A stretch of 64,000 nucleotides of DNA, from positions 4,216,001 to 4,280,000 of the forward strand of contig NZ_CP067412.1 of the NCBI RefSeq assembly GCF_023375815.1, in the 5' to 3' direction. A program made the position numbers and the translations under genes. The DNA is from Pseudomonas sp. HS6 (GTDB lineage: Bacteria; Pseudomonadota; Gammaproteobacteria; Pseudomonadales; Pseudomonadaceae). Of the stretch, positions 1 to 64,000 are shown in pieces; position 1 is the first letter of the stretch, and every line of letters starts with the position of its first letter. The notes under the pieces are model-generated. The model saw only the letters and a program-made list of their open reading frames with translations. It was not told where the DNA came from and made no database searches.

Positions 1-1
1 T

Positions 2-106
2 ACTTTGGAAGCACAATATCAGGTGTCCCTGGGAGAGATTTCTGGTGAAGCCGGAAACGAAATCCTAATTGATGCAACAGCGACCGAACCAATATTTCTG
101 GCCTAG
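2..106 (+). CDS. 3' end of an unidentified cargo gene (partial)
   Basis: An open frame enters from the left edge and runs 34 codons to a TAG at 104-106; its last residues read ATATEPIFLA. The residue mix (E, A, G, I, L, T) is protein-like and the frame has no internal stop, but the piece is too short to identify. It would converge on the three-gene operon that ends at 158. It could also be a chance open frame. Confidence 0.4.
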   Translation, partial: TLEAQYQVSLGEISGEAGNEILIDATATEPIFLA

Positions 107-122
107 TGTCTCCACGAGACAC
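106..122. terminator. Possible hairpin between convergent genes
   Basis: GTGTCTC (106-112) and GAGACAC (116-122) form a perfect 7-bp stem with a 3-base loop. It starts on the last base of the partial gene's stop codon and lies before the end of the opposing gene at 158. No strong T run follows on either strand, so terminator function is only suggested by position. Confidence 0.3.
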
Positions 123-157
123 CGAGCGCATTATCTTTGTTCTTACCTCAGAGGGCG

Positions 158-820
158 TCATGTAACTGTTGTAGCGTTTCTGGCCTTCGCATCCCTACCT
201 TTAGAGATAAGATGGCTCAACAACCAACAATCTTCGTAGGAGGCCGACTGATACTTTTGTAGGTCATTCCAACTGCAGACTGAACTTACCGCATAAATCC
301 CGAGCTCATATGAATTTTCGGCTTGCATATAGAATGTCGGAAAACGATGCGATAACCATTCAGGGGCGCCAGGGATAGACTCTCCTGCGGACGTAGTGAC
401 GATCGGTTGAACGTGAAAGAAATTATGCTCGTCTCCTTCATCTTCAGGATGCTCATAACGATAGCCAAATCCATTATAGCCAGGCACCCCTTTTCCAGTT
501 AACGAAATAGTTTCAGCGTTGAACTCGTCTCCCCCCCTGGCTACGAAACGAATTAGACGAATCCAGTCATGTTTCTCGTCAACGCTAAGTACTAGTACAG
601 CCGAGCACCCTCGAGGCTGGGATAAAAATTTAACCAGATTCCCCTTCAAAATAGATGCAACATCACTGGAATAGTTAATAGCACACGCGTTCCTCCCGCG
701 TGGAGACTCTTGAATGGCTTGAAATTTACGTAGTGCCTGCTTCGCTTGGATCTTCTTAGAGTTCGCGATATGTAAATTTGTTAAAAAATCCGCAAATTTC
801 TTAGCTCGATTTTCGTCCAT
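158..820 (-). CDS. Hypothetical protein, third gene of the GHKL/receiver operon
   Basis: A 220-residue soluble protein with no signal peptide or membrane segment and no domain I recognise. The N-terminus is basic and helical (MDENRAKKFADFLTNL), followed by a mixed region with a GKGVPGYNGFGYRYEHPED stretch near the middle. The start is 10 bases after the stop of the receiver-domain gene on the same strand, so the two are almost certainly co-transcribed. By position it may be the effector or an accessory factor of the two upstream signalling proteins, but nothing in the sequence states an activity. Base composition is A+T-rich like the rest of the operon. Confidence 0.75.
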   Translation of the reverse strand: MDENRAKKFADFLTNLHIANSKKIQAKQALRKFQAIQESPRGRNACAINYSSDVASILKGNLVKFLSQPRGCSAVLVLSVDEKHDWIRLIRFVARGGDEFNAETISLTGKGVPGYNGFGYRYEHPEDEGDEHNFFHVQPIVTTSAGESIPGAPEWLSHRFPTFYMQAENSYELGIYAVSSVCSWNDLQKYQSASYEDCWLLSHLISKGRDAKARNATTVT

Positions 821-830
821 GACCGCACCA

Positions 831-2027
831 TTACATCAAAAGATAAGATTGAGGCTCATAATTTATCGTGGGAAGAGCACTATTTTTAACAACTTTGACC
901 CAGCGTTTCTTGTCGAATGCAATAACATCACTTGGAAAACTTGATGCATCATCCTCAAGAACAAAGCTTGAGCTATCCTCACAAAACTGGAGAGGCTGCA
1001 ACTCTGCAAAAGCGAAACCTTCTGGACATGCAATCTCACGACGTGCCTTTTCAGCCCAAAAAACCGGACGGGAGAATAAAAAATCAGGCACTACAGCGAA
1101 TGGTGCGAGCGCTTCTGGAACGTTCACCGCATCTAGACGACATAAGTTATTCCAAGCTTCAAGACTCCGGGCATCAGATACAATCCAAGGCAACTGCCCG
1201 CTTAAGTGAGGAGCATCAGCAACCACTTCCTGTGATGGCAGCACTACCTTTTCCAGCCAATGAATTAGGATCGCGGTACATACGCGAGCAGTCTGCTCGA
1301 CTGAAAAATTCTCGATAACCTTCACATCTTTTTCGAGAATATTGAAAAGCCTTAGACCGTCATTACTAACGACAATATCTCGAAATGTCATATCCTTTTT
1401 CCCAGGACTGGAGCCTAGAAACGCTGCTACTTCATAGCTGATATAATTCGAAGCTTCAGTATCCTCCAGCTCAAAACCTAACGTAGCCATAACAGGCTCG
1501 TCCAGTTTTTGCAAAATATACCTCTGAATCAACTCGAACCTTTTTATCTCTTCGTTCAGATTAGGCCAGTGCCATGGCCGATATAATTCGAATCCGCTAG
1601 ACAACCAAAGTCCCGGTGACTGTATCTGCGCACTTCCTACATCTACGTCAGCATAAGATGAAACACTTCTGCGCATAGTAAGGTCGAAAGCATTGGTTCC
1701 AAATTGATTGACTACGATGACTGGACCGACCTCCGACATAAGGCGGATGCTATAGGCGAGCTCAGCGCCAGTAGCCCAAGCAGCAGGAGACTCCATTTCT
1801 AAACCTAGTAAATCATAGTCAATTATGACTAGGTCGAACCCATTTAAAGCTTCTACAGGAACAAATTTTTCGCCACGAGAAGCTAGGCGAGATTTATGTA
1901 ACTCACCGATGAGACTCGACACTTCATTAGGCTGGTAAACTACAACCTCACCCTTTACAAATTTATCCAAGGACTCTTTCCAGAGTTTCGCCCGTTTGGT
2001 CTCATCGTCTAAAATAAGGATTTTCAT
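831..2027 (-). CDS. Receiver-domain protein with unknown C-terminal region
   Basis: A 398-residue protein. Residues 1 to about 140 look like a response-regulator receiver: the opening MKILILDDE supplies the acidic pair D7/D8, and FDLVIIDYD supplies a phospho-acceptor-like D70 (with D72 close by). The later strand GPVIVVNQ stands where the conserved lysine normally lies, with no obvious lysine. The remaining 250 or so residues match no DNA-binding or enzymatic output domain I know. An ATG at 2039 is also in frame, but ATG 2027 is preferred: it overlaps the upstream stop as ATGA and has GGAG six bases upstream. It is the second gene of a three-gene operon after a kinase-like ATPase, so phosphotransfer from that protein is a reasonable inference. 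Confidence 0.75.
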   Translation of the reverse strand: MKILILDDETKRAKLWKESLDKFVKGEVVVYQPNEVSSLIGELHKSRLASRGEKFVPVEALNGFDLVIIDYDLLGLEMESPAAWATGAELAYSIRLMSEVGPVIVVNQFGTNAFDLTMRRSVSSYADVDVGSAQIQSPGLWLSSGFELYRPWHWPNLNEEIKRFELIQRYILQKLDEPVMATLGFELEDTEASNYISYEVAAFLGSSPGKKDMTFRDIVVSNDGLRLFNILEKDVKVIENFSVEQTARVCTAILIHWLEKVVLPSQEVVADAPHLSGQLPWIVSDARSLEAWNNLCRLDAVNVPEALAPFAVVPDFLFSRPVFWAEKARREIACPEGFAFAELQPLQFCEDSSSFVLEDDASSFPSDVIAFDKKRWVKVVKNSALPTINYEPQSYLLM

Positions 2028-4234
2028 AACTCGCTCCATTCGATTTTGAAAGTGGTTTTGTAACCCAAATGCGGCTCAATAAAATGAACCTTACAGTCAA
2101 CTGAGTCGGCCACCATTTTCACAATTGTTAATCCAATCCCCATCCCACCCATCCCAAGTGCCTTCCTTTCTTCAGGAATTTCTAATCGCCGAATGAAAGG
2201 TTTGAACAGATCATCACTATCCTTCAGCCGCACCCCAACGCCAGTGTCAGAAATATAGATGGCGCCTCCAAGATCATTGAATTCTCCAGAACACCTTATA
2301 CTTCTTACTTCAACTTCCAACATCGCATTGACAGCGTTAATCAATACATTCTGAAATACTGCATTCCAAGCTGCCAAAGTTGCGGACGGTAATTTCACGC
2401 CTTCAGGGACAGCATTAACAATATGCACGCCCCGCAATAAAACTTCAGAGTTATCAACAATCTTCGCTAAAAGTTTCTTACCATTATAGGAATTCCGCTT
2501 TTCACGATCCGACTCATGCATAAGTGGTGAAAATAGCTTTCGTGCGTTTGCGGTGCGTTCTGCCCAAGAATTTAGAGTTTCAAGAAGTACCGGTTCGTTT
2601 AGCACGCTTCCACCCTCATTCAGCCGTCGCCGGATATCATTAAGGATAGTGAGCTCCTTATGCATCTCGTGCTCCATAGCGATAGCCGCCATGCCTGTCG
2701 TCGCTAGCGCAGCCAGCAAAACTCGCTCCTCCTCGAACGCTGATTTTCGCTGGGCTTCTAGCGCCTCTAGCTCCTCGAAGTGGCTTGATACCGCCTCTAA
2801 TCTTTGCGCGAGTTCAGATGGGGCACTTAATGAGATCTGGAAAAGCTCTTCTCGAATTTCGGAAACTTTCTCCTGCGTGTCCGGCATATCAAGACGATGA
2901 GACGCGATCGTTCTCTGCCTGCGCTCGTAAGAGCGCATAGCATAAAAATCCATTGCCCATCGAACGGAGTGCTGCAGCTCTTCGAAAGCGTCGTTATCTA
3001 TGAGCCGATCACGAGTAACCTGAACGTTAAGATATCGCCCCTTATCTATCTCATCCTTTCCGGCAGCAATGCGCTCGTGGGAGGTCGAGATGTTAACGAT
3101 TCCGAAAATACGAGAGTTGGTTGGCAGATCGTTCAATCCGCTTTGAACTTGAAGGTTCGAAGGAAGCAGATAGGATTTATTCAGGCGATGAGAGTGAGCG
3201 ATCTCCAACTGCAGCCAGTCTTGTTCGTCCCCACCATAGAATGGAAGCCTGAAACTGTTGTCATAGATATGCACGCCGCCAAATTTTTTGAAATACTCAC
3301 GTGCTGCACCGACTTGCACACCGCCAGTTTGCTTCCCGGACAGTTTAAATATGTATATTTTAAAATTTGCTTTATCCAACGCTTGTGAACGTGTTGGAAA
3401 GGTGGCCGGATAACTGTCTCCATCCCTAAATGTAAGTTTTACTTCATTCGGACCACCTTGACGACCATCATTTAGCTTCCCTTCAATCACTGCGATCCAG
3501 TTCTCAAGAGCCTGGTTCATCTGCTCAGTAAAGGTCCCTTCAGCACTCTCGGTGACACCGTCTAGAGTCACGTCGAAAACATCCGGGATCTCTGATGCGT
3601 TTTCACTATTTAGAAGATCAGAGGGAGGTTTCAGAAACCATAATTCTTTGGCAAGCTCTTGAAGGTCGGTGTTGTACCAGACCTTCTTTAGCAGGCTGAT
3701 GGTTACGACGGTACCATGCCCGTATTGATCGTCGATCGAAGTGATATTAGGTGCTGCTCTGACTAAGGCGCCAGCTTCTACTAACTCCCCTGCCTGCCTA
3801 GCTCCCGTCCAATCCACAGAAGCACTGAACGCCTGCCCAGTGTCTTTACTACGAGAAACTATATCTACCTTGTCGCCAAGGAACTGCACCGACAGTCGAC
3901 CCACCCCTTTAGAACCAGTGACCTGACGATTTCTCTCAGTTCGGAAGCTTGCCTGCTTGTGCGTTGTACCAATACGAAGCCAGAAATTCTTGAATTCAAG
4001 CGGCGACATACCGTCACCATTATCAATTACAGAGATAGAATCCTTTCCAAACCGTATCGTAACCTTCGTGGCATCCGCGTCGTAGCTATTCTTCACCAGC
4101 TCAGCCAATGCGATGTGGGGCTTGCCAACCAGCCGCTCACCTAGCTCCCTCAACAAAGCCGCATCAACTGTAAAGCGCTCGAAATTTGGCTCTCCGAGCT
4201 CCGGGCCGTTAGTTTTTTGGAGATTGTTAGACAT
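2024..4234 (-). CDS. Dual GHKL ATPase / histidine-kinase-like protein
   Basis: A 736-residue soluble protein with two GHKL-type ATP-binding modules. The first (about 20-150) resembles HSP90/MutL/MORC ATPases: ELVKNSYDAD with N49, IDNGDGM with D71, and a glycine loop GSKGVGRLS. A middle domain follows to about 430, then a coiled coil rich in E, R and L (about 455-515). A helical region around AMEHEMHKEL (H522, H525) resembles a histidine-kinase H box. The last 150 residues are a HATPase_c domain with N box (N629, N633), DTGVG (D663) and GMGGMGIGLTIVK. There is no membrane segment, so any signal sensed is cytoplasmic. First gene of an operon with a receiver protein; the pairing suggests a two-component relay, possibly in phage defence. 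Substrate and trigger are unknown. Confidence 0.85.
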   Translation of the reverse strand: MSNNLQKTNGPELGEPNFERFTVDAALLRELGERLVGKPHIALAELVKNSYDADATKVTIRFGKDSISVIDNGDGMSPLEFKNFWLRIGTTHKQASFRTERNRQVTGSKGVGRLSVQFLGDKVDIVSRSKDTGQAFSASVDWTGARQAGELVEAGALVRAAPNITSIDDQYGHGTVVTISLLKKVWYNTDLQELAKELWFLKPPSDLLNSENASEIPDVFDVTLDGVTESAEGTFTEQMNQALENWIAVIEGKLNDGRQGGPNEVKLTFRDGDSYPATFPTRSQALDKANFKIYIFKLSGKQTGGVQVGAAREYFKKFGGVHIYDNSFRLPFYGGDEQDWLQLEIAHSHRLNKSYLLPSNLQVQSGLNDLPTNSRIFGIVNISTSHERIAAGKDEIDKGRYLNVQVTRDRLIDNDAFEELQHSVRWAMDFYAMRSYERRQRTIASHRLDMPDTQEKVSEIREELFQISLSAPSELAQRLEAVSSHFEELEALEAQRKSAFEEERVLLAALATTGMAAIAMEHEMHKELTILNDIRRRLNEGGSVLNEPVLLETLNSWAERTANARKLFSPLMHESDREKRNSYNGKKLLAKIVDNSEVLLRGVHIVNAVPEGVKLPSATLAAWNAVFQNVLINAVNAMLEVEVRSIRCSGEFNDLGGAIYISDTGVGVRLKDSDDLFKPFIRRLEIPEERKALGMGGMGIGLTIVKMVADSVDCKVHFIEPHLGYKTTFKIEWSEL

Positions 4235-4788
4235 TTAGCTCATCCTTGGGGCAGCGACTGGCTTGAGACATAGCATTTTTTCTACCCAGACGATGTCTAT
4301 TGAAACGGGCGTTGGCTCATTCATGCCCGCAACGTCTTCGGAGCGAAGGGCGTTGTGCTACGGCACTTTACGATAACGCCATAGAATCTCCCTACGAGCA
4401 CCTACCATTGAGCCCCATTTTTTTGCTTTAACCCTCATCCACGATTATCTTGCAGCGAGGTAGAGGCTTTTAAACTCAGTCCTTGTGCTTACCCTCAGAC
4501 GCGTAGGGAAGCTGGCCAGTACCCGACTCTTTCATCTTCAATGATTCCGAGCTGGGTTGATCAAATACGGTTCAATCTACATCAGTAATAATCGGCTGCA
4601 CAACGCCGAGATATCGAATGGCCACCTTGGTTACTAATCTCCTCAAGTTATGACCAACCGAATGGTGAGAGCGTACATTGATGTCTGAGTCATGGCGCCA
4701 TCGCCCAGGCCCTTGCAAACCCACCGTCTCATCCAGCTATCCGTGTGGTACGCTCAGAACACACCGCCCGATTCACGAGGCAGCCCAA
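4235..4788. other. Intergenic region upstream of the GHKL operon
   Basis: About 550 bases between the start of the GHKL gene and the next small gene. It must hold the promoter of the leftward three-gene operon, but I could not pick a convincing -10/-35 pair. No supported coding frame, tRNA or repeat was seen. Confidence 0.5.
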
Positions 4789-4983
4789 ATGAGTAGTTCT
4801 CATAAATCAGATAGCAACTTTGCCGAGATCATTGAGGGCAAGGCTCGTCGACGCGAAGATCTAATGAAAGCTATCCGAGAGGCAGACCCTGCGGTCTTCG
4901 CGGAAGCAACTGAACGTCTCAAAGAGGTTATGCGCAACAGAGATCCCAGCCAGCGGCGTCGCCGGCTTGGCCCGCTGCTGTAG
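4789..4983 (+). CDS. Small basic hypothetical protein
   Basis: A 64-residue frame starting MSSSHKSDSNF and ending with a highly basic RRRRRLGPLL-like tail. The middle (EIIEGKARRREDLMKAIREAD) is predicted helical and charged. A longer frame reaches back to 4678 but its N-terminal part is rich in P, S and C and looks non-coding. The protein resembles small helical accessory proteins found on mobile elements. No clear ribosome site is seen, so expression is uncertain. Confidence 0.4.
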   Translation: MSSSHKSDSNFAEIIEGKARRREDLMKAIREADPAVFAEATERLKEVMRNRDPSQRRRRLGPLL

Positions 4984-5313
4984 GGTTTTTCGATCACGAC
5001 TCCCTGAGCCTTACAATTTGCTCTTCCAGCAGCCAATCACTGGGCGACGTCGGGATTGGATCTCATCTAGTCACTGTCCCAAATGGTATTGGTCAGGTCT
5101 TATGCAACTGGTTGGTCAGATCGAATGCCCGATCTACTCAGTGCAATTATCCATTTAGTGAGCAGCGGTATCGTGATGTGGATATCGATGCGCGACCAAG
5201 GCATGCTGATTTGCGTGGCCCAATAAGTAACGACTAGGCCTTTGAGTCATCCGATGGAGCAACTCAGGTGCTATGCCGAACGAGCATGAGCCCGGACGTG
5301 CTCAGCAGTGCAC
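4984..5313. other. Intergenic, nothing recognised
   Basis: About 330 bases between a small rightward frame and the end of the leftward two-gene operon. I see no convincing gene, hairpin terminator or repeat. Confidence 0.5.
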
Positions 5314-5745
5314 TTAGGGAGCCATACGCTCTAAGATCTCGGGTTTCGATCGCTTGGAAGTCAGAAACCGGTGGATGACTTCCGAATTGCCCTTGTTTAG
5401 TCCAGAACCATGTTCGACGACGTCCGCAGCACGGGAGATCATCAGCTCACCCGAAGTAGGCACGCTCCGCACATCCAAGGTGATTTTGTAGATCCGCTTG
5501 CTGTTTTTGCCGACTTCCAATGTGATGTTATTCGAGCAATGCTCAAGCTGTTTCGGCTCGTTACCACCCAGGTATTTGAACTCGACCTCGACAGAGTCTG
5601 CCTTCTCGTGGACGACTCTCCACGCACTCGGCAGGTCGGACGGAGCCACCATGAACTGAACCTTCAGGCCACGCTGCTCTCTGGATTCCACTTCGTTGAG
5701 ATCATGCTGGGAGACCGAAATCCACTCTTCAAGTGATGTACGCAT
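5314..5745 (-). CDS. Hypothetical partner of the 2TM-GAF protein
   Basis: A 143-residue protein without signal peptide or membrane helix. The first 30 residues are acidic and helical; the central part (VEVEFKYLGG, NNITLEVGKNSKRIYKITLDV) alternates like beta strands, ending in a basic tail. Its ATG shares a base with the stop of the upstream gene (TGATG), which indicates translational coupling and probably equal amounts of the two proteins. No family recognised. As the obligate partner of a membrane-anchored GAF-like protein it may be a soluble sensor, inhibitor or adaptor. Confidence 0.7.
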   Translation of the reverse strand: MRTSLEEWISVSQHDLNEVESREQRGLKVQFMVAPSDLPSAWRVVHEKADSVEVEFKYLGGNEPKQLEHCSNNITLEVGKNSKRIYKITLDVRSVPTSGELMISRAADVVEHGSGLNKGNSEVIHRFLTSKRSKPEILERMAP

Positions 5746-6590
5746 CAGGCTCTCTCCAATAAGTGACCTATTAGAGCGACCGTGAGCGTGTAATGCTCAA
5801 CGGACTCTTGTGTCACCGCCAAGGACGTCAAACTGTCCAAGACGACTACCCCCCAAAGCTTGCCATTGCACTCCACTGGCACGGCAGCCATGGAGCGTGG
5901 GAGCGTCCTTCCTTCAGCAAGGTACCTCTCCACAAACCTCACTGACGACTTGGTCACCTTAGCATAACTCTCTTTTTTGGCAGCGCCCGTCCCCGGTTTG
6001 ATCTCAGGGAGGTCAGACAGCAAGGCAACCTGGCGAGTCGACCAAGCGAGGCCGGCAAGCCCTTGAGTGCGTGCGCTGTTTTCATTGTCGATGAAAAATA
6101 GCGTCTTGGTTTTCAGTGTCAGATGGCCGGACCGCATGTACGGAACCAGATAATTCCCATAGAGCCGTCGAGTTTTGAAGGGCCACCAGCCATCCTTACT
6201 CTCCTCGTGCCAATGACGGCGAAAGAACAGCCCTTTGCGGTATTTGAATAGAGTGACCCTATTGTGATCCTTGGGTACATTGAGATCTTTGAATACCTTC
6301 CCTTGGTATTCATCGAGGATGAACTGCAGCTTTTCAACGACCCACGGGTCTGCCATATGCTTGATAACGGCCATGGCAACGACCACCGCCGCGATAGCCA
6401 GTAGTACCCATATTGCCACCTCCTGGAAGCTGTCGACGAGCGTCCAGACCACCGGTCTCTGGGTGATCCATTTGTCGTCCTTTTCAACATCCATCAGCCA
6501 GATTGTCCCTGAGGACATCAAGCCGGCGATGACGTAGATATGGCCAGAAATGGCGTAAATCGCTTTTCGTTTCGGTCCCGTCCGCAACAT
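5745..6590 (-). CDS. Two-helix membrane protein with a GAF-like domain
   Basis: A 281-residue protein. Two hydrophobic segments are visible, roughly 10-33 and 52-76 (EVAIWVLLAIAAVVVAMAVI), joined by a short charged loop, leaving a cytoplasmic region of about 200 residues. The C-terminal part (about 220-281) has the strand-turn-strand signature of GAF domains (MAAVPVECNGKLWGVVVLDS). GAF domains bind small ligands such as cyclic nucleotides, so ligand-gated membrane action is plausible. First gene of a two-gene operon in the transposon cargo. Candidate defence or signalling module; the exact function cannot be read from the sequence. Confidence 0.7.
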   Translation of the reverse strand: MLRTGPKRKAIYAISGHIYVIAGLMSSGTIWLMDVEKDDKWITQRPVVWTLVDSFQEVAIWVLLAIAAVVVAMAVIKHMADPWVVEKLQFILDEYQGKVFKDLNVPKDHNRVTLFKYRKGLFFRRHWHEESKDGWWPFKTRRLYGNYLVPYMRSGHLTLKTKTLFFIDNENSARTQGLAGLAWSTRQVALLSDLPEIKPGTGAAKKESYAKVTKSSVRFVERYLAEGRTLPRSMAAVPVECNGKLWGVVVLDSLTSLAVTQESVEHYTLTVALIGHLLERA

Positions 6591-6669
6591 CTTGATATCT
6601 TCCTGCCAGCTTTCTAACGGTAATCCAATCGCGCGGCATCTGATGCGCCAAGCTCTTTAATGATGATGA

Positions 6670-6912
6670 TGCGGTAATCGCAAATTCATATCACACCGGG
6701 CCTGTAGTGCGAAACCCGAAGCCTCCATCAACGGTGATGCCGGGGGCATAGTTTCCGCTGACGCCGAACTGCCACCTTTACCGACGAAGGGGGTGATTGC
6801 TGTATTGGATAAGGTTTCAGTGGATAAGCCGCCTGTCGCACGTGATTTGAAGGAGCCCGCAGCCAGGCCGAAAGTCGGCGCCAATTTTCATCGCATCAAA
6901 CAAAACGACTGA
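6670..6912 (+). pseudogene. Open frame without start codon upstream of the TnsE-like gene
   Basis: About 80 codons open from a run of TGA codons at 6661-6669 to a TGA at 6910-6912. The translation is rich in A, P, K and D (ending KVGANFHRIKQND) and reads like a disordered protein tail, but there is no ATG and no ribosome site. It may be the remnant C-terminus of a decayed gene, or chance. The rest of 6591-7010 contains only the divergent promoter space between the 2TM-GAF operon and the TnsE-like gene. Confidence 0.25.
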
Positions 6913-7010
6913 GTACACTGCCACCGGCAAGTGATGGCAAATAAGTAGCACATCGGCGGTGCCGGTGAAGCGGGAAATGGGTTGAACTGCAAGTCAGGAG
7001 AGAATGGTCG

Positions 7011-8780
7011 GTGACCGAAGCAGTGACGCGTTGCAATTTTGCATACCGAAGGCCTGAACTCAGGAATCCTGATAGCAAAACTCAAAACTGGGTAGGCGAC
7101 TACATCGTCTGGTGGTACGGCCCTGTGATGCGTAATAACAGGGCGATGTCTATCCCCCTTGCGGCCGTTCTGTTCCGCAAACTGGATGATAACGTCCCTG
7201 GCGACTTTAAGGTGGCCCACGTCCCCTTCACCAGCCTCCCCCATTACAGAGTCGGCACAATCTGGCGCAATGGTCACTGCATCTCAGACACCGAGCTCGC
7301 TACCGCAAGGCTCGCGGTAAACTTCAGCACAGAAAAACGGCGGATTACTTCACGCAGAGAGCTCATCGCCGCAGATAAAGGGAAACTCTTCGCAGATGAC
7401 GAGTATCCGCTACTCAGGGGAAACGAAGATGCCTGCAAGGTTCTCGACTTTTCGTTGGGTGATGATAAAAACCTACTGATCCCCTGCACAGAGTACTTCG
7501 TACGTGCCTATGCCAGAAACATGGAGATCTGCAGGGCCCTTGCTAATTTGCGTTGGGACGATGTTTTTAATGTTCTTTATCAAAACCCGAAAGCAGAGCG
7601 TAATCTGCCCGTTTGGCTAGTTCGCCCGGGTCCTAGAATGCGCTTCTTCGACGCAGTGTTCCTGGCTCATATTCTCTACGACCCGCACACGGCTAGCGTT
7701 GTAAAAAGGGTGAATTCGCAATTCATGTCCCAAGCACCGGGCAAGCCCATGCTCCTCAAATGCGAACCATGGTTCGAAGGTCATGGTGAGATCCTCGGTC
7801 GGGGCAAATGGCTGAATGGCGGGAAAACTTTTTTGTGCTTGGATCTGATGGGAACAAACATGCCCAAAGGTCCTGAAGTTGAATTTCAAAAACTGAAGTT
7901 CGACAGTAGCGAAGGCTTGGATGGTCTGGGAAGAATCGTGCTGCCGCGTCCGATCAAAAGTGCTGCCCTTGAGGACTTCCTCCAAGAACGCTCCACGATT
8001 GAGCCCGATCGACATGCCGAAATTTATGAGGCCAAAGCCGCGCCGTTCAAAGTGCTTGGCGAAAAACGGCCAGTGAAGAAATCAAAATCTGTCGTGAAAG
8101 CCAATAAAAGTCCACTTGGCCCAGCACCACCTGAGGCAGATGGAGTTTCTGCAGGTACTGGCACCGGAAGTGGAAAGAACGTCGGCAAGCTTGAGACCGT
8201 GTCGGATGAAGAGCATGAGAAAGCGCCTGACCTGGTGCTGGAAACTCAAGGCTTTTTCATGGACATCTGGAATGCACTCAAATCAATCGCCGCTGACAAT
8301 CCGGAAAAGATCCTGCGCGTTGACTGGTATACGCCCGTGGCACGATTCAGCAGTAAGCCGCCACTTGGTGTCGTTGAGCTCGTAGTCGAAAACGAAGAGG
8401 AACTTCCACCAGATGTGCGATCCTGGCTGTATATCGACCGAAGCGCCGGACTGCGGCGGGGAATATTGATCATCCGCATCAAGACGACCAGGGGCAATTT
8501 CTTTTGCTTCGAGGTTCAGCGAAAAGACGGGAAAAAAGGTGAAATCCCTCCGGGATCTGCAGGACTGTTGATGACGTTCAGCGGAGATGAAGAGGCATTC
8601 AAGCATTTCGTCAACGAGCTATGCCGAAGGATTCCCGGCTACAGAGGAGTGTTCAGCAAACTCAAGAAGCTGTACCCAGAAGAATACGTCACCTTTAACC
8701 ATGGCAAACATGACAAGGAAATTCTTTACCGGAACATCCTCATCAACAAATTCGGTGAGCTTGATCTAGCGCTTGTCTAA
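7011..8780 (+). CDS. tnsE: TnsE-like transposition target-selector protein
   Basis: A 589-residue protein starting at GTG 7011, with AGGAG at 6996-7000. Its layout follows Tn7 TnsE: an N-terminal strand near GDYIVWWYGP (TnsE: RIFVWFNP), a helix after an IPC/IPQ motif (LLIPCTEYFVRAYAR), and a KCEPWFEGHGEILGRGKW block like the TnsE WCFSFDPPPMQGW region. A disordered basic/acidic linker follows (about 340-420), then a C-terminal domain with paired strands (GILIIRIKTTRGNFFCFEV) and a final helical DNA-binding-like part. TnsE directs Tn7 to replicating or conjugating DNA through the sliding clamp. The gene lies opposite to the tns operon in the same element. Similarity was judged by eye from memory of TnsE, so the call is probable, not proven. 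Confidence 0.6.
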   Translation: MTEAVTRCNFAYRRPELRNPDSKTQNWVGDYIVWWYGPVMRNNRAMSIPLAAVLFRKLDDNVPGDFKVAHVPFTSLPHYRVGTIWRNGHCISDTELATARLAVNFSTEKRRITSRRELIAADKGKLFADDEYPLLRGNEDACKVLDFSLGDDKNLLIPCTEYFVRAYARNMEICRALANLRWDDVFNVLYQNPKAERNLPVWLVRPGPRMRFFDAVFLAHILYDPHTASVVKRVNSQFMSQAPGKPMLLKCEPWFEGHGEILGRGKWLNGGKTFLCLDLMGTNMPKGPEVEFQKLKFDSSEGLDGLGRIVLPRPIKSAALEDFLQERSTIEPDRHAEIYEAKAAPFKVLGEKRPVKKSKSVVKANKSPLGPAPPEADGVSAGTGTGSGKNVGKLETVSDEEHEKAPDLVLETQGFFMDIWNALKSIAADNPEKILRVDWYTPVARFSSKPPLGVVELVVENEEELPPDVRSWLYIDRSAGLRRGILIIRIKTTRGNFFCFEVQRKDGKKGEIPPGSAGLLMTFSGDEEAFKHFVNELCRRIPGYRGVFSKLKKLYPEEYVTFNHGKHDKEILYRNILINKFGELDLALV

Positions 8781-8872
8781 TCTTGGAGCTTTACCGACTC
8801 CCTAGTGAAGCGTCCCGCTGTGGCCGGCGAGGTGAACTAGGCTTCCGGAAGCTCTTTCCAAGGACGACCGTC

Positions 8873-9091
8873 ATGACTGACTACTCAGACTGCAAGATCG
8901 CCATGGCTGATGCTCTAACACTGCTCCTGTACAACCAGCATGCCCTAAGCGCGGCGATCGAAGAAATCACCAAGTGGCTCTCAGAGAAAGGTGTAGAGGG
9001 TGTTGCAGCCAATGCAGTGGCAGCCATGGAAACCCTGGATGCAAATTCAAAAGCGATTGCAGACGCGATCATGCAACTACGGCAGTGCTAG
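8873..9091 (+). CDS. Small acidic helical protein downstream of the TnsE-like gene
   Basis: A 72-residue protein from ATG 8873, with AAGGA about 9 bases upstream; a longer frame to 8783 has no ribosome site and an unlikely composition. The sequence (MTDYSDCKIAMADAL...) is almost wholly helical and alanine-rich, with no signal peptide. It is 90 bases after the TnsE-like stop on the same strand and may be its partner or an independent cargo gene. No family recognised. Confidence 0.6.
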   Translation: MTDYSDCKIAMADALTLLLYNQHALSAAIEEITKWLSEKGVEGVAANAVAAMETLDANSKAIADAIMQLRQC

Positions 9092-9213
9092 ATAACCACA
9101 CGGGACTCTAAAGTCCTAGATGACTTACCTCAATGGGACACTTTCCGCAGGCTGCGGCCGCGCAGCGTGATGCAGGTAGAATGCAGAGAGATGGCCAAGT
9201 CCATGGATACCCG

Positions 9214-10659
9214 TTAATCGACGATGGTTCGCTCATAGGTACCCGCTGATGGCACCCACAGCACCCCTCGTGGGCATTCAATGTTGAATCCTGCAGTCCC
9301 CTGATACGTTGCCGGAACATAGACGAGTGCCTTGCGACTGATCCTGCCGAGACCATGGAAATAGGCCAAAGCCTTAACAATCCATCGAGACTCAAAATCA
9401 CTTGTCTCATCGCGTTGTGGCAGCAACTCGACAAGCTCTCGCTCGCGTTTCGCTAGTTTCTGTTGTCTTGCCCAATTCGCATCCGGACGAGAGTTCAGTC
9501 CCGCGCTGTAAACCTTGTTCAAGTACCCGATGAAGCCGGTGACACTTGCCACCGTCCCCGGCGACTTACGCCAATAACTATCGAGCGCTTTCTGGTCAAC
9601 CATGGCGGCGGCCTTCAGCCGCGAGTGTCCCAGCAAATCAGAGGCAGATCGTAAGGCGAGCCTGGTTGATCTTAGGCTAATGTCACCGGCCGCCAAGCGG
9701 CTTTGCAGCATGCGGTAATAACCGACAATCAATTGCTGGTTCCAGGGTTCTCGGGGTTGCTCCATGATGCCCTGCACACGTCGCTGCTCAGAATCTGTTT
9801 CGCGGGCCTGCGCGCATACCATCAAACCGTCGACCTCGCTCAGCCAACGCATCGGAACGCGGGCACGGCGCAATCCTTCAGCCGAGAAATGCCGCAGCAG
9901 TTGAACGTACGGAGGCACATCCTGCCAGACGTTTTCGAGCTCTTTGAAGAACTCGTAATAAGTGTTGATCTTCAAGGCTCCCGCCTTGGGCCCAAGCTCA
10001 AGCAAAGTCCAACTTCCGAATCGCTGAAACCGCTGCGCCATGGATTGAACGCTCAATCCGGCAAGGTTAATTGCCAAGCGCTTGTGGAAGGTTCTCTCCC
10101 AATAGCATTGCTCACATTCTTCGCCACGCCCGGCTGGTGTACTGACACCACAAGTCACACACGCATGCACACCTGCTGTGATGCAGACCTTGCAGCGCCG
10201 GCGACCATCAGATCTCGCAATCAGCACGCGATGTCGCCGGCAGTCAGGGCATGTCTCGGCAGCAGGACCACTGCATTTTGGGCAGAGCAATTTGCCAGTC
10301 AGCGTGTTCCTCGTTGTTCGCTGTGAATGCGTCCCGCAGGATTCGCAGATTGCTGGCTCACGAAAGTGCACTGCGCAGGGTTTGCACACAGGCCCATAGG
10401 GGGTGATGCGCCCGACTTTGAAATCGACTTTGTTGCATCGGGCGCATGGTCCACTCCTTAAGCAGGCACTGCAGCGCGCGGCCTTGTCAAATGTCGGGAG
10501 CCTGGAGAAATTGCCGCAGCCAGGACAGAGTCGACGCTTGAACAGTCGTGGATAGCAGTTCCCGCAATAGCGCTTTTCTTGGTAAACCCTTTTGGGCTGC
10601 GCTACGACACGGCCGCAGCCGTCGCATTCACAGCGATCCAAATGTTCAACGGATGCCAC
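9214..10659 (-). CDS. tnsF: TnsF-like comM target selector (zinc ribbons, tyrosine-recombinase-like)
   Basis: A 481-residue protein. The first 190 residues hold a long series of CxxC pairs (CDGCG, CPGCG, CSAC, CARC, CESCG, CPKC, CPDC, CVTCG, CEQC), i.e. several zinc ribbons. The second half is helical and resembles the core-binding part of tyrosine recombinases (RLALRSASDLLGH, YWRKSPGTVASVTGFIGYLNKVY), but no catalytic R...HxxR...Y set is visible. This matches TnsF (formerly TniE), the inactivated tyrosine-recombinase selector that works with TniQ to direct Tn6022-like elements to comM. Start GTG at 10659 overlaps the tniQ stop by 14 bases. Last gene of the tns operon. Confidence 0.8.
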   Translation of the reverse strand: MASVEHLDRCECDGCGRVVAQPKRVYQEKRYCGNCYPRLFKRRLCPGCGNFSRLPTFDKAARCSACLRSGPCARCNKVDFKVGRITPYGPVCKPCAVHFREPAICESCGTHSQRTTRNTLTGKLLCPKCSGPAAETCPDCRRHRVLIARSDGRRRCKVCITAGVHACVTCGVSTPAGRGEECEQCYWERTFHKRLAINLAGLSVQSMAQRFQRFGSWTLLELGPKAGALKINTYYEFFKELENVWQDVPPYVQLLRHFSAEGLRRARVPMRWLSEVDGLMVCAQARETDSEQRRVQGIMEQPREPWNQQLIVGYYRMLQSRLAAGDISLRSTRLALRSASDLLGHSRLKAAAMVDQKALDSYWRKSPGTVASVTGFIGYLNKVYSAGLNSRPDANWARQQKLAKRERELVELLPQRDETSDFESRWIVKALAYFHGLGRISRKALVYVPATYQGTAGFNIECPRGVLWVPSAGTYERTIVD

Positions 10660-11767
10660 GTCGTCTGACCTTTCGCTTCAGTCGTAGCCACATACGCAGC
10701 GTCTGCGCGGGGCTACTGGAATGTTGACGGCCAACACCACTTACCAAGTGATGCCTAGGCGACTGGAGTGCTGCGACCAAATCCAGCAGAACTGGAGGCG
10801 CACTATTGGGGGAAAAGTGCAGAGTCGAGGCTGGAAGCAACTCATGTCGTGCCGCTTCGATAAATTTTTCTGGCCCAGCCGACATTATTACCCACGCCAT
10901 ACTGAGCAGCACAGAGCGATCAGCGGGAGAGAGGTATTCAAGAGGCAACCCCAACGGAATCGGCTGGAGAGACTCAGGCAATATGCCCAGTGATTCGAAG
11001 AATCGCCCAGCAGCAACGCTATGTCGACGTACTGCTGATTGGGCAAAGCTCACCATGGTTCGTGCAACGGTCAACCAATCGCGAAAATCGAGAGACGATG
11101 TTCCATACATGGGCCGAAGGCCAATGCTTTCGTCCACATACCTCTGGAAAGCCAGTGCAGCTTCTGCGGCAGCGCTCCGATCTCCGCCGCTTAGTGAAGC
11201 ACCGCACCTATGGCAGTCGCTGAGCGAGGCACCGGCTCTCAGAAGTTCCGGCTGCAGAGGAGCCAGACAACGTCCACACCTATCAACAAGCTTTATCCCA
11301 TGGATAGGGCAGCAGGTATGCCAGGCCAGGCGCCATTGAATGCAATACCGCGAGTTGTATTGCGCAATGCAATCCGGGCAGCATTGCAGGCCCCCGCTAT
11401 GATGCCCCCCTCTGCAACCCAGCACCGTTAGCCAAGGCCAATTCCCGCACGGCAGTCTGTCCGGCCGACGCACGATCGAGGACATCGCACGCCCAAGGGT
11501 AGCGGACTGCAGACTCGCATAAGATACTCCCGACAGCCTGCTAAGAACCGCAAGCCTGCTCTTTACCACCGATCGATCCAGATCACTTGCCCAAGCTCTA
11601 AAACCAGGCCATATGATTGCGGTCAACGCTGCGGGGGAGCAGCCGTGAGCAAGTGCCATCCTGACAATCCAGGAAGTCAGAAGCTCGTCGGCGAGCAGCG
11701 GTTTAGTGAGGGGCCAGATCGGGTTTACAGGGCCTGCTCCCGGATGCCACGAGTAGGACGTAACCAT
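10646..11767 (-). CDS. tniQ: TniQ family transposition protein
   Basis: A 373-residue TniQ/TnsD-family protein. The N-terminal signature DELLTSWIVRMALAHG is typical, followed by CPDC and the conserved WRLAWHTCCPIHG with a second zinc pair (CGRC) and CHRCG, forming the TniQ zinc-finger region at about 125-200. TniQ proteins bridge the attachment-site-binding factor to the TnsC ATPase. It starts at 11767, within the end of tnsC (43-base overlap), and its stop overlaps tnsF, so the genes are translationally coupled. It is shorter than Tn7 TnsD (508 residues), consistent with the DNA-recognition role having moved to TnsF. Confidence 0.88.
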   Translation of the reverse strand: MVTSYSWHPGAGPVNPIWPLTKPLLADELLTSWIVRMALAHGCSPAALTAIIWPGFRAWASDLDRSVVKSRLAVLSRLSGVSYASLQSATLGRAMSSIVRRPDRLPCGNWPWLTVLGCRGGHHSGGLQCCPDCIAQYNSRYCIQWRLAWHTCCPIHGIKLVDRCGRCLAPLQPELLRAGASLSDCHRCGASLSGGDRSAAAEAALAFQRYVDESIGLRPMYGTSSLDFRDWLTVARTMVSFAQSAVRRHSVAAGRFFESLGILPESLQPIPLGLPLEYLSPADRSVLLSMAWVIMSAGPEKFIEAARHELLPASTLHFSPNSAPPVLLDLVAALQSPRHHLVSGVGRQHSSSPAQTLRMWLRLKRKVRRRGIR

Positions 11768-12615
11768 GACATGCTCTCGATGAGTTCTATGTCAATGCAT
11801 TCCTTACCGGAAGCTATGGCCTGCTTCGCACACTCCATCAGAAGCCGGTGCACATTCCCCAAGTTTCCGCCGGAAATTGCGTGTATACGTCGAGCCTTGT
11901 CTGGATGTGCCAACCCAGAGGGCTTCTTCAGCGGCAGAATCGACTCAAACCCTTTGAGCATGCGCTGGAATTCGGGATCGAGCTTCCACTGATCGAGCTT
12001 GATGACATCGAAGCGACTGGCATGTTGTGGGTCATGATGAAGGATACGAACGGCATCCGTTGTGCCGACGCCAATGATCGGTATCACCAGTTCATTACAG
12101 AGCGACTTCAAGGCGTTCATCACCTCACGCTGCTTGATCGCAGAGCCCGTCAGCAACGAATGAAACTCATCAATGATCAGCATTCTGACCCTGAGCTCAC
12201 GGAAGGAATGAATCACCTGGTAACGCAATGCCAACTTTGTATCCGTGATCCTGTAAGGCATCCATAGCTGCTCCAGCAAAGCCACATAAAGCGCCTTCTC
12301 GTCAGCAGCCGAAGGTGCCTCCGCCAAAATCAAGGGGCGGACCGGATCATCATTTTCGTCGACGTACCCTTCGCCATGCGTTTTCTGGAAGCGCCGAATG
12401 ATGGTCGTCTTGCCGTTGTTGGAATCGCCCACAATCAGCAGATTAGGCATGCGAGCTCGTTTGGGCATGACGATCAGGTCATTAAGCGTATCCAGAATTG
12501 TGCGAGCCGATACATAGCCGATCCAGCGCTCCTCTCCCATGAAAAGGATCCTGTCCCGATCACTCAGTTGCAACACCGGTCGAAAATCAGAATGGATGTG
12601 TTCGTATGTGCTCAT
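11725..12615 (-). CDS. tnsC: TnsC-type AAA+ transposition regulator
   Basis: A 296-residue ATPase of the TniB/TnsC family. Walker A is GDSNNGKT (residues 63-70) and Walker B is RMLIIDE (144-150), followed by FHSLL. Family members form a filament on target DNA, receive the signal from TniQ and activate the TnsA/TnsB transposase. The short length is like TniB rather than Tn7 TnsC (555). The start overlaps the tnsB stop as ATGA. Confidence 0.9.
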   Translation of the reverse strand: MSTYEHIHSDFRPVLQLSDRDRILFMGEERWIGYVSARTILDTLNDLIVMPKRARMPNLLIVGDSNNGKTTIIRRFQKTHGEGYVDENDDPVRPLILAEAPSAADEKALYVALLEQLWMPYRITDTKLALRYQVIHSFRELRVRMLIIDEFHSLLTGSAIKQREVMNALKSLCNELVIPIIGVGTTDAVRILHHDPQHASRFDVIKLDQWKLDPEFQRMLKGFESILPLKKPSGLAHPDKARRIHAISGGNLGNVHRLLMECAKQAIASGKECIDIELIESMSWLRPTRGIREQAL

Positions 12616-14540
12616 TCGACTTCACCTGTCGATTCGACCTCCGAAAGCATAAGTAGGTCAGAATCCTCCTGAATGGGATCCATTACCAGCTTCGCAACGG
12701 GCTTGCTCGGTTGAGCCGGCGTACCCTTCTTGCTGTGGGTACGACTCTTCTGAGCGTTTTTGCGGGCTTTCTTGCTGTTCGCGGACGCCTCTTCGACAAG
12801 CTTTCGGTTTTCGACGGCGTACTCGGCGATCAACGCATCGTCTATGTTATCGCGCCCTTCGCTGACAGCTTTGTCCTTGGCAGCGTGATACTCCCAGAGG
12901 GTTACCGCAGGAAATGCCTGGTATGAGGCCGGCACTCGGAAGTATTGCTTCAGAACAGGGTCGTAGAACCAAATGACGCTGACATCCCTAGGATCCCGCC
13001 TGAAGAGCAGTTTGAGAGCCTTTCCGGTCGCGGGATCCTTTTGGTTGATCCAATGACGCAGCGCCTCGGAGTAGTAGAACAGATCCCACTGCACACCATA
13101 CGTCTGCACCGTCCTGCGAACAGATGGGAGGAAGTCCAACTGTACCGCCAAAGGATCCGTCGGTCGCGCCGGCACGCTGATCAGGGGATCTACCTCCCGA
13201 TTGCCGAAGAATGCCAACTGCCACTTGCGAGCGGGGCTCATGTGGAGCTTTTTATGGTAGGTCTGGTGGTACTTCAAAATTGACCGAACCAGCCATACCT
13301 CGAATTCCGCCATTGTGAGAACGGCTTTAGCATCCGAGTCATAGCCCTCACGCTCCTGAGGGTTACTGAAGGTGGTTCCCGGTAGCTCGTGCACCATTCT
13401 CATGAAGGTACCAAGCACCCGCTCAATTCGACCACCGTACTTTGGAACTTTGGATGGTCGAAAGACGCTGTCTATCCCGTAGTTCTTGCAAGAATCTACG
13501 ATGTTCTGCGCCCTGAAGTCTGCCCCGTTATCAGTGTGAATCGTGCGCGGGAAGCCCCATACCGGCCACTCTCCACGGATGTCGTGGGCAGCCAGCCAGG
13601 CTTCCTTGGGCAAAATCGAATGTGCGATGCACATCGCCACAGATGTCTCGGAAGGCGACTCGAACGCCAAGTAGTAGCCAACGATCATGCAGGAGTAGAT
13701 GTCGATGGCAAGGGTGAGCCATGGCCGACCAATTGGCTTGCGATGGCGTTCGTCCACCACAATGAGATTGACCGGGGTATGGTCGATCTGCACAACGGCT
13801 AGGGGATAGCCTTCGTCTGGAAACTGACCGACTGAAGGTGTGTGTCTATTGTTCGCCTGCTCGGCATATCCGCGCCGGCGAAGCTTCACCACCTCGGGAA
13901 TCTGTCGGATCCGGGCCCTGATGGCGGACGCACCCGGAGGCTGAATGTCTAGCAATCGCGCTCTGCGTTCGACTTCCGAAATGGTGGACTGAACCGTGTA
14001 CCTTTGCTCAGTCAGGTAGTAATCAGCCAACACCTCTTGTACGAGCTTTTCTCCTTCAACAGAAAGACGCGTACTGCCCTCACGCCATCCTCGTTTGCGC
14101 GGCACGAGAGCCAAGACCTCATTCCATCGATTGTAGCGATCTAGCCAACGATAAAGAGTTGCCGGGCTGATTCCTGTCGCCTTCGCACGCGCCGCGACGG
14201 TTTCTTTGGATAAGACAGTGTTGCCTAACAACGGCAGAATTGCGGAGTAACGCTTTTGCGCAATAGCCCAGGCATCCGAGCTGATGCTGCTGATATCGTG
14301 GTTAACGTATAGGCCGTCCAGTTTTTCCGCATCCACAGCCCTTAGGTCCAGAATCTGTAGAGCCGCACTACGACCGGTCTCGACCTCCGTCGCGATCACT
14401 GTTTGCAGATCCAAGATCTGAACAATCCGGTAGACCTGCCTGTCTCGCCGCACCATCGCGCCGACCTCAATGGCAACGCGAGACCGAACGGGCTCAAACG
14501 GGACCAGATGCTCGCTGGTGTCGTCTTCATACAGTTTCAT
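12612..14540 (-). CDS. tnsB: TnsB DDE transposase
   Basis: A 642-residue transposase. A helix-turn-helix region (about 110-150, SPATLYRWLDRYNR) precedes the retroviral-integrase-fold catalytic core, where D253 (QIDHTP), D337 (HTDNGADF) and E373 (RIERVL) form the DDE triad. A Mu-type C-terminal domain follows, ending in a lysine-rich tail that in Tn7 contacts TnsC. TnsB binds the transposon ends and cuts and joins the 3' strands. ATG 14567 is also in frame, but ATG 14540 has GGGTG at suitable spacing and overlaps the tnsA stop by 14 bases. Confidence 0.92.
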   Translation of the reverse strand: MKLYEDDTSEHLVPFEPVRSRVAIEVGAMVRRDRQVYRIVQILDLQTVIATEVETGRSAALQILDLRAVDAEKLDGLYVNHDISSISSDAWAIAQKRYSAILPLLGNTVLSKETVAARAKATGISPATLYRWLDRYNRWNEVLALVPRKRGWREGSTRLSVEGEKLVQEVLADYYLTEQRYTVQSTISEVERRARLLDIQPPGASAIRARIRQIPEVVKLRRRGYAEQANNRHTPSVGQFPDEGYPLAVVQIDHTPVNLIVVDERHRKPIGRPWLTLAIDIYSCMIVGYYLAFESPSETSVAMCIAHSILPKEAWLAAHDIRGEWPVWGFPRTIHTDNGADFRAQNIVDSCKNYGIDSVFRPSKVPKYGGRIERVLGTFMRMVHELPGTTFSNPQEREGYDSDAKAVLTMAEFEVWLVRSILKYHQTYHKKLHMSPARKWQLAFFGNREVDPLISVPARPTDPLAVQLDFLPSVRRTVQTYGVQWDLFYYSEALRHWINQKDPATGKALKLLFRRDPRDVSVIWFYDPVLKQYFRVPASYQAFPAVTLWEYHAAKDKAVSEGRDNIDDALIAEYAVENRKLVEEASANSKKARKNAQKSRTHSKKGTPAQPSKPVAKLVMDPIQEDSDLLMLSEVESTGEVE

Positions 14541-15222
14541 GATCAGGCACCCAGAGTTCGAGGTCATGATTCAGCGGTTCAGTAATGTCGCAGTCAACCT
14601 GACGCGTGGCGATCAGGTGCCACAGCAGCGATACGCCCCGATCGCGGAAGATACCGTTGAAATGCCGTGCCAGGAGGTAGTGCACCGGAGCAACTTCCAT
14701 CTCGCGCAGCGTATTCAGCACTGTATCGATGTCACTTTGTTCAAAGATCATTCGCTCAAAGCGCTCAAGGAACACAATGTTCTCGAGGGGAAGGCCACGA
14801 ATCCGCGACTCGTCATAAATGCGGAACTGCCACCCCTGGCTACGAGCCAACCGGCGTGCTTCCTTCCACTTGCCTGACCAGGCTCGCCAGTTCTCTACCC
14901 ATTGTCCTCTCGGTTTTACCTCCACAAGCAGCGGGCGCAGCACGCCAAAGTACGGCAAGTTCTGCTGGTGGTAAAAAACAAGATAATCAGGCGTGTAGAT
15001 CTGCGGGCGTCCTAGGGAGTCGGAGAAAGGAACCTCCACCGGTTGGGAGATAACCGACTCAACCTGGTGAGAGAAGCGCATACGCTTCAGAAAGTCTCTT
15101 TCCAATGACGACTCAAAAGCGACCCCACCTAACCCTTTGAAAGCCATCACTCCTGAAATGCTGCGGCGGGTCGGCTTGATCTTCCGGACCGGCTTAATCT
15201 GGTCGCACCTATTTCCGATCAT
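14527..15222 (-). CDS. tnsA: TnsA endonuclease subunit of the transposase
   Basis: A 231-residue restriction-enzyme-fold nuclease. Candidate catalytic residues are E41 (SLERDF), D79 (YTPDYLV) and E101-x-K103 (LVEVKPRG), as in TnsA. It cuts the 5' ends of the transposon, making transposition cut-and-paste. It is the first gene of the tns operon and begins about 120 bases inside the right end. The N-terminal codons contain one of the two end repeats proposed as TnsB sites, so transposase binding may shut down its own promoter. Confidence 0.9.
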   Translation of the reverse strand: MIGNRCDQIKPVRKIKPTRRSISGVMAFKGLGGVAFESSLERDFLKRMRFSHQVESVISQPVEVPFSDSLGRPQIYTPDYLVFYHQQNLPYFGVLRPLLVEVKPRGQWVENWRAWSGKWKEARRLARSQGWQFRIYDESRIRGLPLENIVFLERFERMIFEQSDIDTVLNTLREMEVAPVHYLLARHFNGIFRDRGVSLLWHLIATRQVDCDITEPLNHDLELWVPDHETV

Positions 15223-15249
15223 TTTTTATCTGGTCTCATTTATTACCGA
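15194..15249. repeat. Two direct repeats near the right end (probable TnsB-binding sites)
   Basis: Copies at 15194-15218 and 15225-15249, 31 bases apart, share TT-ATCTGGTC-CA--TATT-CCGA. Tn7-type ends carry several such TnsB sites of about 22 bp inside each terminus. The first copy lies within the first codons of tnsA, the second just upstream, over the region where the tns promoter should be. About 95 bases separate the outer copy from the comM junction; no clear third copy was found nearer the end. Confidence 0.6.
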
Positions 15250-15339
15250 CAAGATTCTCAGTAATTTCAGAAGGTTTTGATGGCCAATAGCGGCCTCTAG
15301 CGTAGCTATTTATCATGTATTTCGAAAGCCTACAGCAGT

Positions 15340-15987
15340 TCAAAACCGCAACCCGGCGAAATCACCCTCGCTCATCACGGTGTGCTGTTTCTCGATGAAC
15401 TACCCGAGTTTGATCGCAAGGTGCTCGAGGTTCTGCGCGAACCGCTGGAATCCGGCTGCATCGTGATCGCACGGGCCAAGGAGCGTGTGCGGTTTCCCGC
15501 ACGATTCCAGCTGGTGGCGGCGATGAATCCCTGTCCCTGTGGATATCTTGGTGAGCCGAGCGGCAAGTGCTCGTGCACGCCGGACATGGTGCAGCGCTAC
15601 CGCAACAAGCTCTCGGGGCCGTTGCTCGATCGGATCGATTTGCACCTGACGGTGGCGCGGGAGGCCACAGCTTTGAACCCTGCGGTGAAACCGGGAGAGA
15701 ACAGTGCCAGTGCGGCGGCGTTGGTCGCCGAAGCCCGCAAGCGGCAGCAGAAGCGCCAGGGCTGCGCCAATGCGTTTCTCGATTTGCCGGGGTTGAAAAG
15801 GCACTGCAAGTTATCCACAGCCGATGAAACCTGGCTGGAGTCGGCGTGTGAACGGCTGACCTTATCGCTACGCTCGGCGCATCGATTACTCAAGGTCGCG
15901 CGCACACTGGCCGACCTTGAGCAAGTTGACGCCATCAAGCGCGAGCATCTGGCCGAGGCGTTGCAGTACCGTCCGGCAACACCTTAA
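15340..15987 (+). pseudogene. comM: comM (yifB) 3' half, interrupted by the transposon
   Basis: An open frame resumes at about 15340 (SKPQPGEITLAHHG) and runs to TAA 15987. It contains Walker B (LFLDELPEF), the arginine-finger region (LSGPLLDRIDLH) and the C-terminal Mg-chelatase-like domain (about 210 of the roughly 500 residues of ComM). The N-terminal half with Lon-like fold and Walker A is missing on this side. ComM is a hexameric helicase that extends branch migration during natural transformation. No start codon or promoter precedes the fragment, so it is probably inactive. ACCGC, the duplication reported at AbaR insertions in comM, is at 15345-15349. Confidence 0.9.
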
Positions 15988-17198
15988 TGCTCAGTCAGAT
16001 CGACCAGCGGCGTCTGCCGCACTTCAGTCTCACGTCCTGCCTGAATCTCGGTCACGCGCTTCAGTGCGTTATCCACAGCATCCTTGTCTGCCAGCAGGCT
16101 GTAGCTGATCTGGAATTGCTGACTGGCTTTTGGCGCGATGGTGGGTACCAGCTTCAACGGACGCTGATAGCGGCGGTTGTAGGAAAAACTGGTACCTGGC
16201 TCAAGGCCGGTGACATAGCCCTGCCCTTGGGTGTCGGTGTTTTTCCACAGCGAGAAAACCGGAAGCTGTTGAGTGTTGAAGCCAACGGAGACACCAAGGC
16301 TGCCAGCCTTGTTATGCAGCACGGTCAAAGTGTCACCTTTTGCGTCCGCATAGGGCACGACGTTGTAAACCGTTTCGTCGTAGTCCCTGGTCGGTGCGCG
16401 ATAGGTTTGCCAATTCGCCAATTCGCCTTTTGCCTTGTCGTTGAAAGGCGACACCTGTTTGACTGGCGCGGCGAATCGGGCGTCCTGTTCAAGGAATGGC
16501 GTGCTGAAGTTGCTGTGATACAGCGCCTGGTATTCCTTCGGATAATCGCCGTTATTGGTCAACGTGTCGTTGAGTGCGAAGCGTGCACTACCCGGCTCGG
16601 TGATCAGTTCGGTCTTCACCGAGAAGTCGACTTTCTTGAAAGCCTGTTCCTTGAGTTCGCCGCGCAGGCTGATGGCGTGTGGCGGCTTCTCATCGATATG
16701 CAGAATGACGCTACTGGCCGGGATATTCGCGGCTCGACCGTGCAGGGTCAGCAGTTCGCCGTTATCGATGCCAGGATGGCCAACCCATTCGTAGCCACAA
16801 CGGGTAACCAGTTCGTTGAAACCTTCCAGCCAGCCGAGGCCGCCGCGTCCGTTGAGTTCGATAAACGCCGGGTTCACCACTTCCTTGACTGGGGAATCCC
16901 AACCCATGCGCACGTCACCGACCGACGCCTGCAGGACATTCATGCCGCGAGTCGGCACCACCGAGAGTTTCATCGTGCCGTTATCGATGTCGACAATGCT
17001 GACCCCCTCCTGCCGGCCACCATGCAAGGTGCGCAGAGTCACGGAGAAGGGTTTTTCGGTTTTCACACCCAATTGCTCACTGGTGATCTTCCAGTTTTGT
17101 GCGGGCTTGTCCGCATCGAGCAGGACGTAATCCCAGGCCATGGCGTGGGAGGCAGCGGACAGCGCGCCGAGGGCGGCGACGATTTTAAGCAGGGTCAT
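15984..17198 (-). CDS. Secreted DUF4432 / aldose-1-epimerase-like protein
   Basis: A 404-residue protein with a Sec signal peptide (MTLLKIVAALGALSAASHAMA). The body is the galactose-mutarotase-type beta sandwich of DUF4432: motifs SVVPTRGMNVLQA, MGWDSPVKEVVNP, GWLEGFNELVTRCG and a His-containing LYHSNFSTPF. Family members bind or epimerise sugars, here in the periplasm. A longer frame reaches 17318, but the signal peptide fixes ATG 17198. Its stop overlaps the comM stop by 4 bases on the opposite strand. Substrate unknown. Confidence 0.8.
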   Translation of the reverse strand: MTLLKIVAALGALSAASHAMAWDYVLLDADKPAQNWKITSEQLGVKTEKPFSVTLRTLHGGRQEGVSIVDIDNGTMKLSVVPTRGMNVLQASVGDVRMGWDSPVKEVVNPAFIELNGRGGLGWLEGFNELVTRCGYEWVGHPGIDNGELLTLHGRAANIPASSVILHIDEKPPHAISLRGELKEQAFKKVDFSVKTELITEPGSARFALNDTLTNNGDYPKEYQALYHSNFSTPFLEQDARFAAPVKQVSPFNDKAKGELANWQTYRAPTRDYDETVYNVVPYADAKGDTLTVLHNKAGSLGVSVGFNTQQLPVFSLWKNTDTQGQGYVTGLEPGTSFSYNRRYQRPLKLVPTIAPKASQQFQISYSLLADKDAVDNALKRVTEIQAGRETEVRQTPLVDLTEH

Positions 17199-17318
17199 GG
17201 CAGCAACCTTTATTGGAGTTGTGCCATTTTTATAGTCTTGCGGAAACGTTTCAGCAAGCGTGAAAGCATATGGAACAGCAATCGCGAGCTGACTTGCGAT
17301 TGCTGTTCCACTGCCCAA

Positions 17319-19295
17319 TCAACGAAAGCGATCAACCTCAGAGCGCAAATCCGCCGCCAGTTTCTCCAGTTCTTTGGCTGTAATCGCAAGATTGGAAACC
17401 ACTTCGCGCTGCTCGCTGTTGGCCATCGCAATGCTCTGCAAATTGCTGCTCAACAACGTCGCGGTGCTGCTCTGCTCCTGAGTCGCGGTGGTGATCGCCG
17501 CGAACTGCTGACCCGCCGAACGGCTCTGCTCATCGATCCGCGCCAGCGCCGAAGCGACGTTGGCGTTGCGCGACAGGCCTTCCTGCATCAGCACGTTGCC
17601 CTGCTCCATGGTGCTGATGGCGTTGCCGGTTTCGTGCTGGATGCTGTGAATCATCCCGGAGATCTCGTCAGTCGCCTGACGGGTGCGCGACGCGAGGTTG
17701 CGCACTTCGTCAGCCACCACGGCAAAGCCGCGACCTTGCTCACCGGCACGCGCCGCTTCGATGGCCGCGTTGAGTGCCAGCAGGTTGGTCTGTTCGGCAA
17801 TCGAGGTGATCACGCTGACGATGCCGCCGATTTCCTGGGAGCGCTGACCGAGCGTGTTGATCACGGTCGCCGTGGTGTTCAGTGCGCCGGCAATCTGCTC
17901 CAGCGAGGAAGACGCTTCTTCCATCGACGTGCGACCGATCTGGGTCTGCTGGGCATTTTCCTGGGCCAGACGCTGGGTGTTGCCCATGTTGTCGGCAATG
18001 TTCAGCGAGGTGGCGGAGAACTCTTCAACCGCACCCGCCATGCTGGTGATCTCGCCGGACTGCTGCTCCATGCCTTCATACGCGCCGCCGGACAACCCGG
18101 ACAGCGCCTGCGCACGGCTGTTGACCTCTTCCGAAGCGCGGCGGATGTGCTCGACCATGGTCGACAGCGCCTGACTCATCTGGTTGAAGGCGCGGGCCAA
18201 CTGGCCGATTTCATCGTTGCTCGACACATTCAGCCGCACGCTCAGATCACCGGCGCCCAAGGCTTCGGCCTGACGCACCAGATCACCCAGTGGTTGCAGT
18301 TTGCTGCGCAGCAGCCACACCGCCGAACCGACCGCGATCAGCATCGCCAGCAGGCTCCCGATGGCCAACTGGATGCCAACGCTCCAGGTCACTTCGCGGA
18401 TCTCGGATTTCGGCATGCTCGCCACCACCGACCACGGTCCACCCTCGAACGGTACGGCGATGCTGTAGAAGTCTTCGGACTTGTCGCTCCAGAACCGGCC
18501 CTTGCCCGGCGTCTTCGCCAGACCATTGACCACCGGCACCGCTTGATCCGGCGCCTGCACGCCCGCCGGCGCAACCAGCCACTTGTTCTGTTCATCCAGC
18601 AGCGCCAGGGAACCGCTCTGGCCGATACGGAAGCGCTTGAGGTTGTCGAACTGGATGTTCTGCGCGTCGGTGTAATCGAAGCCGACGAACAGCACGGCGA
18701 TCACCTTGCCGCTGCTGTCACGCACCGGGGTGTACTGAGTCATGTAGGAACGATCAAACAGCAGCGCACGACCGACGTAGCCCTGCCCCGCCATCAACTT
18801 CGCATAAGCCGGGTGAGCGTGATCGAGCAAGGTGCCGATGGCGCGAGTGCCGTCCTGTTTGGTCAGCGAGGTGCTGACTCGCACGAAGTCTTCGCCGCTG
18901 CGCACGAACAGCGTGGCAACGCCCGCCGTCATCTGCTTGAACTCGTCGACTTCCTTGAAGTTGTTGTTCAACACTTCGCTGCCCAGGTGCAGGCCCGGAG
19001 TCTGAGTGCCCGCCACGCTGACTGGCTCATCCGGGTGAATGCTCAGGCCCGCGCTGAAGCGCTTCTCGAACAACCCGCTCAGGCGCTGAGTGCTTTCACG
19101 CAGCGTGCCGTGGAAGGTACTCAACTGGTCGGCGAGCAAACGTGCTTCGCTGGCCAGATGTTCTTCACGGGTGGCGAGGTTGGCGGTATCCAGCGAACGC
19201 AGGGCGAACACCGTACTGCCACTGATGACAACCGCCAGTATCACGGCGAGCGCGAGGCCCAGCTGCGAGGCGATCCGGGCGCGAGGTTGAGACAT
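17319..19295 (-). CDS. Methyl-accepting chemotaxis protein with periplasmic Cache domain
   Basis: A 658-residue chemoreceptor. The first membrane helix is at about 10-32 ([21 protein letters not shown]). A periplasmic sensor of some 270 residues of the Cache_3-Cache_2 type follows ([30 protein letters not shown]). A second helix near 305-330, a HAMP domain ([28 protein letters not shown]) and the signalling hairpin ([20 protein letters not shown]) complete it. No C-terminal methyltransferase-tethering pentapeptide is seen. ATG 19295 has AGGAG upstream; the frame further up to 19391 is not needed. Such Cache receptors often sense small organic acids or purines; the ligand is unknown. Confidence 0.92.
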
Positions 19296-19476
19296 GGACA
19301 GCTCCTGGCCGAGTCTGCGGATCCTCCCTGATCGCGGCTCGGAAAATTCTAATAATGGGGGTGAAACGTAGAACCGGCACGACGGTTCCACTTGGACGTA
19401 TTCGGCGGTGAACGCGAATACTTGAGTACACAGCGGGGTTATGGCCCAAGGCCGGCATTGTGGCGGCTCGAACGTT

Positions 19477-20397
19477 TCAGCTCAAGCGCGTGACCGCCGG
19501 CAATGCCATGGCGTGGACTTCGCCTTGCAGGAAGTCGCTGAGCCGGCGCAAACGTTCACCTCCCGGACGGGTCTTTGGCCACACCAGGTAATAATTCAGG
19601 CCGCTGGCGACCGCCGTCGGCCACGGCAGACTCAAGCGCCCTTGCGCGACGTCCTCGGCCACCATCAGCAGATCGCCCATCGACACCCCGTAACCCCGGG
19701 CCGCCGCGATCATCCCCAGTTCCAGGGTATCGAATACCTGCCCGCCCTTGAGCGACACCTGCTCGGACAACCCCATGTGCTCCAGCCAACTGCGCCAGTC
19801 GCGGCGATCCGGTGTCGGGTGCAGCAACTCGGCGCTGGCCAGTCGCGCCACATCCCAGGGCTGGTCGTGCAAAAGGCTCGGGGCGCCGACCGGAATCAGC
19901 TCCTCCGGAAACAGCAGGCTGGCCTCCCAGTCTGGCGGAAAATGCCCGTCGCTCAGCAGCACCGCGCAATCGAAGGGTTCGTTGTTGAAGTCCACCGAAT
20001 CCACATCCATCCAGGCACTGGTCAGTTGCACTTCATTGCCCGGCTGCAAATGGCGGAAGCGACTGAGCCGCGCCAGCAACCAGCGCATGGTCAGGGTCGA
20101 CGGGGCCTTCATGCGCAGGATGTCATCTTCGGCGCGCAAGGTATTGCAGGCTCGTTCCAGGGCGGCGAAGCCATCACGGATACCCGGCAGCAGCAGGCGC
20201 GCCGACTCCGTCAGTTGCAAATTGCGTCCGCTGCGATGGAACAGCCGACAGGCGAAGTGCTCTTCGAGCGTGCGGATATGTCGGCTGACCGCACTCTGGG
20301 TAATCGACAACTCTTCGGCGGCCCGGGTGAACGAACTGTGGCGTGCCGCCGCTTCGAATGCGCGCAGGGCATACAAGGGTGGAAGGCGACGGGACAT
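19477..20397 (-). CDS. LysR-family transcriptional regulator (GcvA-like)
   Basis: A 306-residue LysR regulator. The winged helix-turn-helix is at about 6-65 ([28 protein letters not shown]) and the rest is a periplasmic-binding-protein-like effector domain. ATG 20397 has GGAGCG upstream; the longer frame to 20493 lacks a good ribosome site. The wording of the HTH is closest to GcvA-type regulators. It is divergent from the MATE pump, which it may control, as LysR proteins often regulate the divergent neighbour. Confidence 0.9.
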
Positions 20398-20555
20398 GGA
20401 CAGCGCTCCAATGGCGGGATTGCGCCAACTTAGCAGAATTGCTCCTGGATGAGTTTTAATCATGCCACCCATCCTTTTTATCCCTTTGTGCAACCCGCGC
20501 CAAACCCTGAGAATCGACGGTCTCTTGCTCCCTCTTCTATACGGATGTGAACACC

Positions 20556-21950
20556 ATGCAGCGTCCTGTGCGTACCGAACTCTGGGCCATCCTGCGGCTG
20601 GCGGGGCCGTTGATTGCCTCGCAGTTGGCGCACATGCTGATGGTGCTGACCGACACCCTGATGATGGCCCGCCTCAGTCCCGAAGCGCTGGCCGGTGGCG
20701 GTCTGGGCGCCGCGAGCTATTCGTTCGTGTCGATTTTCTGCATCGGCGTGATCGCGGCGGTCGGCACTCTGGTGGCGATCCGTCAGGGTGCCGGTGACAT
20801 TATCGGTGCCGCCAAACTGACCCAGGCCGGATTGTGGCTGGCGTGGCTGATGGCGCTCGGCGCCGGGCTGCTGCTGTGGAATCTGAAACCCGTGCTGCTG
20901 CTGTTCGGCCAGACCGAGACCAACGTCAACGCTGCCGGGCAGTTTCTGATCGCCCTGCCGTTCGCCCTGCCCGGCTACCTGAGCTTCATGGCCTTGCGCG
21001 GTTTCACCAGCGCCATCGGCCGGGCGACACCGGTGATGGTTATCAGCCTCGCCGGCACAGTGGCCAACTTCCTGCTCAATTACGCGCTGATCACCGGCAT
21101 GTTCGGTCTGCCGAAACTGGGGCTGACGGGTATCGGCCTGGTCACGGCGGTTGTTGCCAACTGCATGGCGCTGGCACTGGCGTGGCATATCCGTCGGCAT
21201 CCGGCGTACGACGCTTACCCGCTGCGCGAGGGGCTGTCGCGGCCGAACCGGCGGTACCTGAAAGAACTCTGGCGTCTGGGCCTGCCGATTGGCGGCACCT
21301 ACGCGGTGGAAGTCGGGCTGTTCGCCTTCGCGGCGCTGTGCATGGGCACCATGGGCAGTACGCAACTGGCGGCGCACCAGATTGCCCTGCAAATCGTCTC
21401 GGTGGCATTCATGGTCCCGGCGGGGATGTCGTATGCGATCACCATGCGCGTCGGCCAGCATTACGGCGCCGGGCAATTGAGCGATGCGCGGATGTCCGGG
21501 CGGGTCGGCATCGTCTTCGGTGCAGTGGTGATGCTGGGGTTTGCGATGGTGTTCTGGTTGCTGCCGAATCAGCTGGTCGGGTTGTTCCTCGACCATAACG
21601 ACCCCGCGTTTGCCGAGGTGATTCGTCTGGCCGTGAGCCTGCTGGCCGTGGCAGCGTGGTTCGAGCTGTTCGACGGAACGCAGACCATTGCCATGGGCTG
21701 CATCCGCGGACTCAAGGATGCCAAAACCACGTTTCTGGTCGGGCTCGGTTGCTACTGGCTGATCGGCGCGCCGGCGGCGTGGCTGATGGCGTTCCATCTG
21801 CACTGGGGGCCGACCGGGGTCTGGTGGGGGCTGGCGCTGGGCCTGGCCTGCGCGGCGATCAGCCTGACGCTGGCGTTCGAATGGAAAATGAAACGGATGA
21901 TTCGGCACGAGCCGCAATCTCAAGGCTTCAAGATCGCTCAGGTCGAGTGA
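20556..21950 (+). CDS. MATE family multidrug efflux transporter (NorM-like)
   Basis: A 464-residue inner-membrane protein with about 12 hydrophobic segments in two repeated halves, as in MATE exporters. The first helix region reads AGPLIASQLAHMLMVLTDT; the second half starts near LGLPIGGTYAVEVGLFAFA. These pumps export cationic drugs or metabolites against Na+ or H+. ATG 20556 has GGA 10 bases upstream; a GTG at 20547 is in frame but has no spacing for a ribosome site. Divergent from the LysR gene and followed by a REP pair. Confidence 0.9.
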   Translation: MQRPVRTELWAILRLAGPLIASQLAHMLMVLTDTLMMARLSPEALAGGGLGAASYSFVSIFCIGVIAAVGTLVAIRQGAGDIIGAAKLTQAGLWLAWLMALGAGLLLWNLKPVLLLFGQTETNVNAAGQFLIALPFALPGYLSFMALRGFTSAIGRATPVMVISLAGTVANFLLNYALITGMFGLPKLGLTGIGLVTAVVANCMALALAWHIRRHPAYDAYPLREGLSRPNRRYLKELWRLGLPIGGTYAVEVGLFAFAALCMGTMGSTQLAAHQIALQIVSVAFMVPAGMSYAITMRVGQHYGAGQLSDARMSGRVGIVFGAVVMLGFAMVFWLLPNQLVGLFLDHNDPAFAEVIRLAVSLLAVAAWFELFDGTQTIAMGCIRGLKDAKTTFLVGLGCYWLIGAPAAWLMAFHLHWGPTGVWWGLALGLACAAISLTLAFEWKMKRMIRHEPQSQGFKIAQVE

Positions 21951-21954
21951 GTTT

Positions 21955-22049
21955 CCCTGTGGGAGCGAGCTTGCTCGCGATGAGGGTGTGTCAGTGACTA
22001 ATAAGTCGACTGTTACTCCGCCATCGCGAGCAAGCTCGCTCCCACAGGG
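21955..22049. repeat. Inverted REP pair 1
   Basis: Two perfect 28-base arms (21955-21982 and 22022-22049) begin CCCTGTGGGAGCGAGC and read inward to CGATG, separated by 39 bases. Each arm holds the internal palindrome GAGCxxGCTC. This is a REP doublet (REPIN) typical of fluorescent pseudomonads, located between convergent genes, where it may also end transcripts. Confidence 0.9.
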
Positions 22050-22057
22050 ATTTGAGG

Positions 22058-23728
22058 CTAAACCACTATGCCCAGCGGAGGCTGGCTGGCGTCAGCAATC
22101 AGGTAATCAACCAGTTCCGCCAACGGCAACGGCTTGCTGATCAGGTAACCCTGCACCTGATCGCAGCCGAACCCGCGCAGCAGATCCAGTTGCTCGCGGG
22201 TTTCCACCCCTTCGGCCACCACTTCCAGGTGCAGGTTGTGCGCGAGGTTGATCATCGCGTGCACCAGTTTGCGGTTCTCTTCGCGCTGCTCCATGCCGCC
22301 GACGAAGCTCTTGTCGATCTTCAGCAAGGTAATCGGCAGGCTGTTGAGGTGCACGAACGACGAGAATCCGGTGCCGAAGTCATCCAGCGAGAACCGCACG
22401 CCGAGGCGACCGAGAGCGTCCATGGTCTGCTTGACCAGATCGCTGCGGCGCATCACGGCGGTTTCGGTGAGTTCGAATTCCAGCCACTGCGCCTCAACCC
22501 CGCGCTCAGCGATCAAACGGCTGAGCGTCGGCAGCAACTGGCTGTCCTGGAACTGGCGGAACGACAGGTTGATCGCCATGTGCAGCGCCGGCAATCCGCG
22601 TTCGCGCAAGGCCTGCATGTCGCGCAGGGCCCGGGAAATCACCCAGTAACCCAGCGGCACGATCAGGCCGCTCTGCTCGGCCAGCGGCACGAACTCGCTA
22701 GGCGGCAGCAGGCCGCGCTCACTGTGACGCCAGCGCACCAGCGCTTCGAGGCCGACGATCTGGCCGTCCTGCATGTTCAGACGCGGCTGGTAATGCAACT
22801 CCAGCTCATCGCGACGCAAGGCCCGGCGCAGCTCGCTTTCGAGGTCGGCCATGCTTCGCGCATTGCGGTTGATGCGTTCGTTGAAGATGTGAAAGGTGCA
22901 GCCCTGGGTGCTCTTGGCCTGTTGCATGGCGATGTGTGCGTGCCACATCAGCGGGTCGGCGCCGCCCTGAGCGCGGGCGTGGGCAATGCCCAGGCTTGAA
23001 CCGATCAGCAAGCTTTCGCCGTCTACCCAGTACGGCTCGGCCAAGGCTTCGGTGATGCGTTCGGCCATCCATTCTGCCCGTTGCGGGGCGCGGCGGGTGT
23101 CGATCAGCAGGGCAAATTCATCGCTGCCGAGGCGCGCCAGTTGATCACCGGCCTCCAGCTGGCTTTTCAGCCGTGCGACGACTTGCAGGATCAAACGGTC
23201 GCCGGCCTGATGACCGAGGGCGTCGTTGGCGTGGCGGAAGTTGTCGAGATCAAGGTGCCCGAGGGCCAGGCCGCGACCGTCGTTTTCGGCCAGCCGGGCC
23301 GTGAGCAGGGTCTGGAAACCCTGGCGGTTGGCAATGCCGGTCAGGGGATCCTGTTCGGCCAGGCGTTGCAGGGTGTTTTCCAGCACGCCGCGTTCGCGCA
23401 CATGGCGCAGGCAACGGCGAAGCATGCCGGCATCGAGGGCATCGAACACCAGCCAGTCGCTGACGCCGTCGGGCGCGGTCGCCGGTTCGTGCTCCAGCAG
23501 CAACACCGTCGGCAGGCTGCACCGGCCGGGCGCGGGCTGCAAGGCGGGAACGGTCAACAAAACCGCATGGCGATTGTCTTCGAACAGACTGCTGACCGAC
23601 TCCCAGCTCGGCGCGCTGATCAGCACTGCCGCGCTCCCCAACGGAGCCAGACACTCGCGCAATAACGCTGTCCACGCTGGCTCTTCGGCCAGTAGCAGCA
23701 AACGCAAGGGTTCGACAGGCGTAGTCAA
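22058..23728 (-). CDS. proE: Degenerate GGDEF + EAL c-di-GMP phosphodiesterase (ProE-like)
   Basis: A 556-residue cytoplasmic protein. Residues 1-115 fold like a receiver but lack a phospho-acceptor Asp. The GGDEF domain (about 120-290) has GSDEF in place of GGDEF and no RxxD inhibitory site. The EAL domain (about 300-550) keeps EALVRW, the Asn of AINLSF, ELTE, DDFGTGFSS, LKIDKSFVG, AEGVE and DQVQGY, so it should hydrolyse c-di-GMP. The position next to rep matches ProE of P. aeruginosa (PA5295), a phosphodiesterase controlling exopolysaccharide. The start is TTG 23728 with GGGAG at good spacing; no in-frame ATG exists before the receiver-like region ends. Confidence 0.85.
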   Translation of the reverse strand: MTTPVEPLRLLLLAEEPAWTALLRECLAPLGSAAVLISAPSWESVSSLFEDNRHAVLLTVPALQPAPGRCSLPTVLLLEHEPATAPDGVSDWLVFDALDAGMLRRCLRHVRERGVLENTLQRLAEQDPLTGIANRQGFQTLLTARLAENDGRGLALGHLDLDNFRHANDALGHQAGDRLILQVVARLKSQLEAGDQLARLGSDEFALLIDTRRAPQRAEWMAERITEALAEPYWVDGESLLIGSSLGIAHARAQGGADPLMWHAHIAMQQAKSTQGCTFHIFNERINRNARSMADLESELRRALRRDELELHYQPRLNMQDGQIVGLEALVRWRHSERGLLPPSEFVPLAEQSGLIVPLGYWVISRALRDMQALRERGLPALHMAINLSFRQFQDSQLLPTLSRLIAERGVEAQWLEFELTETAVMRRSDLVKQTMDALGRLGVRFSLDDFGTGFSSFVHLNSLPITLLKIDKSFVGGMEQREENRKLVHAMINLAHNLHLEVVAEGVETREQLDLLRGFGCDQVQGYLISKPLPLAELVDYLIADASQPPLGIVV

Positions 23729-23992
23729 GCTGACTCCCTAGACTCTGCAATGATGTGGGCGGCGGGCATTATGCCGTTCTGCCAACCAATGACCAAATGA
23801 CAACGGTTATCAAAACGTTATTTTGTGTCACGAATGAGAACATTAGCCGCAAAATCACCGCGCATCCTGCGTGAAAGTAACAAAACCGGCAAATTTGAAT
23901 CGCGTGGTGCGTCACAAGTCGGAGAGAGCAGCACAAATCGCTGAGCCTGTTAAAATGCCGGCCCATTTCGTCAACGACTCCCGAATTTTCGT

Positions 23993-26002
23993 ATGTCCCG
24001 ACTCAATCCCCGGCAGCAAGAAGCCGTGAACTACGTCGGCGGCCCTCTATTGGTGCTCGCCGGTGCTGGCTCCGGCAAGACCAGCGTGATCACGCGCAAG
24101 ATTGCGCACCTGATCCAGAACTGCGGCATCCGTGCCCAGTACATCGTCGCCATGACCTTCACCAACAAGGCCGCGCGCGAGATGAAGGAACGGGTCGGCA
24201 CCCTGCTGCGTGCCGGCGAAGGTCGCGGCCTGACAGTCTGCACCTTTCACAACCTGGGCCTGAACATCATCCGCAAGGAACATGAACGGCTGGGCTACAA
24301 ACCCGGTTTCTCGATCTTCGACGAAACCGACGTCAAGTCGCTGATGACTGACATCATGCAGAAGGAATACGCGGGCGACGACGGCGTCGACGAGATCAAG
24401 AACATGATCGGCGCCTGGAAGAACGACCTGATCCTGCCGGCCGAAGCCCTGGAAAACGCCCGCAACCCCAAGGAACAGACCGCCGCCATCGTCTACACCC
24501 ACTATCAGCGCACGCTCAAGGCGTTCAACGCGGTGGACTTCGACGACCTGATCCTGCTGCCGGTAAAACTCTTCGAAGAGCACGCCGACATCCTCGAAAA
24601 GTGGCAGAACAAGGTGCGTTACCTGCTGGTCGACGAATACCAGGACACCAACGCCAGCCAGTACCTGCTGGTGAAAATGCTCATCGGCAAACGCAACCAG
24701 TTCACCGTGGTGGGCGACGACGACCAGTCGATCTACGCCTGGCGCGGCGCGCGGCCGGAAAACCTGATGTTGCTCAAGGATGACTATCCGTCCCTGAAAG
24801 TGGTGATGCTGGAGCAGAACTACCGCTCCACCAGCCGCATCCTGCGCTGCGCCAACGTGCTGATCTCGAACAACCCGCACGAATTCGAAAAGCAGCTGTG
24901 GAGTGAGATGGGTCACGGCGACGAGATCCGCGTGATCCGCTGCCGCAACGAGGACGCCGAAGCCGAGCGCGTGGCCATGGAGATCCTCAGCCTGCACTTG
25001 CGCACCGACCGCCCGTACAGCGACTTTGCGATCCTCTATCGCGGCAACTACCAGGCCAAGCTGATCGAACTGAAACTGCAGCACCATCAGGTGCCGTACC
25101 GTTTGAGCGGCGGCAACAGCTTCTTCGGGCGTCAGGAAGTGAAAGACCTGATGGCCTACTTCCGCCTGATCGTGAACCCGGACGACGACAACGCCTTCCT
25201 GCGCGTGATCAACGTACCGCGCCGGGAAATCGGCTCGACGACCCTGGAAAAACTCGGCAACTACGCCACCGAACGCAAGATCTCGATGTACGCCGCCACC
25301 GACGAACTCGGCCTCGGCGAGCATCTGGACAGCCGCTTCACCGATCGTCTGTCGCGCTTCAAGCGCTTCATGGACAAGGTGCGCGAGCAGTGCGCCGGCG
25401 AAGACCCGATCTCCGCCCTGCGCAGCATGGTCATGGACATCGACTACGAGAACTGGCTGCGCACCAACAGCTCCAGCGATAAGGCTGCGGACTACCGGAT
25501 GAGCAACGTCTGGTTCCTGATCGAAGCCTTGAAAAACACGCTTGAGAAGGACGAAGAAGGCGAAATGACCGTCGAGGACGCCATCGGCAAACTCGTCCTG
25601 CGCGACATGCTGGAACGTCAGCAGGAAGAAGAGGACGGCGCCGAAGGCGTGCAGATGATGACCCTGCATGCGTCCAAGGGCCTGGAATTCCCTTACGTGT
25701 TCATCATGGGCATGGAAGAGGAAATCCTCCCGCACCGCTCCAGCATCGAAGCCGACACCATCGAAGAAGAACGCCGCCTAGCCTACGTGGGCATCACCCG
25801 CGCGCGCCAGACCCTGGCGTTTACCTTCGCCGCCAAGCGTAAACAGTACGGCGAGATCATCGACTGCGCGCCAAGTCGCTTCCTCGATGAGCTTCCGCCG
25901 GACGACCTGGCCTGGGAAGGCAACGACGACACACCGACCGAAGTCAAAGCCGTGCGGGGCAATAGCGCATTGGCTGATATACGCGCGATGTTAAAGCGCT
26001 AG
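23993..26002 (+). CDS. rep: ATP-dependent DNA helicase Rep
   Basis: A 669-residue superfamily 1A helicase. Walker A is AGAGSGKT (residues 23-30), motif Ia MTFTNKAAREMK, Walker B LLVDEYQDTN, motif III GDDDQSIYAWRGA, motif IV EQNYRST, motif V MTLHASKGLEF and motif VI VGITRARQTL. Length equals the Rep family. Rep moves 3' to 5' and clears protein blocks ahead of replication forks. Start ATG 23993; upstream 264 bases separate it from the divergent proE-like gene and should hold both promoters. Confidence 0.97.
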   Translation: MSRLNPRQQEAVNYVGGPLLVLAGAGSGKTSVITRKIAHLIQNCGIRAQYIVAMTFTNKAAREMKERVGTLLRAGEGRGLTVCTFHNLGLNIIRKEHERLGYKPGFSIFDETDVKSLMTDIMQKEYAGDDGVDEIKNMIGAWKNDLILPAEALENARNPKEQTAAIVYTHYQRTLKAFNAVDFDDLILLPVKLFEEHADILEKWQNKVRYLLVDEYQDTNASQYLLVKMLIGKRNQFTVVGDDDQSIYAWRGARPENLMLLKDDYPSLKVVMLEQNYRSTSRILRCANVLISNNPHEFEKQLWSEMGHGDEIRVIRCRNEDAEAERVAMEILSLHLRTDRPYSDFAILYRGNYQAKLIELKLQHHQVPYRLSGGNSFFGRQEVKDLMAYFRLIVNPDDDNAFLRVINVPRREIGSTTLEKLGNYATERKISMYAATDELGLGEHLDSRFTDRLSRFKRFMDKVREQCAGEDPISALRSMVMDIDYENWLRTNSSSDKAADYRMSNVWFLIEALKNTLEKDEEGEMTVEDAIGKLVLRDMLERQQEEEDGAEGVQMMTLHASKGLEFPYVFIMGMEEEILPHRSSIEADTIEEERRLAYVGITRARQTLAFTFAAKRKQYGEIIDCAPSRFLDELPPDDLAWEGNDDTPTEVKAVRGNSALADIRAMLKR

Positions 26003-26020
26003 AATTGACCACTTTTTTAA

Positions 26021-26632
<612 letters not shown>

Positions 26633-26652
26633 CCCGCAACACCGCAGGACTT

Positions 26653-26682
26653 CTGTGGGAGCCAGTTTGCTGGCTCCCACAG
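26653..26682. terminator. Perfect palindrome between convergent genes
   Basis: CTGTGGGAGCCAG and its complement flank a TTTG loop (13-bp stem), followed by TTGTTTT on the plus strand. It is made of REP-like sequence (CTGTGGGAGC). The place between xpt and the opposing CoA-transferase gene, and the T-rich tail, fit a terminator for xpt. Confidence 0.65.
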
Positions 26683-26700
26683 TTGTTTTGGGGTGGGCAA

Positions 26701-28623
<1,923 letters not shown>

Positions 28624-28716
28624 CTGAAGCCTCCTGCCCGTTCCGTGAATAGGGGTACGACCGAGATTGCCGGTTGTTTGCTGCAATGAACAGCCTCGAG
28701 CCTGAATCGCAGGCAC

Positions 28717-28744
28717 AAAAAAACCGTCCGAAGACGGTTTTTTT
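28717..28744. terminator. Bidirectional rho-independent terminator
   Basis: CCGTC/GACGG stem (28724-28728 and 28733-28737) with CGAA loop, flanked by seven A and seven T. It lies just after the cytochrome gene that ends at 28760 on the minus strand and serves that transcript. Confidence 0.85.
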
Positions 28745-28759
28745 CGTCAGAAGCGCGGC

Positions 28760-29188
28760 TTATTTCAGGCCGGACATCTTCTGGATCGCGCCCTTCAGCT
28801 CGTCATCCGAGCAATCGGCGCAGGTGCCTTTCGGAGGCATCGAGTTCAGGCCGGTGATGGCTTTGGCCAGCAGGCCGTCGAGGCCGCCCTGGTGATCGGC
28901 ACGGTCTTTCCAGGCTGCTGCGTCACCGATTTTCGGTGCGCCCAACAGGCCGGTGCCATGGCAAGCGTTGCAATGTTTGGCAATCACTTCATCCGGCGTC
29001 TTGGCGCCGCCACCGCCGCCTGCCGAAGCGGCGACTTCCATCCCCTTGCACTCTTGCCCTTGAACACACACCTGACCGACTGGCTCGAGGCGTTTGGCAA
29101 TGTCGTCATTCGTCGCAGCTTGAGCGCTGACAGCCCAGAGGGCCAGTACGGTTGCTGGTGCAGCCAGCATTTTCATAATTAGGTTCAC
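28760..29188 (-). CDS. Cytochrome c5-type periplasmic c-type cytochrome
   Basis: A 142-residue protein with a signal peptide (about 1-25, ending SAQA) and one haem site CNACH (C73, C76, H77), with M117 (NSMPPKG) as likely axial ligand. C123 and C126 form the CADC pair typical of cytochrome c5. A glycine-rich linker (about 55-62) separates a short N-terminal part. It is a periplasmic electron carrier, equivalent to CycB of P. aeruginosa by position. GTG 29188 has GAGGG upstream; ATG 29176 is an alternative. Confidence 0.92.
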   Translation of the reverse strand: MNLIMKMLAAPATVLALWAVSAQAATNDDIAKRLEPVGQVCVQGQECKGMEVAASAGGGGGAKTPDEVIAKHCNACHGTGLLGAPKIGDAAAWKDRADHQGGLDGLLAKAITGLNSMPPKGTCADCSDDELKGAIQKMSGLK

Positions 29189-29358
29189 GCGTTCACCCTC
29201 AATGGTGGCTATTCACGCCTGCGGCCACGGTTCGCAGGCGGGCGCAAGTATAGCGGGTAGCCCGCCACACTGAAACAACCCCAAAGTTAAAGGGGTCTTG
29301 TTGCGCATCGGTCAAACAGTTCGGACACCTTTACCGCACTGGCCTGGCGTCTCTAGAT

Positions 29359-29907
29359 TTAAAAATTCGCCGGCGTGGCTGCGCTGATTAGTCGCGCAGG
29401 CAAGTCGAACGGATTACGGAAACGATGCGGCTTGGTACTTTCAAAGTAGTAGCTGTCGCCGGCTTCGAGGATAAAAGTTTCAAGGCCCACCACCAGTTCC
29501 AGACGCCCTTCCACCAGAATTCCGGTTTCCTCGCCTTCGTGGGTGAGCATTTCTTCGCCGGTGTCGGCGCCCGGCGGGTAGATTTCATTGAGGAACGCGA
29601 TGGCCCGGCTCGGGTGCGCGCGGCCGACCAGTTTCATGGTCACGGCGCCGTCGGAAATGTCGATCAGCTCGTTGGCCTTGTAGACGATCTGGGTCGGTAC
29701 TTCCTGCAGGATTTCTTCGGAAAAGAACTCGACCATGGACATGGGAATCCCGCCCAGCACCTTCCTCAGCGAACTGATCGAAGGGCTGACACTGTTCTTT
29801 TCGATCATCGAAATGGTGCTGTTGGTGACGCCCGCGCGTTTGGCGAGTTCACGCTGGGAAAGCCCTTTGAGCTTGCGGATCGATTGCAGTCGTTCACCGA
29901 CGTCCAA
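29359..29907 (-). CDS. pauR: PauR-like polyamine-catabolism repressor (XRE + cupin)
   Basis: A 182-residue regulator. An N-terminal XRE helix-turn-helix (ERLQSIRKLKGLSQRELAKRAGVTNSTISMIE) is followed by a cupin domain (about 105-180, with PPGADTGEEMLTHEGEETGILVEG). Length and order match PuuR/PauR, which repress polyamine genes until putrescine or cadaverine metabolites bind. The start is TTG 29907, with AGGAGG 8 bases upstream; the open frame extends to 30105 but the upstream part is not protein-like. Neighbours dadX, dadA, the gamma-glutamylpolyamine oxidase and kauB fit a PauR regulon. Confidence 0.88.
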   Translation of the reverse strand: MDVGERLQSIRKLKGLSQRELAKRAGVTNSTISMIEKNSVSPSISSLRKVLGGIPMSMVEFFSEEILQEVPTQIVYKANELIDISDGAVTMKLVGRAHPSRAIAFLNEIYPPGADTGEEMLTHEGEETGILVEGRLELVVGLETFILEAGDSYYFESTKPHRFRNPFDLPARLISAATPANF

Positions 29908-29996
29908 GGCTTGGGCCTCCTGAGTGTTGTAGAAATATTGAGCGTTATCATGGCGACAGCGTTCAGTATTTACAACACTTGGGCCCAGCCTGGGCT

Positions 29997-31070
29997 TCAA
30001 CCCTCGGAATAGAGCCTTGGCACCCGACGCAGGTTGCAGAAGATCTGGTACGGAATGGTGTCGGCCCACTTCGCCACGTCGCTGGCGAGGATGTTCTTGC
30101 CCCACAGCTCAACGGTCGAACCGAGGCCTGCTTCCGGCACGTCGGTCAGGTCGATGCAGAGCATGTCCATCGACACACGACCCAGTATGCGGCTGCGTTG
30201 GCCGGCCACCAGCACCGGGGTGCCGGTGGGTGCCTGACGCGGATAACCATCGGCGTAACCCATGGCAACCACGCCAATGCGCATCGGTTTGTCGGTGATG
30301 AACTTCGCACCGTAGCCCACCGGCTCGCCGGCCGGCAGCTCGCGCACGTTGATGACTTTCGATTCCAGCGTCATCACCGGTTGCAGGCGATCGGCCACGG
30401 CGTTGGCTTCTTCGAACGGGGTGGCGCCGTAAAGCATGATGCCCGGGCGCACCCAGTCGCTGTGAATCTGTGGCCAGCCCAGAACCGCCGGCGAGTTGCG
30501 CAGGCTGACTTCGGCTGCCAAGCCCTGACGTGCGGCTTCAAACACTGCAACCTGATCAGCGCTGCTCTGCTCATGCAGCTCATCGGCTCGGGCGAAGTGG
30601 CTCATCAGCACGACTTTCGCCACGTTGCCACTGGCCAGCAAACGCTGGTAAGCAGCTGGGTAATCCTTCGGATGCAGGCCGACGCGGTGCATGCCCGAAT
30701 CGAGCTTCAGCCACACGGTGAGCGGTTTGCTCAACGCTGCCTGCTCGATGGCTTCGAGCTGCCACAGCGAATGCACCACGCACCAGAAATCGTGCTCGAC
30801 GATCAGCGCCAGCTCGTCGGCCTCGAAAAAGCCTTCGAGCAACAGCACCGGCGCACGAATCCCGGCGGCACGCAGCTCCAGGGCTTCTTCGATGCACGCC
30901 ACCGCGAAGCCGTCCGCTTCAGCCTCCAGCGCCTGGGCGCAACGCACTGCGCCATGGCCGTAGGCATCGGCCTTGATCACTGCCAGTGCCTTGGCACCAG
31001 TGACTTCACGGGCGATACGGTAGTTGTGACGCAGGGCTTGAAGGTCGATCAGGGCACGGGCAGGACGCAT
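29997..31070 (-). CDS. dadX: Catabolic alanine racemase
   Basis: A 357-residue PLP enzyme interconverting L- and D-alanine. K33 in [10 protein letters not shown] is the PLP lysine, and the Tyr in PVGYGAKF is the second catalytic base. Start ATG 31070 ([10 protein letters not shown]) gives exactly the family length; ATG 31094 is possible. It is the last gene of the dadA-rid-dadX operon; L-alanine is turned to D-alanine for DadA. Lrp/DadR is expected to activate the operon. Confidence 0.96.
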
Positions 31071-31165
31071 GGCAGCAGACTTCTTGGCGGTCATGGGAAT
31101 AAAAACCGGCGCTGGCTGACGGCGTGAACCGCCAACAGCACCGGGAGAGGGATCTTTACAACGGG

Positions 31166-31519
31166 TTACGGCAACGCGGCGACGATGGAGATCTCGACCA
31201 GAATGTTCGGCTTGGCCATCTTCGCTTCGACAGTGGCACGGGCCGGGGCGGCGCCTTTGGGCAGCCACTGGTCCCAGACCGAGTTCATCCCGGCGAAGTG
31301 CGCTTCGATGTCGTTCAGGTAGATCGTCGCCGACAGCAGATGCTGTTTGTCGGTCCCGGCCAGATCCAGCAAACGCTCGATATTGGCGAGCACGTCGCGG
31401 GTCTGCTGTTCCACCCCGGCGTTGAAGTCATCGCCGACCTGCCCGGACAGATACACCGTTCCGTTGTGGCTGACGATCTGACTCATGCGCTCATTGGTGA
31501 GCTGGCGCTGGATTGCCAT
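31166..31519 (-). CDS. Rid family protein in the dad operon
   Basis: A 117-residue YjgF/Rid-type protein ([53 protein letters not shown]) with the conserved arginine near the end. Rid enzymes hydrolyse reactive imines; DadA makes 2-iminopropanoate from D-alanine, so this one probably clears that product. ATG 31519 has GGAG upstream and overlaps the dadA stop by 29 bases, showing tight coupling. It is a different subgroup from the RidA at 62166. Confidence 0.93.
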
Positions 31520-32795
31520 GCTTTGCGGACTCCTGGGTCTTGTTGCCATAACGGGAAATATCGAGGCCTTCGGCGCTGATCTGCGGTTTCTTCTTCGCCA
31601 TCAGGTCAGCCAGCAGGCGACCGGAACCGCACGCCATGGTCCAGCCGAGGGTGCCGTGACCGGTGTTCAGGAACAGGTTCTTGAACGGAGTGGCACCGAC
31701 GATCGGAGTGCCGTCCGGCGTGGTTGGACGCAGGCCGGTCCAGAAACTCGCTTCGGCCAGATTGCCGCCCTGAGGATAAAGGTCGTTGACGATCATCTCC
31801 AGGGTTTCACGCCGACGCGGGTTCAGCGACAGGTCAAAACCGGCGATCTCCGCCATGCCGCCGACGCGAATACGGTTGTCGAAACGGGTGATTGCGACCT
31901 TGTACGTCTCGTCGAGGATGGTCGAAGTCGGAGCCATGGCCGGGTTGGTGATCGGCACGGTCAGCGAGTAGCCCTTCAACGGATACACCGGGGCCTTGAT
32001 GCCCAGCGGCTTGAGCAGTTGCGGCGAATAGCTGCCGAGGGCCAATACGTAGCGATCGGCGGTTTCCAGCTTGCCGTCGATCCACACGCCGTTGATGCGG
32101 TCACCGGCGAAGTCGAGACGCTGGATGTCCTGGCCAAAACGGAATTCCACACCCAGGTTCACAGCCATTTCGGCAAGGCGGGTGGTGAAGATCTGGCAGT
32201 CGCCGGTCTGGTCGTTCGGCAGGCGCAGGGCACCGGCGAGGATGTCGGTGACGCTGGCCAAGGCCGGCTCGACGCGGGCAATGCCGGCGCGGTCGAGGAC
32301 TTCGAACGGCACGCCGGACTCTTTCAGTACGGCGATGTCCTTGGCGGCGCCATCAAGCTGCGCCTGAGTGCGGAACAGCTGGGTGGTGCCCAGGCTGCGG
32401 CCTTCGTAGGCGATGCCGGTCTCGGCGCGCAATTCGTCGAGGCAGTCGCGGCTGTACTCGGACAGACGCACCATGCGCTCCTTGTTCACCGCGTAACGGT
32501 TGGCGGTGCAGTTGCGCAGCATCTGCGCCATCCACAGGTATTGGTCGATGTCGGCGGTGGCCTTGATCGCCAGCGGCGCGTGGCGTTGCAGCAGCCATTT
32601 GATGGCCTTGAGGGGAACGCCCGGCGCGGCCCACGGCGAGGCGTAACCCGGCGAGACCTGCCCTGCGTTGGCGAAACTGGTCTCCATGGCCGCGGCTGGC
32701 TGCCGGTCGACCACCACCACTTCAAACCCGGCACGGGCCAGATAGTAAGCACTGGCGGTACCGATGACGCCGCTACCCAAGACGATAACGCGCAT
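31491..32795 (-). CDS. dadA: D-amino acid dehydrogenase small subunit
   Basis: A 434-residue FAD enzyme oxidising D-alanine to pyruvate and ammonia, feeding electrons to quinones. The FAD site is [19 protein letters not shown] at the N-terminus, with the family signature [23 protein letters not shown]. The C-terminus has [14 protein letters not shown] and [17 protein letters not shown] 32795 is chosen over the longer frame because the FAD fold starts at its residue 2. First gene of the operon, divergent from lrp. Confidence 0.97.
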
Positions 32796-32950
32796 TTTTG
32801 TATCCCTCATCGCGGCGTGCCGCGTACGTCTGTTGTTAGAGCAATGATGCGCGCAGTGTAAAAAAGATTTGCCAGTGCTTTTCACTGTATAAGCGCCTAT
32901 ATTTGGCGACAATTCTCGGCAAAAACCCTTTTCACGGAGGCGCATCCCCT
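32796..32950. promoter_or_regulatory. dadA-lrp divergent promoter region
   Basis: 155 bases separate the two divergent starts. A short inverted repeat, CGCC-(TATATTT)-GGCG, lies near 32895-32910, and the region is A+T-rich around it. Lrp-type proteins bind such divergent regions and activate dadA in response to alanine. The lrp ribosome site GGAGG is at 32937-32941. The repeat as an operator is inference. Confidence 0.45.
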
Positions 32951-33439
32951 ATGCGTACTAACACTCAGACCAAACGTGAGCTGGACAAGATCGACCGCAA
33001 CATCTTGCGGATCCTGCAGGCGGACGGGCGGATTTCATTCACCGAACTGGGCGAGAAGGTCGGGCTCTCCACCACCCCGTGTACTGAGCGGGTGCGGCGC
33101 CTGGAGCGCGAGGGGATCATCATGGGCTACAACGCCCGCCTGAATCCGCAGCACTTGAAGGGTAGTCTCTTGGTGTTCGTCGAGATCAGCCTCGATTACA
33201 AATCCGGCGATACTTTCGAAGAGTTCCGACGCGCGGTGCTGAAGTTGCCCCACGTGCTGGAATGCCACCTGGTGTCAGGGGATTTCGACTATCTGGTGAA
33301 GGCGCGGATTTCCGAGATGGCCTCGTACCGCAAGCTGCTGGGCGACATCCTGCTCAAGCTGCCGCACGTGCGTGAATCCAAGAGCTACATCGTGATGGAA
33401 GAAGTGAAAGAGAGCCTGAGCCTGCCGATTCCGGACTGA
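32951..33439 (+). CDS. lrp: Lrp/AsnC family regulator (DadR-like)
   Basis: A 162-residue Lrp protein: N-terminal helix-turn-helix (LDKIDRNILRILQADGRISFTELGEKVGLSTTPCTERVRRLEREGII) and C-terminal ligand-binding RAM domain (ECHLVSGDFDYLVKARI). The ATG at 32951 is preceded by GGAGG; the longer frame to 32903 covers the promoter region. In pseudomonads the copy next to dadA senses L-alanine and activates the dad operon (called DadR or Lrp). Confidence 0.93.
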   Translation: MRTNTQTKRELDKIDRNILRILQADGRISFTELGEKVGLSTTPCTERVRRLEREGIIMGYNARLNPQHLKGSLLVFVEISLDYKSGDTFEEFRRAVLKLPHVLECHLVSGDFDYLVKARISEMASYRKLLGDILLKLPHVRESKSYIVMEEVKESLSLPIPD

Positions 33440-33443
33440 TCGC

Positions 33444-33797
33444 TCAGACCAGCACCTGCCGGTTTTCGGCCATGTACTCGAACACCTGCTTCTCGACCCG
33501 TGGATGAATCAGCTCCACCGGCCGCCGGCCGTTGGGGCACGGCAAGGTCTGGGTGGTGCCGAACAACCGACAGATCAGCGGCCGCTCGTCATACACCGTG
33601 CAGCCGTTCGGCCCCAGGTGTACACAGTTGAGTTCCTCCATGGCTGCATCCTGCTCGGCGCGGGTCTTGCGCGGCAGGCGGGCCATTTCCTCGGGCGAGG
33701 TGGTCACCGGCCCGCAGCAGTCATGACAGCCCGGCACGCACTCGAACGTGGGAATCTGCTGACGCAGGGTGCGGATTTTCTGACTGTTGCAGCTCAT
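33444..33797 (-). CDS. YkgJ family cysteine-cluster protein
   Basis: A 117-residue cytoplasmic protein with the zinc/iron-chelating cysteine cluster of the YkgJ family: ECVPGCHDCCGP near residue 20, CTVYDERPLICRLFG near 75, and a following CPNG. Function of the family is not established; metal binding is inferred from the cysteines. ATG 33797 is chosen because the upstream extension to 33944 overlaps the neighbouring oxidase start. It converges on lrp with a 4-base gap. Confidence 0.85.
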   Translation of the reverse strand: MSCNSQKIRTLRQQIPTFECVPGCHDCCGPVTTSPEEMARLPRKTRAEQDAAMEELNCVHLGPNGCTVYDERPLICRLFGTTQTLPCPNGRRPVELIHPRVEKQVFEYMAENRQVLV

Positions 33798-33942
33798 TGC
33801 AGCGGTAACCGGAGAGAAATAGGCGGCAATTGTGCCGCAAAAGCCGTGATCCAGACACCACGGGCCGACCAATGTTGCCCGGCCTCGGGCCAGCGGCTTA
33901 TGCTCCGTCAAATTTTCTCGACACCCGCTCAGGATGACGCCC

Positions 33943-35253
33943 ATGAACGCCCGCGCCCAAGCCTTCGCGAGCCAACCCCACGTTGCCTCTTATTACGCCG
34001 CCAGCAGCCTGCCGCAACCCGACCATCCGGTGCTGCAAGGCGAACTGGTCGCAGACGTCTGCGTGGTCGGTGGCGGTTTCTCCGGGCTGAACACCGCGCT
34101 GGAATTGGCTGAGCGGGGCTTGAGCGTGGTGCTGCTGGAAGCGCACCAGATCGGCTGGGGCGCCAGTGGTCGCAACGGCGGGCAGTTGATTCGGGGGGTC
34201 GGTCACGGCCTCGATCAGTTCGCCAACGTGATCGGTGTCGACGGCGTGCGTCAGATGAAACTCATGGGCCTGGAAGCGGTGGAGATCGTCCGACAGCGCG
34301 TCGAACGCTTTCAGATCCCCTGCGACCTGACCTGGGGTTATTGCGATCTCGCCAACAAACCTTCCGATCTGGAAGGCTTCGCCGAAGACGCCGAAGAGTT
34401 GCGCGGCCTCGGTTACCGCTACGAAACCCGTTTGCTGCAAGCGAACGAGATGCACACCGTGGTCGGTTCCAAACGCTACGTCGGTGGTTTGATCGACATG
34501 GGTTCCGGACATCTGCACCCACTGAACCTGGCACTGGGCGAAGCCGTTGCGGCCCAGCAACTGGGTGTCAAACTGTTCGAACAATCGGCGGTCACTCGCA
34601 TCGACTACGGCCCCGAAGTCCGGGTGCACACGGCGCAAGGTTCGGTGCGGGCGAAGACGCTGGTGTTGGGCTGCAACGCATACCTCAACAATCTGAATCC
34701 ACAACTCAGCGGCAAGGTACTGCCCGCCGGCAGCTACATCATCGCAACCGAACCACTGAGCGAAGAACAGGCCCACGCGTTGTTGCCACAGAACATGGCG
34801 GTCTGCGACCAGCGGGTGGCGCTGGATTACTACCGGCTCTCGGCCGACCGTCGACTGCTGTTCGGTGGCGCCTGCCATTACTCGGGGCGTGATCCGAAGG
34901 ACATCGCCGCGTATATGCAGCCGAAGATGCTGGAAGTGTTCCCGCAGCTCGCCTCGGCGAAGATCGATTATCAGTGGGGCGGGATGATCGGCATCGGTGC
35001 CAACCGTCTGCCGCAGATTGGACGGCTAAGCGATCAGCCGAACGTGTATTACGCCCAGGCCTATTCCGGCCACGGAGTGAATGCCACACATTTGGCCGGC
35101 AAGTTGCTGGCCGAGGCCATCAGCGGCCAGCACAGCGGTGGCTTCGACCTGTTTGCCAAGGTGCCACACATCACCTTCCCCGGCGGCAAGCATTTGCGCT
35201 CGCCGTTGCTGGCGTTGGGGATGTTGTGGCATCGCCTGAAAGAGCTGGTTTGA
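33943..35253 (+). CDS. Gamma-glutamylputrescine oxidase-type FAD oxidoreductase
   Basis: A 436-residue DAO-family FAD enzyme: dinucleotide site VCVVGGGFSGLNTALELAERG, the PuuB-like WGASGRNGGQLIRG motif, and a C-terminal GMIGIGANRLPQIG and SGHGVNATHLAGK. PuuB/PauB enzymes oxidise gamma-glutamylated polyamines to aldehydes. Position beside lrp and dad matches PauB4 of P. aeruginosa. The aldehyde product would be the substrate of KauB/PuuC at 44829. ATG 33943 has AGGA 8 bases upstream; ATG 33934 overlaps that site. Confidence 0.88.
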   Translation: MNARAQAFASQPHVASYYAASSLPQPDHPVLQGELVADVCVVGGGFSGLNTALELAERGLSVVLLEAHQIGWGASGRNGGQLIRGVGHGLDQFANVIGVDGVRQMKLMGLEAVEIVRQRVERFQIPCDLTWGYCDLANKPSDLEGFAEDAEELRGLGYRYETRLLQANEMHTVVGSKRYVGGLIDMGSGHLHPLNLALGEAVAAQQLGVKLFEQSAVTRIDYGPEVRVHTAQGSVRAKTLVLGCNAYLNNLNPQLSGKVLPAGSYIIATEPLSEEQAHALLPQNMAVCDQRVALDYYRLSADRRLLFGGACHYSGRDPKDIAAYMQPKMLEVFPQLASAKIDYQWGGMIGIGANRLPQIGRLSDQPNVYYAQAYSGHGVNATHLAGKLLAEAISGQHSGGFDLFAKVPHITFPGGKHLRSPLLALGMLWHRLKELV

Positions 35254-35279
35254 TGATTTTGTAGCGTCCTTGAGGCCGC

Positions 35280-35370
35280 CATCGCTAGCAAGCCAGCTCC
35301 CACAAGGTCGGTGGTGGACACTGATTGTGTGAACACCACCACGACTGTGGGAGCTGGCTTGCCAGCGATG
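35280..35370. repeat. Inverted REP pair 2 (opposite polarity)
   Basis: Arms at 35280-35305 (CATCGCTAGCAAGCCAGCTC onward) and 35345-35370 (reading CTGTGGGAGCTGGCTTGC onward to CGATG) are near-perfect complements. The order of the arms is the reverse of the other pairs, with the CCCAC/GTGGG ends facing inward, and GTGGTG/CACCAC at 35311-35342 extends the central pairing. The core is the GCTGGC variant. Confidence 0.85.
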
Positions 35371-35394
35371 AGGCCAGCAAAGACAACGAAGATT

Positions 35395-35640
35395 TCAGAT
35401 CCGCCAGAACGGCTTCAACCCCTCCTCCAGCGCCTGTTCACGAGTCAGCCCGACATCCTTGAGCTGCTCCGGCGTCAGGCCCAGTAACGCCTTGCGCGTG
35501 TGCAGACGATGCCAGAACAGACCCCAGCGACTCAGCCCGGACGGTGCGTTGCGCAGGATCTCGTTGCGCGCATTGTCCTGTTGCCCTGCCTCCAGTTCCT
35601 GACTGTGTAACGTCAGCCGCACATCGCTCAAACCGTTCAT
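35395..35640 (-). CDS. DUF1127 domain protein
   Basis: An 81-residue protein whose second half is the DUF1127 pattern (WGLFWHRLHTRKALLGLTPEQLKDVGLTREQALEEGLKPFWR). Small DUF1127 proteins are linked to RNA turnover and stress adaptation in alphaproteobacteria; the role in pseudomonads is unclear. ATG 35640 has AGGAG 8 bases upstream; ATG 35646 is only 2 bases from it. The gene is divergent from the MocR regulator and may be a target of it. Confidence 0.88.
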   Translation of the reverse strand: MNGLSDVRLTLHSQELEAGQQDNARNEILRNAPSGLSRWGLFWHRLHTRKALLGLTPEQLKDVGLTREQALEEGLKPFWRI

Positions 35641-35819
35641 TTTCATTGCTCCTGTTTACTTGGGTAGCCAGAGATTCCATGATGCGCGGGTCGGCAAAAG
35701 CATTACAGATTCAACGAATCCGTATTATTTCCATACAGATTTATTGTCTCCGGGACTGAATTGTCGATTTACGCCGCATCTGTACTGGTTTTTCGAATCA
35801 CCTGCATCGAGGCAGTACC

Positions 35820-37241
35820 ATGACCCTGTATGTGAACCTAGCCGAGTTGCTCGGCACCCGCATCGAACAAGGCTTCTACCGTCCTGGTGATCGCCTGCCG
35901 TCGGTGCGCGCCTTGAGCGTAGAACATGGGGTCAGCTTGAGCACGGTGCAGCAGGCCTATCGGATGCTGGAAGACAGCGGCCTGGCCACGCCGAAACCCA
36001 AGTCCGGGTACTTCGTGCCGGTCGGTCGTGAGCTGCCGGAGTTACCAGCGGTCGGGCGTCCGGCCCAGCGGCCGGTGGAGATTTCCCAGTGGGATCAGGT
36101 GCTGGAGCTGATTCGTGCCGTACCGCGCAAAGACGTGGTGCAACTCGGCCGCGGCATGCCGGATATCTCCTCGCCGACAATGAAACCGCTGCTGCGCGGA
36201 CTGGCCCGTATCAGCCGCCGCCAGGACATGCCCGGTCTGTATTACGACAACATCCACGGCACCCTCGAACTGCGCGAGCAGATCGCCCGGTTGATGCTCG
36301 ATTCCGGCTGCCAGTTGAGCGCCAGCGATCTGGTGGTGACCACCGGTTGCCATGAAGCGCTGTCCACCAGCATCCATGCGATCTGCGAGCCGGGTGACAT
36401 CGTCGCGGTGGACTCGCCGAGCTTCCACGGCGCCATGCAGACCCTCAAAGGGCTGGGCATGAAAGCCCTGGAAATCCCTACCGACCCGCTCACCGGCATC
36501 AGCCTCGAAGCACTGGAACTGGCGCTGGAGCAGTGGCCGATCAAGGTCATCCAGCTCACCCCCAACTGCAACAACCCGCTCGGCTACATCATGCCGGAGT
36601 CGCGCAAGCGCGCCCTGCTCAACCTGGCCCAGCGCTTCGACGTGGCGATCATCGAGGACGATGTGTATGGCGAACTGGCCTACACCTACCCGCGTCCGCG
36701 CACGATCAAATCCTTCGACGAAGACGGCCGCGTGTTGCTGTGCAGTTCGTTTTCCAAGACCCTCGCGCCAGGATTGCGCATCGGCTGGGTCGCACCCGGT
36801 CGCTATCTCGAACGCGTGCTGCACATGAAATACATCAGCACCGGCTCCACCGCGCCGCAACCGCAGATTGCCATTGCCGAGTTCCTTAAAGCCGGGCACT
36901 TCGAACCGCATTTGCGGCGTGTGCGCACTCAATACCAGCGCAATCGCGACGTGATGATCGATTGGGTGACGCGATACTTTCCGGCCGGCACCCGCGCCAG
37001 CCGCCCGCAAGGCAGCTTCATGCTCTGGGTGGAACTGCCGGAAGGCTTCGACACCCTGAAACTGAATCGTGCGCTGCACGATCAGGGCGTACAGATTGCC
37101 GTCGGCAGTATTTTTTCCGCCTCGGGCAAGTACCGCAACTGCCTTCGCATGAACTACGCTGCCAAACCGACAGCGCTGGTCGAAGAAGCAGTGCGCAAGG
37201 TTGGCGCGACGGCGATCAAGCTACTGGCCGAGGCCGATTAG
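35820..37241 (+). CDS. MocR-type regulator (GntR HTH + aminotransferase-like domain)
   Basis: A 473-residue regulator. An N-terminal GntR winged helix (PGDRLPSVRALSVEHGVSLSTVQQAYRMLEDSG) is joined to a fold-type I aminotransferase domain whose PLP lysine lies in CSSFSKTLAPGLRIGW and whose TPNCNNPLGY contacts the cofactor. MocR proteins use PLP or an amino acid as effector. It converges with the fimbrial operon (4-base stop overlap) and is divergent from the DUF1127 gene. Target not evident. Confidence 0.92.
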   Translation: MTLYVNLAELLGTRIEQGFYRPGDRLPSVRALSVEHGVSLSTVQQAYRMLEDSGLATPKPKSGYFVPVGRELPELPAVGRPAQRPVEISQWDQVLELIRAVPRKDVVQLGRGMPDISSPTMKPLLRGLARISRRQDMPGLYYDNIHGTLELREQIARLMLDSGCQLSASDLVVTTGCHEALSTSIHAICEPGDIVAVDSPSFHGAMQTLKGLGMKALEIPTDPLTGISLEALELALEQWPIKVIQLTPNCNNPLGYIMPESRKRALLNLAQRFDVAIIEDDVYGELAYTYPRPRTIKSFDEDGRVLLCSSFSKTLAPGLRIGWVAPGRYLERVLHMKYISTGSTAPQPQIAIAEFLKAGHFEPHLRRVRTQYQRNRDVMIDWVTRYFPAGTRASRPQGSFMLWVELPEGFDTLKLNRALHDQGVQIAVGSIFSASGKYRNCLRMNYAAKPTALVEEAVRKVGATAIKLLAEAD

Positions 37242-37765
37242 TCCACAGTAAAGGCGCCCTGACCTTCAAACCGCACCGGATCGACGGGGCGGCTTAAGGC
37301 GTCATCGACCCGCGCATCAAGCTCCAGCTCCACCTCCAGAAGACTGCCCCGGGCACCGGCATCCGCCCGCCATGGAACGACATGGATGCCCGGCCGAAGT
37401 AGATCCCCCTCGACCGGTTGGCCGCTGTCCAGCCGCCAGCGCACCGCCGAACCGTCCAGGCGCGCTGCCACGATCCGCAGTTGCAGCGTGCCCGCGACCC
37501 AACGGAAACGCTGCGGATCGGCCGGGGGCGCGACAAATGCCCAACGCATCAGGCGCACGTCGGGACACTGCACCCGCAAAAGCACGCTGCGCAGGCCGAA
37601 CCCCGGCCCCCGGCCATCGAACGACGTACGTTGCAGCAGCTCGGTTCGCGTCGCGGTGCCCAGATTCACACTTGCGGGCGACAGACTCGACTGACACGCA
37701 TCGGCGCCCCACGCCGATTGAAAGACAAGGCACGACAACACAGCCGCAATCATCAAGAGTTTCAT
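37238..37765 (-). CDS. Fimbrial minor subunit / tip protein
   Basis: A 175-residue exported protein (signal peptide MKLLMIAAVLSCLVFQSAWG) with a beta-rich body, a C-x-(n)-C pair (ACQSS, VQCPDVR) and the final beta strand typical of pilins. It is the last gene of the chaperone-usher operon, 13 bases after the usher stop, the usual place of a tip adhesin or minor pilin. It is not similar to the DUF1120 pilin by eye. ATG 37765 is preferred to GTG 37774 on spacing from GAG. Confidence 0.75.
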   Translation of the reverse strand: MKLLMIAAVLSCLVFQSAWGADACQSSLSPASVNLGTATRTELLQRTSFDGRGPGFGLRSVLLRVQCPDVRLMRWAFVAPPADPQRFRWVAGTLQLRIVAARLDGSAVRWRLDSGQPVEGDLLRPGIHVVPWRADAGARGSLLEVELELDARVDDALSRPVDPVRFEGQGAFTVD

Positions 37766-37778
37766 AAGAAGCACTCGT

Positions 37779-40202
37779 TCAGGACAGCTCGGTCGGGACG
37801 CAAGTGGCGTCGACTCGCTCGATGAGCGCGCTGTCTTCAGGGAATTCGGAAAGAGGAAAACGCAAAACGCACTGCGTGTCGCCAGGGAGCTGAACCTGCA
37901 GCCTCTGACCCGCTTTTACGTCGGGCAGAAAAATCGTTCCGCCGTCCTGGACCGTCGTCAGATAGCGTCCCTGTTCGTCGTGAACGCTCAACCCCTTGGC
38001 CAGCCGTTGCCGGTCGGCAGTCATGGCGTTCAGCAATAATCGCCGGACCGTCACGACGGAGAAATCCAGATGCTGCACCGACCCTCGAGCCGGCTTTACT
38101 TCCTGCACACCGTCGAGCACTTCAACGTTGCGCGGCAGGCTGAGCGGGTCGACTTCCAGTCGCGCCGTCGACCAGGCCGGCAAGCTCGCGGCCACCGCGC
38201 GGCCCAAGCCATCGGTCCAGACCGGCCCTTGAGGCGTGTTCAGTTTCACGCCCGATCGATCACCGGCCTTGAGTACGCCGAAAGTGTCTCGCAGAGGATA
38301 AGGCGACAACGTTGCGCCATCGCGATGCAGCGCCACACCACCGCGCAGCCCCACGTCATAATCGGTCGCCCCGGATCGCTGGCCGATGCCAACGTCCAGG
38401 CTGGTGTAGCGCGGCAGCGCATTCAAGCGCACGCCGTAACTCGTCGCAGCCTCATCGCGGTATTCGACATTGGCGTTGTAAGACAGGGTTTCATCCAGTA
38501 CATCGTTGACGGCCACGCCCCGACGCAAGCCGGATCGATCATCACTGCGCAGATAGCCGCGCAGTCTTCGCTGGCCACCCAGCGCCATTCCCAGCGTCAG
38601 GTAAGCGGAGTTGCCCAGGCGATCGGGCGCTGTGTCGCCGATAGCACGCTCCAGGTTCAATGACAGGCTGACGCGCTCAGGCGATGTGCGAGACCACGAC
38701 AGGCCAAGGCGCGAATGCGACGGCTCACCCTGGGTCGAGTAGCGCGACCAGGTCGCCCCGAATGCACCCCATTTATCCACCGAGCCGGTAAGAGAAAACA
38801 CCAGGTGATTGCGACCGGGGGATTGCGCCCGGTGAAGGTCCTGATTCCAGCCTGTGTCCGACAGCGTGCGAAAATTCCGGCTCTGGCGCACGGCAACCAG
38901 GCTCGTCGACAGGTGCTCGGACAGCGGCGTACTGAGCGTCAGTTGCGTCTGACTGCCTCCCGCTCCGCTGGAGCGTTCATCGGCCATTACCTGCCGCAGG
39001 CCCAGTGCATAATCGCCTGCCCACTGCCGCTGCAGCCCCCAGCCTGCCGACAGGTAGTCGGTTCCCGCGAGCACACCGCCGGTCAATCGGGTGGCCTGTC
39101 CCCAATCCCAATCCTTGCTGAATGCGGTGAAAGAAGGTGTCTGTCGGTCGTCCGAGCCCAGCCGACGCACCGTGCCCAGCGCAAAGTTGAACCCGCTCGG
39201 CCCTGCCCATTGCGCTTCGCGGAGACTGGCCGCCGGCACCCGCAAGCGCCGCGCCTGTCCATCCTGTTCGTGGACAGTCACCTCCAGATCAATCTGACTG
39301 CTCAACAATGGCAGCGATCGCAGCGTGAACGGCCCACTCGGCACCATCGTGGTGTAGATCATTACGCCGTTCTGCCGGACTTCAATGCGGGCCGGCGAAT
39401 ACGCGACACCTTCCACCTGCCCGCGCGCGCCGTCCTGCGCCATGCGCAACTGGGTGAATGCCGCTTCCGGCAGGATCTGCACGCCGTTGAATGACTCACC
39501 GGCAAACAAGGTCGACGCGAGATTCAATTGCCCGACCTGCAGGCTGGCTTCGGCGCCCTCCAGGGTTCGCGCACCGTAGGCATACAGGTGCTCGAACCGC
39601 GAGTTGCCGGAGGTCGACGTGTAGGACTGCCGGCTGCGCAGCACCCAGTCCCCGGCATTCAGGCCGACCTCCGAGACCAGGCTTTGAAAGCTGTCGTGCT
39701 GGCCTTCATGCTGGCTGCCGACCATCAGCGCGTCGTAGTTGAACACGCCGGCCGTACCGCCATGGGCGAAATTGTTGGGTGCACGTTCCGGCAGCATCAG
39801 ACGGTCGGTGGGTACCAGCAGGTCAATCAGTTCGCGTCCCGGATCCAGTTGCACCACAGCTTCGGGAAATCCCTCCACCAGCGTCATGCACTGCTCCGGT
39901 CGCAGCTTGTCCATCAAGGGGGGCGGACGCACGCCGGCAGCGTTCAGCCATTGGAGGTGCAGGCACAATTCGCCGTGCTCGTTGAATGCCACCCGCACAC
40001 GTCCTCGGGCCTGTCCGTTGACTTCAAGTGCAACGGAATGCTCGCCTTGGGTGAAGCGCGGCGCCTCACGAAAGTACGCCGCCAGCGCAGGATCGATGCC
40101 GCGGTCTCTCAACACACGGGCGTCGAATTCCAATGTTTCGGCCGCCAGCACGGTGCCGTTGGCTGCTAGCAGCAACACGCCCAAACGAACGCAGAACTTC
40201 AT
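37779..40202 (-). CDS. Outer-membrane fimbrial usher (FimD/PapC family)
   Basis: An 807-residue usher with a signal peptide, an N-terminal periplasmic domain (FDARVLRDRGIDPALAAYFREAPRFTQGEHSVALEVNGQ), a 24-strand barrel with a plug, and C-terminal domains ending in FPLSEFPEDSALIERVDATCV. It threads pilin subunits across the outer membrane. The N-terminal domain lacks the usual YFN motif of classical FimD and fits the DUF1120/alternate-type ushers. The ATG shares a base with the chaperone stop (TGATG). Confidence 0.92.
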   Translation of the reverse strand: MKFCVRLGVLLLAANGTVLAAETLEFDARVLRDRGIDPALAAYFREAPRFTQGEHSVALEVNGQARGRVRVAFNEHGELCLHLQWLNAAGVRPPPLMDKLRPEQCMTLVEGFPEAVVQLDPGRELIDLLVPTDRLMLPERAPNNFAHGGTAGVFNYDALMVGSQHEGQHDSFQSLVSEVGLNAGDWVLRSRQSYTSTSGNSRFEHLYAYGARTLEGAEASLQVGQLNLASTLFAGESFNGVQILPEAAFTQLRMAQDGARGQVEGVAYSPARIEVRQNGVMIYTTMVPSGPFTLRSLPLLSSQIDLEVTVHEQDGQARRLRVPAASLREAQWAGPSGFNFALGTVRRLGSDDRQTPSFTAFSKDWDWGQATRLTGGVLAGTDYLSAGWGLQRQWAGDYALGLRQVMADERSSGAGGSQTQLTLSTPLSEHLSTSLVAVRQSRNFRTLSDTGWNQDLHRAQSPGRNHLVFSLTGSVDKWGAFGATWSRYSTQGEPSHSRLGLSWSRTSPERVSLSLNLERAIGDTAPDRLGNSAYLTLGMALGGQRRLRGYLRSDDRSGLRRGVAVNDVLDETLSYNANVEYRDEAATSYGVRLNALPRYTSLDVGIGQRSGATDYDVGLRGGVALHRDGATLSPYPLRDTFGVLKAGDRSGVKLNTPQGPVWTDGLGRAVAASLPAWSTARLEVDPLSLPRNVEVLDGVQEVKPARGSVQHLDFSVVTVRRLLLNAMTADRQRLAKGLSVHDEQGRYLTTVQDGGTIFLPDVKAGQRLQVQLPGDTQCVLRFPLSEFPEDSALIERVDATCVPTELS

Positions 40203-40912
40203 CAGCGGGTAACCGGCGCGTCGTAATGGTCGACCGCAAAGCCGTAGGTGGTGGCCGGAAAAATCCTCACCGCCATCGTCTGTGCCGACGTGTGCAAGGG
40301 CAGATCAGCGTGCATTCGCTCGCCGGGCAAGATGTAGGTCTTGGCCAGATTCACCGAGCGGGTGCCCGGCAGAGGCACAATGGTTTTCGCCAGCCGAACC
40401 ACATAGGGGCTCGTATTGACGACCTGCAACCCAGAAGCATCCATTGACCAGGTCAGCCGCTTCCACGGCTCGCGCTCCACCGGCAACCCGGCGGGACGCA
40501 GAATCACCGGCAGGTTCTGGCGCACACCGAGGGTGACCCGCGCTCCGGCGGCGTCACTGGTCGGACTGATCCCCTCAAAGATCACCCGTTTCAGGCGTTC
40601 GGTCTTCAACGGTTGCCGGTTTTGCAGAATGAATCGCACTTGTTGAATGCCGCCCGGCTCGACCCGGGCAATGGGCGGGGTGAAGATCAGCAGTACGTCG
40701 TCGCTGTTCTCGATGTTCTCAACGGTGGTGTGCAGCAATGCGGGATGCGTGTCGGTATTGCGCACGTTCATCACCGCCTCACCCATGCCCTCCTCCACCA
40801 ACAGCACCGGCGTCTGCGGAACCATTCCGGCGGCGTGGGTCAGCGGCATTGAAAACCATACGGACAGGCACAGCGGTGCCGTCTTGAGAGCAGACTTGAA
40901 AGAAATGAGCAT
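40202..40912 (-). CDS. Periplasmic fimbrial chaperone (PapD family)
   Basis: A 236-residue chaperone with a signal peptide (about 1-27) and two immunoglobulin-like domains. The G1-strand pairing region is EPGGIQQVRFILQNRQPLK, preceded by VLLIFTPPIARV, with the C-terminal part RMHADLPLH. It stabilises pilins by donor-strand complementation. Second gene of the fimbrial operon, 101 bases after the pilin stop with a hairpin in between. Confidence 0.92.
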   Translation of the reverse strand: MLISFKSALKTAPLCLSVWFSMPLTHAAGMVPQTPVLLVEEGMGEAVMNVRNTDTHPALLHTTVENIENSDDVLLIFTPPIARVEPGGIQQVRFILQNRQPLKTERLKRVIFEGISPTSDAAGARVTLGVRQNLPVILRPAGLPVEREPWKRLTWSMDASGLQVVNTSPYVVRLAKTIVPLPGTRSVNLAKTYILPGERMHADLPLHTSAQTMAVRIFPATTYGFAVDHYDAPVTR

Positions 40913-40981
40913 CGGGATAATCCGTGAAATCCTGGATGCGATCCGGCAGATGCCGGACCGCGCTCGTGTGCGCCAGTCAGT

Positions 40982-41004
40982 CCCGGTGCCGGAGAGGCAC
41001 CGGG
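40982..41004 (-). terminator. Intercistronic hairpin between pilin and chaperone genes
   Basis: CCCGGTGCC (40982-40990) pairs with GGCACCGGG (40996-41004), 9 bp with a 5-base loop, 10 bases past the pilin stop. There is no T run, so it is more likely a stabiliser or partial attenuator that keeps pilin mRNA in excess of chaperone and usher. Confidence 0.55.
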
Positions 41005-41013
41005 GTGCCGTCG

Positions 41014-41664
41014 TCAGAGGTAGAACATGTCAAATGTCACGGAGCCGTCCAGCGGGATTTCGTTGGCAATCGGCAGGGCGTTGCTTGGGCCGATGATCGG
41101 CAGCAGGTGCATCGGAAAACCGTGGTGGCGGGCGGCAACCGGGCCGGTCGCGGCACTGGTGCCCCACGAGTACAACTGCGGCGCATTGCTGACCAGCGTA
41201 CTGGTCGGCACACGCCATGCCGGGGCCGCCAGCGTACGGGTCAACAGTGTCTGGGCATTGCCGTCGGTCTCAGGAATGCCATGACGCAAGGCGAAACCAC
41301 CAATGCGCGTACCGTTGATTTCGCCCAGACCGTAAAACAGTGCCGGATCACTCTGGCCAGCACCATCATTGATGCCGGGCAGCTTGGTGCCTGCACGGTT
41401 GTCGCGCACTGACACTTCCACAGGGGCTGGTGCGTCGCAATTGATGTGCAGGGACACATCGCGACCGGCCAACAGGGTTTGGGTGGTCGGATTCAACGTC
41501 GCCGCTGAAATCTTGCGCAGATCCACCGTGCCGCCACCGGCGAAAGCCGGAATGCAGGAGGTCGGGATAATGGTGCCGATGACACTCAGGTCAACGCTTT
41601 CTGCCATCGCCATTGTTGGCAGCAGCGCCGCCGCCAGCACTGCAAGACGGGATGTCTTTTTCAT
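41014..41664 (-). CDS. Major fimbrial subunit, DUF1120 family
   Basis: A 216-residue exported protein (signal peptide ending AMA, residues 1-21) of the DUF1120 pilin family. A cysteine pair (TSCIPAF and HINCDAP) makes the pilin disulfide, GIPETDGNAQTLLTR lies in the middle, and it ends GSVTFDMFYL, a donor-strand-like C-terminal strand with the penultimate aromatic seen in pilins. First gene of the operon. Confidence 0.88.
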   Translation of the reverse strand: MKKTSRLAVLAAALLPTMAMAESVDLSVIGTIIPTSCIPAFAGGGTVDLRKISAATLNPTTQTLLAGRDVSLHINCDAPAPVEVSVRDNRAGTKLPGINDGAGQSDPALFYGLGEINGTRIGGFALRHGIPETDGNAQTLLTRTLAAPAWRVPTSTLVSNAPQLYSWGTSAATGPVAARHHGFPMHLLPIIGPSNALPIANEIPLDGSVTFDMFYL

Positions 41665-41908
41665 AAGCCGTAATCTTCCATTTGATTGACAGTTCAGTCC
41701 CTACAAACTTGGTATGTAAGTAAGCGGGCTGATGATTGCGGCTTATGAGAGATAAATCTGTAGGAAACGGCATCGCCTAAATAGCGAAATCGCAACTGGA
41801 TAAATAGGCAGCTGGAACTAGGCGACGGGGTCCTACACTTCCACGTAAGCAGATGTTGAGAACGTCATGCCATACTCCTGACCTCGCCCACACCTGGAAC
41901 GACCCGAC

Positions 41909-43477
41909 TTGAGCTCCAGACAGTCTTTGCCATTTGCAATGTTGCTCGTCCTGCTGCTCGCCGGGTGCGCCTCGCTTGATGTTCCAAGAGAGTCCAGCCA
42001 GGCCCTGCCAGCCAATGGATCGGCATTCGGCCGCTCTATCCAGGCCCAGGCGGCGCGGTACAAAGGCCAGTCCGGCTTTCGTCTGCTGTCCAACAGCACC
42101 GAAGCGTTCACCGCCCGTGCCGAGTTGATCCGCAATGCTCAGAGCAGCCTCGACTTGCAGTACTACATCGTCCACGACGGCATCAGTACGCGAATGCTGG
42201 TGGAAGAAGTGCTCAAGGCTGCCGACCGTGGTGTGCGGGTGCGCATTCTGTTGGACGACACCACCAGCGACGGCCTCGACCTGATCATCGCCACGCTGGC
42301 GGCGCATCCGAATATCCAGATCCGTCTGTTCAACCCCTTGAACCTGGGGCGCAGCACCGGCGTGACCCGTGCGGCCGGGCGGTTGTTCAACCTGTCACTG
42401 CAACACCGGCGGATGCACAACAAACTGTGGCTGGCGGACAACAGCGCCGCGATCGTCGGCGGACGCAATCTGGGTGACGAGTACTTCGATGCCGAGCCCA
42501 ACCTGAACTTCACCGACATCGACATGCTCAGCGTCGGGCCGGTCGCCGAACAGCTCGGACACAGTTTCGACCAGTACTGGAACAGCGCCCTGAGCAAACC
42601 GATCGACGAGTTCCTCTCCAGCAAGCCATCGGCCAAAGACCTGCAGAACACCCGCACGCGCCTGGAAGAATCCCTCGAAGAAACCCGCAAACAGAATCAC
42701 GCGCTGTACCAGCAACTGATGACCTTCACCACCCACCCGCGCATGGATATCTGGCGCCGGGAGCTGATCTGGGCCTGGAATCAGGCGTTGTGGGATGCGC
42801 CGAGCAAGGTGCTGGCGGACGGCGAGCCTGATCCGCAATTGCTGCTAACCACACAACTGGCACCAGAGCTGCGAGGCGTCAGCAAGGAGCTGATGATGAT
42901 TTCCGCCTACTTCGTGCCGGGCCAGCCGGGGCTGGTCTACCTGACCGGCCGTGCCGATGCGGGCGTGTCGGTGAGCCTGCTGACCAACTCGCTGGAAGCC
43001 ACCGACGTGCCGGCGGTGCATGGTGGTTACGCGCCGTATCGCAAGGCATTGCTGGAACATGGCGTGAAGTTGTTTGAGCTGCGGCGCCAGCCTGGGGATA
43101 ACTTCGGCAGCGGCCCGCATCTGTTTTACAGCAAATCGTTTCGCGGCTCGGATTCCAGCCTGCACAGCAAGGCGATGATCTTCGACGGGAAAAAATCCTT
43201 CATCGGCTCGTTCAATTTCGACCCGCGCTCGGTGCTGTGGAACACCGAAGTCGGTGTGCTGGTGGACAGCCCCGAGCTGGCTACCCATGTTCGTGAGCTG
43301 GCCTTGCAGGGCATGGCGCCGGCACTGAGCTATGAAGCGAAGTTGCAGGACGGGAAAGTCGTTTGGGTCACCGAGGACAACGGCCAAATGCACACGTTGA
43401 CCAAGGAGCCCGGCAGCTGGTGGCGGCGCTTCAATGCGTGGTTCAGCACCACGGTGGGGCTGGAGCGGATGCTTTAG
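41909..43477 (+). CDS. Phospholipase D family lipoprotein (cardiolipin synthase ClsC-like)
   Basis: A 522-residue protein with a lipoprotein signal (LLLAGC near 14-20) and two HKD catalytic motifs: MHNKLWLADNSAAIVGGRN and LHSKAMIFDGKKSFIGSFN. The architecture and lipid anchor match the ClsC/YmdC type of PLD enzyme, which makes cardiolipin or edits phospholipids. The start is TTG 41909 (MSSRQSL), which completes a normal signal peptide; ATG 41939 would leave only eight residues before the lipobox cysteine. Confidence 0.88.
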   Translation: MSSRQSLPFAMLLVLLLAGCASLDVPRESSQALPANGSAFGRSIQAQAARYKGQSGFRLLSNSTEAFTARAELIRNAQSSLDLQYYIVHDGISTRMLVEEVLKAADRGVRVRILLDDTTSDGLDLIIATLAAHPNIQIRLFNPLNLGRSTGVTRAAGRLFNLSLQHRRMHNKLWLADNSAAIVGGRNLGDEYFDAEPNLNFTDIDMLSVGPVAEQLGHSFDQYWNSALSKPIDEFLSSKPSAKDLQNTRTRLEESLEETRKQNHALYQQLMTFTTHPRMDIWRRELIWAWNQALWDAPSKVLADGEPDPQLLLTTQLAPELRGVSKELMMISAYFVPGQPGLVYLTGRADAGVSVSLLTNSLEATDVPAVHGGYAPYRKALLEHGVKLFELRRQPGDNFGSGPHLFYSKSFRGSDSSLHSKAMIFDGKKSFIGSFNFDPRSVLWNTEVGVLVDSPELATHVRELALQGMAPALSYEAKLQDGKVVWVTEDNGQMHTLTKEPGSWWRRFNAWFSTTVGLERML

Positions 43478-43498
43478 TCATCCGCTCCGACCCAGTCG

Positions 43499-44644
43499 TC
43501 AGGCAGGTTCCGGCACCTTGCCGAACGCCCCTTGTCGCGACAGTAGAATCACCAGCCCGAACGCCCCGGCCGCCATGAACCACGGCAACGCGTGCCCGCT
43601 GATCCATTGACTGCCCGCCCCCGCCGCCAACGGCCCGATCAGGCAACCGACACCCCACAGTTGCGCGACATGCGCATTGGCTCGCACCAGCGCGTCGTCA
43701 CGGTAGCGCTCGCCGATCAGGATCAACGACAAGGTGAACAAGCCACCGGCACTGGCGCCGAACAGCACCCACAGCGGCCAGATCAGCAGAGTGTCGATCA
43801 GCATCGGGATCGCCAGACTCGACAACATCAGCACCACGGCGCAACCGGTGAACAAGGTCCGCCGCGACAGGTAGTCGGCCAGCGCACCGATCGGCAATTG
43901 CAGCAGCGCATCGCCCACCACCACGGTGCTGACCATCGCCAGCGCGATTTCTGCCGTGAAGCCCTGTTGCAGGCAATAGACCGGCAACAGCGTCAGAATC
44001 ATCGCTTCGAACGCGGCGAACAGCGACACCGCCCAGGCAATGGCCGGCAATTCGCGACTGAAGCCCCACAAATCGCCGAAGGTCACGCTGCTCGCCTCGC
44101 TGCTCGGGGCCCCGCTGCGACCCAGCAGCAACAACGGCGAGACAATCAGCAGCGCGACACCGACCCAGAAGCCATAATCCTGCTCGGTGCCGAGCGCGCC
44201 CAGCAGCAACGGACCAGACAGTTGGCTCAACGCATAACTGCTGCCATACAGAGCGACCAATCGTCCGCGCCACTGCTCGACCACCAGTTGATTGATCCAG
44301 CTCTCGCCGAGGATGAAGACAATGGTCAGGATCACCCCGATCATTAACCGCAGCACCAGCCAGATCGGGTAGCTCGGCAGCAGCGCCAGCAAACCGATGG
44401 ACAATGCCCCGGCCCACAGGCACAGGCGCATCAGGTTCGCCGTGCCGAAGCGCGCCGCCAGATGACTCGAAACCTTCGCACCCAGCAACACGCCAATGGC
44501 CGGCATCGCCGCCATCACGCCGATGGCGAACGAACCATAACCCCAGCCCTCCAGACGCAACGACACCAGCGGCATGCTGACACCGAGGGCCAAGCCAACA
44601 CTCAAGACAGACGCCAACACGGCGAAATACGTCGCCCAACGCAT
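43499..44644 (-). CDS. MFS transporter (YcaD-like)
   Basis: A 381-residue inner-membrane protein with about 12 hydrophobic segments and MFS motifs (LGAKVSSHLAARFGTANLMRLCLW, GALADYLSRRTLF). It resembles the YcaD/MFS_1 subgroup of small uncharacterised exporters. ATG 44644 has AGGAG upstream. It converges on the PLD gene with a 21-base gap. Substrate unknown. Confidence 0.88.
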   Translation of the reverse strand: MRWATYFAVLASVLSVGLALGVSMPLVSLRLEGWGYGSFAIGVMAAMPAIGVLLGAKVSSHLAARFGTANLMRLCLWAGALSIGLLALLPSYPIWLVLRLMIGVILTIVFILGESWINQLVVEQWRGRLVALYGSSYALSQLSGPLLLGALGTEQDYGFWVGVALLIVSPLLLLGRSGAPSSEASSVTFGDLWGFSRELPAIAWAVSLFAAFEAMILTLLPVYCLQQGFTAEIALAMVSTVVVGDALLQLPIGALADYLSRRTLFTGCAVVLMLSSLAIPMLIDTLLIWPLWVLFGASAGGLFTLSLILIGERYRDDALVRANAHVAQLWGVGCLIGPLAAGAGSQWISGHALPWFMAAGAFGLVILLSRQGAFGKVPEPA

Positions 44645-44687
44645 GGTCCACGCTCCTGTGGATAATTGTTATGTGCACCACAAAACA

Positions 44688-44779
44688 CTGTGGGAGCGAG
44701 CTTGCTCGCGAAAACGGTTTCACATTCAGCCGATTTGCTGACGGATACACCGCTATCGCGAGCAAGCTCGCTCCCACAG
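44688..44779. repeat. Inverted REP pair 3
   Basis: Perfect 24-base arms at 44688-44711 and 44756-44779 (CTGTGGGAGCGAGCTTGCTC reading inward), 44 bases apart. Same core as pair 1, located upstream of the MFS gene and beyond the kauB stop. Confidence 0.9.
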
Positions 44780-44828
44780 GGATCTTTGTATCGTTCGGGA
44801 GCCCGCCTCGGCAGGCTCCCTCAACGGT

Positions 44829-46322
44829 TTACAGCTTGATCCAGGTCGCCTTCAGCTCGGTGTATTTGTCGAACGCATGCAGCGACTTGTCGCGGCCGTT
44901 GCCCGACTGCTTGAAGCCGCCGAACGGCGCGGTCATGTCGCCGCCGTCGTACTGGTTGACCCACACGCTGCCGGCACGCAGTGCCTTGGCGGTCAGGTGC
45001 GCCTTGGAGATGTCCTGAGTCCAGACCGCTGCCGCCAGGCCGTAAGGCGTGTCGTTGGCGATGTTGATCGCTTCCTCGGCAGTGTCAAAGGCGATGACCG
45101 ACAGCACCGGGCCGAAGATCTCTTCCTGAGCAATCTTCATCGCGTTGCTCACGCCGTCGAAAATCGTTGGCTCGACGTAAGTGCCACCGGTTTCCTGAAG
45201 GATGCGCTTGCCGCCGGCCACCAGTTTGGCACCGTCGGTGTGGCCCGACTCGATGTAAGACAGCACAGTGTTCATCTGCTGGGTGTCGACCAGCGCGCCA
45301 ACGTTGGTGGCCGGGTCCAGCGGATTGCCCGGTTTCCAGGCTTTCAGCGCCTCGATCACCATCGGCAGGAATTTGTCTTTGATCGAACGCTCGACCAGCA
45401 GACGGGAACCGGCGGTGCAGACTTCGCCCTGGTTGAAGGCAATGGCGCTGGCGGCAGATTCGGCAGCGGCTTGCAGATCCGGTGCATCGGCAAACACGAT
45501 GTTCGGGCTCTTGCCACCGGCTTCCAGCCAGACGCGTTTCATGTTCGATTCGCCCGAGTAGATCATCAGTTGCTTGGCGATCTTGGTCGAACCGGTGAAC
45601 ACCAGCGTGTCGACATCGTTATGCAGAGCCAGCGCCTTGCCGACGGTGTGGCCATAACCCGGCAGCACGTTCAGCACGCCTTTTGGAATGCCGGCCTCGA
45701 CCGCCAGTTCGGCGATACGGATGGCGGTCAGCGGGGATTTTTCCGACGGTTTGAGGATCACCGAGTTACCGGTCGACAACGCCGGGCCGAGTTTCCAGCA
45801 GGCCATCATCAGCGGGAAGTTCCACGGCACGATGGCGCCAACCACGCCCACTGGCTCGCGGGTTACCAGACCCAGTTGATCGTGCGGAGTAGCAGCGACT
45901 TCGTCGTAGATCTTGTCGATCGCTTCACCGCTCCAGCTCAGCGCTTGCGCGGCGCCCGGAACGTCGATGTACAGCGAATCGCTGATCGGCTTGCCCATGT
46001 CGAGAGTTTCGAGCAGGGCCAGTTCTTCGGCGTGCTGCTTCAGCAGGCCGGCGAAACGGATCATGGTGGCTTTGCGTTTGGTCGGCGCCAGACGCGACCA
46101 GACGCCGGAATTGAAGGTGGCGCGGGCGTTTTCCACGGCGCGCTGGGCGTCGGCGGCGTCACAGCTGGCAATCTTGCCCAGCAGACGGCCATCGACCGGG
46201 CTGATGCACTCGAAGGTCTCGCCGGAGACAGCATCGGTATACTCGCCATTAAGGTAGGCGCGGCCTTCGATCTTCAGGTCGCGGGCGCGTTGTTCCCAGT
46301 CGGCACGAGTCAGGGTGGTCAT
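44829..46322 (-). CDS. kauB: Aldehyde dehydrogenase, gamma-glutamyl-GABA-aldehyde / 4-guanidinobutyraldehyde type
   Basis: A 497-residue NAD-dependent aldehyde dehydrogenase. The catalytic Cys is in FNQGEVCTAGSRLLV, the general-base Glu in WLEAGGKSPN, and the cofactor site in VPWNFPLMM and FTGSTKIAKQL. Length and sequence style match PuuC/KauB (PauC), which oxidises aminoaldehydes from polyamine, agmatine and lysine breakdown. By position it corresponds to PA5312. It should take the aldehyde made by the oxidase at 33943. ATG 46322 has GAGGAGGA upstream. Confidence 0.92.
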   Translation of the reverse strand: MTTLTRADWEQRARDLKIEGRAYLNGEYTDAVSGETFECISPVDGRLLGKIASCDAADAQRAVENARATFNSGVWSRLAPTKRKATMIRFAGLLKQHAEELALLETLDMGKPISDSLYIDVPGAAQALSWSGEAIDKIYDEVAATPHDQLGLVTREPVGVVGAIVPWNFPLMMACWKLGPALSTGNSVILKPSEKSPLTAIRIAELAVEAGIPKGVLNVLPGYGHTVGKALALHNDVDTLVFTGSTKIAKQLMIYSGESNMKRVWLEAGGKSPNIVFADAPDLQAAAESAASAIAFNQGEVCTAGSRLLVERSIKDKFLPMVIEALKAWKPGNPLDPATNVGALVDTQQMNTVLSYIESGHTDGAKLVAGGKRILQETGGTYVEPTIFDGVSNAMKIAQEEIFGPVLSVIAFDTAEEAINIANDTPYGLAAAVWTQDISKAHLTAKALRAGSVWVNQYDGGDMTAPFGGFKQSGNGRDKSLHAFDKYTELKATWIKL

Positions 46323-46551
46323 TCGAGTGTCCTCCTCTTGTTGAATACGAGCGCCGCGCGATCTTCGCCGGCGTCCTCAGGAATTCTGCCCGGCCAGCCT
46401 GTTTTCGGCCCAAGGCACCCGCCACCCTAAACCAGCGGCCGGGGTTGTTTCAATATATTTGACATAAGGCGGTTATACAGCCTTGCGGCGTTCAATTTAA
46501 TCAACATAGACTTTGGCCCCTTCAAGCCACCGCGCCGTCATCACGGGAGAA

Positions 46552-46559
46552 AACAACAA
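46552..46559 (+). promoter_or_regulatory. CA motif (AACAACAA), probable Hfq/Crc target
   Basis: AACAACAA ends on the A of the cupin gene's start codon, immediately after the GGGAGA ribosome site. AAnAAnAA motifs over the start region are the recognised binding site of Hfq with Crc in pseudomonads. Crc is encoded at 55787 in this window. Catabolite repression of the cupin gene is inferred. Confidence 0.55.
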
Positions 46560-46921
46560 TGAACATCCAGAACGTCGTCGACATCAGCCTGACCATGGAC
46601 CAGGCCGAACGCTATCGCCCGGACCCGGCCAAAGTCCTCAAGGGCGATCCCGAACAAGCGGTGTTCAACCAGTACGACAGCCCCTGTGGGCAGATGGGCG
46701 TCGGCGTGTGGGAAGGTGCGGTGGGTCAGTGGACGGTGAATTACACCGAACACGAATACTGCGAAATCCTTCAGGGCGTTTCGGTGCTGCGTGACAGCGA
46801 AGGCAACGCCAAGACCCTGCGCGTCGGTGACCGCTTCGTGATTCCGGCCGGCTTCCGTGGCACCTGGGAAGTGCTGGAAGCGTGCCGCAAGGTCTATGTG
46901 ATCTTCGAACAAAAAGCCTGA
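46559..46921 (+). CDS. Cupin domain protein
   Basis: A 120-residue single-domain cupin of the DUF861/EutQ-like group: EHEYCEILQGVSVLRDSEG and FVIPAGFRGTWEV form the two cupin motifs. Proteins of this kind are often sugar- or amino-acid-linked enzymes. It is divergent from kauB across 236 bases, and in related genomes such cupins sit next to PuuC, so a role in polyamine catabolism is possible. The start codon overlaps a CA motif. Confidence 0.85.
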   Translation: MNIQNVVDISLTMDQAERYRPDPAKVLKGDPEQAVFNQYDSPCGQMGVGVWEGAVGQWTVNYTEHEYCEILQGVSVLRDSEGNAKTLRVGDRFVIPAGFRGTWEVLEACRKVYVIFEQKA

Positions 46922-47028
46922 GACGGCATAACTATCTACCGCATCCGGCAGACCTTAACGGCAGACTATGGATCAGCATCTCGACTCACGAGGTGCCTCG
47001 ATCTCCATTTCGCCGCAAGGAATGCCGC

Positions 47029-47250
47029 ATGCCCAATATCACGACTTACACCGACGCCCAGGTGCTCGAGTTGATCAACTCGGTCATCGGCTCGACCTAC
47101 TCCGAAGAACTGCGTCAGCAAGTCGAACAGACCACCGGCCGTCCTACACGCCCATGGGGCAATTATGTGGCGACCTACGACTCGCGCGCCGAACGCATCA
47201 ACCTTAATGTCAACGCCGATGAGAGGATCATCTCGATCTACTTTGGCTGA
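47029..47250 (+). CDS. Inhibitor I78 family protein
   Basis: A 73-residue protein with the I78 pattern of a conserved central aromatic/basic part (GRPTRPWGNYVATYDSRAERINLNVN) and a final IISIYFG strand. I78 proteins inhibit serine proteases; here no signal peptide is visible, so its site of action is uncertain. ATG 47029 has AAGGAA upstream; the frame extends up into the preceding gene but only as a shadow. Confidence 0.75.
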   Translation: MPNITTYTDAQVLELINSVIGSTYSEELRQQVEQTTGRPTRPWGNYVATYDSRAERINLNVNADERIISIYFG

Positions 47251-47287
47251 GCGCCCTGCCAGCGCTTGAAACCGTTTTTCAGGCAAC

Positions 47288-47322
47288 AAAAAAGGCCCGT
47301 ATCGTGAGATACGGGCCTTTTT
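47288..47322. terminator. Bidirectional rho-independent terminator
   Basis: A 10-bp stem GGCCCGTATC/GATACGGGCC (47294-47303, 47308-47317) with GTGA loop, A6 before and T5 after. It ends both the I78 gene and the rpmB-rpmG operon. Confidence 0.92.
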
Positions 47323-47342
47323 CGTAAGTCAGGAAAAATCAA

Positions 47343-47498
47343 TTACTTGATTTTGCCTTCCTTGTAGATCACGTGCTTGCGAACAACCGGATCATATTTC
47401 TTGATCTCGATTTTGTCCGGGGTAGTACGCTTGTTCTTGTCGGTAGTGTAGAAGTGACCAGTACCGGCGCTCGAGATCAAACGAATCAATTCACGCAT
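47343..47498 (-). CDS. rpmG: 50S ribosomal protein L33
   Basis: A 51-residue protein reading [20 protein letters not shown] and ending VIYKEGKIK, the cysteine-free L33 type. It is 11 bases after rpmB, with GGGAG upstream of the ATG, and followed by a strong terminator. Part of the large ribosomal subunit near the E site. Confidence 0.97.
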
Positions 47499-47509
47499 GA
47501 TTAGCTCCC

Positions 47510-47743
47510 TTAAACCTTGCCGTCGCGACGCAGCTCGGCCAGCACAACGCTGATGCCACGCTTGTCGATGATACGCATGCCTTTGGCGGAAACGCGCAGG
47601 CGTACGAAACGTTTCTCTTCTTCAACCCAGAAGCGGTGATGCTGCAGGTTCGGCAGGAAACGACGACGGGTTTTGTTGTTTGCGTGGGAAATGTTGTTCC
47701 CAGTCACCGGACCCTTACCGGTAACTTGACATACTCTAGACAT
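47510..47743 (-). CDS. rpmB: 50S ribosomal protein L28
   Basis: A 77-residue L28 ([20 protein letters not shown], ending [10 protein letters not shown]), of standard length for gammaproteobacteria. First gene of the rpmB-rpmG operon; basic throughout, as expected of an rRNA-binding protein. Confidence 0.97.
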
Positions 47744-47893
47744 GCCTCAGCCCTCTAAAACCACATGCCCAACCCGGCATGGGTTGGCCGCTTAATCTCT
47801 AGTCATTGTGGCGCCAGGCGCCGCGATTCTTTAGAGGTCTTACCGGCTACACCTACAAGCGAAGGAACCGGGCCCCTAGAAAAGAGCGCTGCT

Positions 47894-47922
47894 TTATACC
47901 AGAAAGACCACGGAGCAACAAC
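47894..47922 (-). promoter_or_regulatory. Probable sigma-70 promoter of rpmB-rpmG
   Basis: On the minus strand TTGTTG and TATAAA are separated by exactly 17 bases. Transcription would start near 47887 and leave a leader of about 140 bases before rpmB. The rest of the 447-base gap (47744-48190) has no supported gene; the dppA-type gene's own promoter must lie on its right-hand side. Confidence 0.55.
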
Positions 47923-48190
47923 TTTCCGTGTGCAAAGAATGGCTAAAAAGCCGTTTTTCCAGCCCGCAAGCGGCTTGGGCAAAGGCTGGCGGCAATTTTT
48001 ACCATTCGTCGAAGAAAACCGATCATACCCGCATTCGAGACTTTTCCTGCCGCCACTTCCGACAAATCCTCAGCCGCACAGCCCCGAAAAATGCAAAAAG
48101 GGGATAGTCATTTGCAATCGCGACCACTAGGGTAGGCCTTTTCCAGACTGCACTTGCAGATGGGCCTTCGATCTGTAAAGGAAGCCGACC

Positions 48191-49777
48191 ATGCGCCTCG
48201 CTGCCCTCCCCCTGCTGCTCGCCCCGTTATTGCTGAGCCCTCTGGCCCAAGCCGCCGCCCTGAGCGTGTGCACCGAGGCCAGCCCCGAAGGGTTCGACGT
48301 GGTGCAATACAACTCGCTGACCACCACCAACGCCTCGGCCGATGTGCTGATGAATCGTCTGGTGGATTTCGACACCACCAGCGGCAAGGTGGTCCCGAGC
48401 CTGGCCGATAGCTGGGAAGTCAGCACCGACGGCCTGAGCTATGTGTTCAGGCTGCACCCGCAGGTGAAGTTTCACACCACCGACTACTTCAAGCCGACCC
48501 GCGATCTGACCGCCGAAGACGTCAAATTCAGCTTCGACCGCATGCTCGACCCGGCCAACCCGTGGCACAAGGTCGCCCAGAGCGGCTTTCCACACGCCCA
48601 GTCGATGCAGTTGCCGAGCCTGATCAAGAAGATCGACGCACTCGATCCGCTGACCGTGCGCTTCACTCTTGATCATCCAGACTCCACATTCCTGGCCACT
48701 CTGAGCATGGGTTTCGCCTCGATCTATTCCGCCGAATACGCCGACAAACTGCTGAAGGCCGGCGCCACCGACAAGCTCAACAGTCAACCGGTCGGCACCG
48801 GCCCATTCGTGTTCACCCGATTCCAGAAAGACGCGTCGATCCGCTACAAAGCCAACCCGGACTACTTCGGCGGCAAACCGGCGGTGGATCCGTTGATCTT
48901 CGCCATCACCCCGGACGCCAACGTGCGCCTGCAAAAGCTGCGGCGTAACGAGTGCCAGATCGCCCTGTCGCCAAAACCATTGGACGTACAGGCCGCGAAA
49001 GAAGAACCGACGCTGAAAGTCGAAAAGACTGACGCGTTCATGACCGCTTTCGTTGGCATCAACAGCCAGCATCCGCCACTGGACAAGCCGGAAGTGCGTC
49101 AGGCGATCAACCTCGCCTTCGACAAGGCCAACTACCTGAAAGCTGTGTTCGAAGACACCGCCGAAGCTGCCAACGGCCCGTATCCGCCGAACACCTGGAG
49201 CTACGCGAAGAACCTGCCGGGCTACCCGCACGATGTGGAAAAAGCCAAGGCATTGCTGGCCAAGGCCGGGCTGAAGGACGGTTTCCAGACCACCATCTGG
49301 ACGCGCCCGTCCGGCAGCCTGCTCAACCCGAACCCGAGCCTCGGCGCACAACTGCTACAGTCGGATCTGGCGGAAATCGGCATTCAGGCAGAAATCCGCG
49401 TGATCGAATGGGGCGAACTGATCCGTCGCGCCAAGGCTGGCGAGCATGACTTGCTGTTCATGGGCTGGGCCGGTGACAACGGCGACCCGGACAACTTCCT
49501 CACGCCGCAGTTTTCCTGCGCGGCGGTGAAGTCCGGCACCAACTTCGCCCGCTACTGCAACGCCGATCTGGACAAGCTGATCAGCGCCGGCAAGACCACC
49601 AGCGAACAAGGTGTACGCACCAAGCTCTACGAACAGGCGCAGGCGCAGATTCAGCAGCAGGCGTTGTGGCTGCCGCTGGCGCATCCGACCGCGTATGCGC
49701 TGACGCGTAAAGACGTGCAGGGTTATTCGGTGAGCCCGTTCGGACGGCAGGACTATTCCAAGGTCACCCTCAAATAA
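48191..49777 (+). CDS. Peptide ABC transporter substrate-binding protein (DppA-like)
   Basis: A 528-residue periplasmic protein (signal peptide 1-22, ending AQA) of the SBP_bac_5 family: PEGFDVVQYN, LMNRLVDFD, GLSYVFRLHPQVKFH, RLQKLRRNECQIALSPKP and PEVRQAINLAFDKANYL. It delivers peptides to an inner-membrane ABC permease that is not encoded nearby. Position matches DppA5 (PA5317). Confidence 0.92.
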   Translation: MRLAALPLLLAPLLLSPLAQAAALSVCTEASPEGFDVVQYNSLTTTNASADVLMNRLVDFDTTSGKVVPSLADSWEVSTDGLSYVFRLHPQVKFHTTDYFKPTRDLTAEDVKFSFDRMLDPANPWHKVAQSGFPHAQSMQLPSLIKKIDALDPLTVRFTLDHPDSTFLATLSMGFASIYSAEYADKLLKAGATDKLNSQPVGTGPFVFTRFQKDASIRYKANPDYFGGKPAVDPLIFAITPDANVRLQKLRRNECQIALSPKPLDVQAAKEEPTLKVEKTDAFMTAFVGINSQHPPLDKPEVRQAINLAFDKANYLKAVFEDTAEAANGPYPPNTWSYAKNLPGYPHDVEKAKALLAKAGLKDGFQTTIWTRPSGSLLNPNPSLGAQLLQSDLAEIGIQAEIRVIEWGELIRRAKAGEHDLLFMGWAGDNGDPDNFLTPQFSCAAVKSGTNFARYCNADLDKLISAGKTTSEQGVRTKLYEQAQAQIQQQALWLPLAHPTAYALTRKDVQGYSVSPFGRQDYSKVTLK

Positions 49778-49794
49778 CCCGCCACAACACAAAA

Positions 49795-49917
49795 CCTGTG
49801 GGAGCTGCGGTGCGACGATTCGACTTGCCAGCGATAGCGGACTGACAGACAACATTGTGCTGAATGTGCCGCCGTCATCGCTGGCAAGTCGAATCGTCGC
49901 ACCGCAGCTCCCACAGG
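49795..49917. repeat. Long inverted REP-type repeat (pair 4)
   Basis: Two perfect 41-base arms (49795-49835 and 49877-49917) begin CCTGTGGGAGCTGCGGTGCG and end TTGCCAGCGAT, with 41 bases between. The outer GTGGGAGC and inner GCCAGCGAT are the REP family ends; the middle carries an insert (GACGATTCGAC) that the shorter pairs lack. It lies between convergent genes. Confidence 0.9.
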
Positions 49918-49939
49918 GTTTTGTATTCTCCCTTCGGAT

Positions 49940-50614
49940 CTACATCCAGCCACACTCCGCCATCGACAACGGCTCGCCGTCTCCGACGATGAAGTGGTCG
50001 AGCACCCGCACATCGATCAGCTCCAAAGCCTTCTGCAAACGCTTGGTCAGCAAACGATCAGCCTGACTGGGATCGCTGTTTCCCGACGGATGGTTGTGGC
50101 ACAGGATCACTGCTGCCGCGTTGTTGGCCAAGGAACGTTTCACCACTTCCCGGGGATGCACGGCGGTATTGTCGATCGAGCCGCGAAACAGCGCCTCGAA
50201 AGTCAGCACCTGATGTTTGGAGTCCAGAAACAGGCAGCCAAATACTTCATGCGGCTCATGACGCAGCATGGCTTTGAGGTAATCACGGACGACCTGGGGG
50301 TTTTCAAGCGCCGTTTTTTGGCGCATGCGCTCGGCCAAGTGTCGCCGGCCCATTTCCAGCACGGCTTGCAACTGGGCGAACTTCGCCGGGCCCAGGCCCA
50401 ATTGCTCACTGAACGCTGCGAGATCGGCCTCAAGCAAAGCACGCAAGCTGCCGAACTGACCCAAAAGATGCCTCGCTACATCCACCGCACTTTTGCCGGA
50501 TACACCGGTGCGTAGAAAAATCGCCAGCAATTCGGCATCGGAAAGACTTCCCGCGCCCTGTTCCAACAGCTTCTCCCGCGGCCTTTCCGCCGCCGGCCAA
50601 TCGCGAATACTCAT
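49940..50614 (-). CDS. radC: RadC family JAB-domain protein
   Basis: A 224-residue protein: N-terminal helix-hairpin-helix part ([28 protein letters not shown]) and C-terminal JAB/MPN domain with the metal motif [11 protein letters not shown], preceded by a conserved E. The historic role in DNA repair is not firmly supported; the family's biochemical function remains open. ATG 50614 follows AAGGAA; another ATG lies 6 bases upstream. Confidence 0.93.
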
Positions 50615-50749
50615 ACACATTCCTTGTCTGTGGGCGCCGCTGTTCCGTAGCGGTCGCTGTGATATCGTAGCCCATCTTTTTTGCGGGCGAATTCACCCTG
50701 GGGAGGGGGTTTCGCCACGCATGTCACCAACGAAATGAAAGGCAGACCT

Positions 50750-51958
50750 ATGCAGCGGCTGTATCGGAAACGCATCGTTCTGGGCGTCGGCGGCGGCATT
50801 GCTGCCTACAAGAGCGCCGACCTTGTGCGCCGCCTGATCGACCAGGGCGCCGAAGTGCGCGTGGTCATGACCCGGGGCGGCAGCGAATTCATCACCCCGC
50901 TGACCATGCAGGCCCTGTCCGGCCACCCGGTTCACCTGGATTTGCTCGACCCGGCCGCCGAAGCGGCGATGGGCCACATCGAACTGGCCAAATGGGCCGA
51001 TCTGGTGCTGATCGCCCCGGCCACCGCCGACCTGCTGGCCCGTCTAGCCCAAGGCATCGCCAACGACCTGCTGACCACGCTGGTGCTGGCCACCGACGCC
51101 ATCGTCGCTGTCGCCCCAGCCATGAACCAGGCCATGTGGCGCGACCCGGCGACCCAGGCCAACCTGCAACTCCTTGAAAGCCGTGGCCTGAAGACCTTCG
51201 GCCCGGCCTCCGGCAGCCAGGCCTGCGGCGACGTCGGCATGGGCCGCATGATGGAAGCCACCGACCTGGCCCAGCTCGCGGCGGACTGCTTCCAGCGTCA
51301 GGCACTGACCGGCAAGCACGTGGTGATTACCGCCGGCCCGACCCAGGAAAACATCGACCCGGTGCGCTACATCACCAACCACAGCTCCGGCAAAATGGGC
51401 TTCGCCCTGGCTGAAGCGGCAGTGGAAGCCGGCGCCCGCGTGACCCTGATCAGCGGCCCGGTGCACCTGCCGACGCCGGATCGTGTCACCCGCATCGACG
51501 TGGTCAGCGCCCGCGACATGCTCGCCGCGTGCGAAGCCGCGATCCCTTGCGACATTTTCATCGCCTCGGCAGCGGTTGCGGACTACCGTCCGGAAGTCGT
51601 CGCCCCGCAAAAATTGAAGAAAGACCCTACGAGCGGCGACGGCTTCGTCCTGCAAATGGTGCGCAACCCGGACATCCTGGCCACCATCGCGACCCGTCCC
51701 GACCGTCCGTTCAGTGTCGGCTTCGCCGCCGAGACCGAACACCTGCTCGACTACGCTGCACGCAAGCTGAAGGACAAGAATCTCGATCTGATCGTCGCCA
51801 ACGACGTCGCCAACCCGAGCATCGGTTTCAACAGCGAAGAAAACGCCTGCAGCGTCATCGACCGTGCGCTGCACGCCACGGTTTTCGCCCAGACCAGCAA
51901 GAGCAAGATCGCTCGCCAACTGGTCACTTTTATCGCCGAACGTCTGAACCAGGTTTAA
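50750..51958 (+). CDS. coaBC: Bifunctional phosphopantothenoylcysteine decarboxylase/synthetase
   Basis: A 402-residue coenzyme A enzyme. The FMN-binding CoaC decarboxylase part ([30 protein letters not shown] with catalytic-loop Asn, [10 protein letters not shown] with Cys) covers residues 1-185. The CoaB synthetase follows ([27 protein letters not shown], then SAAVADYRP). The ATG 50750 is divergent from radC. Followed closely by dut. Confidence 0.97.
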
Positions 51959-51963
51959 TTTAC

Positions 51964-52419
51964 ATGCACGCTTTGCAAGCCAAGATCCTCGACCCACGCA
52001 TCGGCACCGAATTTCCGCTGCCGCAATACGCCACACCGGGCTCCGCCGGCCTCGACCTGCGCGCCATGCTGCAAGAGGACATCGTGATCAAACCGGGTGA
52101 AACCGTGCTGATCCCTACCGGTCTGTCGGTGTACATCGGCGACCCGAACCTCGCCGCGCTGATCCTGCCGCGCTCGGGCATGGGTCATAAGCACGGCATC
52201 GTGCTGGGCAATCTGGTCGGTCTGATCGACTCCGATTACCAGGGGCCGCTGATGGTCTCCTGCTGGAACCGTGGCCAGAGCGAATTCACCATGCCGGTCG
52301 GCGAGCGTCTGGCGCAACTGGTGCTGGTACCGGTGGTACAGGCGCATTTCGAAATGGTTGAAGAGTTCGTCGAAACCGAGCGCGGCGCCGGCGGCTTCGG
52401 TCATTCCGGCACCAAGTGA
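51964..52419 (+). CDS. dut: dUTP nucleotidohydrolase
   Basis: A 151-residue trimeric dUTPase with the five motifs: [32 protein letters not shown] (catalytic Asp), [11 protein letters not shown] and the C-terminal arm [10 protein letters not shown]. It removes dUTP and supplies dUMP for thymidylate. It starts 5 bases after the coaBC stop and is co-transcribed with it. Confidence 0.97.
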
Positions 52420-52661
52420 TCGGCTAGACAATCGTCGTGGCGAGGGCGTTTTCCTCGCCACGAATTTCAAATTGTCATCTGCAAGGTTTAGCGCCGAAAA
52501 TCAAGGCATTGGCAGGCCGAAGCCACGCCGCACAAGGCGTCATGGCCCTTTCACACCACGAACTCTCTGTGAAAACCGCCGTCATACCCTTCAGTTTGAG
52601 CCTGCCGCCGAGATGATTCGACGGTGTGTCCCGCCACTTTCGAGATGGAGCATTTCCGCAG

Positions 52662-54059
52662 ATGAGCACCCCCGCCCAAGTCGCCCCGAAGCTTCCCGAC
52701 AGCATCTTCCGCGCCTATGACATTCGCGGCACCGTGCCGGAATTCCTCAATGCCGAAACCGCCTACTGGATCGGTCGCGCCATTGGCTCCCAGAGCCTGG
52801 CCCAAGGTGAACCGAACGTGTCCGTCGGCCGTGATGGCCGCCTGTCCGGCCCAGAACTGGTTGCCGAGCTGATCCGTGGCATCGCCGAAAGCGGCTGCCA
52901 CGTCAGCGACGTTGGCCTGGTGCCGACCCCGGCGCTGTACTACGCCGCCAACGTGCTGGCCGGCAAATCCGGCGTGATGCTCACCGGCAGCCACAACCCG
53001 TCGAACTACAACGGCTTCAAGATAGTGATCGCCGGCGACACCCTCGCCAACGAACAGATCCAGGTTCTGCACGAGCGTATCAAGACCGGCAACCTGAGCA
53101 GCGGCACGGGTAGCGTGACCCAGGTCGAAATCCTCGACCGTTACACCACCGAAATCGTCCAGGACATCAAACTGGCCCGACGCCTGAAAGTCGTGGTCGA
53201 CTGCGGTAACGGCGCAGCCGGCGTGATCGCCCCGCAACTGATCGAAGCGCTGAACTGCGAAGTCATCCCGCTGTTCTGCGAAGTCGACGGCAACTTCCCG
53301 AACCACCACCCGGACCCGGGCAAGCCTGAAAACCTTGTCGACCTGATCGCCAAGGTCAAAGAAACCAAGGCCGATATCGGCCTGGCCTTCGACGGTGACG
53401 GCGACCGCGTCGGCGTGGTGACCAACACCGGCACCATCGTCTTCCCGGACCGTCTGCTGATGCTGTTTGCCCGCGACGTACTGGCCCGCAACCCGGGCGC
53501 GGAAATCATCTTTGACGTCAAATGCACCCGTCGCCTGATCCCGCTGATCAAGGAATACGGCGGCGAGTCGCTAATGTGGAAAACCGGTCACTCGTTGATC
53601 AAAAAGAAAATGAAACAATCCGGCGCGCTGTTGGCCGGCGAAATGAGCGGGCACATCTTCTTCAAGGAACGCTGGTTCGGTTTCGACGACGGCATCTACA
53701 GCGCCGCACGGCTGCTGGAGATCCTCAGCAAGGAAAAATCCGACGCGGAAACGCTGTTCGCGACCTTCCCGAACGATATTTCCACGCCGGAAATCAATAT
53801 CCATGTGACCGAAGAGAGCAAATTCAGCATCATTGATGCACTGCACGATGCACAGTGGGGCCCAGGCGCCGACCTGACCACCATTGACGGCGTGCGGGTC
53901 GATTACGCCAAAGGCTGGGGCCTGGTGCGCGCCTCCAACACCACACCGGTGCTGGTGCTGCGCTTCGAGGCCGATGACGAGGCTGAATTGCAGCGCATCC
54001 AGGCTGTGTTCCATGCCCAACTGAAACGCGTTGCACCTGATCTCCAACTACCGTTCTGA
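52662..54059 (+). CDS. algC: Phosphomannomutase/phosphoglucomutase
   Basis: A 465-residue four-domain alpha-D-phosphohexomutase. S110 in MLTGSHNP is the phosphoserine, DGDGDRVG binds the metal, GEMSGHIFF recognises the sugar and the C-terminal RASNTTPVLVLRFEAD binds phosphate. It makes mannose-1-P and glucose-1-P for alginate, LPS and other polysaccharides. ATG 52662 fits the known N-terminus; the longer frame to 52626 is unneeded. The 242 bases upstream may hold its own promoter. Confidence 0.97.
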   Translation: MSTPAQVAPKLPDSIFRAYDIRGTVPEFLNAETAYWIGRAIGSQSLAQGEPNVSVGRDGRLSGPELVAELIRGIAESGCHVSDVGLVPTPALYYAANVLAGKSGVMLTGSHNPSNYNGFKIVIAGDTLANEQIQVLHERIKTGNLSSGTGSVTQVEILDRYTTEIVQDIKLARRLKVVVDCGNGAAGVIAPQLIEALNCEVIPLFCEVDGNFPNHHPDPGKPENLVDLIAKVKETKADIGLAFDGDGDRVGVVTNTGTIVFPDRLLMLFARDVLARNPGAEIIFDVKCTRRLIPLIKEYGGESLMWKTGHSLIKKKMKQSGALLAGEMSGHIFFKERWFGFDDGIYSAARLLEILSKEKSDAETLFATFPNDISTPEINIHVTEESKFSIIDALHDAQWGPGADLTTIDGVRVDYAKGWGLVRASNTTPVLVLRFEADDEAELQRIQAVFHAQLKRVAPDLQLPF

Positions 54060-54083
54060 TTTCTGATTCACCCGGAGCCCTGA

Positions 54084-54989
<906 letters not shown>

Positions 54990-55003
54990 GCCGTAGCGCA
55001 AAC

Positions 55004-55044
55004 AAAAAGACCCCGCTCAGCCTGACTGAGCGGGGTCTTTTTTT
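55004..55044. terminator. Bidirectional rho-independent terminator
   Basis: A 13-bp stem AGACCCCGCTCAG/CTGAGCGGGGTCT (55008-55020, 55026-55038) with CCTGA loop, A run before and T7 after. It separates the convergent argB and pyrE. Confidence 0.93.
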
Positions 55045-55059
55045 ACCCGGAAGAAGCGA

Positions 55060-55704
55060 TCAGACGCCGAACTGGGCGCGATAGGCTTCAACGGCTGGCA
55101 GGTGCTGCTTGAGCTGCGGGTCGTCAGCCAGGAATTCCAGCACCTGGTTCAGCGACACGATGCTGATGACCGGGATGCCGAAATCACGTTCGACTTCCTG
55201 AATCGCCGACAGCTCGCCGTTGCCGCGCTCCTGACGGTTCAGGGCGATCAGCACGCCAGCGGCCTTGGCGCCGTCCTGGGAAGCGATGATCTGCATCACT
55301 TCACGGATCGCGGTGCCGGCGGTGATCACGTCGTCGATGATCAGCACGTCGCCGGTCAGCGGTGCGCCGACCAGGCTGCCACCCTCGCCGTGGGCCTTGG
55401 CTTCCTTGCGGTTGAAGCACCAAGGCAGGTCACGGTTATGGTGCTCGGCCAACGCCACGGCGGTGGTTGCCGCCAGCGGGATGCCTTTGTAGGCCGGGCC
55501 GAACAGCACGTCGAACGGAATACCGCTCTCGGCGATGGCTGCGGCGTAGAAACGACCCAGCTGCGCCAGCGCGGAACCCGAGTTGAACAGGCCGGCATTG
55601 AAGAAGTAAGGACTGGTGCGCCCGGACTTCAGGGTGAACTCACCGAAGCGCAAAACGCCGCGATCGATGGCAAAACGAATGAAATCGCGCTGATACGCTT
55701 GCAT
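55060..55704 (-). CDS. pyrE: Orotate phosphoribosyltransferase
   Basis: A 214-residue pyrimidine-synthesis enzyme: [28 protein letters not shown], the PRPP loop [16 protein letters not shown] and the mobile loop [16 protein letters not shown] 55704 gives the standard [12 protein letters not shown] start. Divergent from crc across 82 bases. Confidence 0.97.
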
Positions 55705-55786
55705 GAAAAAAACCCCAAATACCACGGATTTAGCTAATTAGCTTGACGCCGTGTATCATACACGCACGCGATTTTTGGGGCCATTT

Positions 55787-56566
55787 ATGCGGATCATCAG
55801 TGTGAACGTCAATGGTATTCAGGCTGCAGTCGAGCGAGGTTTGCTCAGTTGGCTGCAGGCACAGAATGCCGACGTCATCTGCCTGCAGGACACCCGTGCC
55901 TCCGCCTTTGAACTGGACGACCCAGCCTTCCAACTGGATGGCTACTTCCTTTATGCCTGCGACGCAGAAGTTCCCGCCCAAGGTGGCGTGGCTTTGTACT
56001 CGCGGTTGCAACCGAAGGCTGTCATCAGCGGTCTCGGTTTCGAGACGGCCGACCGCTACGGGCGCTACCTGCAAGCAGATTTCGACAAAGTCAGTATTGC
56101 CACCTTGCTGCTTCCTTCGGGAATGAACGGCGATGAGGACTTGAACCAGAAGTTCAAGCTCATGGACGACTTCGGCAAGTACCTGGACAAACAGCGGCGC
56201 AAACGTCGCGAGTACATTTATTGTGGCTCGCTGTACGTCGCGCAGCAGAAGCTCGACATCAAGAACTGGCGCGACAGCCAGCAATCCCCGGGCTTCCTGG
56301 CGCCGGAACGTGCCTGGATGGACGAGATTGTCGGCAACATGGGCTACGTCGATGCCCTGCGCGAAGTCAGCCGCGAAGGCGACCAGTACAGCTGGTGGCC
56401 GGACAACGAACAGGCCGAGATGCTGAATCTGGGCTGGCGCTTCGACTACCAGATCCTGACCCCGGGCCTGCGGCGCTTCGTGCGCAGCGCACGCCTGCCA
56501 CGTCAGCCACGGTTCTCGCAGCACGCACCGCTGATCGTCGACTACGACTGGACGCTGACCATCTAA
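55787..56566 (+). CDS. crc: Catabolite repression control protein Crc
   Basis: A 259-residue protein with the exonuclease III/APE fold (MRIISVNVNGIQAAVERGL, DVICLQDTRA, HAPLIVDYDW) but with nuclease residues altered (QDTR in place of QETK). Crc has no DNase activity; it joins Hfq to block translation of mRNAs carrying CA motifs, ordering carbon-source use. The pyrE-crc arrangement is typical of pseudomonads. ATG 55787. Confidence 0.95.
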   Translation: MRIISVNVNGIQAAVERGLLSWLQAQNADVICLQDTRASAFELDDPAFQLDGYFLYACDAEVPAQGGVALYSRLQPKAVISGLGFETADRYGRYLQADFDKVSIATLLLPSGMNGDEDLNQKFKLMDDFGKYLDKQRRKRREYIYCGSLYVAQQKLDIKNWRDSQQSPGFLAPERAWMDEIVGNMGYVDALREVSREGDQYSWWPDNEQAEMLNLGWRFDYQILTPGLRRFVRSARLPRQPRFSQHAPLIVDYDWTLTI

Positions 56567-56584
56567 GCGGCGATTCGTGGATGC

Positions 56585-56614
56585 AAAAAAGCCGACATCG
56601 CTGTCGGCTTTTTT
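56585..56614. terminator. Bidirectional rho-independent terminator
   Basis: GCCGACA/TGTCGGC stem (56591-56597, 56602-56608) with TCGC loop, A6 before and T6 after. It lies between convergent crc and the DUF4870 gene. Confidence 0.92.
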
Positions 56615-56659
56615 GTGGGCGCTGATTTTTGCTTTTATGCAGGGGACTCGAGTTGATCG

Positions 56660-57028
56660 TTATTTGACCAATCGCCAAGTGAACGGATAGCGGTAAGGAA
56701 ACCCGTTATTAGCCTTCACCCCGGCAATAATCGGCAGCACAAACGAGCAAATGACCACAGGGATAATCAGCAGATACCCAATAAGCACTACCGTCAGCCC
56801 CACGCTAATGAGCGTAGCAATGGTCATCGTGATCTGAAAATTCAGTGCTTCCTTACCCTGCGCATCAATAAACGAGTCCTTCTCACGCTTCATCTGCCAG
56901 AGGATCAGCGGCCCGATCAAACTGCCAAATGGAAACCAGATCCCCAGCAAGCCGGACAAGTGACAGAACATCGCCCATTGGCGAACCTCCTGGCTCGGCC
57001 TGGGCAGTAACTCTTGCTCATCACTCAT
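56660..57028 (-). CDS. DUF4870 membrane protein
   Basis: A 122-residue protein with three hydrophobic segments (about 17-45, 64-85, 86-104) and the DUF4870 pattern WAMFCHLSGLLGIWFPFGSLIGPLILWQMKRE, DAQGKEALNFQIT. Inner-membrane, function unknown. It follows rph by 29 bases on the same strand and is probably co-transcribed. Confidence 0.9.
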   Translation of the reverse strand: MSDEQELLPRPSQEVRQWAMFCHLSGLLGIWFPFGSLIGPLILWQMKREKDSFIDAQGKEALNFQITMTIATLISVGLTVVLIGYLLIIPVVICSFVLPIIAGVKANNGFPYRYPFTWRLVK

Positions 57029-57057
57029 CGCGCCCTCCTTGCGGGTTACGAATCTGC

Positions 57058-57780
57058 TCAGTCGGCCAGTGCGGCCGTTTGCAGTTCGAAGATCTCGTTC
57101 ATGCCTTTCTTGGCCAGTTCCAGCATCGCGTTCAGCTCTTCAGGCTGGAACGGCGCGCCTTCGGCAGTGCCCTGCACTTCGATGAAACCACCGGTGCTGG
57201 TCATTACCACGTTGAGGTCGGTCTCGGCGGCGGAATCTTCAAGATAGTCCAGATCCAGCACCGGCTCGCCCTGGTACATACCCACGGAGACAGCACCGAT
57301 CATTTGCTTGAGCGGATCGCCGCCCTTCAGGCCGCCGCGCTTCTTGATGACTTTCAAGGCATCGACCAGCGCAACCATAGCGCCGGTGATCGACGCGGTA
57401 CGGGTGCCGCCGTCAGCCTGGATCACGTCGCAGTCGACGTACAGGGTGACGTCGCCCAGCTTGGACATGTCCAGCGCGGCGCGCAGGGAACGACCGATCA
57501 GGCGCTGGATTTCCAGAGTACGGCCGCCCTGCTTGCCACGGCTCGCTTCACGCTGGTTACGCTCGCCGGTGGCGCGCGGCAACATGCCGTACTCGGCGGT
57601 CAGCCAGCCCTGGCCCTGACCTTTCAGGAAACGTGGTACGCCGTTTTCGACGCTGACGGTGCAGATGACTTTGGTATCACCGAATTCGACCAGTACCGAT
57701 CCTTCGGCGTGCTTGGTGTAGTTGCGGGTAATGCGGATCGAGCGGAGCTGATCGGCAGCGCGACCACTTGGACGTTTCAT
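57058..57780 (-). CDS. rph: Ribonuclease PH
   Basis: A 240-residue phosphorolytic 3' exoribonuclease that trims tRNA precursors: [59 protein letters not shown] 57780 is the standard start; the longer frame to 57834 is not needed. Divergent from yicC. Confidence 0.97.
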
Positions 57781-58049
57781 AGGAGATACCTGTACTGGGG
57801 ACGGAAAACTGCGGAGCATTATAGAGCTGCGCACCGCGCCTGGGCACTGCTTAAAAATTCCGGCCGTCGATCAAGGGCCCTGAAACGCACTTCGCCGACG
57901 GCCTGCAGCCCTTTGTCACACCGTGTGTTTGGGCGCATCTGCCGCACTGCGCTACAATCCTGCGCCTTTGCTGCCAGTCGGCTTAAATTCATTGATATCG
58001 AGCTGCGGAGCTTCAAATCCGCGCCGATCTGTATCGCGAGGTCACCGCC

Positions 58050-58913
58050 ATGGTGCACAGCATGACCGCCTTCGCCCGCGTCGAGAAAGCCGGCGTTCAG
58101 GGCACCCTGAGCTGGGAGCTGCGCTCGGTCAACAGCCGCTACCTGGAACCCCATCTGCGCTTGCCGGAGTCGTTCCGCGACCTCGAAGGCGCCGTCCGCG
58201 AAGCCCTGCGTCAGGGCCTGTCGCGCGGCAAACTGGAATGCACCCTGCGCTTCACCGAGGAAAGCACCGGCAAGCCGCTGCAAGTGGATCGCGAGCGCGC
58301 CGCGCAACTGGTCGCCGCTGCCGAAACCGTCGCCGGCCTGATCAAGAACCCGGCCGCGCTCAACCCGCTGGAAGTGCTGGCCTGGCCGGGCGTACTGGTC
58401 GCCGACGCCACCGACCCGCAGGCGTTGAACGCCGAGGCGCTGGCCCTGTTCAATCAAGGCCTGAAAGACCTCAAGGCCGGTCGCGAGCGCGAAGGCGCGG
58501 AGCTGGCCCGCCTGATCAACGATCGCCTGACCTCCATCGAGGAAGATGTGGTGACCCTGCGCGAACTGGTTCCGCAGATGCTCGCCACCCAGCGCCAGAA
58601 AGTCCTCGACCGCTTCGCCGACATGAAGGCCGAGATGGACCCGCAGCGCCTGGAACAGGAAATGGTCATGCTCGCGCAAAAGAGCGACGTGGCCGAAGAA
58701 CTGGATCGCCTGAGCACCCACATCATCGAAGTTCGCCGGGTGCTGAAATCCGGCGGTGCCGCCGGGCGGCGCCTGGACTTCCTGATGCAGGAACTCAACC
58801 GCGAAGCCAACACACTGGGCTCCAAGGCCTTCGACCCGCGCAGCACCCAGGCGGCGGTCAACCTCAAGGTGTTGATCGAGCAGATGCGCGAACAAGTGCA
58901 GAATATTGAGTAA
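58050..58913 (+). CDS. yicC: YicC family endoribonuclease
   Basis: A 287-residue protein, the same length as E. coli YicC, with the conserved start MVHSMTAFARVE and end LKVLIEQMREQVQNIE, and DVAEELDRLSTHIIEVRRVL and GRRLDFLMQELNREANTLGSK in the C-terminal half. YicC/YloC proteins cleave RNA and aid sRNA decay. Followed 12 bases later by gmk. Confidence 0.95.
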   Translation: MVHSMTAFARVEKAGVQGTLSWELRSVNSRYLEPHLRLPESFRDLEGAVREALRQGLSRGKLECTLRFTEESTGKPLQVDRERAAQLVAAAETVAGLIKNPAALNPLEVLAWPGVLVADATDPQALNAEALALFNQGLKDLKAGREREGAELARLINDRLTSIEEDVVTLRELVPQMLATQRQKVLDRFADMKAEMDPQRLEQEMVMLAQKSDVAEELDRLSTHIIEVRRVLKSGGAAGRRLDFLMQELNREANTLGSKAFDPRSTQAAVNLKVLIEQMREQVQNIE

Positions 58914-59546
<633 letters not shown>

Positions 59547-59614
59547 AACAGCACTTCCCAAAACCGCTGCAAGGGCTTTACATTGGTGCTTGCAGCGCGT
59601 TGAAGAGTCTGGTC

Positions 59615-59651
59615 AAAAAATCAGCGCTTCCCTAATCGCTGGTGATTTTTT
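59615..59651 (+). terminator. Possible terminator after gmk
   Basis: AAAAAATCAGCG (59615-59626) pairs with CGCTGGTGATTTTTT (59637-59651), with a 3-base bulge, and ends in six T. It lies between gmk and rpoZ and may end or attenuate the gmk transcript. Confidence 0.55.
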
Positions 59652-59714
59652 AAACTGTTGAGTCCGCTCGCCCAACCGGGCAGCGCGCATATTGCATTCG
59701 CTCCGAGGAATACC

Positions 59715-59978
59715 ATGGCCCGCGTAACCGTTGAAGACTGCCTAGAACACGTGGAAAACCGCTTTGAGCTGGTCATGCTCTCTACCAAGCGTGCCCGTCA
59801 ACTGGCCACCGGCGGCAAAGAGCCCCTGGTACAGTGGGAAAACGACAAACCGACCGTAGTTGCGCTGCGTGAAATCGCTGAAGGCCTGATGAGCTACGAG
59901 TTCATCGCCGAGCAGGAAATCGTCCACGAAGACCCGGTCTTCGCTGCGTTCGAGGACGAGTCCAACGAGGCCGTCTAA
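59715..59978 (+). CDS. rpoZ: RNA polymerase omega subunit
   Basis: An 87-residue omega subunit ([30 protein letters not shown]). It helps assemble beta-prime and carries one ppGpp contact, which fits the spoT gene that follows after 57 bases. ATG 59715 has GAGGAA upstream. Confidence 0.96.
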
Positions 59979-60035
59979 GCCTATGCCTGGTCGACGTAGC
60001 ACGGCGCGGGATCACAGCCTACGGCAGGAGACATC

Positions 60036-62141
60036 ATGCCGAGCATAGACGCCCTCGCCGATCGCTTATCGACCTACCTCGGCAACGACCAGGTCAACCT
60101 GGTCCGCCGAGCGTATTTCTACGCCGAACAAGCCCACGACGGCCAACGCCGCCGCAGTGGTGAGGCGTACGTCACGCATCCCCTTGCCGTGGCAAATATT
60201 CTTGCCGACATGCACATGGACCATCAGAGCCTGATGGCCGCGATGCTGCATGACGTGATCGAAGACACCGGTATCGCCAAAGAGGCGCTGCAAGCGCAGT
60301 TCGGTGAAACCGTGGCCGAACTGGTCGACGGGGTCAGCAAACTGACCCAGATGAACTTCGAGACCAAGGCCGAAGCCCAGGCTGAAAACTTCCAGAAAAT
60401 GGCCATGGCCATGGCACGCGACATTCGCGTGATCCTGGTCAAGCTCGCCGACCGCCTGCACAACATGCGCACGCTGGAAGTGCTGTCCGGCGAAAAGCGC
60501 CGGCGCATCGCCAAGGAAACCCTCGAGATCTACGCACCCATCGCCAACCGGCTGGGCATGCACGCAATCCGCATCGAGTTCGAAGACCTCGGCTTCAAGG
60601 CCATGCACCCGATGCGTTCCGCGCGGATCTACCAGGCCGTCAAACGTGCCCGGGGCAACCGCAAGGAAATCGTCAACAAGATCGAAGAGTCCCTTGGCCA
60701 TTGCCTCGCCATCGACGGCATTCAGGGTGAAGTCAGCGGTCGCCAGAAACACCTCTACGGCATCTACAAGAAAATGCGCGGCAAGCGTCGGGCCTTCAAC
60801 GAGATCATGGACGTTTACGCGTTCCGGATCATCGTCGACAAGGTCGACACCTGCTACCGCGTGCTGGGTGCTGTTCATAATTTGTACAAACCGTTGCCGG
60901 GGCGCTTCAAGGATTACATCGCGATCCCCAAGGCCAACGGCTATCAGTCGCTGCACACCACGCTGTTCGGCATGCACGGTGTACCGATCGAGATCCAGAT
61001 CCGCACCCGTGAAATGGAAGAGATGGCCAACAACGGCATCGCCGCCCATTGGCTGTACAAATCCAGTGGCGACGAGCAGCCGAAAGGCACCCATGCCCGC
61101 GCCCGTCAGTGGGTCAAGGGCGTGCTGGAAATGCAGCAACGTGCCGGCAACTCACTGGAATTCATCGAGAGCGTGAAGATCGACCTGTTCCCGGACGAGG
61201 TCTACGTGTTCACGCCCAAAGGCCGGATCATGGAGCTGCCGAAAGGCTCCACGGCGGTCGACTTTGCCTACGCGGTACACACCGACGTCGGCAACAGCTG
61301 CATCGCCTGCCGGATCAACCGTCGTCTCGCGCCGCTGTCCGAACCGCTACAAAGCGGCTCCACGGTCGAGATCGTCAGCGCCCCTGGCGCGCGGCCGAAC
61401 CCGGCGTGGCTCAACTTCGTGGTCACCGGCAAGGCGCGGACTCACATCCGCCATGCGCTGAAACTGCAACGCCGCTCCGAATCCATCAGCCTCGGCGAAC
61501 GCCTGCTGAACAAGGTGCTCAACGGCTTCGACAGCGCGCTTGAACAGATCCCGGCCGAACGCGTGAAGGCGATGCTCACCGAATACCGCCTCGAACTGAT
61601 CGAAGACTTGCTGGAAGACATCGGCCTGGGCAACCGCATGGCCTATGTCGTGGCACGCCGCCTGCTCGGCGAAGGCGAGCAATTGCCAAGCCCGGAAGGC
61701 CCGCTGGCGATTCGCGGCACCGAAGGCCTGGTCCTCAGTTACGCCAAATGCTGCACGCCAATCCCGGGCGACCCGATTGTCGGTCACCTGTCGGCGGGCA
61801 AAGGCATGGTCGTGCACCTGGACAACTGCCGCAACATCAGCGAAATCCGCCACAACCCGGAAAAATGCATCCAGCTCTCGTGGGCCAAGGATGTCACCGG
61901 CGAATTCAACGTCGAACTGCGCGTCGAGCTGGAACACCAACGCGGCCTGATCGCCCTGCTGGCCAGCAGCGTCAACGCGGCCGACGGCAATATCGAGAAA
62001 ATCAGCATGGACGAACGCGATGGCCGCATCAGCGTCGTCCAACTGGTGGTCAGCGTCCACGACCGTGTGCACCTGGCCCGCGTGATCAAGAAACTGCGCG
62101 CCCTGACCGGGGTGATCCGCATCACCCGCATGCGTGCATAA
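60036..62141 (+). CDS. spoT: Bifunctional (p)ppGpp synthetase/hydrolase SpoT
   Basis: A 701-residue RelA/SpoT protein. The HD hydrolase domain keeps HPLAVANILADM, MLHDVIEDT (HD pair) and LVKLADRLHNMRT; the synthetase domain has DVYAFRIIVDKVDTCYRVLG and PKANGYQSLHT; TGS (VYVFTPKGRIMELPKGSTAVDFAYAVH), a zinc-finger-like AKCCTPIPGD and a C-terminal ACT domain follow. It sets ppGpp levels during starvation. Confidence 0.97.
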   Translation: MPSIDALADRLSTYLGNDQVNLVRRAYFYAEQAHDGQRRRSGEAYVTHPLAVANILADMHMDHQSLMAAMLHDVIEDTGIAKEALQAQFGETVAELVDGVSKLTQMNFETKAEAQAENFQKMAMAMARDIRVILVKLADRLHNMRTLEVLSGEKRRRIAKETLEIYAPIANRLGMHAIRIEFEDLGFKAMHPMRSARIYQAVKRARGNRKEIVNKIEESLGHCLAIDGIQGEVSGRQKHLYGIYKKMRGKRRAFNEIMDVYAFRIIVDKVDTCYRVLGAVHNLYKPLPGRFKDYIAIPKANGYQSLHTTLFGMHGVPIEIQIRTREMEEMANNGIAAHWLYKSSGDEQPKGTHARARQWVKGVLEMQQRAGNSLEFIESVKIDLFPDEVYVFTPKGRIMELPKGSTAVDFAYAVHTDVGNSCIACRINRRLAPLSEPLQSGSTVEIVSAPGARPNPAWLNFVVTGKARTHIRHALKLQRRSESISLGERLLNKVLNGFDSALEQIPAERVKAMLTEYRLELIEDLLEDIGLGNRMAYVVARRLLGEGEQLPSPEGPLAIRGTEGLVLSYAKCCTPIPGDPIVGHLSAGKGMVVHLDNCRNISEIRHNPEKCIQLSWAKDVTGEFNVELRVELEHQRGLIALLASSVNAADGNIEKISMDERDGRISVVQLVVSVHDRVHLARVIKKLRALTGVIRITRMRA

Positions 62142-62165
62142 CTCAAACATTACAAGGAGTCATAC

Positions 62166-62546
62166 ATGACCAAGACCGTTATCACCAGCGACAAGGCCCC
62201 GGCCGCCATCGGCACTTACTCCCAGGCGATCAAGGCCGGCAACACTGTCTACATGTCGGGCCAGATCCCGCTGGACCCGAAAACCATGGAACTGGTCGAA
62301 GGCTTCGAAGCCCAGACCGTCCAGGTGTTCGAAAACCTGAAAGCCGTGGCCGAAGCTGCCGGCGGTTCGTTCAAGGACATCGTCAAGCTGAACATCTTCC
62401 TCACCGACCTGAGCCACTTCGCCAAGGTCAACGAGATCATGGGCAAGTACTTCGATCAGCCGTACCCAGCGCGCGCCGCCATCGGCGTTGCTGCCCTGCC
62501 AAAGGGTTCGCAGGTTGAAATGGATGCCATTCTGGTCATCGAGTAA
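62166..62546 (+). CDS. ridA: 2-iminobutanoate/2-iminopropanoate deaminase RidA
   Basis: A 126-residue canonical RidA ([50 protein letters not shown]), with the substrate-binding arginine in PARAAIG. It hydrolyses enamine/imine products of PLP enzymes. AAGGAG precedes ATG 62166, 24 bases after spoT. Confidence 0.96.
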
Positions 62547-62619
62547 TGCGCACGGCGCGACCCTTCAAGGTCGCGCCGACTGCTCTGCGGTAAAGAAAAG
62601 GTTTTGAAAGGATTCCACC

Positions 62620-63360
62620 ATGCGCAAAGCGCTTGCTCTCTCGCTGCTCGCCATTTTCCTCGGCGGTTGCGCCAGCAACCCTGCCGACCGTGACATCAGC
62701 GGCACCTGGATCAATCAGGTCGCCATCGATGCCGCCGCCAAGGGCGGCCCCCTGCGCGAAGCGCTTCAGGCCTACGGCCCGAACCTGGAATGGGACATCA
62801 ACACCAAGGCCAGTCAGGCCCGCTTCACCAACGGTTTTGAGAACGTCGAAGGACGGCTGCTGGGCGAACAGTCCGGCGCCTGGAAAGTCGACTTCTATGG
62901 CAGCTCCGGCAGCGAACTGAAACGCGACGGCAGCCAGTTGCACCAGGCCGCCAGCGAAAACGAACCTCAGCAGCTTTTCGACCGTGCGCAGATCCCCGTG
63001 CCGGAAGGCGCACCGATCGGTGCCAGCTTCGAACGCGCACTGTACGCGGCCTATCTGGGCGGCAACTGGACGATCGCCAGCGGTCAGGGTGAAGGCGCCA
63101 CCGTGCAATTTCAGGCTGACGGACAAGTCTCCGGCCTGCCGGGCGCCGACCGTTATGCCTTGTGCCTGGCGGGCGACTGCGCATCGATGAGCAGCGGCAA
63201 CGACAGCATGTGGCTGCAACAGAACGGCCAGGGCAACAACTGGATCTTCGTTCGCAAGGGCAAGGAACTGGAAATTCTGCAGGCCGTGAACACGGCGCTG
63301 GCGGATGAACAACCGCAGTTCAGCGCGGGTGAACGCAAGTGGTTGCTCGAGAAGCAGTAA
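62620..63360 (+). CDS. Hypothetical lipoprotein
   Basis: A 246-residue protein with a lipoprotein signal peptide (LLAIFLGGC; Cys at 17) and a beta-rich body of two repeated lipocalin-like parts (ISGTWINQVAIDAAA and LGGNWTIASGQGEGA). No established function recognised. AAGGA precedes ATG 62620. Conserved in position after ridA in fluorescent pseudomonads, as far as I recall. Confidence 0.85.
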   Translation: MRKALALSLLAIFLGGCASNPADRDISGTWINQVAIDAAAKGGPLREALQAYGPNLEWDINTKASQARFTNGFENVEGRLLGEQSGAWKVDFYGSSGSELKRDGSQLHQAASENEPQQLFDRAQIPVPEGAPIGASFERALYAAYLGGNWTIASGQGEGATVQFQADGQVSGLPGADRYALCLAGDCASMSSGNDSMWLQQNGQGNNWIFVRKGKELEILQAVNTALADEQPQFSAGERKWLLEKQ

Positions 63361-63387
63361 ACCGATACTAAAGCTACAGAGAACCCA

Positions 63388-63477
63388 TGTGGGAGCGAGC
63401 TTGCTCGCGATGAGGCCATAGCATTCAACATTTATGCTGACTGTTATGCCGCCATCGCGAGCAAGCTCGCTCCCACA
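63388..63477. repeat. Inverted REP pair 5
   Basis: Perfect 25-base arms at 63388-63412 and 63453-63477 (TGTGGGAGCGAGCTTGCTCG reading inward to CGATG), 40 bases apart; same sequence class as pairs 1 and 3. Lies between convergent genes. Confidence 0.9.
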
Positions 63478-63498
63478 GTGGTTTGTGGCGCCTGGAAA

Positions 63499-64000
63499 TC
63501 AGCACTTGCCCTCAAGAATCGCGGCATACCCCTCGCGATAACTCGGATACGTCGGCACCCAGCCCAACGCTTTCGCCCGGGCATTGCTGCAACGCTTGCT
63601 GCCGGTTCGACGCACGCTGGCATCGTCCGCCCACTCAGTGACACCCAGATACTCGCGCAACCACGCCACCACTTCGGCCAGCGGTGCCGGCGCATCGTCC
63701 ACGCCGATGTAGATGTCATCCAGCGCCACACCCTTGCGATCCGCATCCAGCAGGAACGCCATCAACCCCGCCGCATCATCGGCATGGATGCGATTGCCAT
63801 ACAGCGGCGGATCGACCGCCACGCGATAACCACGACGCACCTGGGTCAGCAGCCATTCACGGCCCGGGCCGTAAATGCCGGTCAGACGCACGATGCTCGC
63901 CGGAATGCCGCTGTTAAGCGCAACCTGCTCGGCCTCCAGCATCAACCGACCGGAATAACCGGCAGCAACGGTTTCGGATTTTTCATCGACCCATTCCCCG
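63499..64000 (-). CDS. NAD-dependent epimerase/SDR protein (partial, YeeZ-like)
   Basis: The gene runs off the right edge; 167 codons are present, including the C-terminal half. YSGRLMLEAEQVALNSGIPASIVRLTGIYGPGREWLL and NRIHADDAAGLMAFLLDADR are typical extended SDR/epimerase segments of the YeeZ-type group. The nucleotide-binding N-terminus lies beyond 64000, so the substrate cannot be judged. Confidence 0.85.
   Translation of the reverse strand, partial: GEWVDEKSETVAAGYSGRLMLEAEQVALNSGIPASIVRLTGIYGPGREWLLTQVRRGYRVAVDPPLYGNRIHADDAAGLMAFLLDADRKGVALDDIYIGVDDAPAPLAEVVAWLREYLGVTEWADDASVRRTGSKRCSNARAKALGWVPTYPSYREGYAAILEGKC

Follow-up and report, generated by a model that had tools for sequence, protein, structure and literature searches.

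What is the function of a soluble protein that joins two GHKL-type ATPase domains, one of them within a histidine-kinase module, and that is encoded next to a receiver-domain protein in the cargo of a bacterial transposon? The genes lie in a 64,000-nucleotide stretch of the Pseudomonas sp. HS6 genome (hereafter the window), in which coordinates are given unless stated otherwise. The original prediction, made from the letters of the window, took them for a stand-alone cytoplasmic relay, similar in logic to Detocs and matching no described system in composition.

Architecture of the kinase

The kinase gene (2024..4234, minus strand) encodes 736 residues in which, according to Pfam and to profile alignment against the PDB, an N-terminal HATPase_c_3 domain (residues 40-152, E 4e-24) is followed by a linker, an H-box containing H522 and a HATPase_c domain (residues 626-732, E 3e-16); between the two ATPases, no Pfam model exceeded its cut-off. 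With a five-sequence profile, residues 516-733 align to AdeS and other solved histidine kinases, H522-E523 falling on their His-Glu pair, and parts of the N-terminus align to MutL and HtpG. The N-terminal ATPase also gave MutL matches below cut-off, and residues 21-196 match the NCBIfam model of the BbrUII/HgiDII restriction enzymes with E 3e-24, scoring 86 bits where the cut-off is 550. The H, N, G1, F and G2 boxes of canonical two-component kinases are all present, and the highest mean hydropathy over 19 residues is 1.27, with no hydrophobic helix. Open reading frames, domains, residues and hydropathy thus bear out a cytoplasmic, two-component-type composition, in which a soluble dual-ATPase kinase is followed by a receiver and an unknown protein, as had been predicted.

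Among 84 homologues of at least 640 residues, N49, D71, G107, K109, G110, G112 and H522 are invariant and N633 is retained in 83, the N-terminal conservation being partly selected by the patterns used for locus finding. On sequence grounds, both predicted ATPase pockets and H522 are conserved. Of the two candidate histidines initially put forward, H525 is not conserved among the same homologues.

The receiver and the third protein, U

The receiver gene (831..2039, minus strand) encodes 402 residues, or 398 if translation starts at Met5, in which case it shares an ATGA overlap with the kinase stop. An AlphaFold2 (AF2) model and fold matches place a receiver domain at residues ~4-177, with D11, D12 and D74; D11 and D74 are invariant and D12 nearly so in 27 aligned sequences. 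The canonical receiver set of acidic pair, phospho-Asp, Thr/Ser and Lys is incomplete, since the same alignment, with positions taken from the AF2 model, has an asparagine (N111) where Thr/Ser would apparently be expected and shows no conserved Lys. Switching may therefore be unusual in this receiver. Several residues of the C-terminal half are invariant in the alignment, and family and fold searches, the latter barely covering this half, recognised no DNA-binding output domain.

The third protein, which we call U (158..820, minus strand; 220 residues), has conserved R121, E123 and H132-x3-H136-x-Q138 in an alignment of 26 sequences from the close clade of homologues described below. Profile and structure searches gave no convincing family or fold match for U, and family and fold searches detected no nuclease or other effector domain in either U or the C-terminal half of the receiver.

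An operon with Vsr and a neighbouring C5 methylase

The operon extends beyond the three genes. The U gene shares a 4-nt ATGA overlap with a gene for a Vsr endonuclease on the minus strand, the first part of which occupies 1..161 (open reading frames; Pfam PF03852, 96 bits; PADLOC). The full Vsr frame of 140 residues runs off the left edge of the window and lies at 11739-12161 of L015, a segment of the same contig. Convergent to it and wholly beyond the window is a gene on the plus strand for a C5 cytosine methyltransferase of 349 residues (L015 10721-11770, lying 230-1279 nt before the window begins), which is matched by PADLOC as well as by PF00145 with 172 bits, and which provides the methylase that a type II restriction-modification (R-M) system requires. 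The predicted order of three genes was correct; the Vsr gene and the convergent methylase past the window edge had been missed. Vsr is known to repair T:G mismatches arising from deaminated 5-methylcytosine. The genome has three C5 methylases in 6.5 Mb. Family searches found no identifiable restriction endonuclease within the kinase-receiver-U triad, and U or the C-terminal half of the receiver could be a restriction endonuclease of an unrecognised kind. With methylase and Vsr next door, the likely logic shifts from a stand-alone, Detocs-like relay to an R-M-linked module.

A Tn7-like transposon as carrier

The kinase-receiver-U-Vsr operon and the methylase are cargo of a Tn7-like transposon of 25,596 bp, which extends from L015 1739, its left end outside the window, to window position 15334. 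Comparison of both junctions defined the right end at 15315..15334; the inverted ends, TGT...ACA, are alike at 16 of 20 positions and are flanked by a perfect 5-bp target duplication, GCAGT. Besides this duplication, the element has, by Pfam, TniQ (10646-11767), TniB/TnsC (11725-12615), a TnsB-like protein (12612-14567) and TnsA (14527-15222), all on the minus strand. It sits inside a Mg-chelatase-family gene, which we take to be comM, with halves at L015 893-1777 and window 15382-15987. Its other end carries MkoA (PADLOC, 1857 bits) and MkoB (292 bits), defence genes of the Mokosh type by their PADLOC names. Carriage as transposon cargo had been predicted, and the ends and duplication confirm it; Tn7-like transposons are described as rich in defence cargo in the accessible text of PMC8649781.

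Homologous loci and gene order

A search with the kinase alignment yielded related loci, of which the best 80 of at least 521 (L016-L095) were analysed; these are spread over many bacterial phyla and some archaea. Adding the locus itself and eight others taken from plasmids and genome searches gives 89 rows, which fall into a close clade of 29 rows (28 distinct loci) and a broader clade of 60. Rows L008 and L060 are one plasmid with a split kinase, which was excluded from alignments, tree and neighbour scan. The full-length close-clade kinases form a bipartition with support 1.0 (26 of 84 tips).

The receiver profile matches 29 of the 89 rows and the U profile 66. Of the loci with a detected U, the locus itself left out, 24 of 25 in the close clade and all 38 in the broader clade have U between -60 and +200 nt from the receiver gene. 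The sole close-clade exception, L022, has an opposite-strand frame between receiver and U; in L031, near a contig end, no U was found. Fourteen of 65 loci from a viral collection were read, and the kinase-receiver-U order is kept in all six that contain full-length close-clade modules (L138-L143), with a C5 methylase in five and Vsr in three of their 4-kb flanks. The expectation that the three genes co-occur in distant genomes is therefore borne out.

Across the two clades the receivers are related (profile comparison 96.8%, E 2e-10), and the link between the U proteins is weak (hhalign probability 47%, E 2e-4). Broader-clade U weakly matches the H-P-x2-H region of DUF2290 (probability 66%, E 5.5e-5), whereas the profile comparison of close-clade U with DUF2290 gave no match. 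The module is sporadic: of 298 genomes sampled from the genus, only the host genome itself has the receiver gene, and the kinase reaches E<=1e-30 in 5 of 398 genomes sampled from the phylum. Kinase homologues are also carried on plasmids, a transposon and viral contigs.

Methylase linkage follows the kinase tree

All 29 close-clade rows, which represent 28 distinct loci, have a C5 methylase within -6/+7 kb, and 21 of them have Vsr. The corresponding figures for the 60 broader-clade loci are 4 and 1; 42 have an N6-type methylase, and in 15 the phmmer and motif tests gave no methylase. Detection relied on phmmer at E<=1e-5 or a sequence motif, that for N6 being permissive and positive also in 14 of the 29 close-clade rows. 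Because the loci were retrieved by the kinase alone, the methylase link was not selected. The C5 background of ~0.005 per 15.2 kb, or ~0.5% (76 stretches in 226 Mb from 60 genomes), is a count of stretches over rounded genome sizes in which one gene is sometimes counted twice, and it refers to the phylum of the host only, while the compared loci span many phyla. Defence islands should be richer in C5 methylases than the genome average, which makes the broader clade (4/60) a fairer control. The C5 label switches 5 times along the kinase tree, while 500 shuffles gave a mean of 24.6 and a minimum of 18 switches; the C5 methylase association thus follows the tree.

Nucleases do not recur in the same manner. 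Among the families listed (25 of 77 and 25 of 118 in the neighbour scans), the most frequent nuclease family reached at most 3 of the 87 other close-clade neighbours scanned out of 145, with HNH in 3, HNH_2 in 2 and NaeI in 1; one plasmid copy is accompanied by an annotated enzyme of the PaeR7I family. Helicase_C was found in 2 of the 87, so that no helicase partner is typical.

Proposed mechanism and alternatives

With these domains, conserved catalytic residues, operon structure, methylase linkage and transposon carriage in view, we propose the following model, in which the module is an R-M-linked cytoplasmic phosphorelay standing in for a restriction enzyme, a reading that we consider somewhat probable. 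The C5 methylase would mark self DNA, and Vsr would mend the mismatches that deamination of the marks leaves behind. The MORC/MutL-like N-terminal ATPase of the kinase may bind to DNA and detect incorrect methylation or DNA state; the kinase would autophosphorylate H522 by means of its C-terminal kinase domain, and the phosphate would pass to D74 of the receiver. Receiver and U would then perform a restriction or suicide response, replacing the classical restriction enzyme, with U or the C-terminal half of the receiver as the presumed effector and defence against phage as the putative function. The invariance of H522 (84/84) and D74 (27/27) argues for phosphotransfer. The phosphorelay reading is weakest at two points, the receiver without Thr/Ser and Lys and the fact that no effector was recognised.

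Could the two signalling proteins act upon an R-M system rather than replace part of it? Histidine kinase/receiver pairs often control transcription. It is conceivable, if unlikely, that this pair regulates the expression or activity of R-M genes and not restriction itself, U being an accessory of the regulator, and signalling that controls R-M systems is indeed what the authors of PMC8011034 propose, as a speculation, in the accessible part of their text. The receiver, however, has no recognised DNA-binding output domain, insofar as the fold search touched its C-terminal half, several residues of that half are invariant, and no separate restriction gene recurs beyond a few of the scanned neighbourhoods. 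A shade less likely still is an ordinary type II-like system with U as its restriction nuclease, for which the dual ATPase and the receiver would form an ATP-dependent clamp or licensing factor with no essential phosphotransfer. The conserved R121, E123, H132, H136 and Q138 of U are enzyme-like, and GHKL-type restriction enzymes exist, those of the BbrUII/HgiDII model resembling the kinase below cut-off; invariant H522 and D74 nonetheless favour phosphotransfer, and no nuclease family or fold was found for U.

The constancy of the methylase bears on the view first taken of the locus, an infection-triggered relay of the Detocs kind with methylase and Vsr as mere passengers. The cytoplasmic order of kinase, receiver and third protein fits such a relay, as do the other defence genes of the transposon, but a C5 methylase that accompanies every close-clade row and tracks the kinase tree renders it improbable. 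The presence of Vsr in the close clade (21/29 rows) and the sub-cut-off MutL matches might instead point away from defence, to an epigenetic or DNA-repair signalling module concerned with methylation-linked regulation or a mismatch response with Vsr. Against this, the sporadic spread (1/298 genomes for the receiver, 5/398 for the kinase) and the carriage on plasmids, a transposon and viral contigs are usual for defence or selfish modules, and we consider a role outside defence very improbable.

Returning to the phosphorelay in place of a restriction enzyme, we tentatively extend the model to a mobile restriction family, a proposal that is plausible and falls somewhat short of probable. A MORC-like ATPase kinase would read methylation, a His-Asp phosphorelay with a new receiver family and the new effector U would replace the enzyme, and two branches, in bacteria and archaea, would be matched to C5 or N6 methylases. 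Together with the DNA-marking enzyme, kinase, receiver and U resemble a little-explored branch of self/non-self defence at the DNA level, one that would signal by phosphate transfer. What would be the relevance of such a system? If the model holds, restriction would proceed by phosphate signalling, the kinase reading methylation status and passing it on as phospho-Asp, with no direct cut by a dedicated enzyme. R-M-linked kinases that were noted in 2021 without a function would gain a testable role, MORC-type ATPases would be tied to signalling, and the conserved U would be a candidate effector.

Comparison with known systems

Detocs brings two-component-like logic into defence with a nucleoside phosphorylase effector and no methylase. 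The logic is common to Detocs, as it is generally known, and to the module of the window, and the domains differ. Among the PADLOC-DB results for the window proteins, none carried a Detocs name. In Shedu VcSduA/paraMORC3, a GHKL-nuclease protein that defends against phage, a GHKL ATPase likewise controls a defence effector, according to the accessible portion of PMC12137116; that effector is a fused PD-(D/E)xK nuclease, whereas the window has a putative phosphorelay and U. MORC and paraMORC ATPases are R-M associated (Iyer et al. 2008, PMC2292703), and those of prokaryotes, as far as the available text goes, share with our protein an N-terminal GHKL ATPase and neighbourhoods with R-M genes, C5 methylase and Vsr. 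Unlike them, the window protein has a full histidine-kinase core fused C-terminally, a receiver next to it and no typical helicase partner.

The closest likeness is to the two-component-like system of HEF_HK (PF19191) and Response_reg_2 (PF19192). A computational study (Bellieny-Rabelo et al. 2021, PMC8011034) introduced kinases that combine HATPase_c_3, HEF_HK and HATPase_c domains; 91.6% of HEF_HK kinases are linked to Response_reg_2 genes, and C5 methylases and Vsr are associated too. In its accessible part, that paper, purely computational on function, proposes descent of the HEF_HK kinases from paraMORCs, notes that several nuclease domains occur in the vicinity of this system and cites Furuta 2010 for a linkage between R-M systems and ATPases. 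The window kinase matches HEF_HK kinases over its full length in a profile comparison (probability 99.85%, E 1e-30). Given this homology and the published association with receiver, C5 methylase and Vsr, the claim that no system of this composition had been described was wrong. Among the matches listed in a literature search that covered few subscription papers, there was no experimental study of the kinase-receiver-U module.

In 299 sampled genomes, HEF_HK was found at E<=0.001 in 11, with 10 over the cut-off, and Response_reg_2 in 8. At eight canonical loci the kinase frame has ~1000 residues and the receiver frame ~570-720, a C5 methylase adjoins or lies one gene off, and U was not detected. 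The window module shares with them the soluble kinase architecture including the His-Glu H-box, the adjoining receiver gene, the C5 methylase and Vsr. It differs in its shorter kinase (~740 residues) and receiver (~400), in its conserved third gene U and in a receiver that is not Response_reg_2. PF19192 is absent from this receiver, from four homologous receivers scanned and from genome G000, and the hhalign probability against Response_reg_2 is 1.2%, with no match beyond the phospho-Asp segment. The kinase has no match to PF19191 at E<=1, nor was one found in genome G000; a kinase homologue 40% identical to it clears the PF19191 cut-off, with 24.3 against 24.1 bits. Judged by these profile comparisons, the window module is a compact sister variant of the HEF_HK system that departs from it in two features defined by Pfam.

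Other genes of the carrier transposon

The transposon that carries the module also bears the Mokosh defence genes MkoA and MkoB, which lie to the left of the window (positions 1995-8494 of L015, the same contig extended in that direction); MkoA encodes a protein of 1684 aa with NERD, kinase-like, and helicase domains. A two-gene unit on the minus strand (window 5314-6590) encodes two proteins. One, of 281 aa, contains a strongly hydrophobic segment and shows weak, sub-cut-off similarity to GAF domains; the other, of 143 aa, is uncharacterised. A 589-aa ORF of the transposon that runs in the opposite direction (window 7011-8780, plus strand) yielded no matches in Pfam, NCBIfam, or PADLOC. Directly after TniQ lies a gene for a 481-aa Cys-rich protein (window 9214-10659, minus strand), which is without a Pfam match and is possibly the transposon's target selector.

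Related loci in other genomes and collections

The module is also present on two contigs from a viral collection (L138 and L139), whose kinases share 72% identity with that of the window. An Ornithinimicrobium plasmid (L008/L060) holds another copy, in which the kinase is broken into several ORFs and near which a PaeR7I-family restriction enzyme is annotated.

At L129 (266-2094), a helicase-like gene is immediately followed by a gene of DUF2290, the family compared with the module's third protein, with a conserved R-F-D ... H-P-x2-H region. A further dual-GHKL variant occurs at L010 (7968-11747) and at L046, L047, L078, L082, and L086, with a kinase of ~685-705 aa followed by a ~230-aa and then a ~340-360-aa gene, the last annotated at L010 as an MBL-fold hydrolase.
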